A stretch of DNA of 64,000 nt from Bryum argenteum (lineage: Eukaryota; Streptophyta; Bryopsida; Bryales; Bryaceae): NCBI GenBank assembly GCA_037043015.1, contig CM073322.1, positions 12,101,601-12,165,600 of the forward strand. Direction: 5' to 3'. The notes below the pieces were generated by a model, which made no database searches, had not been told where the DNA came from, and was given only the letters and a program-made list of their open reading frames with translations. Below, one piece after another: positions 1 through 64,000 of the stretch. How positions within the stretch are numbered: the stretch's first letter is position 1; each line of letters starts with the position of its first letter. The position numbers and the translations under genes are program-made.

Positions 1-383
1 TCGAACCACGATTCAGCTGATTGAGAGTTAATTGTCCGAGTTTTCGAGTTGAAGACTTTCGTTGAACTGTCTTTTTAGCTTGATGCCAGCTGAGAGTCCT
101 AATTATTGATTTCTTTTCGAGTATTGAGCGGCGAGATTATCGACAGTAGACTCGTAGTGAGCCGCGAATTTTCTGATTGTTTGAGTGAGTGGGAGATTCG
201 TGATCATTCTCGGTGAGCTAAAGCGCAATTGTTGTTCCTGTCTCGAGTACCTAAACTGGCCGAGAGGAGTTGTATGGAAATTACAAACTACTGGGAAACG
301 CATCTTGTTTCTACACAGCAAGATAAATTTCGCTTTTAAATAGAGCTTCTGAGCTCTGAAAAGAGTACCGCTGAGCTGAGAAA
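1..383 (+). other. 5' flank and leader of the glucanase gene
   Basis: No coding signal is visible. An AT-rich TTTAAATAG stretch near 335-343 could serve as a TATA box, but it lies only about 40 bases before the start codon, so this is weak. Confidence 0.3.
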
Positions 384-2103
384 ATGGCCAAGGGAAACTA
401 CGTCAACTCAAAGATGCTGCTGATTTTGCTTCTTGCTCTGTGCCTTACACTTAGTGTTTGGCAATGCGAGGCACAAGCTGGTAAGAACACGTAATGCTCA
501 AATTTCAGCAATTAGTGTAACGCTTCTTCGCCTTTGCTGCGCAAACAGTTGATCGCTTAATTTTCACTTGCTTGTTGCTCTTACAGTTTGATTTCTTTTG
601 AGGACTCGTGAATTGGACTTGCTACAGAGAGTCGAGAGCCGGAAAACAGGGGAGGTTGAATGGTAGAGCGTTGCATGGAATTTGATACTTGCAGAATTTC
701 TTCGGTTCGCTGCGTGAAGTTGTATTGAAATGTGAGATTGAATATTTGCAGCTGGATACGGACAGCAATCGCTCGCGATGGGCATCAATTACGGACAACT
801 TGGCGACAACCTTCCGAGTCCTGCGGACGCAGTGGCAGCAATCAAGGCAATGAAAGCAGGAAGAGTGAAGTTATTCAATCCAAATGCAGCGATCCTGACA
901 GCGCTTGCCAACAGCGGCATGGAAGTAGTGGTGACAGTTCCGAACGAGGAGATTGTCGGAGTAGGCGCAAGCGCGGCTGCCGGCGATGCGTGGATTCAGC
1001 AGAACGTGGCGCCTTATTATCCTGCAACAAACATCGTCGTCATCCTGGTCGGAAACGAAATTTTCACTGGAACTACCTTTCAATCGACATGGACGTCCCT
1101 CGTCCCTGCAGTTCAAAACCTGTATGCTGCGCTACAGAGCCGAGGGTGGTCAGGGCAGATTAAAATCTCCACTGCTGTAGCACTCGACGTTCTGGCAACT
1201 TCATTTCCTCCTTCCACCGGCACATTCCGCAACGACATTGCAATGCCCGTCATGCAGCCGTTGCTGTCGTTTCTTACTACAACAAGCTCATATTTGTTCG
1301 TGAACGTGTACCCGTTTCTGACATACACCACCAACACCGATATCAGCATCGGATACGCCATGTTCGCTGCAAGCGCCACCAACGATGTGATCGACGGCTC
1401 GCTAAGGTACACGAATTTGATGGACGCGCAGCTGGACGCAGTGTACGCGGCTGGAGCGCAGCTCGGATTCGGAGGTCTGAGGCTTTCTGTGGGAGAGACA
1501 GGGTGGCCTTCGGCAGGCGATACCACGCAACCTGGTGCTTCAGTCGACAACGCTGCAGCTTACAATCGGCGATTGGTACGCAAGGTGATGTCTTCAACGC
1601 AGGTCGGCACTCCCATGAGGCCCGGCATTGTCATCCCCACCTACATTTTCGCATTGTTCAATGAGAATCAGAAGCCTGGAGCTGTCACTGAGCGCCACTG
1701 GGGACTTCTGTACCCTAACCTAACCCCAGTTTACTCCATCGACCTCACTGGACAAACGGAGGAGAGCGCTTACACCAACCCTCCACCAATTCTTGCCACT
1801 GCTCCCATGAGCTCCACAGGATCCGGCACCTGGTGTATCAGCAATGCAGCCGTTGATGCTGCTACTCTGGAGAACGGTTTGAACTTCGCTTGTGGCGCTG
1901 ATGCAGCTTTTTGTACTGCCATTCAACCTAACCAGAGCTGCTACCTTCCCAGCACGGTTGCCGCCCATGCTTCCTGGGCTTTCAACAATTACTACCAATC
2001 TTTCAAGGGCGCAGGAGGTAGCTGCAACTTCGATGGCGCTGGCATTGTGACCAACGCCGATCCAAGTAAGCTCAAGAGCCTCGAATTTCAGCTGACTGCT
2101 TGA
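384..2103 (+). CDS. Secreted glucan endo-1,3-beta-glucosidase, GH17 + X8 (CBM43)
   Basis: Two exons, 384-480 and 752-2103, join in phase 1 (GT at 481, AG at 750-751) to give 482 residues. Exon 1 encodes a signal peptide: a hydrophobic run from about residue 11 to 25 ending near CEAQA. The mature protein opens with the GH17 hallmark GINYGQLGDNLPSP. VGNEIF holds the likely acid/base Glu135 and VGETGWPS the likely nucleophile Glu281. After the barrel, an X8/CBM43 domain begins near TWC (residue 393) and has the expected spaced cysteines up to the C-terminus. The family hydrolyses beta-1,3-glucan (callose) in the wall or at plasmodesmata. The protein stops soon after X8, with no hydrophobic GPI tail, so it is probably soluble and apoplastic. 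Family assignment is certain; substrate and site are inferred from the family. Confidence 0.93.
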
Positions 2104-4874
2104 TTCTCATTCATTCACTTTTTTTTTCAAACTTATGTTATCTGACATTTACTTCTTAGTTCGTTGTTGAACCAAACAATGTATTAATCGATACATCAAT
2201 CATCAGAGTGGTTTCCAACTCGGCGAGTGACACTTTTTGTTTCTGGATTCTCTGACATTCTTTTTCGTGGGCACCTGCTCAGGTTTTGGAGCTTGTGTAT
2301 TCCCACACTAGCTCCAGTGTAGATGCATGGAAGAGTAAGAGCTGCTGTACAAGCGCCGACTTTTCAAAGCATAACTTCAAGAAGAAGCATGGAATCTTCT
2401 TTTCGATTGAAACAATATACAGTTTACAACATTGTCCACATTCAAGGAGTTTGATGACCGGCGGCAGGTTGACGGATCATCACTTTATGTAGGTAGGATC
2501 ATCGTAGAAATTTCTGTTCGTCTTTTTCCTTCACAAGTTTGTACCAAGTAAGTCAGTTGTGCGACAGTTGTGATTGTTATGATTTGATTGCCATTTTTTG
2601 AGATTCAGCGACGATGTACGTCCAAGATTCTGTATCATGCACAGCTACCGGCCTCTCGCAAGTGCTGGCAGTGCTGCTTTTACAAAGTATGTATTTGATT
2701 CCATTTATAAATCCCGTGCATTTGATCAGCACTTCTCTCATCTTGCATGTTTGAGCTACCGAAATAGTTGTTGAAGAAGAAAAATAATCATCTAAACCCC
2801 TAATTCTATTACAGATTGATCAAAGCGAAAAGAATCGTACAGCCGTTACTAAGAACTCCCTTCGAGGGTGCGTGTTCTTCTAAGATAGCATTCGAAGAGG
2901 TAACAATTCACTAATACCGTAACATTTCTTGTCATTGATGACTTGCCATGAGTTACATCGTGAATTAGTTGAAGGTCGGCTGGTACCAACTGCATTGGCA
3001 ACAGGATCCCTAAGAACCTTGCCGATAGTGAAAGGCTCAGATCCCCAAGCATGTCTTGAGCGGTCCCCTTTTGCAAGTGGCTGTGAGTGGAGCAATATTT
3101 CTGCATGAGCATCCAGAATCATCAACCGTCCATCCATCTATGCTGGTATATCTCATGCTCAATTTCGTGCCCAGAAACTTCATTCTTTTAGGAAGAACAA
3201 AAAGGAGTTCTTGGGCAACTGTGCGTACAAATCGATCTTGGACGACTAACTCCTTGAGATCACTGATTTGTTTTAGGTCTTTTAGTATTTTGGTTTGAGT
3301 TCCTTATTGTTAATTTGGTAATATTTTATTTTTTGTGAAACTTCAATTGGAAATGAAGGACCTACAAGAACATTGCTGAAAAACCACACAATATCAAAAA
3401 GCAACCTCTATGATCGAGCATAGAGTGCCTAAACCATTCAAATAGATCTGCTAAAAGTAAATCATATACTTGTGCTAGTCATGATATTTTCCTATTAACA
3501 TGCCCTCTATGTGTGGAAAGGAGCCCACGTAGGAACCTTCATTCTCTTATTTAAAAAGAATTTATCACACGTACAAATATTACAATTTTGTTGGATTGCC
3601 CTCATTGTTACTTTCCAATAGTTTTTTCTATGCCTATATATAGGACACATATATTGGAGGCTTGTATTCATGTAACTAAATTCTTTCATAATATCGCAAT
3701 CAATTTCGACGTAACTACCGACCAAAGTTCATCGATGCACAAATTGGTCATTTTAAAGCTTTTCAGGAAGAAATTCAAGCCTTTCAGAAGAAATATAGAT
3801 ATGTACCTTTTTTGATATGATATTAGGTGAGGACATTCAAAAATTTCAAACTCGTTGATGATAACAGCAAAGCCTTTGTTAGAGCACATATGAGAAAGTA
3901 CTTAGTTACACTTTCTAAATATATATAAAGATTTTTTAACTAAATATATCCAAATAAAACAAGGATAATGTATTCGTTAAATTGTGTCCTTCTTCTTCTT
4001 CTTCTTTCTTCTTTCTTCTTTTTTTCTTTTTTTTTTTTTTTTTTTTTAAAAATTTTTTTTTAACCTTTGAGCGAGCCGAATGTTGAAAAACAAGATTTTG
4101 GATAGTTAGCAACAACTTCGAAGAGCCATTAGTTCTTTATTTAAAGTCCATTCTGAATGAGATCACTTGGTTTGGGTCCCAAATCAAGTCTAATTTGTAA
4201 TAGAAAATGGACACAACTTCAATTTTGCCAAGATCAAGTTATTTCATGTGCCATTTTGGTGAACGAGATGTGTTATTTTAGCCATCTCCAAAAACGCACC
4301 ATTTTAGAGGCATATTTACTTATTCATTATGGCACATTTGCCAAAGGTGGCCTATCCTATTAGAAATTTTGCAAACAGTCACGTAAGACAAGTGACAACC
4401 AAAATGGACATCACTTTTTTGCAATTTTCTTTTAATGTTCTCACAAGGCCATTCAAAAGTATTGTTATTTGTGAACAGCCGTTGAGGAACATTTGCCCTC
4501 CAACAAATATTCAAAAAGTCATGAAAATGTGTGATTCTAAGGAATTTAGGTGATATTACAGCAATAAATTGATATTATGAAGGACGTGCGTGATATTAAA
4601 AACACATGCCATTTCAGAAGCACAATTAGACATGCTCAGAAATGGCATATTTTAGAACGTGTGCCAAAATGGCACACAGAATGCCACATCCGGTGCGAAA
4701 TGCAACTTCGGATTGCCTTGCCCTTCAAGGGCGATGCCGGTTTCCACCTCCCCTTCGTGAATGCCGACAGAGCAACCAAGACTCCACCATCGCCATACAA
4801 ATGCTGGATCAAAGGATTCTGACCCCCTCAAGCACTTTCAAAGCAAAGCTTGAGAGGAGGAGGAGGAAGTAGCG
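2104..4874. other. Intergenic stretch between glucanase and DJ-1-like gene
   Basis: AT-rich. The first few hundred bases are probably the 3' UTR of the glucanase. A pyrimidine-rich and then poly-T tract lies at about 3988-4060. Positions about 4080-4225 resemble, in reverse orientation, the dispersed repeat seen at 11830-12080 and 50100-50375. The last 60 bases before the next ATG are a GGA-rich leader. No coding region is supported. Confidence 0.5.
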
Positions 4875-6074
4875 ATGGCTATGGCGGAAGCGAAGAAGAA
4901 GAGAGTGCAAGTGGCGATTGCCGTGTTCGAGAACATGACGATGCTGGACTTAGTGGGGCCGTACGAGATTGTGAGCACGCTGCCGCAGGTGGATGTGGTG
5001 TTCGTGAGCCACAGGAAGGGTTTGTTTTCCGACCTGGGGTCCGCTTTCACCATGCAAGCACAGGCCTCCTTCGACGAGGTGCGCGCACTGCTCATTCCCC
5101 CCTTCTACCGATCGACTGCCCTAGTTAGTAAATTCTCTTGCTTTTCAATGAGAGAGGAAATTTGGTGCAGGTTTCGAGGCCGGACGTTGTGATTGTTCCT
5201 GGAGGTCTCGGCACTCGCGCGCTTGTGCACGACAAACCCATTCTGGATTGGATTCGTAAGGTACGCTCACCTCTCTCTCCACATTCTGACTTGGAATGCA
5301 CTAAGAAGTGCGATCGCAATTGCGTCAATAAATTCGAATCTAGATACTGCAGGACGATTGTGGGATCCTAAGCTGGATGATTGTTGCGAACCTCAATTCG
5401 ATCGAGACAGTGCCATACCAGTTGATAGCTGCTAGAGATGAATAATTTACAGGGCGATCAAGTAATGGCGTCACGCTCAGAATCAAATTGGCTGTTCGTT
5501 AGGATAAACAACATTCTCGAAGATGGTGAAATCTGAAACTAGAATGTGAGAGGAGTGAATGGCAACTCTTGTGTGATTCATAGCAAGAGTGGACAAATGA
5601 ACAGTTGATCAACCTGAAGAGATGAAACATTTTCATGAGGAGATGATGAAGGGGGTAATGGTGCAGGTGCACGAGACGAGCACATTCACAACCTCAGTGT
5701 GCACAGGCGCGCTCCTCTTAGGAGCAGCAGGACTGCTCGAGGGGCTAGACGCCACAACGCACTGGAGCGTGCTGTCCACACTCGCCAGCTACGGCGCCAA
5801 CCCCGTGAGCAAGCGCGTGGTGCAGCAAGGCAAGATCATCACAGCGGCGGGAGTCTCCGCGGGGATCGACATGGCGCTTCAGCTCGTGGCGCTTCTCACT
5901 GACGACGTGACCGCGCAAGTAGCGCAGCTCGTCACGGAGTACGACCCACAGCCTCCGTTTCAGTCTGGGAATCGAGCCAGCGCCCCTGCCGATGTTGTTG
6001 CCACTGCCATGGCGTGGTCCCAGCTCCGCATGGCCCAATTCACTGCAAAGCAACAACAACAAGGACCCCGGTAG
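4875..6074 (+). CDS. DJ-1/PfpI-family protein, isonitrile-hydratase-like
   Basis: Three exons, 4875-5078, 5171-5260 and 5667-6074, all phase 0 with GT-AG introns, give 233 residues. The N-terminus has VAIAVFENMTMLDLVGPYEI, the typical opening of the class-I-amidotransferase-like PfpI fold, with its acidic pair. VVIVPGGLGTRAL follows. The nucleophile elbow is TSVCTGALLLGAAGLL, with Cys110 as the expected nucleophile. ATTHW and AAGVSAGIDMAL come after it. This combination matches bacterial-type cyclohexyl-isocyanide hydratase (InhA) and related PfpI proteins rather than the duplicated DJ-1 proteins of most plants. In that subfamily the reaction is isonitrile to N-formamide. The substrate in a plant is unknown. 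The C-terminal AQFTAKQQQQ tail looks recently acquired, and the tail region is duplicated just downstream. Confidence 0.85.
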
Positions 6075-6113
6075 ACATGCATGCCTTGAATGTAAATGGC
6101 TCGTCGCGGAGGA

Positions 6114-6241
6114 CGACCCACAACCTCGTTTTTCAGTCTGGGATCCGAAACTGTGCCCCTGCCGATGTTGCTTCCACTGCCATGGCGTGGTCGAAGCTTT
6201 GGTGCTAAACAGCAACAGCAATAAGGCAGTAGCCACATGCC
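6114..6241 (+). repeat. Decayed duplicate of the DJ-1-like gene's 3' end
   Basis: This stretch repeats about 5942-6070 of the last exon (GACCCACA..CCTC, CCCCTGCCGATGTTG, CACTGCCATGGCGTGG, then a CAACAG-rich end) with many differences. A third, shorter echo of the CAAAGCAACAA...AAGGACCC...ACATGCCTTG part is at about 6748-6797. Neither copy has an open domain of its own. Confidence 0.75.
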
Positions 6242-6611
6242 TCAACCCCTGATCGCCCAAGGAAGCCCCAGGGACTCTTTTCCAACAAAATCTGCTTTGT
6301 AGCTCTCCCTGTACTCAGTTTTTCACTTATATTTCGATGTCAAACTGGTCACCTTCTTATGATGCGTTCTAAAAGTGAAATTTTACAATTCAAATCACAA
6401 TTTGTATGAGTGATTTTGTGCTTTGAAAGGATTGTGGTAGGTAGGTTGGGGTTGTACATAACCTTGTCGAAGGTTGCAAGCTTATCATTGATTGGTTCAT
6501 TCATGATGCCCAAGTTCAAAAAGTGCACTATTCATGATGCCCAAGTCGAGAAGATGTTGTGATCCAATTTCAGGTTGCCCGTTTCAGACCCCATGGGCGT
6601 TCAAGGGTTGA
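6242..6611 (+). mobile_element. MITE family A, copy 1 (TTAA-flanked, ~360 bp)
   Basis: The element is 6246-6607. Its interior closely matches 55701-56060 in the same orientation and 40533-40893 in reverse (CTTATATTTCGATGTCAAAC, GGTAGGTTGGGGTTGTACAT and so on). Its termini are degraded: CCCCTGATCGCCC on the left, GGGCGTTCAAGGG on the right. The flanks are TCAA and TTGA, consistent with a mutated TTAA duplication. It is noncoding. Confidence 0.8.
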
Positions 6612-8083
6612 AGGCATTGAATTGAGAATGATTTCTTGTTGTAGTTTCAGAATATGATTGCATTATGCTTGGATCGATTCCATGACAAGCAACAAACTAG
6701 CATTATTTCTTGGAGTTCATTTCACTAGGAAACATTAATACATACAGTTTAGTGCAAAGCAACAATAACTGCAAGGACCCAGGAGAGACATGCCTTGTAT
6801 CGTGAGTTGTGGTTAGCGAGCTTCTTGCTAGCGTTTGGAATGTGATTTGAAGTATGGATGACTTGATTCAGTGATAAACAAAAGCAAAGAAGAACCATTA
6901 GTAGAGTTGTGGTATTTCCTAGAAGGAATATTTAGTAACAAATTAAGTATCAAGTTTAGTGAGTGTCTACTAACCACAATTGCACCATGTTGTTTGGTTG
7001 TGACAAAAAAATTGGAGAATTCTTCAATAAAGCATTAAAAGGATGTAACAATAAAGGATCCATTTTGTATCAATTAAAATCCTTCTGAATATCTCTATAA
7101 TATCCGCATTAGCTCTTGTGACTTCTTAGCAACCTACCTCAATTCGCCTATATTAAGTGTTGCTATTACATCACCCTCAATAAGTTGCTCATAGGGGGAG
7201 AAGGCAAGCAAAATAAGGAAACATATAGAGACAAAAGCAAGTACTTGTATTGCAATTTGAATCACTCAACTTGCACTTATGATACAATTTCAACTTAAAG
7301 CCTAGCAACAATCCTATTTATCTTACTACGCGTGCTTTTGACAATCATACTGGAAGAAATTTACCATCTACGGAGCTCAAAACGTGCGAAGCAAATGCAA
7401 AATAATCCACAATTACATACCAAATTAGTACCTTGTCACAAACCCTTGAATCAATACCTCCACTCCAATCAACTCAAAAGCACTTGGAAGCTAGTTTGGG
7501 AATGCAATGGTGTAATAATGTGTCTCCTTGATAGCCTTGGCCTCGACTTATACATAATCTGGCACCATCTTTATCCATGATTTTCCATTTGCAGTGCTCC
7601 CTACATTCATAAAAAGTACATTGGGTGCCTCTTGGTAACCACTTTGTCATTTATATTTTGCCCTACTTAATATTACAAAGAGTTTTATTTTTTTGATGCA
7701 AGTAAATAATAGAGGAAATAGTTTATACGGACCACAATTTTACCGATCCCATACGCACATACATGCCCATTGCGAAACAATAACATTATCGAAGTGTCAA
7801 TATTTCAATAAACAATGAAATTCCTTCAAAATATGTTATTGCGAGAAGATAAAACAAACGTCTTAGATAGATTTCCATGCAAGCAACGGAAGAAATTAAA
7901 TTCTCAGGTGTCCTTTCGGCATGTAAGCAAATCCTTTGCTACAACTACGAATGATATGAACTGCGCTTTCGCAAACTCATGTCAACAAATGCATCAAAGT
8001 CAGACCTGCAGATTGTTACAAAGAATGCTCATGATCACCAACATCTATACTAAAAATCAGATCAAAACTCCCTGTAATTACTT
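6612..8083. other. Intergenic, no gene seen
   Basis: AT-rich sequence with the third echo of the DJ-1-like 3' end at about 6748-6797. Short open frames such as 7332-7580 show no recognisable motif. Confidence 0.4.
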
Positions 8084-8310
8084 CACTACGCTAAATTTGA
8101 TCATTAGTGTTAGATACACTAATTTACATAAATATGTTGTAAGTTTTTACTGTTGTTCAATAATTTTACCCACTGTATTGGCCAAGATGGGAGTCCTTAT
8201 ATAGTATCAGAATCAATGCTCTTGGTAAATTTTTTTAAACAAAAGTAAAAACTTATAGCATTTTCAAATCTTATAATAATCTAACACTAATTATCAAATT
8301 TAGTGTACTG
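8084..8310. mobile_element. Small terminal-inverted-repeat element, copy 1
   Basis: The left end is CACTACGCTAAATTTGATCA (TTAGTG follows). The right end is the reverse complement of CAGTACACTAAATTTGATAA, giving a TIR of about 30 bp. The interior (CCAAGATGGGAGTCC..., CTCTTGGTAAA) reappears in reverse at 29405-29617. It is noncoding. The outer CACTA is compatible with a CACTA-type MITE, but no clear target-site duplication is visible. Confidence 0.65.
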
Positions 8311-8923
8311 ATGACTGGAACAGAACAGACCATCTCCTTACATAGAGGAAGTAATAAAACAAGTTGCTGTGCAGGATAACAAAAAGTTCAGGAATGCTTA
8401 GATATCGAAAAGTCATGAGTTCAACTCTCATAACAAACTCGAGAGAAAGTGCATGTGGTCGGTGTCACACAATTCCAGAATTCGGTCTTAGGGTTCTAAT
8501 CAAAACATCGAATTGGAGGAGAAGAAGAAGCCTTTCGATCGTTTCATTACCAACCCGTAAAAGAAGAAAATCAATCTAGACGTTTGCAAATGAGCACTGC
8601 TCTCGAATAACAATACTCTGACGCCATAAAGTAGCAACAACATGAGTAAGGAAAAGCCTTACGAAACCCTAACAGGTGAAAAAAAGTGCATGAGGACACT
8701 CTGGTATTCTTGTTTCATAATTTGGTCTTAGGGTTTTCAATAGATATTTCGAAACGATGAGCATGACCCCTTACACGCGATTCAGTACGAAACCCTAAGA
8801 GTTGAAAATCCATCCAGATGTTTGCAATTGCAGAAAATGAAGAGAACATTCATAGCCACAACACAATAATTGCTCCTGAAAAAAATAGATCTCGAGTTAA
8901 GAAAGAGACACAAAGCTCCAAAC
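8311..8923. other. Intergenic with a degenerate internal duplication
   Basis: Two related blocks, about 8455-8600 and 8690-8830, share 'TTCGGTCTTAGGGTT...TCGA' and 'AATC.ATC.AGA.GTTTGCAA'. Several CTTAGGGTT / AACCCTAA motifs occur. These could be remnants of eL30 gene flanks; this is an inference. Confidence 0.35.
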
Positions 8924-9276
8924 CTAGGGTTTCCAATTACAATTCCTCTTCTGCTCACTGGGCATGGAGCGGATGATATCGGAGTCACCAGGGTCGGTAA
9001 TGCTCAAAGTGCAAACACGGAAGTACTTGCCGCAAGCGGTGCCAAGATCAACGTTGTTGCCACTGTAGTGGTGCACGCCGGCATGGCGTAGTACTCGATC
9101 TCGGACTTCCGGAGGGGCGGGCAGTTGTTGGCGATAATGACGAGCTTGCCCTTGCCGCCTCGCAGCGACTTGAGCGTGGTGGTGTAGCCCAGCGTGTACT
9201 TGCCGGACTTCATCACGAGCGCCAGCCGGTTGTTAATCGACTCCTGCGCCTTCTTCGTCTTCTTGGCGGCCACCAT
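8924..9276 (-). pseudogene. RPL30: 60S ribosomal protein eL30 pseudogene (tandem copy)
   Basis: The minus strand starts [20 protein letters not shown] and runs in the eL30 frame to EIEYYAM. A 10-base deletion at about 9080, relative to the intact copy (which has LSKTGVHHY there), then shifts the frame. The remaining eL30 residues ([20 protein letters not shown], then [13 protein letters not shown]) continue in another frame to a TAG at 8924. The shifted frame ends near 9004 after about 90 residues with an unrelated C-terminus. There are no introns. Loss of the C-terminal half of a compact ribosomal protein should abolish function. It lies 0.8 kb from the intact copy in the same orientation, so it is a tandem duplicate. 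A base-call error at the deletion cannot be excluded, but 10 bases is long for that. Confidence 0.85.
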
Positions 9277-9341
9277 CTTGATCTTGACGGATTCTGCAAG
9301 ATGACGACGGAGCTCCGGAGGTGCGAGGGCGAGACTTTGGA

Positions 9342-9367
9342 GAAACCCTAAAACCCCTAAACCCTAA
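9342..9367. promoter_or_regulatory. Telo-box cluster upstream of the eL30 pseudogene
   Basis: AAACCCTAAAACCCCTAAACCCTAA lies about 65-90 bases upstream of the minus-strand start. AAACCCTAA telo-boxes are established elements of plant ribosomal-protein promoters. Confidence 0.7.
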
Positions 9368-10119
9368 TTCTCTTCCTTCCCAAGCTAAGAGAATGCTCAC
9401 ACTTTACTTTTTTCAATCCAAATGTTTCAAGAAGCTTTTTAATTTTACCGATCCCAAATGCAAGATCAACAGCAGACAAGGTGACAGGTTATGTGAGAGG
9501 AGTAGGAGATAGCGAGAATAAGATCATGTTTTAGGTCGTCCGGTCACAAAACATGAACCTGTTCGAACAGAATTGTACCATATTAACATAATAAAGAGAA
9601 GAATCTTGACAAACATCAGAAACTGAAATGCTTCAGGCACTCATGTAAATTTCCCTGGTGAACTAATTCACACCTTCAGCCATTCGATAATCCACATGAC
9701 ATCGTCTTCTTCCTACATTCATACTTCGATCAATCAACAAAGAATATGGCTGAGAATTGATGTGCTTCTCTATCCAAGGATCATGATTATGTAATGTGAA
9801 GGTGGCCATATGCAGGGAGATTGAAATTGAATGAGTAGCTCTAGTATTGAGAGTAACACTCATCGCAATGGTCGATGGATAGTAGCCACAATCAAGCAAA
9901 ACATCGATCGGAGAAAGAGAGAGAATTTTTCGAAAAGCGGTCATACTCATAATTTTGAATGCAGTGAACAATGCGAGAAAAGTTCACAATCCAAAAGCCT
10001 ACCTGGAGCGGTGGCAACAGAGACCCCGCGCCCAATCTCCGCTCCCGCTAATAATCTGTCGTCCAGCCATATCCTCCACGACCCTAGCTAGCCAAGGCTC
10101 TGCTCTGCGCTGCTCTGCT
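9368..10119. other. Spacer between the two eL30 copies
   Basis: It should contain the promoter of the pseudogene copy and the 3' region of the intact copy. No other feature was recognised. Confidence 0.4.
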
Positions 10120-10455
10120 CTATTCCTGAGGCATAGTGCGGATGATGTCGGAGTCACCGGGGTCGGTGATGCTCAACGTGCAGACTCGGAAGTACTTTCC
10201 GCAGGCGGTGCCCAAGTCCACGTTGTTGCCGCTGTAGTGATGCACGCCAGTCTTGGAGAGCATGGCGTAGTACTCGATCTCGGACTTCCGGAGGGGAGGG
10301 CAGTTGTTAGCGATGATAACGAGCTTTCCCTTGCCGCTTCGAAGAGACTTGAGCGTGGTGGTGTAGCCCAGCGTGAACTTGCCGGATTTCATGACCAACG
10401 CCAACCTGTTGTTGATCGACTCCTGCGACTTCTTCGTCTTCTTCGCGGTCACCAT
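10120..10455 (-). CDS. RPL30: 60S ribosomal protein eL30
   Basis: A single uninterrupted frame of 111 residues starts [20 protein letters not shown] and includes [57 protein letters not shown] and ends [14 protein letters not shown]. This is full family length and collinear with plant eL30, a component of the large ribosomal subunit. The frame is open 10 codons further upstream, but the family start is the Met followed by VTAKK. The coding region has no intron, which fits a retrocopy or complete intron loss. A telo-box upstream supports real transcription. The neighbouring 8924-9276 copy is its broken tandem twin. Confidence 0.93.
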
Positions 10456-10582
10456 GGCGCCTGAGCTTTGCTTGCAATGGCCCACCGCGGGCTAACAAAC
10501 AGTGACAAAAACGCAGAGCTTCGCTCCGGTGCAGGTACTGCGCGAAAAGAGACCTCCACAAGTGCCTTCCCTGCCTTTTTGC

Positions 10583-10606
10583 CAAACCCTAACCCCCTGC
10601 CCTAAT
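10583..10606. promoter_or_regulatory. Telo-box-like motif upstream of RPL30
   Basis: AAACCCTAACCCCCTGCCCTAA lies 130-150 bases upstream of the RPL30 start on the template side. The same motif class sits upstream of the sister copy. Confidence 0.6.
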
Positions 10607-10684
10607 CTCCAATTCCTAAAATCTCCCAAAAGTAGAGTTAACTAAAGTAAAAGCGGTGTTTGAGGGTGGATAGCCATGGAAGTA

Positions 10685-11044
10685 GAGGCACCATAAGTCT
10701 TGGCTTGGTGGTTGGGGCTCATGGCCTCCAATTAGGAGGTCATGGGTTCTATCCCCATGCCAGCGTGGTGCTCACCACCATAGTCCACTCAACTATGGTG
10801 GGGGGTCCTTGGACCTTGTTGTATAGGTACCTCAAAGTCCTTTTTGGATACTATGTCAAGTATCTTCAAGGCACTGGTAACTAGCTAGAAACTAGTATAG
10901 TTATAGAGTCCACCCTCGAAAGGGGGAAGTAGTATTCCTCCAAGTTCCCCTTGTCTGATGGGCATCGGGTTATTAGCATCACGAAGGGACACTTCATTCG
11001 CGCCGGCCCCTTAGAAAGAGAGTAGAGTTTCTATCTATCTATTT
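10685..11044 (+). mobile_element. tRNA-derived SINE, copy with tail type 1
   Basis: The head has a Pol III box A-like TGGCTTGGTGG (10701-10711) and a box B-like GGTTCTATCCC (10745-10755), 34 bases apart. The body (CACCACCATAGTCCACTCAA, GTCAAGTATCTTCAAGGCAC, CTAGCTAGAAACTAG) recurs at 51690-51997 and 29290-29815. The 3' part (CCACCCTCGAAAGGGGGAAG ... TTAGAAAG..AGTAGAGTTTC) ends in a TCTATCTATCTA repeat. It matches the truncated copies at 12543-12757 and 16481-16686. It sits just upstream of the RPL30 promoter. Confidence 0.8.
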
Positions 11045-12542
11045 AAAAGGAATTGGACCTACACATTACAAAGTAGGGACAACCTTCTAACACGTGAATG
11101 GTTCGACTTATTTGTAGCAAAAAGATCACATTCTCCATTAAACCGTTATAAATGGAAGAAAATATGAGTTATTCAAATTTTACTTAAACAAACTTGTAAT
11201 AGACATCTGGGTCAAATTTTGAGTCATGAGGCCAAATAGACTGCAAGATCATGACGTATTAATACTCAAAAATTGTCACAAAATTTCATTATTTTCACTT
11301 TGAGGTGAAGAAGCTACCAATTGACTTCTCGTAATGAAAAATTCATCAACTAGAAAGTTGTTTATTTCCATCTCAACATCTGTCTTAAGCAGAAAGAAAG
11401 GGGGGAAGAAAAAAAAAAAAAAAAAAAAAAAAAACGAGTGAAAAATATCTTCTATGGCCTTGCACTGCTAAAAATTGCTACAAATACTGTGAAGGAAAAA
11501 ATGTCCAAAACTAGCCCTCTTGCACAAAAATGAATGCTATGACATCCTCACAACTTGGATGGATTTAAGGTATCTGATACAAAATAGATACAAACTCAAA
11601 TTCAACTCAATCAACAAAGTTGAAATCCAACGGTGGATGAAGGAGATCTAGCTTCTCAAACATAATCCATTTTGTCACTTTTTTTATTGTAGAAAGATCA
11701 TGGCAAATCCTTTAGTAGAATCATTTGGATTCAAAATATACAACTGAAAGTTGTTGAAATTCAGCTTCTAATCATGATTATGGGAAAAAAAATAAAAATC
11801 AAAGCTATTCTTTATTTCAAATAATTGGCTTGCAATGGGGAAACATGCCTAAAGTTTGAACACCCTAAAACAAGAGTTGTCGTCACCAAAATGCATGCCA
11901 TTACTTCATACTTTATTGTATGAGTCTCCAAATTTAACCACACAAACTATACTTGATTTGGGACCTAACCCAAGTAATTTAGTCCATAAAGAGTTTGGAT
12001 GAAGAAGTTATGACTCTCCAAAGTTTTTGCCTTTCATCCAAAATGTCTTTTTATTAATAATTCAGCATGTTTAGGGCTTAATAGGGGCTCTCCAAATGTG
12101 AAGCTTCCAAGCCCAAACCCAGAGTGAGATTGATGAGCATGGCTAGCCCGATCTATAGCCCGAAGCTTGGAGCCCGATTTGAAATGTGAGGAGCCCCACT
12201 CCACACACTATTCCAGTAACCCGACCAAGAGGGTTGAAGTCCTCTTGATTCTAGCACACCATAATTCCAAGTTATCATGTTCCTTCACTCAAATTTTAGC
12301 GTTCTTTTCAACCAATAGAGGAGAGCCATGTAGAATTACTTTCGTTGGTAGAAAATGGTTTTTATAAAGAAGGGCTTCTTAGAAAATGTGAGTAAAGGCA
12401 CGTGATAACTTGGAGTTATGGTGTGCTAGAATGTAGGAGAAATCAACTCTTTTGACCGGGTTACGGGGAAACTGCGTAGGCTGGGATCCTCACACTCCAA
12501 ACAAGGCTCCGCTCTTCGGCCCACATTACATGCTCTAGTGAG
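11045..12542. other. Intergenic repeat sequence
   Basis: Contains a poly-A tract at about 11410-11434 and a dispersed noncoding repeat (family D) at about 11830-12080. Related copies of that repeat are at 50100-50375 and 53185-53385 (+), and at 4080-4225 and 41085-41215 (-). No gene was recognised. Confidence 0.45.
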
Positions 12543-12757
12543 TCCTTTTGGAAGGGGGGAGGGGTACTATGTCAAGAATCTCAAGGCACTAGTAATCAGC
12601 TAGAAACTAGCGTAGTTATAGTGTCCACCCTCGAGAGGGGGAAGTAGTATTGTTCCAATTTCCCCATGTCCGGCAGCCATCGGAATATTAGCATTACGAA
12701 CAGACACTTCACTCACACACACCCCTTAGAAAACGACCGAAGTTTCTATCTATCTAG
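12543..12757 (+). mobile_element. 5'-truncated SINE, tail type 1
   Basis: It lacks the tRNA-like head and starts within the body (TACTATGTCAAGAATCTCAA). It ends at the same 3' point (AGTTTCTATCTATCTAG) as the other type 1 copies, as expected for 5' truncation during reverse transcription. Confidence 0.75.
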
Positions 12758-12947
12758 CAACACTATACTCACATAGAACTTGAAGTTCTTCTACAATGCT
12801 ACAAAACCACTACCATGTAGGATAATGATGTCAATGTGTAACTTCCCTTACCCACTCAATTCCTCGTATCTCGTGAGAAATTGCTAATAGGCATCCACAC
12901 GACCTAATATTCACCTACCATTCAAATGCCTCCAGGAAACGTAATTA

Positions 12948-13049
12948 CTCCCTCCGTCCCATTTTTATTGTCCAATAGGTTCTCTTAAATCCACCTCCCA
13001 AGGTAGATATGCGAGAACCTACTGGACAATTATAACGGGACAGAGGGAG
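12948..13049. mobile_element. Stowaway-like MITE, 102 bp
   Basis: Starts CTCCCTCCGTCCC and ends GGGACAGAGGGAG, with TA on both sides (12946-12947 and 13050-13051). The two halves are nearly complementary, so the whole element folds back. A copy of identical length is at 55109-55210. Confidence 0.88.
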
Positions 13050-13051
13050 TA

Positions 13052-14439
13052 CTTACCAACTCTTTACTGCAAATAGTGTGGGTATAATCAAATACAATGC
13101 GCTCTCTCTCTCTTTTATCCCTTTTTTGTGATATATATATTTTTTATTTTATTTTATTTTTTCTTGGTGAGATGTGCAGTGTATCTGGCTGGCAGGTTCA
13201 TTTATAAGGGCCCCTGCATTTTCCAAGTCAACTGTTTATGCCACTGACTAATATGGTCGCCTCACTAATTTTATCCCATGCAGATAGTGTGACTGGAATA
13301 ATAATTGGGATGCTTTGTCTCCTTCACTGATTGAATTTACTCCGTCTCCATCACTAATCGACTCACTATTTAAATTATTACTTTGTCTCTATCACTTTTG
13401 TCTCCATCACTATTTGATCTTGTTGTGCTATTGAAGAATTGTGACAAAGTGTTCATATTCTTTCACCTACTTTTTGTGTAGACAACAAATGTGTGCACAT
13501 TTGTGTGACCAAGTAGCTATGCTACTTAGGTTCATGATTGTATTTCTCTAAGACGATTAATACATTAATTGGTTAAAAAAAAAAAAAAAAAAAAAAAACA
13601 CAAATGTGTGCACACTAGTACAAAAATCGGCTGCAAGGTCATTGTATAACATAAATGGGAGAGTATGACCTACAATAAATCATAAGGTAAAATGCTCACA
13701 AGGTGAATAAGAGCAAAACTCCCACAATGTGGAAATCCAAGTAGGAGGGATATTTTAGCTTCCAACTTCATAATTTGATATATCAAACGTATATATGTGA
13801 GAGTGTAGGTTCACCTATGACTCTTACTTCCAAAATTCTTTGTGATAAAGACATATGTGTGCATCATTTTTACCCTTGTAGGACACATTAAACATGAAGA
13901 AATGGTTGAGTCTTCTCAAATTTTAGTGAATATTCGGAGAAAAAAAAATTAATGTAATTTAATTATTGTTGGGTAAATTTCAACCTACCTTGGTTGCACA
14001 TTTAAACTTGGAAGTGAATATCTCCTAAGGTATAAGGAATTTTGAAATGTGACTAGTTTTGTTAGATTGCCCTTGGAAAACTAAAAGATATGCAAAAAGA
14101 TTGCAACTTCATATGATAAAATTAGAATTGATGGAAGCATGACCAACTCACTTTTAGCGCTTCAAACAATCTTGTTTGGAACCATATAAGTTGTGTGTAG
14201 TTATCTCAAAATCATGGATATATTGTTCATTGATTTCACAATCAACCAAGACATTTATCAAGAAAAGAGGGTTGAAACTTTAATCGCATTACTCTTATCG
14301 AATTTTAGGCACTTATGCCTAAGAGACCATGACAAAACTTGCTTATCTCCTATAATAACATGAGGCACGTTCTGGGCCATCCAAGCTCTAGTAAGCCTCT
14401 TGATTACTATTTTTAGTATGCATGGTTTGAAACCTTTTA
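13052..14439. other. Intergenic, no gene seen
   Basis: Holds a CT/AT-rich tract at about 13098-13170 and a poly-A run at about 13575-13597. The rest is unique-looking AT-rich sequence. Confidence 0.4.
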
Positions 14440-15110
14440 AAGGTTGTAGAATTTTTATAAACCTTTCCAGAAAGTCATTTCATGCCTCAAAATTCCTCAC
14501 ATTTTGAAAAATATTCATGGTCAAAGTTTGTGAACAATATTTGAAAGCGCCCAATACTGCTTAAAACTGGCCAAACTCGAGTACATGCTCATTTGTTCTC
14601 AAAATCTCGTCATAGTCAATCAAAGCACATAAATTTCAAAAAGTCATCAAAAATTGAGATTCTACTATTTTTAAGGTTTATTTTTTGGGGCACGTACAAG
14701 AGGTACCAAGGCATGTTCTCACCGTTCGGATTTTTGATACGTTGAAATTTTATGTGCCTTTTTATATTGTCAAACATATGCTTTTGTATTTGAATTTTAG
14801 TGTGTCTCCATGTGGTTAATCAAGCATTTGTTTATGGTTTATAAAGTCCTATGAGGTCAAAATTGCATAGATATATTCTTAACTCACCATGAAACAATAA
14901 TTTGAAGAGCCTCAATTCATATACTTCTGAAAATGGTTTTTTTTTTCACCTTCAAAACATTGCTTTCCCTTCTCACAACAAGCAAAAAAAACTTATTTCC
15001 AACTTTAAATGTTAGGATCTCACAACTGGTGCAAGATATCGATTTTAGAATTTCATGTACAAGATCTTGTACAAGTTAAGTACGAGATCCTACGGTTACA
15101 TACTTCAAAA
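14440..15110 (+). repeat. Dispersed noncoding repeat family C, copy 1
   Basis: Collinear with 26935-27575. Shared blocks include CTCAAAATTCCTCAC, GAGGTA.CAAGGCAT..TCTCACC and CCTACGGTTACATACT. No open frame or terminal repeat was recognised. Confidence 0.6.
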
Positions 15111-15872
15111 TTCATCATGAAAAGGGCAGATTTGAGAGTAAACCATACAAATAGTGCCTTGAAACTTTAAGGGCTATATGAGGTGTAAAGTAGGCATACC
15201 CAATTTTAATCACTTGACCCCGTACCAACCAAATGACCATGTAGAGTACAACAAACGATACAAACCTCATGCTAAAATCTGATTCTAAATAATATGACAA
15301 GTCATACTCTCTTGAAAAGTGTGTGTTAGAAATCCCACATGAACATCTCATTGATGATAGATAATGCCTCACCAATAGCGTCGGATGATTATAATGATGC
15401 TCAAACGAGATCAACGAAAATCGAACTCCGACCACCGCTACAACACAACTATGTCTTTTCCAAACAACCTGGTATGTCAACAATGTGACGACCAAATAAA
15501 CAAACGTTCTACTTTTATACAATAAAATACACCCCAAACAACCACTTACGATTTATTGGTTATCGGTTTTTTGTTATACAATGTCCACCCTGAGAGGGGT
15601 TAGGGCCGCTTTACAAGAGGGGCCAAGCCATTGATGGGGTCAATTCATGGTCAAATCTTCTCTTGTGATTGGTTAAATTCTTGAAATTGGCCCGAAGGGC
15701 TTTACATGGGGAGTCAAGGCAGATTTTCTGAAATTATATTATAATGGGTGGAAGACAAGTTATGACACGGCCCGCGCTCCAAAAGTTGGGAGATACAAGA
15801 ATGGAAAGCCAATTCACGACCTAGAGGCCGTCTCTTGATTTCAATTAAAAATTATTATTTCACTAAAATACT
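15111..15872. other. Intergenic, no gene seen
   Basis: A 140-codon minus-strand frame (15115-15537) has no recognisable domain. At about 15578-15610, TGTCCACCCTGAGAGGGGTT resembles a SINE tail fragment. Confidence 0.4.
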
Positions 15873-16458
15873 TTAACCCCTAAAGATCCAAGAGGACCAA
15901 ATCGGGCTTTTGCTATTTTGGGCAGCTTAGATGAATAGGTTAAAAGTAATATTTTTGCCTAAATTTTTTAATGGGTGCTCCCTATACTGCAAAGTGTATG
16001 TGGTAAAATTTACAAAGCCAAATTCCAATTTTTGAGTCTTCTACAACAATTCTTGGTTTGCGAGCCGAACTGGGGCAGTTTAAATTTAGTATTTTTTTGA
16101 ATTTTTTTTTTGGAAATATGTTCATGACCAAATCACTACTTAAGTTCCAAAGGGCCCCAAGTCAAAAAGTGTACCAATTTTACAAGGGCATCCTCCAAAA
16201 GTGTCAAAAATAATCTCAACAATGCCCAAAAAAACTTTGTAGACAAACTTTGGATGTTATAATCTCTCAAATGGTAAACATCCAACGGTCAATTTTTATA
16301 TCAGATACTAAAAATTGGCTTAGGTACAAGATCTTACGGTTGGAAGTTAAGAAAAGAATAAAAAAATTGTTTCGCACCCCTTGAAGTGCATAGAGGTAGA
16401 GAATTGGAGTTTTGAGGTTTTAAGCTCCCAAAAACACCCAAGGATCTTTAGGGGTTAA
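15873..16458 (+). mobile_element. MITE family B, copy 1 (TTAA-flanked, 578 bp)
   Basis: The element is 15877-16454. The terminal inverted repeat CCCCTAAAGATCC / GGATCTTTAGGGG is perfect over 13 bp and is flanked on both sides by TTAA. A full-length inverted relative is at 56206-56787, and internally deleted relatives are at 30531-30839 and 52040-52183. It is noncoding. Confidence 0.85.
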
Positions 16459-16480
16459 TGTGAACAAATCGAAAGCATGG

Positions 16481-16686
16481 AATGTAGCTAAGTCAAGTGT
16501 CTTCAAGGCACTAGTAACTAGGCCAGAAACTAGCGTAGTTATAGTGTCCACCTTCGAGAGGGGGAAGTAGTATTGTTCTCATTTCCCCTTGTCCGGTGGC
16601 CATCAAGATATTAGCATTATGAACGGAAACTTCATTCACGCCGGCCCTTTAGAAAGGGACTAGAGTTTCTATTTATCTATCTAGCT
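16481..16686 (+). mobile_element. 5'-truncated SINE, tail type 1
   Basis: Begins in the body (AAGTCAAGTGTCTTCAAGGC) and ends TAGAGTTTCTATTTATCTAT with CTAG beyond. It shares its 3' end with 10685-11044 and 12543-12757. Confidence 0.75.
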
Positions 16687-16870
16687 AATTATACGAATTG
16701 GCCCCATGGCCTTGTTTTTCCTTTTACAAATCGGCCCCAAGGGCTTTACACATGGGGACTTGACCCCCACTTTATTAATTGTGTAATGTGTTCTCCAAGT
16801 GGCCCATGGAGCCAATTGGGCTCAAAATGTGAGTGAATTGGCTTGGAGATTAGTTAGCCTTGACTCCCAT

Positions 16871-16965
16871 GTACAGTGGTAGTCCTATACCACTGTTGTT
16901 ATGTCTTGTGGGCATATCATCAAGGGTAGGTCAAACAGACACTATATTCACACCAACCCATCGGG
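16871..16965 (+). mobile_element. SINE tail type 2 fragment
   Basis: GGGCATATCATCAAGGGTAGGTC AAAC then CACTATATTCACACCAACCC corresponds to the reverse complement of the tail at 51690-51750. The head and body are absent. Confidence 0.5.
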
Positions 16966-17979
16966 ATCTGGTGTTTTTCTTCTTCTAATCTCTCACCTTC
17001 CTCGGAGAATCTCAAATTGTCTTGACAAGGAGGTATCTGCAAAGGTTCTGAATCCCATAAACTAAAAAAAGCTTGTTTTCATCACCATGCATTTGACGAG
17101 CACCAGTGAACATGCAACATCTCACAACTGGTCACAAAGGCAAGCTCCTGCATCTCCTACAGTCCCTACTCCCTAGGAAATTAATCACAAACGAAAGGAG
17201 GGGTAGATCAAGCGTTAAAAACTCCGAACAACATGAATGTGTGTTGGTAATCCAACATGCAGACACGCTGGTCTGAAAAGCGAGCCACTACTCCACCACT
17301 GTTGTCACAGTAGCGGCTGCGTGGGTTGTCTTGATGATGTCTCATCTCGGAACTTGTTGCCGATGTCGCAAAAACCATTTTCAGGGAGGTCCAGAGCCGC
17401 AATTGGTACGTGCCACCGCACACGGCTTTGGCAGGCAGTGTGGGGAGCGCGGAATAGGTATGCAAAGGCAACAGTTGCCGATTTGTCTCGAGTGGCCACT
17501 ATAAATGTCGGGGAAACGTGGCCTCCTATTCTCGATTCCAGGAGTTGGGAGCCGGAGCGTCGGAGATGCTCGTCATCATGTCATCCTCCGATGAGGAGAA
17601 CAATCTGTGTGCAGCCGTCTTTCGTCGCCCGCATTTAGTATCTGTTACTGCTAATATTGTCAATTGCTACAGTTCGCCTCACGACACGCGCGGAACGTAC
17701 CTCACTTGCTGCGCCGCGCTCCTTGCCCCCCTCCTCCTTCGTCCTGGCACTCCAATCCTCCGTTCCCTAACTGTCTGCTGCCACTGATCGGTAACGGATC
17801 GCTGTTGCAGGCTACTCTGGGGTGTGGATACGAGAAAACTCTCGGGTGGATTCGGGAAAACTCCTGGGTTGGTTTTGTCCCAGAGAGCAAGTGGAACGTA
17901 AGCAGGAATCTTGAATGTGGTTAGTGTATGGGAGGTGAATCGAAGTTAGGGAGGAGATGGAGATTGCGGAGCTGGTGTG
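16966..17979. other. 5' region of the BRCT gene
   Basis: It becomes GC-richer from about 17230. Several overlapping short frames on both strands have no recognisable motif. It probably holds the promoter and leader of the gene starting at 17980. Confidence 0.4.
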
Positions 17980-20900
17980 ATGAGTGGGGTGGCGAGGAAG
18001 AAGGCGGAGTCGAGAGCGATGAAGTCGAAGTCGCCTGCAGTGTCGCCGGCATTGCGGAATGGTCGAAAGCTCTTACCGGAGCTGCTGCAGCAGCAGCAGC
18101 AGCAGTCGCGGCGAGCAAGCACCAAGCCGATTCCGCTGGAAGGTTTGGCCCGCTTATCGACCGATGTATACTCCGAGATTAATCCCACTGACGACCATCT
18201 GGAGGAAATGCTTCCGTTTCTCGGCGTCGTCATCTGCGTCACCGGCTTCTCTCGAGGTCACACTCCAACTCCTCACCTCTTACCCTCAAAGATTCACCAA
18301 TCTCAATTCCGTGTCACTGAGTTTCGCTTATTGCAGAGGCGCGCCGTGAGGTCCAGATCACTACGGAGCACTTGGGGGGCCAGTATAGCCGCGATCTTCA
18401 CGTCAACTGCACTCATCTCGTCGTTCAAATATCCTCTTGTACTAATCGCCACTTCCATTCTAGTGATCAATCCATTGCCTTGTAACAAGATTCAGATACT
18501 AGCTGGTTCCTTGACTTTGCGCACAATTGTAGCGGGCGGAAGTACGAGCACGCGGTGAAGCACGGGGTGCACCGGGGGTTGCACATTGTGACTATGTCGT
18601 GGCTTGAGGATTGCGTGAAGCAAAATGGTAAGCGTGGGATGGATGGGAGAGTGTTGGTTGAGAGGATAGGAGGAGCTGTGACTGATGGATTGGGGAGGAT
18701 TTTTGGTGGCAGCGCGCTTGGATGAGTCGCTGTACGCGGTGCCAAGGATGAATCAAGGTGTAGTGGCGGAAGCAGTGGGCAGCACGACGCGGCGGAGATT
18801 TCCATCGGCAGATCATGCGGACATGGAAGCGGCTGTCCGGTTGCAGGCCATCTCCTTTGCTAACAGCTCTGGCGGGTCGTTGCGAAACTCCTCCAGCATG
18901 CCGCGCACTCCCCATTCCTCACTCGCTACGGACAAATCGCGTCACGCCCTCGCTGGCGCCAGATTCTTCATCGACCCCGATCTCCCTCGCGACTTGCAAC
19001 TCAAGGTCAGCAGCTCATCGCATCCACACCTGATCCATAATTAGGGTTTAATGAAAATCAACTCCATGCCTCTCTTTCTGAGATCATTATAACTCATCTT
19101 TGGATCTGGATGCCTATGCTCGCATGACAAGAACCAACGACGAAGAACTCATAATCCCTATTGGGTCAATGTTATGGCAGATCCTCCTAGTGTGAAAACT
19201 AGGCTAGTTTCTCTTAGTGTGAGTACCATGCTAGCTGCAAAACTGCACAATAAGGGATAATGGTTTTCTCATTCGCTGGTAAATATCATTTGTTGATGGT
19301 TTACATCGGGCAATCCACTTCTTGTTGGGAATCAAGAAATTAGAAACACCTCCTGGCAGGTGCCTCAATCTTGTTTCTGCAATCCCCTCCTCGTCCGTCG
19401 ATAACACTAACTCGCGCTCACAGGCACAGGAAGCAGCGGAGTCGTGGGGCGCGACGTGTGTGGAGAATTGGTCCAAAGCCACCCATGTCGTCTGTGAATC
19501 TGAAACCATCCCCAAGTACATTGGCCTCAATCTTCATCTTGTCTCTGTAAGTCCTCACATCCGAAATTCGTTGAGTTCTTCTTCGCCTCTTGAGCCTAAT
19601 CGAGAGTGGCGGTGGTGGTTGTGCAGCCAATGTGGGTGATGTCGGCGCGAGATGGCGTCCCGTTGCGGTGCGTACAATACTCAGCCGATCTCGCACGCGA
19701 TGTGGCCGACCTTCTCTTGGATTGGAAGAAGAAGGGGAAGCTGAGCACCAGCACCAAAGTGAGCATCCGAATACCCAGCACTGTCTGTACACAAGGTAAT
19801 TAAAATGGATGATGAGCCAAAATTGATTGATTGCTGGTGAAACTCCAATGCAGGGCTCACTCGAAAATTACCCCAATGGAAACAAAGCAGCAGTAATCAC
19901 TGTACAAGAACGCGAGAGGAAAGCACTTGCTGCCAAGGAAGGAGTACGTCGAAGACGTGGACCTCGTATGCAGGTACTCCCTCAGATCTTCTCGGTTTGA
20001 GATTTAAGAATGCTGCGATTAGCTAAAGAATGCTCGAACAGCAGAATCCAGATCAACATTTTCTCTTTGTTGAAGAATGCTCGCATTTTGAGGGAGAGCA
20101 GATTCGTAATCAACTTTCATGAATCTCTCTTTTAGTCATGGAGTGCTCTGATTTTTGGATTCGTGTTGGATTCAACTTTCACGAGATTGAAACTAGAAAA
20201 TTTCAGTACCAAACCGTGAAAGGATCGTGGGCGTGACGATGTGGTGCTTGTTTGCAGCCGTGTAGAACTCTTCCGCGGCTAACGACACCAACAAGCCTGC
20301 TGGACTCGATCTATTGGGTGGTGTCCGATACTCCTGCCACGGCGCAGCTCTACACCAACAGCGCCGGACAAGTGGTGTTGCAAGGAAACGGGTCCGAGGG
20401 AGGGTTTCATCACAACGGCGGTCGTTACAAGGATCCGCTGGACGAAGCTCTCGGAACGGAGATTTACACCAAACCTCTCAGTCGAAGGTAAGCCTTCAAT
20501 CGTCTTGTTAGTTTCTATCGTCAATCAGTGCGAGGGTTCAAGAATTGAACAATTGGTGATGTTGCTGCAGTGATAAGCGGGAGATTGTATTTAAAGGCGC
20601 ATTTTTGACAATCCTGTTCCCCATCGACCGATTCTCCGAGCTGGGTCCGTCATCGCGGACGTTCTTCAGCGAAACTGGCTTTACAAGGGAACAAATCATC
20701 GAACTCGTGTACGAATTTTATCAGGTGCGATAACCCCTCCCTTAAACCCTAAACCCTACCCCGGTCAGAGCTCAATGCACTTTGTATTCTACGCCTCGAA
20801 GCTTTCATCAAATCCACTGGAGTTTGCGATTTAGGAGGAGAGACAAGGAAACTTTAGTGTGTTCTGATGAGAGATTTGAGGCGTAGAGGACTAATTGGAT

Positions 20901-21667
20901 TGAGCTCTGATTGATATGCGATAAACCCTAGACCCTTTTACCGATTGGTATGATCTCAATTCATTCTGTTTTCTATGCCTCTAATTTCACCATAAGAGTG
21001 TTGTGAACTCTCACATTGCAAAACCTCTTGGGTGTCCGTAGCGATCGCAAAATTTTCTTTAGTCATGATTTTTAGGGTTTTGTACCACGCACTTTCTGAT
21101 CCGGATTTGAAATGTGAGACTACGTGCGTTTAGCAAATCCAATGTGTATTTTGCGAAGCAATTGTGGATTTTGCAAATAAAGTGGAGCTTTTGCGAATCA
21201 AACGGGGTTTTGCAACTAAAATGTGGGGATTTGCAACTGAAACGGGAGTTCTCCATTTGAAATGTCGGTTTTTGCAATCAGACTGTGGGTTTTGCACCTC
21301 GAATGTGGGTATGGCAACGTGGGTTTCGCAGTTTTAGAATGTGGGATTCGCAGGTTTGGAATGTGGGTTTCGCCACTGATTTGTGGGTATTGCAACTGGA
21401 ATGTGAATTTTGCGACTGAAAACGTGGTGTGTTCTACTACGACAGGAACCGTTGTCAACCTCCGAAGTGGAAGCAGCGATCCACACAGACTCAAAGCACG
21501 CAGACAGGCTCCGAGCACTGTACGCGTCCACGGAGATGGAGGAGCTGGGGCATGTGCCCATGCAACGCCACCAATTCCTCGGCAGCCGCTTGCAATTCGA
21601 AGGGCTGAAGCGGGCGAATCAAGAGCCCACCAGCCACATCTACGACCTCTGGCTCGGCTCCTCCTGA
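17980..21667 (+). CDS. BRCT-repeat protein, ten exons
   Basis: Exons are 17980-18256, 18337-18428, 18525-18627, 18713-19005, 19424-19546, 19627-19758, 19854-19973, 20258-20487, 20571-20724 and 21446-21667. The frame is continuous to TGA, giving 581 residues. Near residues 80-170 is a BRCT domain: GVVICVTGFSREARREV, then GGQYSRDLHVNCTHLVVQ, GRKYEHAVKHG and the conserved Trp in TMSWLEDCV. A second BRCT-like unit, ARFFIDPDLPRDLQLK to GATCVENWSKATHVVC and PMWVMSARDG, follows. A long conserved-looking C-terminus ends SHIYDLWLGSS. BRCT pairs bind phosphopeptides in DNA-damage and cell-cycle proteins, so a nuclear repair role is inferred; the exact orthologue is not identified. A polyglutamine run from CAG repeats lies near residue 40. 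The start is the first ATG in frame. Intron 2 is best read as AT-AC. Confidence 0.85.
18429..18524 (+). other. Likely U12-type AT-AC intron in the BRCT gene
   Basis: The donor is ATATCCTCTT (18429-18438; consensus ATATCCTTT). The branch site TTCCTTGAC (18507-18515) matches the U12 consensus. GCGCAC ends the intron 9 bases later. Removing it joins phase 0 exons into THLVVQ-NCSGRKYEHA. The only in-frame GT-AG alternative I found, 18482 to about 18531, would be about 50 bases and would put 17 extra residues into the BRCT core. Confidence 0.8.
21090..21440 (+). repeat. Degenerate minisatellite in the last BRCT-gene intron
   Basis: About 14 imperfect units of roughly 21-25 bp, consensus near GAATGTGGGTTTTGCAACT, fill the second half of intron 20725-21445, which is the largest intron of the gene. 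Confidence 0.75.
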
Positions 21668-23331
21668 CCATCGATCGTCACTTACACTCACTCCGGCGAC
21701 ATGATTTCATTTTCATGTAAAAAACACACCAAAAACACCAAATCGATCTATTAGTACAGGACGCAAATGAAAATGGGTCTGATTGTCGTATGTAAATTAG
21801 GACCTCTCTAGTTAGATGTGATAATTTGTATACAAAAAGTACGTGAAAATGTTCATTGCTGTAAGTAATAAAATGGTACTTCGTCTCTCTCTCTCTCTCT
21901 CTTCGTTCGATGTGGTATTATTGTTACTTCTTTGAACGAAGTACTCAATCAAAACCTACTCATTTTGAATTGTGTCTTCATGAAAAACGTAGATTGGAGA
22001 GTGTAAGTTGGTAATATGTGCTTATTTGTAAACAAAGTTAGTTATGATAATGTCCACTCTTGTAATTGATTTAGTGCTAGTGCTTATCAGTTACTAAATG
22101 GTCTCTGTAAGATGTTGGTACTGAACCACTTTGAGCTATCTGTGTGGTTCTTTTTGGTGACCAAGCAAACATGCACTTCTTGTGGCTGTGCTCTTTGTGG
22201 TTGTGTCGTGACCTCTCTAGCAACATGAAATTGGTGTAAGAACCACTTGAAAGAACACAAACCTCTTCTAGGGTTGATCGTTCTTTACCCTTGAATCAAC
22301 TTGAAAGTCACCCTGAAAGAAGTTTGTATTATGTATATTTTTGGAAATAATTGGTGACCCAGACAAAAATGTAGATTGTCGCCTCTTGATGTATGCTAAA
22401 ATTTATATTTAGTGTTGAATGATGATTAGTATATTTACCTTATTTTACTTACAACAATAATAGTTGCATAGTGGACAGTTAGTGTCTATGGTGCTCGATG
22501 AGAGCCTCGTCTATCCTCTTTCTTAGTTTCTCTCCTCCTACTAACGTGATTGACAATGTGGTATGTGACACCAATCCTTAAAGTTTGAACACTAGTTCTA
22601 TCAAGCGGAACTCCAGAGGTCTCTTTCATTTTGCAAACTAGTCAAAGTAAAGTGTTGATAAACTTCTTCTTTTTTCTTTTTCTTTTTTAAATTTTTTCTA
22701 GCATGCAGGTGAATATATAATTATCCACTAGTAAAAGGGAGAAAAAGTTCAAAAACTATAGTAATCTGGAGCTTTTGCTGGACTAGATTTAGGGGACTGA
22801 ACAAAAAGCAAAGGATATAAACAAGACTGTTGTCACTAGAAGACTCCTGTGACTAAAGCTCTGATTGTTAGCCTAGAGTTAATGGATTGAATAAAAAGTA
22901 GATGACCCCGGTCATCTGTAGCTTTTATTGAACTAGAGTTATTAAAATAGATATAAGCTTGAGTTACTTGATTTTACTTAGAAGCTTGAGGGGGAGACTT
23001 GGTGTCTTTAAGTGATTTGTGATAGTACTAGTGGGACCCGTGCCGTTGAGCACGTTCAACTTGGATTGCCTAAAGCTATAAAACATTTATAAACTTCAAA
23101 TAAGTTTATACATAAAATATTAAAAAATACATATCGAATTTATATATTTAGATTAATAAAATATACATCAATGGTCTCAAACATGGTCTCTATTGGATCA
23201 TTCCTCAAAATGGGTATTGACCGTTGGAATCCCTTTACTCTTTGTAAAAGGGTATTATAACATTCGTTTGCAGGTTCACTACTGAGCAACCATAGGCCAT
23301 GAGTGTATATCTTATAATCATGGACGAAATC
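21668..23331. other. Intergenic, no gene seen
   Basis: A CT microsatellite lies at about 21884-21903. AT-rich sequence follows. GGGACCCGTGCCGTTGAGCACG at about 23033-23054 is a short hairpin-prone motif of unknown origin. Confidence 0.4.
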
Positions 23332-24073
23332 TCACCTGTCTTCATCAAAAGGCCCTATAATCCAAGATGCTATCCTTGATGTAACATACACATCGGTAGC
23401 TAAACTAAATTTAGCTACTTTTGATCCATAAACACTCATTAAAGATGGATCCACCCAAGGCCGTCTTATTCTATCTCCTCCAATTCTTTTTGTGATGGAT
23501 ATGCATAGTTGGATAGCGGAGAAACTCTCTCTTACATGCAAATCCCCAATCACAAACACCTATGTACATATTATCTTCTTCTCTCGTGTAATAAGATGTT
23601 GTCGGAGACAAATCACAATGTATGCTACCATTTATATACGAAAATAGCATACCAAATAAAAAGTGCCAAGACAATCGGATTCGTAGTCGTTGAAACAACT
23701 TCACATTGTCGCATCCACTCCTGGCTCCATACGTGATTTTCCATTGCGCTTCAAGACCATACTTCTCAAAGTTCCAAAGATTCCACCATCGCATATATCC
23801 ATGCGGTTTAGAAGGATGTATGGCAAATAATTTCATAAATAGAGGATGGACCAAAGAACAACTTGTGGCTTCTATGTTCATTGATTGAAAACTATTTCTA
23901 TGAACAAGACTAATGAAGGCTTTACAAGCGTACTCCTCTTCTCTTGGAATGAAATCGACTCCTATTATGTGACACTTAAAAATCACACCGTAGCTACGTC
24001 TAGCAACCTCCCTATTACCGTTCAAATCAATAACCTCTCGCATCGAGTGGGAGGAAATGCAACAAAGATCCAT
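23332..24073 (-). pseudogene. Divergent protein-kinase-like pseudogene
   Basis: The minus strand encodes 200 residues from 24073 to 23471: REVARRSYGVIFKCHIIGVD, EEEYACKAF (a beta-3-like Lys), YMRWWNLWNFEKYGL, HCDLSP (in place of the HRD catalytic loop) and IGVCDWGFA (in place of DFG). Reading stops after KNWRR. The expected continuation (RPWVDPSLMSVYGSKVAKFS, ATDVY) is found in an adjacent frame ending at 23332, so there is at least one frameshift. The order matches the C-lobe of plant kinase-like proteins with HCDLSPNN and CDWG motifs that I associate with early land plants. Neither the N-terminal glycine loop nor further C-terminal parts were found. It is probably a dead copy of a host gene family. 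Confidence 0.7.
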
Positions 24074-24585
24074 CTAACGGATCTTTGTTTATCCCATGTA
24101 CTAACCTACGAGGTTCAATTACTAATTCTCATCAACTCGGCATCAAGCCATGAAATTTTTGTCATTAAAGAGTCAAAATTGGGATCAAAAGGATCTAAAA
24201 CTTGAAGCATCCAATTTTTAAATTAGTGGTACCACTATTGACCTCCTCGCAAATAAGACTATCAAACCTCTCAAAAGACATCCGCTACCTATTTCTTTCT
24301 AACACATTTATATCTTTTTACTATCTAAATACCTAAAAAAACTAAAGACTACTTCTAGTCTTTTTATTTTATATTCCAATTTTAGAGCTAACGCATAGAT
24401 CTTCCTATCTTTTAACCGTAGGTCTAAAACAATCTTATCTCTTTGAGAGAAGTTCCTTTCTCAAAAGACCAACAGTCTACTCCTACTCTTTTTACTTTCA
24501 GTTCCTACTTTAATTCTAAGTCATAGATTTAGCTACAATCTACTTCTAGTTTTTTTACTTTCTATTCCAATATTGGTTGTGTGGA

Positions 24586-24651
24586 TACAGGAGGCAAGTC
24601 TCCATGACGGATTCCAGCGCGGAACCGTCGTGTGAGACAAAGCCTCCTGTA
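24586..24651. repeat. 66-bp foldback upstream of the F-box gene
   Basis: The left arm TACAGGAGGCAAGTCTCC (24586-24603, plus ATGACGG) pairs with the right arm CCGTCGTGTGAGACAAAG plus CCTCCTGTA (24625-24651) across a short loop. The arms are imperfect. It lies 84 bases before the F-box ATG. Confidence 0.6.
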
Positions 24652-24734
24652 TTGTAATATAGATTTGAGCTCATTGTCTGTTTTATATTTCATTTCTTGT
24701 GTATGTATACAAATTTCAAAGTGAAGAAGTGAAA

Positions 24735-25918
24735 ATGGATGATGTCTGGAGCCTTCTTCCGAGGGAGCTTTTAGAGTCTTTTGTCTTACCTTCCTTGTCT
24801 TTGGCATCTCTTTGTCGTTGTAAGGCAGTATGCAAGAAATGGAAGGAGCTTATCACTCATGATGACTTCACTTCTTTTTATGGAAGAGCTTTGCCACTGG
24901 AAGAGTATATTTTGGTCACCGTAGATAAGGATCGTCATTTCCGCTCTAGAGGTGGTTGGGAAGTATTGGATATGACTAACAACAAGATGTTGACCATAAG
25001 TGATGACTTTCTTAAGGATTATGTGAAGCAAGAGCAAGATCTAAATGGAGAGCGAGAAGAACGGTTTATTATTAGTGCGGATGGAGGACTAGTTCTTATA
25101 ATGTACATGTTTGATACCTCATTCTTGAATATAATGTTATTGGTGTGCAATCCAGTTCTTCGATCTGCAAAAGTACTTCCACCCTCACCGGTACACTTCA
25201 GTAGATATACAAACATTATCATGTCAACGAACAAGACATCTCTGGAGTATGAAATCAAGGCATTTCAGGAGAGGGCCAACAACCTTATTTTAGACATATA
25301 TGAATCAAAAACTAGGGTATGGCGGAGAGTAGGTGAAGAAGAATTTTCACTTATTGGTGGAATATATCCAAAAGCTTCCATTTCGCCGAAGTATAATGAG
25401 TTTTTAACTCGATTACAATCAGAAGGAAACCAATTGCTACTAAGCCGAGGCCAACTTTTTCTATCACTATGAGTTGGGCCTACGGGAATGCCCCCGCTCG
25501 TGGAAAAGTGCTCAAAGTTAAAAGCATTTACATTTTTAGGGTTTTGCTTGAAAGCTCTTGTACCATTCTTCTTGAAGAGATGTCCAGAGAAGCGCACCTA
25601 TGGTTGATGGGGGAGAAGACTCCCTTGAATATTGTTAGTAGCACCACACAAATTGTGGCCACTACATGCGGGTCATCATTAATATTCTTCTCTTGTATCG
25701 GGAGATGTGTGGGTTACAATCTGGACACCAAGTCTTGGCATTGCTACGCCAACAACAACCTTCCTAAGTACTCCAAGCACATTGGGAAGTATTATATTTC
25801 AGGATTTCCTACGGCATGGTATTTTTCTACATTGCATTTTTATAGATGGACCATGTACACAGAGAATGATCCGAGCTTGTTTTGTAGTAGCTATTGTCTT
25901 AGTCTTTGTCCTCCTTAG
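24735..25918 (+). pseudogene. F-box protein gene split by two frame changes
   Basis: From the ATG at 24735 the frame opens MDDVWSLLPRELLESFVLPS and LCRCKAVCKKWKELI, an F-box (SCF substrate-receptor) domain in the first 45 residues. A beta-propeller-like region rich in VW, LLVCNP and W spacing follows. That frame stops at 25472. FYHYELGLRECPRSW continues in a second frame from about 25459, and KVLKVKSIYIFRVLLES to a stop at 25918 in a third. Each change is one extra base, in a T run (25456-25461 area) and an A run (25504-25507). In family terms the joined length would be typical for a moss F-box/kelch-like protein. It is either a recent pseudogene or two homopolymer errors in the assembly. An upstream ATG at 24699 is in frame but precedes the F-box needlessly. 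Confidence 0.7.
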
Positions 25919-26934
25919 TTACTGGCGGCATTTCTAAGGTACAATTTGACACAATGGTAAATACTTATAGTTTAAACTTTAAGCTTACAAATAAGGTACC
26001 AAACTTCCTCTTTTTTCTTCAGCAAAGTCATGTGATGTTCACATGGGGCTTCTTCAAATTTGGTTAGGGCTAGAAAGACTTCATTGAAATATAATCTCTC
26101 GGAGAAAGGTTTACCATTATTGACAAGTGTACCAACATTTGGAGAATGTACTTACGTAGATGTTCCACTCATTATTATGAGCTTATTTCTCCATATGCAA
26201 ATTTTCTAAGAGTACCGTATGTTGTCGTGACTATGCGAAGTTCACTTTTAATTAGAAGTATCACCCTTTTGCATATCCAACTCCAACTTCCTTCGTCCCT
26301 AGAAGAGAAAAGTCAACACAAAAAAAGTCAAGTGGAACCACCATGATGATGTTTTCGTTACAAATTGGAACCATTTTTACAAAAGACACATTTTCAATAC
26401 CCAACTTCCAAGATGAGGGCCGTGGCCATAGCATTTAAAAAAAATAAAAATATACAGCTCGTGGTGATCAAATAAGGAAATGGTCAAGCAAGTATGAAAA
26501 GATCAAATGGAGAGAGGAATGGTTCCATGCCATCAACAATGCTAAACATGAGCTTGTTGCTCTTATCATCAAACGAAGCTTCCATAATTCCGCATCATTT
26601 GCGCCCTCTCTTCCATATCCTAAAAGCATCCTTTTCACATACCTTCATTTGCATCTTGATATGGCGAAGTACTTTCGAGAACCATATGTTATTCCTATAC
26701 GAGACTTCATGACAAGTGTAAAGAGAAGTATTAGATGATAAAAAAAGTTGGTAACCACCAACTTTAACTTCTATTTTGTTAGAGCACCGGCATCCATGGC
26801 TTGGACCTATGGCCCTCGAGCTTTTGCTTTCCGTTCATTTTCGGATATCTTGTGTCTTGATGTTCACCCTCCCGGGCATTGAAGCGCAATCTAGTTGGTG
26901 CTTGCGGTCAATCACCGCAATTGAATCACAAAAG
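25919..26934. other. Intergenic, no gene seen
   Basis: AT-rich. Short frames (for example 26494-26712) show no recognisable motif. Confidence 0.4.
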
Positions 26935-27575
26935 CGATTATTATATAAGCAAGTTAAGATGTTCAGATGTCCCTTGAAGTAGCTTCAAAATTCCTCATAC
27001 GTTAGGAGATATTCGTAGTCAAAGTTTGAAAACACTTTTCAAAATGTGCCCAAAACTGCCCAAATTGCAATATATGCTCATTCATTTTGAGAATCTGCCC
27101 AAAATCAATTAGATTGCAGTAACTTCAAAAATTCACCAAAATTTGAGATTTTAGTTTATTATTATTATTATTATTATTTATTCTTTTTTTTCTGATTTTT
27201 TTTGTTGTACATGTAGAAGAGGTATCAAGGCATAATCTCACCATTTGGATCTAAAGAACTACTTATGGCACTCACATCAATTTTGCAAGTGAAAATGAAC
27301 ATTGTAATTGAAGCACAAAGTGACAGTGGTCAATTGTGGATGGAACATGTGGAGTTTTAGTTCTTTGAACAATTTTACAAAAAAGAAGCAATTTTTTGCA
27401 ATGATAGTATAAACCACTCTAATGTGGTTCTAATGCAAATCCGATCATTTTTGAGTATACAGACACATTTCAAACTTTTTTTAAAAACTGCCTTCAAATG
27501 CAGTTCGAATTATTTCTGTACCCAACTGTACAAGTCAGGTACTACATCCTACAGTTACATACTCAAAAAATCTCT
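26935..27575 (+). repeat. Dispersed noncoding repeat family C, copy 2
   Basis: Collinear with 14440-15110 but interrupted by a TTA microsatellite at about 27149-27180. Confidence 0.6.
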
Positions 27576-29289
27576 CAAAAATTAAAAATTTGCACCTTGC
27601 AATAATCGAGCGTTGTTTTGAGGCTTTTTGATAGTTTTGAGGCTTTTTGATAGTTTTGAGGCCTTCCGACATTATGGGATAACTATGGGCAATAATGCCA
27701 AAAGAGGGGAATTTGTGGCAAGAGTAGCTAAACTTTGGGCAGGGGAAGAGAATGTTGCGGAAGCAACAAAATGGGTCACATGATTGTCTTGCACTAAAGG
27801 GAGTGATAAGAAGAGGCCGCTCACTAAATCCAATCCGGGTTCATCACTTAGGTGGGGCCCCAGTTTTTTGTTTTTCCATTTTGAACCCCCTCAAGTTCAT
27901 TTTTTTAATTTTTTATTTTATTTTATTTTTTTTGAAATTTGGGGTCTGCACCCCCATTTTACCCTAGGGGGCCTCTTCTTGGAATTTTAAGGCCTTAAAC
28001 ACAAAAAAATACCGGGCAGCCTTTTATTAGCCTCCCTCCATATTTGGAAACTCCAAAGGGGGAACATGGATTGGATTTAGTGTCCGGCTAGGAAGAGGGT
28101 GGGTTGTCACACGGATTCCGTTGCTGAGGGTTTTCATTGGAAGACCTCTTGCTTGTGCCACACTAATAAGTGAGTCACACCCCTTATCCACCTCAACCCC
28201 ACATTCCTCGCACAAACCCCCTGCCCTAGCCCTCTTTGATTTCATTAAGACATTTATCACTACCTCCCAAAATAAAGTATTATGACTTTTCTTAGCAATT
28301 TATGATACCCACTAGCGAATTTAGACTTAACCCTTATAGCCCCTTATAAAAGGTGAGTGGCCTCAAAAGTGCCAAAAAATCCTAAAAAATGCCTTCTTTC
28401 AATGGAAGGTGTAGATTTTCAACTTTTGGCTTACTTTCAAGTATGTAACCGCAGGATCTTGTTTATGATTGTTTAATTATTCTGCCAACTAGTTTTTATC
28501 AAATTTAGCCGCAAGGATCTTGAGATATATTGAGTTAAAGTTTCAATTTTTGTGAAAACAAAAATAAAACCGAAAAAAAAAAGGAAAAAAGAAAAGAAAA
28601 AAGACATTCTTATTGAGAAGTTGTATCTCCTTCATAGGCAATTGCTTCCCAACTTCATTTGTTGGGTTCCATTTAGATTTGAAATTAGTTACTATGGTAA
28701 AAATCTCAAAAAGATCCAAGATGTGAGAAAGATATAACCTTTACTTTATTGCAAGGGTCTATTGTTATTTTTATTTCTCCCTATGAAATCTGGTGTAGTT
28801 TTCACAACTCTAAATCTAATGTTAAGCCAAGATTTTTTTATTTTTTTTTTTTTTTTTTTTTTTTTTTCAATGATTTTTATTGCTTCTAAGATGAAGTTTA
28901 ACTTTCTAGTTGGAGAATCTTAAATTGTCAGATGTTTGTTGGTAGCATTTACACTCTAAAGTGAAATTGATGAAAGTTTTCAAAACTTTGTTCTTAATAT
29001 TGATACAATATGATCTCAAAATTCATGAGGCCTAATCACTATAAATTATATACAAATGACATAAAATAAACCTATTCTAGAGTATATGATTGATTTATAA
29101 TGAACTTACTATGTTTATGAATATTTGTATCAATTGTATTTATCAACTTCTAAGTTGAAGTATACCATACAACATATACGAGGTCTTATTCTCTGAATAT
29201 TTAATCCAAGAAGGACCAATTAAAGTCTTTCTGTAGTTCATTTTTGGAAGCCTTGGTCTATTAGGGTGCACACAAGAAGAAGAACGCCA
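27576..29289. other. Intergenic, no gene seen
   Basis: A duplicated GTTTTGAGGCTTTTTGATA block lies at about 27615-27662, a T/A-rich tract at 27895-27940 and a poly-T run at 28830-28868. The text at 28440-28510 echoes the end of family C (GTATGTAACCGCAGGATCTTG). No gene was recognised. Confidence 0.4.
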
Positions 29290-29815
29290 AACAATTTGAG
29301 CCCGGGTGATAAGAGTGTTCGTTTGACCTATCCTTGGATGTCATCACACCAATAGCATGACTACTAATCCCTCACGGGGTGAACTCTATGCTAGTTCACC
29401 TAACCACTGCACTAATGATGATGAGTGTTATGTTTCTTTTTTTAAAAAATTAAAATTTTTACTCGTGACATAAATTTCTACCAAGAGCATCTATGCCTAA
29501 ATTATTAAATGATTCCCATCTTGAGCAATATAGAGGGTAAAACTATTGGTGAACGGTAAAATCTCATAACAAATTTATGTCAAATTAGTGTACCTAACAC
29601 TAATTATCAATGTAGTGCCTTAAAGATACCCGACATGGTATTCCCAAAGGGTTTTGAGGTACCCATACAACAAGGTCCACGAATTCCCCACCATAGTTGG
29701 GTGGACCAAGTTGGTGAACACCACACCAATGCCTGTACATGGAATACAACCCATAGCCTCCTCATCAATGGCCATGAGCCCTAACTACCAGGCCAAGCCT
29801 TGTGATACCTTCGGA
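29290..29815 (-). mobile_element. tRNA-derived SINE, minus strand, interrupted
   Basis: Tail type 2 (TCATCACACCAATAGCATGA, TAATCCCTCACGGGGTGAAC) is at 29335-29385. The body and head (GTGCCTTAAAGATACCCGAC, CACCATAGTTGGGTGGACCA, the reverse of box B near 29743-29753 and of box A near 29790-29800) are at 29615-29815. The two parts are separated by the TIR element at 29405-29617. Confidence 0.75.
29405..29617. mobile_element. Small TIR element, copy 2, inserted in a SINE
   Basis: Ends CACTGCACTAATGATGATGA and CTAACACTAATTATCAATGT (plus AGTG). The interior (TACCAAGAGCAT..., CCCATCTTGAGCAATATAGA) is the reverse complement of the 8084-8310 element. Confidence 0.65.
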
Positions 29816-30526
29816 TTAATAAACAAATAAATAAGAACACCAAGCCCCTTTGGTGTTGGCATGAATAAAGTGCCTATAAAGTGCCTACGGTCAATGATAA
29901 ACCCACATGACATAACAACAAAGATGTAGGACTACTTACCCCTCTCGCCGTGGACACTTTGGGGTTAGCAAAATACAAATATGGATGATATGTAAGTCTA
30001 GCTTAATTCATTGCATGCAATGAAGGACCTTAACACACCCTTCTTACCCAAGTAGTCAGACATATTCCAGACATACCAAATAAAATGCCCTCTAAAAATC
30101 ACATACGGAACTTTAAAGTTCCTATCTAAAACCACTTATTTTAATAAACACATTAAATTAATTCATTGCTTACGTGTATCATATGTAACTTAGAACCTAA
30201 GCCATTGAAAGGTCTAAGCATAATTATTTAGGAAATGTTTAGTTCATGAATGAGAAGGCCAAGTCATGCACTAGAAGTGCTCAAAAATATGTTCACTTCC
30301 CCCACTCCACAAAATTGGGGATAACCTTTGGAAGTGTGGGATGGGAAACCCCAAGATTCTTTCCTTATTATCTTATGATTCATTCTACAAGATCTTGGGA
30401 GTGGAACAAATATCAAATGATTCAAAGAGGTTTACCAATATGTCTATCTAGAAGAGTTTTTCATAAAAATGAGTGTAGGTTTTGGACATAAGGTTAGCCC
30501 AAATGCTACGTTGGTAGAATAAGAAT
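29816..30526. other. Intergenic, no gene seen
   Basis: AT-rich. The 81-codon frame at 30246-30491 has no recognised motif. Confidence 0.4.
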
Positions 30527-30843
30527 CTAATTCCTGAATTTCCTTGTGTGTTTTTGGAGCTCGAAACCTCAAAATTGTGATTTTTTACCTCTATGCATTG
30601 CATGGGGTGTGAAAGAAACTTTCTCACTTTCTTACTGGACTTAAAGCCATAAGATCTTGTGAAACAAGCCTATTTTAAGTCAGTGATTCAAAAAAATGAT
30701 CGTTGGATGTTGATCATTTGCAAGATATCCACAAATATTTTGCTGAAATTTTCAAAAAGTTTGAAGATTGCTCTTGTAAATTTTGTAGAATACCTGAAAT
30801 AGCAAAACAACCAAATCAGAGGCCTTGGTCGTTTAGGGGTTAA
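30527..30843 (-). mobile_element. MITE family B, internally shortened copy (~309 bp)
   Basis: The right end TTTAGGGG plus TTAA is intact. The left end is decayed (TTCCTGAATTTCC). The interior (TTACCTCTATGCATTG, ATCGTTGGATGTTGATCATT) matches the reverse of 15877-16454. No coding sequence. Confidence 0.65.
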
Positions 30844-32890
30844 CAAGAATAGTCACGGGTTAAAAGACAATAATGACATTTGAAATTTGATAATAAATTA
30901 CGAATTTGGTTTCTGCAATATTCATTTATAGAATATAAGATCTCCAACATGTTCATTCTAAAAAAAAAATTCTTCTAATAATCAACAACTCTTTATTTTG
31001 TTTTTTTCCTAGTTATAGTATTTACCATATCCACACAAAGCAAAACATTTAAAGGTTGTATCACAAACATACATTTAAAAAATACCTACCTATTAAAGAC
31101 TCACTAAACATTCACGAAAACTAAAAATAAAGCTCGCGTCAAGAACCTAATTTATCGACATCAAAGTTGGGTAATTCATCCGACAATATCCTTACTAATC
31201 AAGGTTAACATGTTCATGCCCATATTGGTTTTGCATACACACTAGCATCATCAATAGTACAATCTCATAATCAACATGCACTTTTATTGGTCAGAACACC
31301 ATGTTTGAAGGCAGCGATTTCCATTATTTTGCGCATGCGTATCCAAAAGCGGGGCATCAATCCAAAAGTGCCGGCGATGAACGTGGACGAGAATATGGTC
31401 CAGGTTCATGGCGAGCATTTTTCTTTGGTTCCATTGCCAAGATGCCAAAAGTGCTCGCTCAACTCCATTCTTTTTTCATTTTTGCGGAAAAAAAATAATG
31501 GCATGGACCATGACGCAAATGGAGACCAGGTTCATCTGGTGCTTCGTTTTCTAATTAAATGGACGTTGGGAAGGTTCCCCATGTTTAAACGGATGTCCGA
31601 ATACCGTTAAGATTGCATCGAAATTCACATGGATTCCATGGCTTTGATTTTTTTTAATTTTTTTTTTTTTAAAGAGGTAAATCGGATCTTGCCCGAGAAA
31701 AGTCACATAGATTGAATGGCTATATATAACGTCGAACGTATGTTGGAACATGTCGTACTCACGTATCATGTGCATGGTGTTCTATGTTTTTTGGTATAAT
31801 TATGCACTTTAAGGGTGGATGCATAAGATTTGTTTTTTGTTTGAAAGTGGGGATATACAAGTTTAGATGTGAAGGTAAATTGTCGTGTGTTATGAAGTAA
31901 AGTACTATAATGGACATATAAATCACAAATTCTAATTTGTATTAGCATACATGGGCATAGTCAATCCGACGAATGTAATATTGTCAAAGGTAGACATTAC
32001 TTATCTTTTAGAGCACTAATTTTTATTTTTTAAAAAATTGAACAAAAAAGGGTGAGGGACATCATGTAAGTTTCTTCAAGAACAATAATGTTTAACAATA
32101 TAATGCACTAAATTTGAGGTAGCCTTACCCACGACATGGATAACTCAAATCTAGAATCTAGCTAGATTTTTGGTGAGTATCTACCCATCACTTAAGACGA
32201 AAATTACCCATGACATGGATATCTCAAAATCTAGGAAATTTGCTAGATTTTTGGGTGAATATCTACCGAATCATTGGGGGGGGGGGGGTGTATAGAAGAC
32301 GAAAAGGAAATTAAGTGCGAGTCATCAGAGAAGAAAGTAACTTCCAGTGGTTGGTATCAGGACTAGGTTCACTGTACCGAAGTTCCGGGCAGCAGACGAG
32401 AAGCTGCCCGAAAGGCTCCCTGGTCGCAGAGCCGGCGCCTTCCGCAACGCCAGCCTGCCTGCAGCACTAGCACCAGCAGCAGCCGGCGACGACGATGATG
32501 CAGCTCCTGAAATCCGACCATTTAATCCCCGGATCGCCGCAACAATCCTCAGCACTATCACTGCTCTTTCCATTTCCGGATCGCCCACCTGCGGTCTTTG
32601 ACTCAAATTCTCGCATTCGCTCTCTCCCTCTCCCTCTGCAGGTAGCTGAGTACCCGCAATTGCAGCTACATTCACGTGCTTTGCATCACCCGCATTTCGA
32701 TACTCTGAATCAGCAATCAAGTAACGATTACGAGATTTTGGACTGATTTCGAATTGCGGGTGAGTAACTGGTTCGGTTACTCGGGGGTGGAGTTTTTGCA
32801 GCGTTGCCTTTATTTTGAGAGATGACTGAGAGAGGTTTGTCTTTTGATTTTCAGGTTGGAATCGTGATCGGTGGAGTTTGGGTCGGAGCT
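30844..32890. other. Intergenic and 5' region of the oxidoreductase gene
   Basis: Mostly AT-rich. A run of 13 G lies near 32276-32288. GC-rich sequence from about 32340 is probably promoter and leader. A polypyrimidine tract followed by CTGCAG|GTAGCTG near 32620-32645 could be a leader intron acceptor. The frame at 31287-31610 was not recognised. Confidence 0.4.
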
Positions 32891-35369
32891 ATGGGGAGCG
32901 AGGAGCGAGTATTGAGGTATGGTATCATAGGCGTGGGTATGATGGGGCGCGAGCATTTGTACAATTTGGCTGCGCTCCCGGGTGCCATGGTGGTGGCTGT
33001 TGCAGACCCGCATCCCGGCTCACGTGAAGCTGCGCTTGCTGCTACTGCGGGTCTGCAATCCGTCGTCCCTTCACCTCCCCTGCAGGTCTGCCATACCATC
33101 CCTCATGCTCTGCACAGATGATCAGAAAAAGCTGCGATGATGCTTCTTGCAATCATCGATGGACCGTCAAACAAGTTTTGTTGATGAAGCTTCGATGGCT
33201 GAATGCTTGGAATCAAAATGGAGTCGAATCATATAATATACTGGAAGGGTGTTGACCATTCTAAAATGAACAGTAGGTAGCACTCTAGCGTGGCGGCGTA
33301 CTAGGATTATCGGAAGTTACGTAAGGTGACGGGTGAGTTGTTAGTAGCTACGACTTTGTCAATCTTTTTGTTTGAGTGCTACGAGAGTGGAGTTCTGGTG
33401 TAATTTACTATTACTGTCAAGTTGCGCGCTGATCTTTCTCACTGCTGATTGTGTATGGACTTTGCGTGTGTGCAGGTTTTCGTCGACCATAAGTCGTTGT
33501 TGGAGAGTGGCACATGTGACATCGTCGTCATAGCCACGCCCAACATGACTCACGCCCAAATCCTTTTGGATATTCTCGCACATCCTAAAGCCCCTCACGT
33601 TCTAGTGGAAAAGCCGCTTTGTACTACCATCGAGGATTGCTACAAGGTGCCTGCCACTCGCCTAAATTCCAATTCTGTTTTTTGATAACTGCCACCATTT
33701 TGCAGCCTTAATATAGAAACAATCCTTTTTCACAAAATCCGATTCGTAAATTAATTAATAAAGTGATAATAGAGCCATTTTATCAACGATATTGCAGAAT
33801 GAATTGAACCTTAAAACAGAATTTAAGGAGGTTCGATCGAGGTTGGGTGCACTGTTGACGGAGCTGTCGTTGCTAAATATTATCATGCTTTCATGACAGG
33901 TTGTCGAGGCAGCGAAGGGAAGGCCGGATGTGTTGGTACAAGTGGGACTGGAGTACAGATACATTCCTGCGGTGGCAGAGCTACTGGAGCAGGTGAAGCA
34001 AAACAATGCACTTGGGCGTGTGCGGATGGTGGCCATTCGGGAGCACCGCTTCCCCTTCCTCGTGAAGGTGAACAACTGGAACCGATTTAACAAGAACACG
34101 GGCGGCACTCTGGTCGAGAAGTGCTGCCATTTCTTCGATCTCATGACACTCATTGCCAACTCCACCCCTGTTCGAGTCATGGCCTCTGGAACACAGGCCT
34201 TGAACCACTTGGACGAACGCTACGATGGCAAGGTCAGTATCTTCTCTAAATATTCTTTGATGCTTCGTATCCAAACTAGAGCTTTCTAGTACATAGCACA
34301 AGCTTTCTAGTACAGAGCACTTGTTTAGACAAGTGGAGAACTTAGACATAAATGAGATATAGCTGGGTGTGCTGTCCATATCCACAGGAAAGATTGACGG
34401 ATGATATTGCTGTCTTATTGTTACAGATGCCTGACATTCTAGATAACGCTTACGTGATCGTGGAGTACGAGAATGGCTCTCGAGGCATCTTAGACCTTTG
34501 CATGTTTGCGGAAGGCAGCCGCAACGAACAAGAGATTTGCGTTGTCGGGGAATCTGGGAAGGTAATACACTTGAAATCACCGAGCATGTTGTGTCACGGG
34601 GTGTCATTTTTGTTTTTACGAAAGCTTTTACCCATCAACAGATTCTCCTCATTATCCAAAACAGTATAAATCCGGATACATCGACTGAAATGAAGCTCTC
34701 GATAATGATGCAGGCAGAGGCGTTTGTTCCAGACAGCATTGTCCGTGTGGGGTCTCGATTAAGTGGCAGAGAGGGGGTGCAGTCATACGAAGTTCATGAT
34801 AAAAGAGTCAGGTAAGACACCAGAATGATAAACCCTAAATTCACAACAATGAAACGCTAGAATCCACATCTTACCGATCTGATGTTTGCATTCAAAATTC
34901 GCATACCAGATAAAAGCTTGCATTTCAACCAAAGAGTATGAATCCGAAACACCCAGTAGCAGCAAGATATCCTGAATGGCCATATCCGCACTTTCTACAG
35001 TCAATTATGCTCTATCCTATATTTGCAATTGACCACAAAGTCTCAAAATTACATGAATCATATCGGTAGAGAATATGAACAAGTTCTTGAAGTCTGAATT
35101 TGTCATAACAAATGTGGCTATGGCCGATTGTTGATGAACATGTGTTATTTTGGCTGTGAAGGTACGAAGGGCTACATCATGGATCCAGCTTCTTGGAACA
35201 CATGGAGTTCGCAGTGGCAGTGCGATCACATGGCAAAAAACCGCCCGCAGTTGGCTTGGAAGATGGGTTGATGTCAGTGGCAGTTGGCTTGGCTGCTCAG
35301 AAGTCTATCGAGAGTGGAAGCTTCATTCTCCTTCAAGAAATTCTTGGCACAACATCAACGTCGTCGTAA
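32891..35369 (+). CDS. Gfo/Idh/MocA-family NAD(P)-dependent oxidoreductase
   Basis: Six exons, 32891-33085, 33476-33646, 33900-34232, 34427-34561, 34714-34811 and 35162-35369, keep frame through GT-AG introns and encode 379 residues. The N-terminal Rossmann fold shows RYGIIGVGMMGREH (GxGxxG at residues 14-19). DIVVIATPNMTHAQI and the conserved VEKPL (Glu110-Lys111-Pro112, the catalytic Lys region) follow. GGTLVEKCCHFFDLM carries the family's His and Asp (His199, Asp202). The rest is the C-terminal alpha/beta domain, ending GTTSTSS. The family oxidises or reduces sugars, inositols and similar polyols using NAD(P). The substrate of this plant member is unknown, and no targeting peptide is evident, so it is probably cytosolic. 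The frame is open upstream to 32822, but the ATG at 32891 gives the family start. Confidence 0.9.
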
Positions 35370-35699
35370 TCAACACGCTGTATATAATCAGATGATTCTA
35401 TGTATTGGTTATGTGAGAGGTCTTTGAGGTGTAGATACATTTTTTAGATACATTTATTCGAGTGTCAAAGTATTATATACATGTACTTTTAGGTGGGGAA
35501 CTCAGTGGTTTGTTTTCAACAATGGTGTATTACCAATTGTGAAATGATCATACTCTAGTAAGGTACCCATCGAGACGACGAGGAAGCTCTTCATATGGTA
35601 CTATAAAAAAAGTATCCAGTGTCTACCATTTCCTCAAACAATATTATGTTTATTATTTCATACATTCCCGTTTTTTACATAATCCAAAAAACATAAAAG
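35370..35699. other. 3' flank of the oxidoreductase gene
   Basis: Probably 3' UTR and spacer. No feature was recognised. Confidence 0.35.
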
Positions 35700-35832
35700 A
35701 AGGTACGAAGGCTTGTATGTTGGTAGGTTGGTGGGTTTGTATGTTGGCAAGTTGGTAGGTTTGTATATTGGTCTGTTGGTGGGTAGGTAGGTTTGTATAT
35801 TGGTAAGTTGGTACGTTGGTGGGTAGGAAGGA
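35700..35832 (+). repeat. TTGGTAGG-type degenerate tandem repeat
   Basis: Repeats of GTTGGTAGGTTTGTATATTG-like units fill this stretch. They create a pseudo-repetitive minus-strand reading (YQHTNPPTY) that is an artefact. Confidence 0.7.
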
Positions 35833-37495
35833 TTGCCGTACAATATTTTATTATATAAGTAGATTGCACTGGCCATGAACATGATGATAGAGCTCATGAA
35901 CAAGAGATGAGAAAGCTTGGATAAGTGCTCATACATTGAGAGATAAGAAGGTTTGACCAAAGTTCTCAGAGGAGACTTTCGAGACTTTCAAAGCCCCGAT
36001 ACATTGTCTCATTGATACATTTAATTTTCAATGCTGATCATTACTATTAGGAGCAAATTCTGAGTGCTTTGCAATCAATATAATGAAATGAGAGTACAAT
36101 ACAAAGTAAGTGGATATTTCAACATATATACCATAACCTTGTGGTTAATTTAAACCAAAGTTGAGTATTTTGAAGGGAAATATAACAAAAAGGATGTTAT
36201 AAGTGTTTATACCTCTTGCAAAATATGACAAGCTTCTCACTCATGTGTGACACAAAGTCATGGTACAAGTACCTCACCTCTTGATACAAAATGCCACAAA
36301 CTTTTGTATATGTGAAAGAGAAACATGACACAAAGCCAGTTTATAATTGGTTTATAGTGACAAGGAATTGTCAATATCTTTGTAGAAAACTATTTTCATA
36401 GAACTTATCCAAAGTAGACAACAAGGTAGGGTGGTCTCAACTTTCTAACCTTGCACTCATGTAAAAATACACCCTGGAATACTAGCTCTCAATTTATTTA
36501 TTATATTATATTTTATTTTTAAAATTTAAATTTTTTTTTCCTATTTTTTAAAATTGTTGATGTTTAATGAATGAGAATAATACATCTTGTCCTTATCAAC
36601 ACTTGCCCAACGAATCTACACCTTTTTATGTTTTATTTATTTATTTGGATGGGTAGTACAAGATGTAGGGAGTTGGAAGGGGATACCCAACCATACTCAT
36701 TTAAAATATCCAAGCAGAGGTGGACAGCATATCCGTTCAAGTGTTAGGTCATCTCTTCTATAAAAGACTATGGTTGATAACGAGTGTGATAAATGTTGTG
36801 AATGGAGATGGATAAGGGTAGTAGTTTGTAGCCACGCACTCCTAATGCTATTCACAAACACTTCCCATACCTTAAGCTCTCAGAAGTGAGGAGTCCTATG
36901 ATCAGCTGAGAAACACACTACAATTCTCCAACCATATAAACCACAATACATAAACCTCTAAAGACTATCCAGAGTTTAGAGGCATCTTTTCACTCTAAGA
37001 GGAAGTGGGGAGCCAAACAATGAAATTCACTTTCATCGTAAAAAAAAATATATAAATAAAAATTACCCTGGAAGGTGGCCGCAGGTCAGCATTGGATGAA
37101 AAATAGCGCGATAGATGGATGAAGAATGACAAGGATGAAGAAAACAGGCGCCAAGTGCAAGTGTCCCTTCTTGCCAAGGCTTGCCAAGTGGCACATGTCG
37201 ACCTCAAAAAATCTTCGGTGGCGGGTTGCCAAGAATCAACATCGTCTATGGCCATGGCCATATCAACCCATGCCCATCCATGCCCATCCATGCCCATCCC
37301 ATCATCCATGACCGTTCTCGTACTAAAAGACAATCTTCGCCGCCATCGCCACTCCTTGATCGATCGATCCATTGCATTTCGGCTTTTTATCCATCAATCT
37401 AACTTTAGATCGACTATTTTCTTGCTGAGAGTTCCGTTTCTGTGGATTTTCGAGTTTTGAATTTGGAGCGGCTTACGGAAGATTACGCGCTCTGC
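35833..37495. other. Intergenic, no gene seen
   Basis: AT-rich, with low-complexity sequence at 36498-36560. An 11-bp direct repeat (CCATGCCCATC, three copies) lies at about 37268-37301. Frames at 37119-37460 have no motif. The right part may be promoter of the CBS gene. Confidence 0.4.
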
Positions 37496-37960
37496 ACTTT
37501 GTTTTTGTACATAGGTATCGATCACCAGGATCACATCGTAATGTTGGACTTTGTCTTTTTCTTGTAAGGAAGACTTTTGTTTTTGTGGAAGACTTTGTTG
37601 AAGAGTTTCTCTGTTTTTTGTGTTATTACATCAAGGTAGAGCGTGTTTTTGTTGCCTCTTAAGTGACATGTTAGTGTAGGATTGCGTTTTACCAGTCTTA
37701 CTTTGTGAAGTTCGATCGTTCATTTCCTTTCTGAGCGTTTTGTTCTTAATCTTGACGCTCACGGAACAGTCATAATTGTGCATAGGTATTACCAGGGATC
37801 ATGTGGTGATGTGTTGATATTTGTGCGTGTCCTTGACTTGGAGGAAGAGTTTGTTTCTTTGCGCTTTTTTTCTTTGTTTTTGTTAAGGTAGAGAGTGTTC
37901 AAACACTAGAGTAACATGTAGAAGTTTGCTTACGTTGAAGGAAGCTGCTTGAGGATGGAG
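37496..37960 (+). repeat. Degenerate ~280-bp duplication upstream of the CBS gene
   Basis: Two blocks begin CATAGGTATCGATCACCAGG (37511) and CATAGGTATTACCAGGGATC (37782). Both continue through TTGACTT/GGACTTTG, GGAAGA, TTTTTGT and AAGGTAGAG.GTGTT to TAACATGT/GACATGT. This is probably leader or promoter sequence. Confidence 0.6.
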
Positions 37961-38381
37961 TTTTATGACAGTGAACAGTGTCATTTGCGTCTAGTGGTGG
38001 TCATGGCCATTTAACCGGGTCATCGGATTGAAAGTGAGAGTTACAAGGAGTGTATGAGTTGCTGTATGTAGCAGGTTCATATAGAACGGTTTGCTTATCC
38101 TTTGATGTTGTCTGTTCTTGTTGTAGTTACTGACTGGCGATGGTCGTGCGTTGAAGACGAAGACGTTTGTCTGCGTTTGCTTTCTACAGAGGTACGAGGA
38201 TTTTGAAGAAACGTAATGGTGATGTTCTGCAGGACACGATCTGTACACTTGGTTGTTTTTAGGGTTAGTGGATGGAATGTGGTTGGTTTTAGAGTACGAA
38301 CGTTCTGTATGATGTAGCTACTGACTGAGAACTCAACCAGGTGGCTATACTGAAGAGGAAGAAGGTGGAGGGCGGGTAAGA
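37961..38381 (+). other. 5' leader region of the CBS gene
   Basis: No coding signal. Probably UTR with possible leader introns (AACCAG|GTGGC near 38336-38346). Sites are unproven. Confidence 0.3.
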
Positions 38382-40258
38382 ATGGCTCAAGTGGGAGAGA
38401 AAGTAGGGGTCCTTTTCAACACAGCTGTGCAGCAGATTGTTGAGCACAAGCCTCGCCTGGTGGAAGTTCCCTACACTGCCACAGTAAATGATGCACTGAA
38501 TACTCTGCTTGCGAAGAATATTCTCGCGGTGCCCGTTGCAGCCCCGCCAGGGCAGTGGATTGGAGCAGGGGGCAGTATGATTTTGGAGTCTGATAGAAGT
38601 ACTGGAGCTGTCAGGAAGCAGTACATTGGGATGGTCAGTGTGCTTGATATTCTCATGCACATTGCCGAGGGTGAGAAGGTAGAAGATGTTGATAAGCGGT
38701 TGAGAGATCCTGTTAGCTCAATCATCGGCCACTCCATGGAAGGCCTCAGTTTGTGGAGTATCAGCCCCCAGACATCGTAAGCTTCTCCACACAGATTATT
38801 TATCACTCGGAAGCTCACGTGTCAACAGGTTACCTACGAGAAAGTGAATGAGACTATGCTCATGCTGCAGAATATCATAGTGTGACTTCCTATTGTATCG
38901 CAAGAATTTCATTCCCCAACATGTATTGTCCATACGTTTGCATTTATTAGTTCAAATTTATGATCTGCTTTTTCATTCACTTTTCGCTTCACTTCTTGTC
39001 AGTTCTTTGGATATGAAGATATTGTGAGGCCTCCCTCTGAATTTCGACTTTGCAGTTAAGACTTTTTTGCTTCGTCACAAGAAAAAAGCAATTGCTAGAC
39101 TTAATTCGGTCCTTAGATCGACTGATGTGGGGGAACATGATGGTATGTGCAGGGTGTTGGATGCCATGGAGCCGATGAGCAAAGGAATACATAGAGCGTT
39201 GATACCGATCGAGAGCAAGATGGAGCACACGATGGGAGTTGAACTCATGGAGGCCTCACCAGGCTACCACATCTTCACACAAACCGACATGGTGCAGTTT
39301 CTGTACATGCAATCGAAGGAATTAGACTTCATGGCTAGCAAGAGTGTGCTCGAGTTGGGCGCGGTGCAACCCGATGTGTACGCTGCTCCTGATTGCCTGA
39401 GGGTGATGGATGTTGTGAAGTGTATACGAAATACCTCGTTACAAGCCGTGGCAATCGTGGAGACAACAAGTGAATTGGATAACAACGCCACATTGGTCAT
39501 GGTGTGTACAATACCTTCATGCTCGCTTCTGCATCTGCGACACAAAACTTCTTTTAACACATCTTGCAAACATCCGCCATACTTCCACAAGTTTGTCTTG
39601 TGAACACTATCTAATCAGTGTACTTTCTCAGAAGTCTTGCTTCATCCAAGTTTGTATTGTATCCAAAAATGCTATAATTCATCACTCCTTGTGAATAGTT
39701 TCACCACTTACCTGCGTAAAGCTTCTTTTCTCTCAAAAATGTTCATTTCTGATAAGAGCCTCGTCGCGTTGTGTAAGGATGACATTCAAGTGCATCATCA
39801 TGTCTTGACTGCTAATAGAGATCGAATTACTTAAAACATGCAATGCAATTAGCGTTTGGTTTTACAATCTCTGGCTTCAACGGTGGATGGTGCAGGGCAA
39901 TGGAAGAAAACTAGTGGGCACGTTTTCTGCGAGCGATCTACTGGGGTGCACATCAGAGATGCTTCGGGCGTGGGCAATGCTGCCGATCCTGAGTTTTTTC
40001 AGCAAGGCAGGCGTGGCGCAGAGGTTTGGGATGGGAGCAGCCGTCAACGCAGGCTCTCTTGAGTGCAGGCAGTACCTGAAACCTTCTGTAACGTGTCAAT
40101 TGGAAACTTCTTTGGCGGAAGTGATGTCGAAAGCGCTTGCGAATCATGTGCATCGAGTGTGGGTGGTAGATAATGAAGGGAAACTCAATGGTGTTGTCTC
40201 CTTCTCTGACATGATCAGATTAGTGCACGACTACTTCTCGAAACGCGACCTCTCGTAA
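38382..40258 (+). CDS. PV42: SNF4-like CBS-domain protein (PV42-like SnRK1 gamma-type subunit)
   Basis: Three exons, 38382-38776, 39153-39501 and 39896-40258, join in frame for 368 residues. The protein opens with RLVEVPYTATVNDALNTLLA and VPVAAPPGQWIGAGGSMILE, a CBS motif with the PV42-type insertion. QYIGMVSVLDILMHIA, a middle CBS region (GVELMEASPGYHIFTQTDMV) and KLVGTFSASDLLG follow. The last CBS motif is HRVWVVDNEGKLNGVVSFSD, then MIRLVHDYFSKRDLS. Four CBS repeats in two Bateman modules bind adenine nucleotides in SNF4/AMPK-gamma proteins. PV42-type members are proposed regulatory subunits of plant SnRK1 kinase. The name rests on remembered motif similarity. The long 5' region is internally duplicated. 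Confidence 0.85.
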
Positions 40259-40528
40259 ACTCCAATCATACCGAACGCCCATGTGCAGGATCATTTGTTG
40301 AAGATTCTTCGGTTCAACTCGATCGACTTGTTTCCATTGAAGGTAGAGGTCAATCAAAATTTGCAGGAGGTTTCACACCTCTTGAGGTTCTGGTATTCAA
40401 GAGTGAGCATCTTGTGCCTGCAGCCATAGCAGTAGTTTTTGAAATTACTGCATGGATGCTAGTGCACTTTCACTGTGAGATTTTTTTTATGTGAATATGA
40501 TGGGTGAGAAAGTTATTGGGAATGTTGT
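40259..40528. other. 3' flank of the CBS gene
   Basis: Probably 3' UTR. No other feature. Confidence 0.35.
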
Positions 40529-40897
40529 TTAACCCTTAAACGTCAGGCTATACGGATTTGGGCAGTCCAGTATTGGATCACAGCATCTTTTGGACTCGGG
40601 CATTATGAATAATGCACTTTTTGAACTTGGGCATCATGAATGATCCAATCAATGATGAGCTTGCAACCTCCTACAAGTATTGTACAACCCCAACCTACCT
40701 ATCACAATCTTTTCAAAGCACAAAATCACTCATACAAATTGTGATTTGAATTCTAAAATTTCACTTTTTGAATGCATCAGAAGAAGGTGACCAGTTTGAC
40801 ATCAAAATATAAGTGAAAAGTTGAGTACATTGAGAGCTACATGGAAGATTCTGTTGGAAAAGGACCCCTCGGGTCACCTTAGACATTTAAGGGTTAA
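40529..40897 (-). mobile_element. MITE family A, copy 2 (361 bp)
   Basis: The element is 40533-40893, with CCCTTAAACGTC on the left, GACATTTAAGGG on the right and TTAA on both flanks. It is inverted relative to copies 1 and 3. It has no coding capacity. Confidence 0.88.
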
Positions 40898-42389
40898 TTG
40901 ATGAGGTTTTGTTGACAAAAGAGAAAACCGGCCCTAGTCTGAAACATAGTTGATTTTACTCGACGACACTACTTAATATCGTAGCAGCTGATTTCGATAA
41001 GCTCACACATACTTGGAGAGTAATCACCTAGTACGGATAGGGAAGTGAATGCATATTAACCTTTCAATGCTCCAGATGTCGAATGTGATCCTTTCTGATC
41101 CTTTTGGACGAGGCCAAAACTTGTGAAGAGCCATATCATTTTCATGTGATATCCAATGTCTAATTTAGACAGAATTTGGTAAGGTTGGATTACTCCACTT
41201 TCATATGATACTTTATCTAGGACCATCTTTCTAGTTGAAGATTTTTAAAAATTCTTGTGGTTTGTTGATAGCATTTCAAAATTTTCAAAATTGCGTGGGA
41301 CAAACATTGCCTAGTTAGCAAGTGCCAAAATGACTTTAGTAGTAATCAATTGATTGCTTGGATAAAATAGCCAAGCCTGCGGGTAGTATAGGCACTTGTC
41401 ATCATGATCGAAAGTACCGAAGAGAAAACAAAGGAGATAACATGAGCCTAGTCATCAACCTCGACAAGGGCAAATACAAGCAATACTTCGGCCAGTCAAG
41501 TGCTCAATTGACCAAGGAACCACTCTGGTACCAAGGAATCAGGGCTTGCAGATTATTGGCCAAATTTTTAAAAGACAGAAAAAATGGATTTATCCATCTT
41601 GTGGGGCTGGAATCATCCCATCCTACAAAAGGTATTTGCATTGGAATCAAGGAAGATATTTTCCGTATTCTACTCTGTATGGTATGTGCATACTATGGTA
41701 TAACTGGAATCTCCATGTGTTATTACTTGAACTTGTGCATTGTGGTTGTTTGAAGAAGTGACATGAAAAAGTTCAAATTGGTTTGATGATAGAGTTAAGT
41801 ATTAGTTGTGGAAGAAGAGGCTAGGTTGGAATAAGGGCTAGTTTACACTACGGTGGAAAAGTCTAGGATTCAAGAAAAAAAGGGACAATTCTTTGTTGAG
41901 ATTGGTCAAAAATGCCATTCTTGACTATTGGGTGTTTACACTTGGTGAAGAATGTTAAGGTGGTGAACTTTGTCGTGGATGAAAAAATGACATGGTCGTT
42001 GGATGGAGATTCTTTTTGCACAATGACTTCTCCAGAAAAGTGATTTCTTGTCTGGCCTCGTGAGGCTGGACAAAGTGTCACTAATCCGGACAAGCCATTG
42101 TCAATAAAAAAGTAATGGACCATTGATTTCAGTCCTACTTTTCTGAAACGTAAGGCGTTGGCAAGCATCTCTCTCTCCCTGTATTGTAGTAGCTCCTTAG
42201 CAAATTTTTTGTGTAAATTCTTTTCACAATTTTCTTTGCATTGACTAGTTACTCACAATTTCAGTACGTTAGTAGTCAAGAGGAGGATATCCTCATTGGT
42301 ACAGAGAGTTATTTTAAGCCTTCAAGGCAATCTCCACCAAGTGCTTCTAGATCTTATGTCCAACACCCTCCTCTTCACTTGCAAAGAAT
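40898..42389. other. Intergenic, no gene confirmed
   Basis: Positions 41085-41215 are a reverse copy of family D. The 131-codon frame at 41358-41753 shows no domain I recognise. The rest may be the outer part of the Harbinger relic. Confidence 0.35.
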
Positions 42390-44345
42390 TTGACGGAAGT
42401 ATTTGAAGAAAGAAGAGAAATAGAAGAAGATAATGATGTTGAAATTGTTGAACAGCCGATTGAAACCACAATGAAGAAAAGAGGTTGAATAGTAAAGAAG
42501 AAAACTCTTGCCATGAAGAAAGTCACTAAGGTAAAGGTAGAAGGTGAAAAAGGTGAAGAAGAAAGAGAGAAGAAGAAAAATTGGCTGGACAACGAAGTAG
42601 AACAATTGATTTCTATGCGAGAGAAGATGCTTACAGAATTTGAGAAAAACGCAAAGAAAACAAGGAACATTATTGTTGCTAAATTATTTTGCAATTTTTT
42701 TTTGTAAGAACTTAGGGATTTCAGCAAAAGGCAAATGTCTTTTGATGCCTTCTCCTTCACTTGTAGTCCAGTAAAGGCCAGAGTATTGGCCCCCCCTTTT
42801 CCCCCACCTGTAGCTTGAAATTGGCTTTGGAGGAATTTTGGCAAAAAACCACCAATAAGTATCAAACCAATGACCTTATGGTCACCGTAGCAAGCCACTT
42901 GGGTTAGTCATCAACCCCAACCTTCTCCTTGCATGACAAAGCTCTTACGTATGTATTTATACACTTCCTATTCTAACTCCACATGCTCTAATAAATTTTT
43001 CAAAGCCCTTCTGAAGGCTTTTAGCTTGTTTATTCAACATTTTATCATCTTCTAGTGAACATGAGTATGCAAGGTATTAATGACAATGTTGATTTTGAAT
43101 AGGTGTTGATACATGGGTTTGACTTTAAGCACGAATGATAGTAGCAATTTCTGGTTTTTCAAGGACAGCCAAGGCATGCCAAAGAATTTTGAGACAGTTT
43201 TTAAGCAATATAAGGAAGACAAATTTGCTAACTAAATTTTAGGGAATGACTGCCATGAATGTAAGTTTTATAATTCAATTGATCATTGGTGACATCAAGT
43301 CGGTTATCTTATGAAACGCGTGAATGCTACTACAATGTACAACCCTAGTGGGGGAGGACAAAAAAATCCAGCAAATGGTATTGAAGATGAGATTCAACCG
43401 GTTAGTACCATTCACTCCGAACCATTATATCCCTCAAAGAAGAACAAGTTTCAAGACCATCCTTTACAATACTCTGATAAAATGGTTGATAGTGTAGTAG
43501 CAATGTTAGAACACTATCCTAGAACTAATTAGTTGCTTTAAAAGGTGGACCAGCAGATCGATCGCCTTATTGAAAAACTCTAAATATACTCAAATTCCAT
43601 GCTATCATCTTTTGGAAATACCACTTTACTTTTTCTCTTCAACTGCTCTTTGTAGTAAACATCCGCTAGCGTCAAATGAAATTCAAGTTGCTTCTTTCAA
43701 CATATTTTTTGTCCTCTCATCTATATTTTTTCTTCTTTCAGTAATGTTAAACTTAAAAGCCATGTGCATGTCACTTGTGTCAATGTCATTGTATTCAATT
43801 TTGTATTACTTCTCTTTGTATGTTTCTGATCTCACTTGTGCCGGATTCTAACACATGGAATAGATTTATATCTCTAAAATCATCAAAACTTTGTAGAGAT
43901 GCTTTGTTCAACACCTCTTCGGCACTTTTTGCCCAATTCATGTCAAATTCATCTCGATGAATTATGCATAAGTTGTGAAGGCAAAGTCAAGGTGCTACCA
44001 TACCCGAAATGCTACGTAGTGGCATGTCAATTTTCTTCAAAAGAATCCTCCACCTTCCCTTTAAGATTCCAAATGCACGTTCTACCGCCATTCATGTACT
44101 AGATTGAATGAAATTCGAGTATTGTTTCTTCTTTGAAAGACCAGCCTTTTCTCCTTTGAATAGTGAATAGAATCAAGGGCGCATAGGATATGCAGCATCT
44201 CTAATAAGCATGCATGGTAGAACATTTTCACTTATGGTTTTCTTTCCAAATTCTGATTTCTGAAATACAACTCAATCATATATACTACCGGCCCACCCAA
44301 AATCACGATTCCAAAATTTGCATTGAGAATTCACTATACCTTGAA
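42390..44345. mobile_element. Decayed PIF/Harbinger transposon, two convergent genes
   Basis: On +, 42390-42700 encodes a Myb/SANT-like segment with KKKNWLDNEVEQLISMREKM. A further part at 43240-43530 (HECKFYNSIDHWW) has internal stops. On -, 44345 to 43880 encodes a Harbinger-type DDE transposase with WNRDFGWAGSIYD, LIRDAAYPMRP, MAVERAFGILKGRWRILLKK and LHNLCIIHRDEFD. These give the first D, second D and final E of the catalytic triad. Several stops interrupt it, for example after YPMRP and before MAVERAFG. Tail-to-tail placement of a Myb-like DNA-binding gene and a transposase is typical of the superfamily. Terminal repeats were not located, so the ends are approximate. Confidence 0.75.
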
Positions 44346-46080
44346 GTAAAATCGAATAAATTCCCTTCCCACAAACATTTTTGTTGATGTATTTTGATAC
44401 AATGTAAACATAGAAGATTATAGTTTTTAATCACATAAAATCTTTACCAATAGGTGAAATTCTCTTTACCGGTGGACTTTCCCGGTGGACATCACCACTA
44501 AACTTCTCCTCTAGGTGTTTAGACTACAACCGGTCAAGACTCCTTAAGAAATTTTTATTGCCTTTAGTTCTTCTCCGGCACATCCACCATTTGCCTCATA
44601 TAACCATGTCTTGGCCAAGCATTCTTGACTAACCAAAGGCCTTCTCCACCGTAGTGTAACCGGCCCTTAGCATAGTGTTCACTTCGAGAGGGTTAGGGGC
44701 CGCCCAAGTCGAGAGGTCATTGTCCAAACTCCTCTTATTCTTGGATGAAAGGTGTAGAGAGAAGTCTATATAAAATTATTATTAGTCACCCTTGAGTATC
44801 GAAAAAAAGTTTGGCCTCTCAATCAGAGTTTGGGTTTCCATTTTCATCGTACCCACAACTCATGTTTGGGAGGCCAAACTCTTAGTGCCAAAAGTGTCAG
44901 AAAGTGCTACCATGTAAGCACTTTGGACACCTTTGACCTTTAGGCTTTAGTATGAAGGCTGAGAGGCCTAACTTTTGCCCTCCACTAATCAAACGTTTAG
45001 ATTTCCTTGGCCTCACGTGACTAATGAGTATAGTGTGAAGTGCCCCTTGGTAGAATTATTGTTGGTGTGATGAACTTTAGGCATACATCTAAGAATAGGT
45101 GGAACAAACACCCTATTCATATCAGCCTCAAATAGGTTGGAGTTGTTCTTCTTGTCAAAGAAGTGCAACAAGAGAGTTGAGTTCGGTCGTACTATCTCCC
45201 TTAAGGAACTAATATGCATTATCCATTACATGTCCATGTTCTTGAAGATTGTAGAATTAAGAGATTCTTAACTTCCGACTAGACCTAAGATTCTTAAGTT
45301 AGTTCACTTTTTTTTTTTTTACTAGATTTTGAAAAGTAAATGCATTGATTAATACCATCAGGTTTGACCACCTCGATTGGGAGGTTGATCTTCACCGACT
45401 CAAAGGGAAGATTTTCATACTTTGAGTCCCAAAATAAATGCCATTTTTCTATAGGCTCAACAACTAATAAGTCATACAGATTGGTGTAAGGTGCATGATG
45501 AATGTATTACTAATATTTCAATTCTCACCCATCAATTGTTGATGATATTTTAGACCAAGTATCTTGAATTACAATGTTTAGGGGAATGTTGGGCAACTCA
45601 AAACAACACTTTGGAGGTGAACGGGCACAAAGTTGGATTGGCAAGCTCATTAGATGGTAACCAAGGTAATGAACTTTGGAAGTTGTGCAAAGTATGCAGG
45701 AGATTAATAAATTGGAAGTATTAATTTTGGATTTATTTTCATTTAGCTCTAGATTTTGGAGTTGGAACCTATGGGAGTACTTGGAATTGTTCACTCTAAA
45801 ATGTACACCATGCGGACTTGAAATCTGTAGTTGGAAGTTATAAAGTGTTTTTTGCTCGGATGATCCATGTGAGAGCGTGAAAACGCCCTATTTGTTTATT
45901 GTCGTTGATTGTTGCTTTTGAGAGTGAATTGTTAACAAGCAACGCAACCTTGAAGTAAATTGGCGAAATTAAGATAATTAAGTTGTGAATGTCATATGCA
46001 TGTTAGAGGATTGTTCTCGTAAGGCCTTCGGTAGATTATATCATATCAATTTTGAGCTTAGTTTAGATTAGAAGTGATTG
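44346..46080. other. Intergenic repeat-rich sequence
   Basis: SINE-tail-like fragments lie at about 44660-44720 (AGTGTTCACTTCGAGAGGGT) and 45050-45170 (GGTGGAACAAACACCCTATT). The rest is unassigned. Confidence 0.4.
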
Positions 46081-46285
46081 GTTCAATAAAGAAGGACCAG
46101 AGAAGGTAAAAAGCCCCCTAGTGGATCCTTAGTTCGATAAGGAAGGACTAGATGAGGTAAAAGGCTCCCTAGTGGATCCTTGGTTCGATGAGGAAGGACT
46201 GGAGGAGGTAAAAGGCCCGCTAGTGGATCCTTAGTTTGATTAGCGTAAGAATTAGGAACTTGGAGTTGGCTTAGTAATTTACCAC
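46081..46285 (+). repeat. 51-bp minisatellite, about 3 units
   Basis: Units start at 46081, 46132, 46183 and partly 46234 (GTTCGATAAGGAAGGACTAG...CTAGTGGATCCTT), giving an exact 51-bp period. Because 51 is a multiple of three, it produces a repetitive minus-strand reading with no other support. Confidence 0.85.
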
Positions 46286-46493
46286 TGGCCTTGCTCAACT
46301 AACTTTTAATGTACATCATTGTATTTGTAGCTTAAGTGTTTTGTTTTTGCTCATTTAACCTTTGGATGGTGTTTGTGAGTTACATTTGTTTGTAGAGGCT
46401 TTACGACGGAGTGCATGGAGCGGCGGCCATTCATCCATGAAGGTCTTAGTTAGGGCTTATGCCTTAATTAGGGTTAGGGTGAGCCGCCTATTT

Positions 46494-46655
46494 GGCCGCT
46501 CTTATTATGTATTTAATAGCTTGTTTCCAAGCTATCTTCACCCCTCAATCTAGTTAAAGTAGGAGGAGGAGGAAGGCCGCTCTTATTATGTATTAATAGC
46601 TTGTTTCCAAGCTATCTTCACCCCTCAATCTAGTTAGAATAGGAAGAGGAGGAAG
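46494..46655 (+). repeat. 81-bp direct tandem duplication
   Basis: GGCCGCTCTTATTATGTATT at 46494 recurs at 46575, followed by the same AATAGCTTGTTTCCAAGCTA and AGGAGGAGGAA with few differences, so the duplication is recent. Confidence 0.85.
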
Positions 46656-48832
46656 GCCGTGGGCTTCCTTCTCCACCTTGTTCTCTTCTTTGTTCACCTT
46701 GATCTTCTTTGTTCACATTCATCTTCCTCTATATCTGTTTAGTTGATAGGAGAAAGAGAGCCCTTCTCAATTGATTTTCTTATTGAGTTGCTTAGTTGGT
46801 AGGAGAACGAGGCCGTGGGCTCCTTCTCTCAATTCTTGATCTCCTTTTCAATTGGTGATGTACTTGCTTGTACTCAAGTATTAAGTACTATCTTCCTTCA
46901 ATCCTCATTAAATGTCTTACAGTCTTTTCCTCATCAGCCCCATCAATTTGCTCAAACGGATCATGATTTTAGGTGGTTGTAGAACTCTTTAGTGGCTTTC
47001 CAATGGTAGTAAGCATGTCCAATTCCGAGTTGTAGGGAGGGATGTATGAGTCTCCAAAATTGGCGGTGTCAAAGGGGTTTCCTCCGTCGGCAGTGAAAAA
47101 AGAGCCCCAGTTGTTTGGAAATCAGTCTTAGGTTTCTAATCCTATGCTTCTGATATTTTAGAGGTGAATGTATGATGGACGTAGCTTTCCAAAAAATTAA
47201 GGCACACCCCAATCGGAGCTAGGATGGAAAAATAGCGGTCCAAAAACCGGAAGGGGCTCAAAGGGAGGCCGGCTGCGGTTTTCTTCTTCTTCTCTTCCTT
47301 GCTCCTCGTTCTGTCCTTGTTTCGTCTTGTCTCTTCCTCTTCCCTTCATGTAAACTTGTTTTTGTGAAATCCTTGTGACCAATTTCCACCTCCGTTGTGG
47401 TTTTGTGCTCACAAACCCATTCAGTTATTTGTTTAGATGGTGTGGTTTTTGATTCTATTATCTTTATAAATGGTTATATACATTATCATACGAATAGCGG
47501 ATAGGGTTATTGTTGTGTAGCAAGGTAATCAAGCAACTACAAAATCTACCATAAGAAAACAAATAGTGCGCTTTATGGAGATCTTATTTACTATACATTA
47601 ATACTCAATACTGATATTATAGACAAATAGATAGTCTAGAACTAAGTTGGCCCCCATCCATAGACACCAAAAATGCAAGGATGAAAAAACTAACCAAAGA
47701 TTATATGATATAAGATTTTATTTTGTTTTTTTGCTTGATTTTAAAATTGAAATGAGTGGTCAAACACAAGTTGCTCACATGAAGTTTAATAGAGCCGGCT
47801 TAGGGGACCAACTCTTTGAAATAAAGAAATAAAAGAATATTCTATATCAACTTCAACCCCTCACTTCCCAATCAAATCCAACTTTGTAGTCTCGACATAA
47901 AGCCGACAATCAGCCAGTGCAAAAGAGCACTAGCAATAGTCACAATCAAAAACATCACACGCTTCCCGCTCATGTGCGACATCACAATGTCGGCATGAAG
48001 CCGATAACCAAATAGAAAAGCCAAATACTTGTACTATTTGTATGAGCTTGAATCCATACCTCACGCTGATGTACAACTTTGTAGTGTCGACAGGCAACCG
48101 ATAAGCATGTAGAGCAGAAGAAAAGTAGGAATAATGTCTCTTGAGAGGAAAGTCATACTTGAGGGCGTGTGCAACTTTTTAGTATAATTGACGAGGTCTA
48201 TAAGGATGATTTATGTAATTACTCACAAACTTAAACTGATATAAGGGGTAGATGAAGGGGAGGGTATCTATAGGAACATTAGAAATAGTTGTGTTGATGA
48301 CATGAAGTTCTCTCGAAATGAATAAGGCATGTAACACAAAGCATCCAACGCGAATTGTAGACAAAGAGGACTAACATCAAGGAAGAGAACTTCTTCATGC
48401 TTGCACACATGACGGGAATAGCGCTTGGAATAGTATTGAGAAGCTTGTAACACAAGAGATAAGTTTAAAGACAATCACAATATTCTCTACTAATTTTAAA
48501 AAAAAAATAAAAATTAAAAAAAAAAATAAAAAATAAAAATTATCGAGAACGCCGCAAGGTAGGATGAAACTTAGCACAGGCTTCAAATCTCGAATCGGCA
48601 TCGTACACCAAAGACCATGGAAGCGCTTCAACAACATGGCAAACAACTTTTGTAGACCTGGCCGCCTGACAACATTACGGTGTGCATTCCAATGGTCCGT
48701 TGGAATACTAGGATTGATGAAGGAGAGCAATCATGATACACGGAGAACAATACATTTTTTGAAGGTATGAGTTATAGCAAACTCACAATCCAAATGGCAA
48801 TCTTATCAAGAAGTACTAGCAGCGACAACGCA
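46656..48832. other. Intergenic, no gene seen
   Basis: About 47880-48120 has roughly three degenerate units containing 'TAGTCTCGACATAAAGCCGA'-like text. A/T-only low complexity lies at 48496-48540. No reliable coding region. Confidence 0.4.
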
Positions 48833-48986
48833 ATCAACTATCACGCTTTCATTTCAGGTGAGAGTGTGGTTGTGGGTTGAAGTTATCAACTATCACGCTT
48901 TCATTTCAGGTGAGAGTGTGGTTGTGGGTTGAAGTTATCAACTATCACGCTTTCATTTCAGGTGAGAGTGTGGTTGTGGGTTGTAG
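48833..48986 (+). repeat. 52-bp tandem repeat, about 3 near-perfect units
   Basis: Units start at 48833, 48885 and 48937 (ATCAACTATCACGCTTTCAT ... GGTTGTGGGTTGAAGTT). They are virtually identical, so expansion is recent. There are no unique spacers, so it is not a CRISPR array. Confidence 0.9.
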
Positions 48987-49668
48987 TTTGTAATAAGAAC
49001 CTACTTGGCGATACAGATGTTGGACTGATGTTTTGTTCTTGAGCATAAAGCACTGCAAATGACAACAATGCGAATTAGACTCGAAAGAGGTGAACTTCTC
49101 TTTGATATTGTGATGTTGCACTCGGATGCTCCTCCGAACACAAGTTTCTCGACTGTTCCTAGCTACTAGGTGTCCCTTGAAAGCCCTATATGTTTGTAGA
49201 ATATCTTGTCTCAATATGAACCTACTCGGTTTGAACTGAATATGAAGACCTGAGATGATGAGATTCAGAAGGTTTGTTCAGAGAGGTGCCGCAAGAGCAG
49301 GTGTTGTCGAACATTTCTATGGGAGTCTACGGGGATTCCTCGTCGCAAGTTCCATGCTTGCTCCTTTGAGATGGAAAGAGAGATTGCGTATGATGTCCAA
49401 AGTCAACATCATGCTCTTGCTCCAAGGGGAAGTCCTTATACTTGAAAGTGTTGAAGTCTGCAAGAACTTGTGGTAAAAGTTTTTACAGAGTCTCAAGATG
49501 TGCACACCACGTTCATAAGGATGCACCTATGGAAGGATCTATTTTGGGGTCGCATAGTAATTCAGGAGCACTTCGTCCTTGGTCGCATACCATTCAAGGA
49601 AGAGCAACCTTACAGAAGATTATCGATGAAAATGTTGACCAGATGCCAAACGAGTTTGACACCCATAA
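48987..49668. other. Unrecognised sequence with short open frames
   Basis: Overlapping frames at 49255-49476 and 49442-49769 (+) together could be a decayed gene (SQDVHTTFIRMHLWKDLFWG), but I recognise no family. Confidence 0.3.
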
Positions 49669-50050
49669 TGTTGAATTTTGACATTCAACTTGTTATGATG
49701 TTAATTTTTAAAATTACAAAAGCGAGAGGTTTGTACATTGATACGAAGCTTTGTCGTCTTTTTCTATAAGCATCCAAATACATACATTGTAACTTTTTCC
49801 ATAGGCAAATTGGATTGAAGATTCTAAACCAAATGAATTAGTATTGGTGTGCCATAGGGAGCAACTCCAATTACCTATCATTGAAATTTTCTTAGAAGGA
49901 AAAAGGAGTGTGATGGTCACTCGTGATTCCTAGAGTCAATTCTGATTATTTCTAGTTTAAGATTATCATTCTATTTACAAATATGTGTTGATGAAGTGGA
50001 GATGTTAGTTATGAACTGTCACTTTTCAGTTGAGTTTTTGTTCCAACTAA
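49669..50050 (+). repeat. Left arm of a long inverted repeat
   Basis: Matches 52705-53082 in reverse complement with moderate divergence: TTGACATTCAACTTGTT..., AGGGAGCAACTCCAATTACC, TTTCTAGTTTAAGATTATCA, TTCTATTTACAAATATGTGT. Confidence 0.75.
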
Positions 50051-50099
50051 AAAGTTTCTTTCCTTCATCTTAAGATAATGATTTTATAAAACAAATTCA

Positions 50100-50375
50100 T
50101 AAAAATATCTATTTAATATCCCATGATTGCCTCCCAATGACAAGACATGCCCCCTATTCAAAAACTCATATACAAGAGCTGCCTTCACTAAAATGCATGC
50201 CATCAATTCACACGTCATTGTACGAGTCTGCAATTTTTACCGCACATACAAGACTTGATTTGGAATACAATCAAACCGATTTCATCCAAAACAGCCTCCG
50301 GATAAAGAACTTATGACTCCTCAAAGTTGCTGCAGTCATCCAAAATGTCGAATTTCAACATTCACCCCGCTTAAG
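50100..50375 (+). repeat. Dispersed repeat family D copy
   Basis: Shares ACTAAAATGCATGCCATCAA, GTACGAGTCTGCAA and ACTTATGACTCCTCAAAGTT with 11830-12080, and in part with 53185-53385. Confidence 0.6.
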
Positions 50376-50724
50376 TGTCAATCTTCCTCCAGAAAAAGCC
50401 TTGAAGCACTACTTGGCGGCAACAAGGAGAAGCTTCCCAGGGACATGACCAAGACAGAAGATATTAATTAATCGATCGCAAATTAAAGGCAAGAAGCATG
50501 AGGTGGATAACTTACAAGGGGGGGAAGCCAAGCCAAGCCAAGCCAATCCTATTGCAACATTAGCTAATCGCCAATGAGGTGGAAGCAATGATGAATGAGA
50601 GTATACATTTTATTTTAATGCAAATTAATCAATCAATGTTGGTTATCAAACATCTGTTTCTGGAGAATCAAGTCAAGTGCATGATGGGCCCAAGGGCAAA
50701 CTTAGATACCATGGGACTATGTAA

Positions 50725-50914
50725 GGAGGGGGGGGGGGGCTTGGAGCGGAGCGCTGATTGGCTGCGGGGGGTCGAGGGGTGGCCAATGAGGGGACGCCAA
50801 CTGGGAATGGTACGCGACTGTCATGGGGACAAGGGCCAATGGGGGTGCCCGGCCCAGCAAGGACCCCCTGTGAAGCCCACGTGCGGACGGCATGGGCTGG
50901 TGATAGGGCAGGAA
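50725..50914 (+). other. Isolated GC-rich block with CCAAT and G-box motifs
   Basis: After a G12 run, this block contains GATTGGCT, GGCCAATGAG and GGCCAATGGG (CCAAT boxes in both orientations) and CCCACGTGCG (G-box core CACGTG at about 50879). It is embedded in AT-rich desert. No gene follows that I can recognise. Confidence 0.4.
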
Positions 50915-51030
50915 GGGCAGGGCAGGGCAGGGCAGGGCAGGGCAGGGCAGGGCAGGGCAGGGCAGGGCAGGGCAGGGCAGGGCAGGGCAGGGCAGGGCAG
51001 GGCAGGGCAGGGCAGGGCAGGGCAGGGCAG
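50915..51030 (+). repeat. (GGGCA)23 microsatellite
   Basis: About 116 bases of uninterrupted GGGCA pentamer. It opens long low-complexity frames on both strands (GQGRA, ALPCP) that are artefacts of the repeat. Confidence 0.95.
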
Positions 51031-51156
51031 GACAGACAACAGTGCTGCCTGTAGTGTGTTGAGCAGCCTGCAAGCACTGGCTTGTTTTTTTGTTATCATT
51101 TTTCCATGCAGCCTTGAAGCCACTCTACCTGTACCCTCCTCGTCTTTCTTTCTTCA

Positions 51157-51689
51157 GGTTGGCGTGAATAGAGTGTTTGTTTGAAAATGGTGCCTCGGTT
51201 TTTGCGCCCCGTATGCTAAGAAACATCCGGATTTCGCTTTCATGCATAAACATCCAAGAAGAAGTCAAAACTGAGATTTTCCCTTCATGCATGAACATCC
51301 AAGAATATGTCAAAATTGGGAATTTTCCTTCATGCGTAAACATCCAAGAATACGTCAAAAACTGGGGATTTTCTCGAGAGGTCACCATTCTCAAAAGAAG
51401 AAGAGAAAATTCAACGTATTAAGAGGCTGGTGTGAATAGAGTGTTCATTTGACATTGTCCCTCGACGTTTGTGATGCGCCTACAAGCTAAAACAACATTA
51501 GGATTTTTTTTGTTCCTTTCATGCATAAACATCCAAGATCAAGTCTAAGATTGAGATTTTCCTTCATGTTTAAACATCCAAGAACAAGTCAAAATTGGGA
51601 TTTTCCTTCAGAATATGTCAAAAACTAGGATTTTTTGCTCGAGAGGTCACTATTCTCAAAAGAAGAAGAGAAACTTTGACGTATTTAGA
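51157..51689 (+). repeat. Two tandem ~266-bp units ending in the SINE tail sequence
   Basis: Units start at 51157 and 51425 with GGTTGGCGTGAATAGAGTGT / GGCTGGTGTGAATAGAGTGT. A third start at 51690 runs into a full SINE. Each unit also contains two or three internal repeats of CATGCATAAACATCCAAGAA and ends AAAAGAAGAAGAGAAA.TT. Confidence 0.8.
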
Positions 51690-51997
51690 GGTTGGTGTGA
51701 ATAGAGTGTTTGTTCTACCTATGTTTGGAGATCATCACACCAATGGCGGGACTACTAACCCTTCTCGGGGTGAACACTACTCTAGTTTCTAGCTAGTTAC
51801 TAGTGCCTTGAAGATACTTGACATGGTATCCCCTCAAAGGGCTTATGAGGTACTTATACAATGAGGTCCGAGACCACCCCCCACCATAGTTGGGTGGACT
51901 ATGGTGGTGAGGAGTGCGTTGGCTTGGGGAGTAGAACCCATGACCTCCTCAATGGAGGCTATGAACCCTGACCACCAAGCCAAGGCATAGTGGTGCC
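51690..51997 (-). mobile_element. tRNA-derived SINE, full copy with tail type 2
   Basis: On the minus strand the head starts near 51997 (GGCACCACTATGCCTTGGCT). Box A is TGGCTTGGTGG (51972-51982) and box B is GGTTCTACTCC (51928-51938; consensus GGTTCGANTCC). The body is as in 10685-11044. The tail is ...GGTAGAACAAACACTCTATTC then ACACCAACCTC. It has no coding capacity. Confidence 0.82.
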
Positions 51998-52035
51998 TTT
52001 CACCATACTCACTACTATTCCAGCCCAAAAGGCGC

Positions 52036-52187
52036 TCAACTCCTAAAGATCCTTGGTGCAAATTTGCCTAAATTACAAAATTAACCTCCTTTTACTTCAA
52101 GAGCAAAAAAGCGGCTAGAGTTGGCCAAATTTTGTTCTTGCCGAGACTCTCAACCCGTTTCGGGTTTTGAGAATCTTTAGGGGTTAA
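52036..52187. mobile_element. MITE family B, very short copy (144 bp)
   Basis: The element is 52040-52183, with CTCCTAAAGATCC on the left and AATCTTTAGGGG on the right. The flanks are TCAA and TTAA. Most of the interior is absent. Confidence 0.75.
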
Positions 52188-52704
52188 CCTTGTAGACAAA
52201 AGATGTAGGATGTTTCAACTTTGCCCCAGAATGACCATGTCAATATGTGAGATTTTAGATTTTAATGTCACATGATGATATGAAAAATTATAATGACACG
52301 GTCTTATAGAGTACCAGTTTAAGAAGTTTTCCATAAAGATTTCCATTGTTTTGCTACATAGATTAGGACATTCATACGTCCAATTGAAATAGGCATTTCA
52401 AAAATAATTAGGCGGCTAATTTCAAGCAAGTATTAGTGCTTCATAAAAACTTATAAACAAGGTTTGTTATATGAATATGTTGCAAAGTACAGTTACCTAT
52501 AACACTGTCTCCTATTCATCGTCTAAACTTTGAAGGTTTACAAAATTAGTTGTAAGACTTGCAATGGTTGAAGGTGATACATAATTCAACACTTTATAAT
52601 TGATTTTTTTTTATTTGTTAATAATTAATTGAACTAGTTTGGAATAAGGATATACTTTGAAGGACCTTCATTTGACTATTACTCTAACAGACAAAGAGTG
52701 AAAT
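52188..52704. other. Intergenic, no gene seen
   Basis: AT-rich. Nothing recognised. Confidence 0.35.
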
Positions 52705-53082
52705 TGAACAAGAACTTAACTAAAAAGTGAGAGTTCATAACTACCATCTCCACTTTATTAACACATATTTGTAAATAGAATGATAATCTTAAACTAGAAA
52801 TAGTCGGAATTGATTCAAGGATAACACACATCTTTTCACTTCAAAGAAAAAGTCAATGATAGGTAATTGGAGTTGCTCCCTATCGCACACCAATACTAAT
52901 TAAGTTGGTACAGAATTTCTAATCCAATATGCCTACTGAAAAATTTGCAATGTTTGTAATGGGATGCTTATAGGAAAAGACTACAAGGCTTCTTTTCTAA
53001 CTTCGTAACAATTTCTTAACCAATCGCTTTTTTGGTATTAAATATTAACCTTAAAACAAGCTGAATGTTAAAATTTAATATC
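52705..53082 (-). repeat. Right arm of the long inverted repeat
   Basis: Reverse complement of 49669-50050, about 2.65 kb away. Confidence 0.75.
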
Positions 53083-53184
53083 TTGGAAGACATGCTGAAC
53101 TTTTTCATTGAAACTCCATTATTGACAAAAACAATTTGGGTAGGATTATAAATAAAGCCTATTCTAATTTCGATCATTATTCAT

Positions 53185-53385
53185 TTATACTAGATGCATT
53201 TATGGCAATCATTTTAATAAATTTAGCTTCTGATTTATGCAAATTTTATCACACAAACTAGACTTGATGTGAGATTCACCTCAAATGATATCGACAGAAT
53301 GAACTTTAGATGAAGAAGTTATGGCTCTTCAAGATTTGAGTTTGTCATCCAAAATCTTCTCTCTCAACATTCTTGTCCTTGAAGG
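53185..53385 (+). repeat. Dispersed repeat family D copy
   Basis: Shares CACACAAACTAGACTTGAT and GATGAAGAAGTTATGGCTCT with the copies at 11830-12080 and 50100-50375. Confidence 0.55.
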
Positions 53386-54219
53386 GTTTAACAATCCATA
53401 TGTTGAATATCATCATATCTGATGACAACCCAAAACTTTGAAGAGTCATATATTTATTATTTTATGTCATAGGCAAAATTTGTTGTGTTAGATTATGAAG
53501 TCTATTTTTTTGTGATAAACATCTTCTCTCAATTTAGGATCTACATAATAAGTTTATAGCATGCAATCTTGCTTACGACATGCATTTTTAATGAGTGCTA
53601 GAAATGTTAATTGCAAATCAAAACACTATATGTCACACGTCACTAATCCTCAAAAACATAACACTAACTATGAGAGCATGGAAACTTCCTTGGAAGGGGA
53701 GGAAGTCACTAGAAGTGATGCAATTGGTTGCTTGAAGAAAAGACAAAGATCATCGATTGCAATGACGGTCCAAAGTGAACACTAATCTCAAAAGAGTTGA
53801 TAAATACTGTATTAGGTAACTTTTGGTGAAGAAAACCAATCTTCAAATAACACTAATTAACAACCCATGTATAGTTACCTAATTTAAAAACACGCAATGC
53901 AAAACAATTGTGGCATGCAATGTAGTGTATGCAACTATTGTTTTAGGGTTTTTCAAACGTAGGACTTTATTTGCCATTGCAAGCCAAATGTGATTTGGAT
54001 CACATTAAGTATATATCTACTTATTTGTATGTGAATGTGATCTTAGAACAAAGCTCAATAAGTTTCTTATTGAATAACTAATGTGATTCAATTACTATAC
54101 GTGATAGTTACTTTCACAGTGGTACTATAGTAGTCGACCTCGACTGCCATAGGAGCGAGTAAAGTTTGTTCCTTGTACAAGAGAGTCATTTCGAAATGAT
54201 GGTACGTACTAAGTAATTA
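53386..54219. other. Intergenic, no gene seen
   Basis: A further reverse fragment of family D may lie at about 53405-53500. The 74-codon frame at 53561-53785 has no motif. Confidence 0.35.
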
Positions 54220-54425
54220 GTTTTTGTACATGTTGAGCAACTTATTGCAGTACGCGTTGGGCAACTTATTGCAGTAAGCGTTGGGATACTAATTGCAGTA
54301 CGCGTTGGAATACTAATTGCAGTACGCGTTGGGCAACTTACTGCAGTACGCGTTGGGCTACTAATTGCAGTAAGCATTGGGCAATCAATTGTGGTACATG
54401 TTGGGCAATTAATTGCAGTGCGTGT
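54220..54425 (+). repeat. 24-bp satellite, about 8 units
   Basis: TTGCAGTACGCGTTGGGCAA CTTA repeats with exact 24-bp spacing (54245, 54269, 54293 and onward). The minus-strand repetitive reading (SCPTRTAI) is an artefact. Confidence 0.88.
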
Positions 54426-55106
54426 GTTAGTTTGAAAAATCAGCTGTAACGGTTATACATATCACTTTCAATTGATGTTAACTTCAACCGCATGTTTTAT
54501 AACCAAACAATGTTATTTGACTGTTAATTAGTATGTTGAACAAATCAACATATTGGCTTTTAAATATTTGTTTTGAAAAGGAGACTTAATAGTTGATATT
54601 GAACACAATGCTGCAATGCTAAAACAATCTATCACACACATAAATTTAGTTGATAGATTATTCAATGTGTCTCTTTTGATATTCTTATCAAAATTACTCA
54701 CTAACCATTGCACATTAGAGAGCACAACTCCAAGTTATTTACCTTGGCAGTCTACACTACACAACAATTTGTCTCGAAAGAATCCCTCCAACCTCATCAT
54801 AGAAACTTATGTTCTTCAATATTCTTGGCCTATTCTCCAATTTCCCCCTTATCCACTTTACAACTCGTAAACAAATGAAAAGCAAAGGGTCGTAGACAAA
54901 CAAACACAACGTCGCAAATCAAATCACAATGAGATCACATCATGTCCAAAGTACATGATCACAAAATCATATGCACACACATGTCTTTGGAATCTTGGAA
55001 TGATTTAGAATGTAAGACATGACACGTGAATTTGTTTTGTCCTACATCATGGGGATTGACGAAATTTTTATGCTTGTGGGCAAGGACAATTTTTTCACAC
55101 AAGTTG
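54426..55106. other. Intergenic, no gene seen
   Basis: AT-rich. Nothing recognised. Confidence 0.35.
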
Positions 55107-55108
55107 TA

Positions 55109-55210
55109 CTCCCTCTGTCCCATTATAATTGTCCAATAGGTTCTCTCAAATCTACATTGCGAGGTAGATTTGAGAGAACCTACTTGACAATATAAATAGG
55201 ACAGAGGGAG
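55109..55210. mobile_element. Stowaway-like MITE, 102 bp, second copy
   Basis: CTCCCTCTGTCCC at the left, GGACAGAGGGAG at the right, TA on both sides. It forms a near-complete foldback and is the same length as 12948-13049. Confidence 0.88.
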
Positions 55211-55212
55211 TA

Positions 55213-55679
55213 CAATGGTAGGTGGAGAAAACACCCATTTTTTTATTATTAAATTTTTTTTGTTGGAGAATGTTACTAAAGAATTTTGAGGATTCATTTT
55301 TTTCAGCCCCCCCAAAAAAAACCAAAAAAGAAATGATGAAAGAGTCAACAAGTTGCTACTGGAATGGGCAGGCTCCCCCACGCTAGTGGCCCAACTTGGC
55401 ACACGAGCGTTGATGAGGCCGGGCAGCGGGCAGACCCCAGCCTAAAAGCCCGGCGCAGCCTTCGGGCATCCCAACCAACCCCGAACGTGCCTGCCCCCTC
55501 TTCCTAGCCTGCCCCCTCTTCCTAGCCTGCCCGCATGTGCCTAGAGGATGGGCTTAGACCCTTTATTTGGTAAATTTCATATGAGAGACTTATATTGGTA
55601 AACTTAAATTGGAGACTTAACATTCAAGCCTCTTGTGGAAATGGCGTGTAAAAATATCTAGAAGGTCTAGGAAGCATAA
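55213..55679. other. Intergenic with GC-rich patch
   Basis: A GC-rich patch at about 55370-55560 includes a directly repeated CTGCCCCCTCTTCCTAGC. No gene was recognised. Confidence 0.4.
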
Positions 55680-55681
55680 TA

Positions 55682-56136
55682 CTCCCTCCGTCCCATTTAA
55701 CCCTTAAACGCCAAAGCAAGCCCGAGGGGCATGATTCCAACAGAATCTTCCCTGTAGCTCTCACTGTAATCAACATTTCACTTATATTTTGATGTCAAAC
55801 TGGTCACCTTCTTCTCATGCATTCAAATAGTGAAATTTCACTATTCAAATCACAATTTGTATGAATGATTTTGTGCTTTGAAAGGATTGTGGTAGGTAGG
55901 TTGGGGTTGTACATAACCTTGTAGGAGGTTTGCAAGCTCATCATTGATTGGTCTATTCATGATGCCCAAGTTCAAAAAGTGCACTATTCATGATGTCCAA
56001 GTCCAAAAGATGTGATCCAATTTGGGGTTGCCCATTTCAGACCCCATGGGCGTTTAAGGGTTAAATTGTCCAGTAGGTTCTCTTGGGAGGTAGATTTGAG
56101 AAAACCTAATAGACAATATAAATGGCACAAATGGAG
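55682..56136. mobile_element. Stowaway-like MITE split by a family A MITE
   Basis: The left part 55682-55696 (CTCCCTCCGTCCCAT) and the right part 56065-56136 (ATTGTCCAGTAGGTTCTCTT ... AATGGAG) make one 102-bp-type element flanked by TA (55680-55681 and 56137-56138). The insertion fell in the TTAA-equivalent of the uninterrupted copies. Confidence 0.85.
55697..56064 (+). mobile_element. MITE family A, copy 3 (360 bp), best preserved
   Basis: The element is 55701-56060. Terminal repeat CCCTTAAACGCC / GGGCGTTTAAGGG. Both flanks are exactly TTAA. The empty site is known from the uninterrupted host MITE, so the duplication can be read directly. Confidence 0.92.
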
Positions 56137-56201
56137 TACCAATCTAGCTCTTGACTTTAATTAGAAGCAATGCATTTTGGCTCATAGAATGCTCAGAATA
56201 T

Positions 56202-56791
56202 TTAACCCCAACACTTCCTTAGTGTTTTTTGGGAGTTTGAAATCACAAAACTACAATTTTCTACCTCTATGCACTAACTCCCAGTGGTGTAAAGAAGTTA
56301 TTTTCCCTTTTTTTTCGAACTTCATACGGTGAGATCTCATACCTAAGAGTATATTTAGTTATTGCTCCAAAAATTGATTGTTGGATGTTTACCAATACAA
56401 AGATCATAAGAGCAAAAGTTTGTCATCCGAAGATTTTTTGTGCGTTGTGAAGATAGATTTTGAAAATTTTGGAAGGTGACCTTGTTGTTATACTTTTTGA
56501 CCAAAAACCACTTTGGAATTTGAGTAGTGGTGTAGTATGAAAATATTTCAAAAAAATAAAATAAAGTCAACAAATAACTTTTCTAAGTTGCCCTGTTTCG
56601 GCTTGCAAAACAAGAATTATTCTACAAGACTTAAAAATTGAAATTGACATTGCTGATTTTGCCACTTACAACTTATATGTATTGCTACACTTACATTGAA
56701 TTGGAGCCCAAATACCCAAATAAGACCCTTCATCTAGGCTGCCCGGGCTCCAAAAAGCAAAATTTTCATCCCAAAGAGCTTTAGGGATTGA
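56202..56791 (-). mobile_element. MITE family B, full-length copy 2 (582 bp)
   Basis: The element is 56206-56787, with left end CCCCAACACTTCC and right end GAGCTTTAGGGA. The flanks are TTAA and TTGA. The interior (TTTTCTACCTCTATGCACTA, TTGATTGTTGGATGTTTACC) is the reverse complement of 15877-16454. Confidence 0.75.
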
Positions 56792-58969
56792 GCATGTCAA
56801 CAAAGTTTGGCTTCTTCTTGGAGAGACTATTCTTAGGATTTTAAGAACGATGCTACTTTCAGCAACTCATGGTGGACCAAAGAAAAATTAAAGCTTTTTC
56901 TGTGAATTGGACTTATTGATTATGGCAAAGTGGCATGGCACAAAGTTCAGAAAACCTGCAACAAACATTCTAGAAAGAGTGAAAAAATGATTAAACAATT
57001 TAGAGACAACTAGTGCATGAATAGAGTTTTTGCCACTTGAAGAGGAAGTTGTCCCAAATGGCGACGCCTGATTCTTGAAGTTGTCTTTGTCCCTTCCCAT
57101 GGGGATTCTATATATTTTTTGGTTGTTGGGTTTAGAGACGAGTAGTTCCTTTGGCCTAGATATATGAGTGGCTTCGCCATAAGTATATCCGACTTTGCCA
57201 AACATGGCGGAGATAGCCCTTGTACTTTAAGGGAAGCCCTTTATTTGTGTTGATAAAAGAAATTTTAAAAAAAGAAAAAGAAAACATTTAAGCCTCCTCT
57301 AAATAAAGTTGATAAACCATAGATATATCATCTTCAGCCGGAGCACAAAATTTGATATTATATGAATTTGAGCTATCTCATTGGCTATATAGTTGTCTTT
57401 TTCTTGGCTTTTCAACTTTAATGTAAAGAGAGCCACAACCTAGTCTATGTTTCTATGATTATTTTACTCAAAAAAATGTTAAAAGTGACGAAAGTACTAC
57501 ATATTATTACAAGAAAGCAGTTCCAATTATTGCACAAAATTGTCTGCATTGACCTTAGAGTGGCTCAAAATTGAATCTATATTGGTGAATTTGTTTGAGA
57601 GACTTGGCTTCAAGTGGTTGATTTGGTATGAATTTAATCCAAATATTTAACTAAGAACACAAAAAATATTAATTAGTAACCAATAACTAAAACCACTTTT
57701 CATTATTGCATTTGAATTCTTTTTTGGAAATCCGCAAATTACAAAATAGCTCGGTTTAAGGTTTGTTGTCCATTGAGCGTACGCTATCTAATAAGTTGGG
57801 TAGGAATTACGTCAACATGGTCCTTTTTATGTAACTTGCTTACTTATTATTAATAATGAAGGTGATACATGTATTGAGTATATTTGAGTAATATAATTGA
57901 CATAACATGGTTTATAGTAGTTGATATCTTCAAAAGTATTTCTTTGGATTATTCAACTCAAACTTAGTTTAACAAAAAGAAATTTAAAAGAAATGTAGAT
58001 ACTCCATATGTAGATTCTCTTGCACTTGCGGTAATGAGTATGAAGATACTCCTCATTAGATCTAATCCTCTCTCTAGTGGCATTTATGATATGGCAATAT
58101 TTTGTTCCTTTATTCAAGTGTGAATATTCTTTAATATACGATATAAATTCATCACACATGTATTGTTGTTTAGTAATATGTGTATTAGTCACCTTTAACA
58201 CATGTCTGTTGCAATGTTGACATGATTATTAACCTCACTTCATATATTGGTCAAACTTTCAATACATGTATGTCATAAGGTATGATACAAGAGCTAAATA
58301 GTACTTGGAAGTCACAAATGTCACTACATGCATGTCAAGGCTTTCACTATGGACCCTAGACGATACCACACTTTATTGAATTAGTGATTAATTTAATAGA
58401 GAATATTGTGGTTTCAAAAATTTTAGGATATCATGCCTGCAACAACATTTATGACTTTAAATTGTTCTAAAAGTATTGGAGTTCCTTATTTTCAACCATT
58501 TACGTCCAAATTATTAGGAGTAATTTAGAGTATTTTATATTAGTCCAACTTTGTCAAATTGGAGAAACTTGAGTTTAAGAACGTTTTCATAGGTTTAGGT
58601 TAGATACTTTAAACTCAAGTTATTGTGACAATTATTGGTCACGATTCTTAAAGTGAGTTACTTTTAAATCAAGCGGTAGGAACATTAGGATTGTCCAAAC
58701 ATATTACAAAATAGTGTTTCGAGTACAATTTCATTCTAGTATAGTCATGAAAAGACTATGAACTAAATTTGTCTTGGTAAAATTGAGTTAAAAGATTCCT
58801 CATTGACTTTAAGTTTACAATTCTTGATTTGGGAGACTAAATATTGCATAAAATCTTCCTTATGATGACTTTATATCATACTGATAAACTCTCTCTTCAT
58901 TTGAGTGTGACAATTTAAATAAGTAAAGTCATAGCACATCTGATATTGTATTGTATCATACATACACAT
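56792..58969. other. Intergenic, no gene seen
   Basis: AT-rich throughout. The 105-codon minus frame at 56888-57205 has no recognisable domain. Confidence 0.4.
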
Positions 58970-60230
58970 GTATCCTATGACTTTTGGCATAGCCGCGACA
59001 TAGTACCTTCAGTATGTGTGGAGCACTTTCAATTGTAGTACATGCTAGGAATTTCAATTGCCTTTTGTGTTGATTGCTTTTAATTTTACTAATGCCATTC
59101 ATTTTCAATTGAAATACATGCCAATCACCTTCAATCACTTTTTATTGCAATACATGCTTATCACTTGTAGTTTGTGATGGTCACTTCCACTTATTTTATA
59201 CATACATCACTTTGAATAATTGTATGTTTGTACCCATCAGATTTTTTTGGCATACGTACAAGTGACTTTGAATTCTAGTGGGTGCTAGTGACTTTCCAAT
59301 GCAATACGTGTATGCCTTATCCAATTGAGGTGTATAAAAGTTTATATTTTAAATTCACTATTTGAACTCGTTGGAAAAGATAAAATAAAAAATCATTGGC
59401 TTTGAATAAAATGTGATGAGATAGAGAACTCCTAGCTATTTCTTGCTTTAAAGTGAGGGCGAAATATATCAATCGATTTGAACTGAGGGTATGTGTTGAC
59501 AGTTACATGTGTCTTATGGCAAATTCATCTCCACCAACATCGTACAAGTCAATTACACCCACACGTCGTAAACAACGGTCACCGGCATGAATAGTACGTG
59601 CCGATCACCTATATATCTCTTGCATGTGCCCATCATCTTTGTATGTGCATCCTCACGTATCATACTTGCCGCGAGCTGCATCCTACGTGCCAATCACAAC
59701 GACACCTTGTACATGCTGGCCATGTTAACGCCGTTGTACGTGCCGCAAGCTGCGTCCTACGTGCCAATCACAACGGCACGCGTTGTACATAAAAGCCACG
59801 TTAACGCGTTGTACGCGCATGTCACGTAAACGCCAATGCGTTCTACACACAGGATTGTAAACGCCAACGCGTTTTACATGCAGGATTGTGATTGTGTTGA
59901 TCATGCCAGTGACATTCACACGTCTTACGTGTCGGTCACGTTTACTTGTTATATAAACAAGTTCAACTGGAGTGGTGCCCTTCATTTAGAATTGTTGTTC
60001 GTACAATCATCCTATCATAAGTGTTGTGGTAGTGCCTACTATGTCCAATTGTGTGGTGCTTGTCTCACCCAATTGCGTATTGTATATCACTTTCTATTGT
60101 TGTTTGTGCCTATCATTTAAAATTATCATACATGTGGTGCCAATCACTTTCTATTGTCATACGTGTTCCTAATCCTTTAAATTTTGTTCACTTTTACTTG
60201 TAGTACGAGTTGGTCACTTTCAACACATGA
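58970..60230 (+). repeat. Long degenerate 24-26-bp satellite
   Basis: Dozens of imperfect units near ACTTTCAATTGTAGTACGTG CCAATC run across the region. They are AT-rich at the left, CG-rich with ACGCGTT variants at 59530-59870, and AT-rich again at the right. A gap at about 59330-59520 lacks clear units. The shorter array at 54220-54425 has a related unit (TTGCAGTACGCGTTGGG). Confidence 0.7.
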
Positions 60231-61192
60231 CATAACTACAAGATAATACCTTGTAGCTAATTATTATGTTATTATATCGTTCACGGTAGTGTGCTTACAA
60301 CAACACTTATGAATCCAAAATTTTCTAGATCCTTTACACATTCCTCATTGTCAATCAATCAGGTACAACCTTGAGAAGTAAGTGGAGTGTAGAGAAAATT
60401 AGGGACTGAAACATGTCGTATTTATGAGAATCAAGTATAACCATATTCCGATAAACCTGAATTCTGAAACTCCCTATTCAAAGTATTCTAGTTGGTTTAG
60501 GCGAGGAGACTCCAAATTGAGCTTACTCTCAGAACTGTGAATTGGGAGCCTGGGGAGGGCAGGAGCGGGCAGGGTGTGGAGCAGGCGGTCGTCCGGCAGT
60601 GTGGGAGCGCGAGTGGTGACAGGAGAAGAGGTGCCCGTTCTCATCCCGTTCTGACTTATATGGCGGGTGGCTGTGTAGAGAGCGTCTCGCCCACCCTTTG
60701 GTCTGGTATTTCGGTCGCAGGAGTGTGCGTGGCTCCCTCACCATCACCAACTCTTGCGGCACTTCGCTAGCCTCCAGTTTGTTCCACACCAGCAGCACCT
60801 CCGTCCGCTGCACACTCTCATTGACTTCCAAACAATTCACCCTACATTACACACGCCTGCCTTCCGATTGTACAGGTCCCCCTAAGTTTTGACCGCATTG
60901 GCACCACCCTGGCAATGCAGCTGCTCTCAGATTGCCGCCGCTGAATGTAGTAGCATAGCTAGAGGTTTGGCTACACTTGTTGCAAAGTTTCAGCTCCACT
61001 TTCTCTCAGTCCAGCCAGGTTCACGTGTATGGCAGCACTCTGGAACGATCTCGAGTTTTACTTCGATGCATTTTGCGAGCAGGAGTGGGCGGGGGTGGAC
61101 GAGAGCACTATGGCCGGGAACAAGGAGTGGAATTGAGTAGTAGGAGGGTGACGTACCTTGGCTTGGGGTAGAGTGCGTTCCGGGAGCTCACC
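60231..61192 (+). other. Promoter and leader region of the phytochrome gene
   Basis: It turns GC-rich from about 60535. CTTATATGG at 60655-60663 is a weak TATA-like site. Phytochrome leaders often contain introns. Candidate sites exist here, but none can be fixed by eye. Confidence 0.4.
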
Positions 61193-64000
61193 ATGTCGCG
61201 CTCGACAGGGGGCGGGATGAAATCTAAGCACAGCGTGCGGGTCGCCCAGACCACGGCGGACGCCAAGCTGCAAGCGGTGTACGAGGAATCCAATGACTCC
61301 GGCGACTCGTTTGACTACTCCAAATCTGTGGGGCAAGCCTCCCATTCCGTCCCCGTGCCCGCGCAGGCTGTGACGGCGTACCTCCAGCGTATGCAGCGCG
61401 GTGGGCTCACGCAGACGTTCGGGTGCATGCTCGCGGTCGAAGAGGCCACCTTTCGCGTCATCGCGTACAGCGAGAACGCCCCTGAGCTTCTAGATGTGTC
61501 GCCCCACGCTGTTCCCTCAATGGGCCAACAGGAGTTTCTGGGCATCGGCACGGACGCGAGATCGCTCTTTACTCCCTCGAGCGCCACGGCGCTGGAGCGC
61601 GCTGCGGCCTCTCAGGATTTGTCTATGGTGAATCCGATTTCGGTCCATTCCCGAAGCTCCGGGAAGCCGTTTTACGCTATTATGCACCGCATTGACGTTG
61701 GGGTTGTTCTTGACTTCGAGCCTGTTCGCCCGAATGATGTGATCGTGTCGACTGCTGGCGCGCTCCACTCGCACAAGCTCGCTGCGAAGGCAATTGCGCG
61801 TCTGCAGTCGCTTCCTGGGGGTGACATTGGCTTGCTGTGCGATACGGTCGTGGAGGAAGTTCGGGAACTCACGGGTTATGATCGCGTCATGGCGTACAAA
61901 TTCCACGAGGACGAGCACGGGGAAGTGTTAGCTGAGATTCGGCGCTCAGATTTGGAGCCATATTTAGGGTTGCATTATCCGTCTACTGACATTCCGCAAG
62001 CGTCTAGATTCCTGTTCATGAAGAATCGAGTGAGAATGATTGTCGATTGCCTAGAACCGCCGGTGAAGGTGATTCAGGACAAGGACTTGCGGCAGCCGAT
62101 ATCGCTAGCGGGGTCGACACTGCGCGCGCCGCACGGTTGCCACGCGCAGTACATGGGCAACATGGGTAGCATCGCGTCCGTCACCATGGCGGTGATCGTG
62201 AACGACCAGGAAGAGGACGCGTCGCGCGGGCGGCGACTGTGGGGATTGGTGGTGTGCCACCACACATCCGCGCGCAGCATTTCGTTCCCGCTCCGATCTG
62301 CGTGCGAGTTCCTCATGCAAGTGTTCGGCCTGCAGCTCAACATGGAAGTGGAGCTGGCTGCGCAGATGAAGGAGAAGCACATTCTGCGCACGCAGACGAT
62401 GCTGTGCGACATGCTGCTGCGTGACGCGCCCATTGGCATCGTGTCCCAGTGCCCTAATATCATGGATTTGGTCAAGTGCGATGGCGCCGCGCTCTACTAC
62501 GGGAAACGATTCTGGCTCCTGGGAATCACGCCCAGCGAGGAACAGATTGCGGAGATTGCGAATTGGTTACAGGAGTATCATCCCGACTCCACTGGGCTGA
62601 GTACCGATAGCTTGGCTGATGCGGGCTACCCCGGCGCCAATCTCCTCGGTGACGCTGTCTGTGGCATGGCCGCGGCTCGCATCACGCCCCAGGACTTCCT
62701 CTTCTGGTTCAGGCAAGCTAAACGCCCTGCACTCAGATTTGTTTATCCATTACTATTACAGAAGAAGTATTGATTGCTGAGTGATCAGTGAGCAGCGAAT
62801 TTACGTGACTTTCTTGATTCCTGCAGATCACACACTGCGAAGGAGATAAAGTGGGGTGGAGCGAAACACAACGCGGACGAGAAAGACGATGGGCGAAAGA
62901 TGACACCGCGATCCTCATTTAACGCGTTTCTGGAAGTGGTTAAGCGGCGAAGTGTACCATGGGAGGATATCGAGATGGACGCAATACACTCGCTGCAGCT
63001 GATTCTGCGAGGCTCCTTCCAAGACATCGACGACAGCGAAACAAAAACCATGATCCACGCTCGGCTCAACGACTTGAAGCTGCAAGGCATGGAGGAGCTC
63101 AGCACTGTGGCGAACGAGATGGTGAGACTGATCGAGACGGCCACGGCACCCATCCTCGCCGTGGACTCCAGCGGATTCATCAATGGCTGGAACGCCAAAG
63201 TGGCGGAGCTCACAGGCTTGTCCGTGGGCGACGCCATGGGGCGATCACTCATCCAGGACCTCGTCATGGAGGACTCTGTTGAGGTCGTTGAGCGATTGCT
63301 CTACCTCGCCCTCCAAGGTACGCCACGCTCACAAGCTCGTACCATTCTCGTACTCCCGAACAAAACGAAATCATTGATCGATTGCTCGGTGCCCTTCAGG
63401 TGACGAGGAGCAGAATATAGAGATGCAGTTGAAGACGTTCGGGTCGCAGAAGTCGAAAGGGGCAGTGATACTAGTAGTGAATGCGTGCTCGAGCCGTGAT
63501 GTGCAAGAGAATGTCGTGGGCGTCTGCTTCGTCGGGCAAGACGTGACGGGCCAGAAAATGGTCCATGACAAGTTCACACGAATTCACGGCGACTACAAAA
63601 GCATTGTGCAGAGCCCCAACGCCTTGATACCCCCCATTTTCGGTAGCGATGAATTGGGACGCTGCACCGAGTGGAGCCCATCCATGGAGAAGCTCACCGG
63701 CTGGGCAAGAGATGAGGTAATTCAACCCCCTTTTTCTTAAAATTCTATTGCATCCTTTCGCCCTTTTCTGAACGCAAATCTGTTGCAGGTTTTGGGGAAA
63801 ATGCTGGTCGGTGAGGTGTTCGGAACACATCAAATGTTTTGCCGTCTCAAGGGGCAAGATGCAATGACGAAATTCATGATAGTGCTCAACAACGCAATGG
63901 ACGGTCAAGATACCGACAAGTACCCCTTCTCGTTCTTCGACCGCGAGAATAAATTCGTGGAAGTGCTGCTGACGGCGAACAAGCGAACCGATTCCGAAGG
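61193..64000 (+). CDS. PHY: Phytochrome, 5' part (cut by window edge)
   Basis: Four exons are visible, 61193-62712, 62827-63317, 63400-63716 and 63789 to the edge, encoding about 846 residues. The N-terminal extension ([20 protein letters not shown]) leads into the PAS domain. The GAF domain has YPSTDIPQ (Asp266 of the DIP motif) and [17 protein letters not shown], with Cys316 as the bilin attachment site. The PHY domain has [25 protein letters not shown] and the tongue region [14 protein letters not shown]. The first hinge PAS has [20 protein letters not shown] and the second has GLLP-like [20 protein letters not shown]. The protein is a red/far-red photoreceptor moving between cytosol and nucleus. 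The C-terminal kinase-related module lies beyond 64000. Exon 2 begins [11 protein letters not shown] after a GC-AG intron. The remaining introns are GT-AG. Confidence 0.96.
62713..62826 (+). other. GC-AG intron in the phytochrome gene
   Basis: The donor is TTCAG|GCAAGC (GC at 62713-62714) and the acceptor is TCCTGCAG|ATCACAC. Removal restores [15 protein letters not shown] in phase 2. Retention would add 20 codons ([10 protein letters not shown]...) and a TGA at 62771-62773. Confidence 0.88.

Follow-up and report, generated by a model that had tools for sequence, protein, structure and literature searches.

The interval 18429-18524 is almost certainly a genuine U12-dependent AT-AC intron; it is intron 2 of a gene with ten exons that encodes a BRCT protein. 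From the genomic DNA we infer that splicing takes place at 18428/18525 and that it is performed by the minor spliceosome. The strongest evidence for this putative intron is that only the U12 signals are conserved, at a conserved position, in a paralogue on another contig (C4). The window, the whole stretch of DNA analysed here, covers 64 kb (G000:C2:12101601-12165600) of a 258.8 Mb genome in 25 contigs.

Gene model and splice signals of intron 2

When 18428 was joined to 18525 by manual splicing, the ten exons (Table 1) yielded a coding sequence of 1,746 nt that was open throughout. The terminal dinucleotides of intron 2 were AT and AC, and the exons joined exactly, restoring both the reading frame and the BRCT alignment. 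The first-pass annotation had described the donor, the branch site and the AC 9 bases past the branch motif, and these were recovered base for base; the frame continuity that it had read across THLVVQ|NCSGRKYEHA was likewise exact. In the unspliced state, the frame through intron 2 reached a TAA at the 19th intron codon. The other eight introns of the gene were all GT-AG, each with a length of at least 80 nt.

Table 1. Coordinates of the BRCT-protein gene, its second intron and related features (window positions, except for the paralogue, which is on G000:C4).
Feature	Position	Strand	Description	Basis
BRCT-protein gene, coding part	17980..21667	+	10 exons, 581 aa	open frame once spliced by hand
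Exons 1-5	17980-18256, 18337-18428, 18525-18627, 18713-19005, 19424-19546	+		
Exons 6-10	19627-19758, 19854-19973, 20258-20487, 20571-20724, 21446-21667	+		
Exon 2	18337..18428	+	TOPBP1-like BRCT domain, first half; ends ...HVNCTHLVVQ	
Intron 2, putative AT-AC U12-type	18429..18524	+	96 nt, phase 0	signals, frame, same intron in paralogue
U12-type 5' splice site	18429..18438	+	ATATCCTCTT	direct reading
U12 branch site	18507..18515	+	TTCCTTGAC	pattern scan; identical in paralogue
AC 3' splice site	18523..18524	+		direct reading
Exon 3	18525..18627	+	TOPBP1-like BRCT domain, second half; starts NCSGRKYEHA...	
GT-AG rival intron, disfavoured	18482..18532	+	51 nt, frame-compatible	listing of frame-keeping ends, Pfam scores
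C4 paralogue intron 2	6300472 down to 6300045	minus	428 nt, ATATCCTTTT ... TTCCTTGAC ... AC	

The consensus donor of U12-type AT-AC introns is ATATCCTT(T), with T at intron position 8. The first seven bases of the donor ATATCCTCTT, ATATCCT, fit this consensus, while position 8 is C and not T. The branch site TTCCTTGAC fits TTCCTTRAY, the U12 branch-site consensus given in PMC5932401. The branch A is at 18514, 10 nt from the intron end. A polypyrimidine tract was absent ahead of the AC, as the sequence after the branch read TTTGCGCAC.

The chance of finding these signals together was estimated for the window. The donor pattern ATATCCTY occurred four times on each strand and the branch pattern TTCCTTRAC once on the plus strand and never on the minus strand. 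On either strand, the single pair of the two that made an intron of 50-1000 nt with an AC end was 18429-18524. In 200 first-order Markov sequences with the same composition as the window, a mean of 0.005 such pairs was expected per 64-kb strand, with the donor pattern widened to ATATCCTY so as to admit the 18429 donor; with the strict ATATCCTT donor pattern, 0 pairs were found in the window. A looser motif (ATATCCT with YTCCTTRAY) returned the same pair and one more, on the minus strand. This second pair (ATATCCT ... YTCCTTRAY ... AC, 41632-42290, about 659 nt) is probably due to chance. Across the genome, a strict pattern for short AT-AC introns showed no excess, with 1 match versus 4 for the reversed control; this pattern covered a 31-base spacing range only and misses 18429-18524 owing to the C at position 8.

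The BRCT domain and competing splice-site pairs

The 581-aa protein matched three Pfam families above their cut-offs: PTCB-BRCT at residues 83-149 (69.4 bits, cut-off 22), BRCT at residues 77-154 (64.6 bits, cut-off 21.3) and BRCT_2 (33.2 bits, cut-off 27.3). The stretch CTHLVVQNCSGRKYEHA aligned gap-free with CTHLIVQEPKGQKYECA of TOPBP1 (phmmer, best E 1e-20). By these matches the gene is classified as encoding a BRCT protein, in agreement with the BRCT-type domain that had been proposed at first pass, and its product is a probable DNA-repair protein. The AT-AC junction falls within the BRCT domain, and CTHLVVQ|NCSGRKYEHA was crossed without a gap in the TOPBP1 alignment. Of the solved structures, 30 distinct sequences, whatever their kind, matched at E <= 1, and the nearest to the intron-split domain was that of TOPBP1 (6hm5, chain residues 187-283).

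All frame-keeping end pairs with donors at 18395-18499, acceptors up to 18579 and an intron of at least 51 nt were listed. There were 30 when GC-AG ends were included, and 25 with GT-AG or AT-AC ends. Inspection by eye led us to reject 24 of these 25, which added or lost residues at the BRCT join relative to the paralogue; 18429-18524 alone did neither.

One of the pairs deserved closer consideration, namely an ordinary GT-AG intron at 18482-18532, with 18429-18481 read as exon. The first-pass annotation had named such a competitor as 18482 to 18531; its start was correct, but the frame-keeping version ends at 18532. It has a GTAACA donor and an AG end, and its product remained above threshold for two Pfam families (47.4 bits for BRCT, cut-off 21.3; 45.1 bits for PTCB-BRCT, cut-off 22). 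The product of the AT-AC join nevertheless scored higher in both families (53.1 and 61.4 bits, respectively). The GT-AG reading also puts 15 net extra residues into the BRCT domain, where TOPBP1 has none, and requires an intron of 51 nt, shorter than any of the other eight in the gene. The paralogue has the boundaries of the AT-AC intron and not those of the GT-AG one. Because of its length, the BRCT scores and the paralogue, the GT-AG reading was rejected as highly improbable.

The exact gene model matters for annotation, as a procedure that allows GT-AG introns only would probably break this BRCT protein in the middle of its domain.

Conservation in the paralogue and minor-spliceosome components

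When 341 bases of the window were searched against the genome at the DNA level, two regions matched: the window and, on the minus strand, G000:C4:6300462-6300571, the latter with 78% identity to the query across 110 bases. For the C4 gene, exon boundaries were set by visual inspection, guided by the window gene, and in this model intron positions and phases matched at all nine introns. The two proteins were identical at 336 of 540 aligned residues. Synonymous divergence was saturated (pS 0.81, Jukes-Cantor undefined) and Ka was 0.31; the duplication is therefore apparently an old one, and each copy seems to have been preserved as a coding gene.

In this paralogue, the only one found by the DNA search, intron 2 occupies the same codon boundary in the same phase as in the window gene. 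A blastn comparison of the two introns gave eight blocks. The best spanned 12 nt around the branch (E 0.002) and a second corresponded, in register, to the heptamer of the donor (E 1.8); the remaining six (7-9 nt) were scattered. Beyond the U12 signals, the two introns thus shared little. Most simply, the AT-AC intron would predate the old gene duplication and would have been retained in both copies, which would mean that a paralogue pair kept it through saturated synonymous divergence.

An Rfam search of the genome found one match above the cut-off for each of the U12 (94.5 bits), U11 (64.3 bits) and U6atac (87.6 bits) snRNAs. No match to U4atac was found in the genome at E <= 0.001, which is not evidence of its absence, since no control genome matched either. 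The protein marker PDCD7 (U11-59K) was uninformative for the same reason, with no match in this genome or in any control genome. The U12 snRNA match contains GAGTAAGGAAAAC, for which 7 base pairs with the branch were predicted (-7.1 kcal/mol). The predicted duplex of the donor with the U11 5' end was weaker in the window gene (-4.4 kcal/mol) than in the C4 paralogue (-6.6 kcal/mol). The predicted duplex with U6atac showed no matching loss (-5.1 in the window versus -4.8 in the paralogue, in differing registers).

The first-pass reading of the interval as a U12-type AT-AC intron is well supported at the sequence level by the signals in the paralogue, the BRCT alignment and the U12, U11 and U6atac genes. 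Pairing of U11 and U6atac with the donor and of U12 with the branch site is established for the minor spliceosome. In intron 2, U11 and then U6atac would pair with the ATATCC donor, and U12 would pair with TTCCTTGAC, bulging the A at 18514. Cleavage at the AC at 18524 would join CAA to AAT and rebuild the TOPBP1-like BRCT domain. Counted against the minor-class reading were the C at donor position 8, the weaker U11 duplex, phase 0, the lack of a genome-wide excess of short AT-AC introns, the existence of a frame-keeping GT-AG rival and the guided choice of the paralogue's exon boundaries.

A few AT-AC introns are removed by the major spliceosome; the interval could be one of these, or a chance resemblance within an exon, with no minor-spliceosome intron present. 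Such a reading agrees with the strict short AT-AC patterns not being in excess genome-wide. It is opposed by the 0.005 motif pairs expected per strand, by the persistence of the U12 signals in the paralogue despite saturated synonymous sites, and by the presence of U11, U12 and U6atac genes in the genome. We regard this reading as very improbable.

A further proposal, compatible with U12-dependent splicing of intron 2, is that the window intron is spliced inefficiently and that its retention, with the in-frame stop, limits or regulates the product. Off-consensus donor bases do occur among U12 introns, and in the window intron the branch is perfect, the spacing is good and U6atac pairing is not predicted to be weaker, all of which argues against inefficiency. 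The off-consensus position 8, the weakened predicted U11 pairing and the TAA inside the intron speak for it, as does the inefficient splicing described for a U12 intron of moss CBP20 when placed in test constructs (excerpt of PMC5932401). On balance, we consider inefficient splicing unlikely. More speculative still, and improbable, is the idea that the difference between the full-consensus donor on C4 and the weakened donor on C2 may, through minor-intron retention, set a different dosage or damage-responsiveness of the two BRCT repair proteins.

Upstream of the RNA starts of the three minor snRNA genes, CCATAT was seen at -66 (U12), -68 (U11) and -63 (U6atac), and TATA-like stretches at -31 (U12; weak, GTACAAG), -32 (U11) and -30 (U6atac); both motifs were chosen after the sequences had been looked at. 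We take this layout to resemble that of plant snRNA promoters. The plant upstream sequence element is CCCACAT, and CCATAT in its place is possibly a lineage-specific variant.

Protein family and place among known U12 introns

A protein search of the genome with a 79-aa BRCT segment gave eight matches, four of which were exons of the window gene and its C4 paralogue. The other four lay at G000:C2:547-549 kb, within a multi-BRCT locus (G000:C2:545000-552000), as four BRCT-like segments whose frames ran on for 172-360 aa without interruption; the label TOPBP1-like that we give this locus is based only on the segments standing in a row. The AT-AC intron was absent from all four segments. It therefore marks the family of the window gene and not BRCT genes generally. 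Compared with the TOPBP1/Rad4 BRCT proteins, the intron-split domain is closest to that of TOPBP1, yet the window gene is not the multi-BRCT gene of the genome. AT3G43930, a conceivable Arabidopsis counterpart that no paper was found to mention, was not adopted as an orthologue. The XIP/BCP proteins were considered and set aside; the BRCT pair of BCP2-4 is at the C terminus (excerpts of PMC9791218 and PMC9792525).

No Pfam family scored above its cut-off in the C-terminal half of the protein encoded by the window gene. Residues 494-565 (exons 9-10) were strongly conserved between the window and C4 copies, with a sub-threshold match to DUF6699 only (18.7 bits, cut-off 24.1). This region is possibly an undescribed domain beside the BRCT domain.

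A known AT-AC U12 intron of plants is intron 4 of CBP20, which occurs at a conserved position in a liverwort, a moss, a lycophyte and flowering plants (excerpt of PMC5932401). Intron 2 of the window gene resembles it in its AT-AC ends, a TTCCTTRAY-type branch, the absence of a polypyrimidine tract and a conserved position. The lengths of CBP20 intron 4 (76-2733 nt; same excerpt) span those of both the window intron (96 nt) and the C4 intron (428 nt). It differs in that another gene is concerned, and in that CBP20 cDNA sequences were determined in several species, whereas we infer splicing here.

In earlier work, 124 U12 introns were analysed in Physcomitrella (PMC5932401), and AT-AC introns make up 26% of the U12 introns of Arabidopsis (PMC7367187) or, as quoted from another study, 4.8% (PMC5932401). 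Among U12 introns, phase 0 is disfavoured (excerpt of PMC7367187), which places the window intron in an under-represented class. Minor introns are described as not generally more conserved than major ones, with a density that varies least among land plants (excerpt of PMC10639083). In the open-access literature, titles and the openings of abstracts showed no report of a U12 intron in the window gene, which is weak evidence of its absence from print, and no paper was found on U12-type introns together with a BRCT domain. The intron adds one well-supported case to the known minor introns; it is an ordinary example and changes no principle.

Two smaller differences between the copies were observed. 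A GCA repeat in exon 1 of the window gene (18087-18105) encodes a short glutamine run that is missing from the C4 paralogue model. The last intron, intron 9, is 721 nt long in the window gene versus 195 nt in the paralogue, and in the window part of it consists of degenerate units of about 20-22 bases repeated in tandem (21169-21405).
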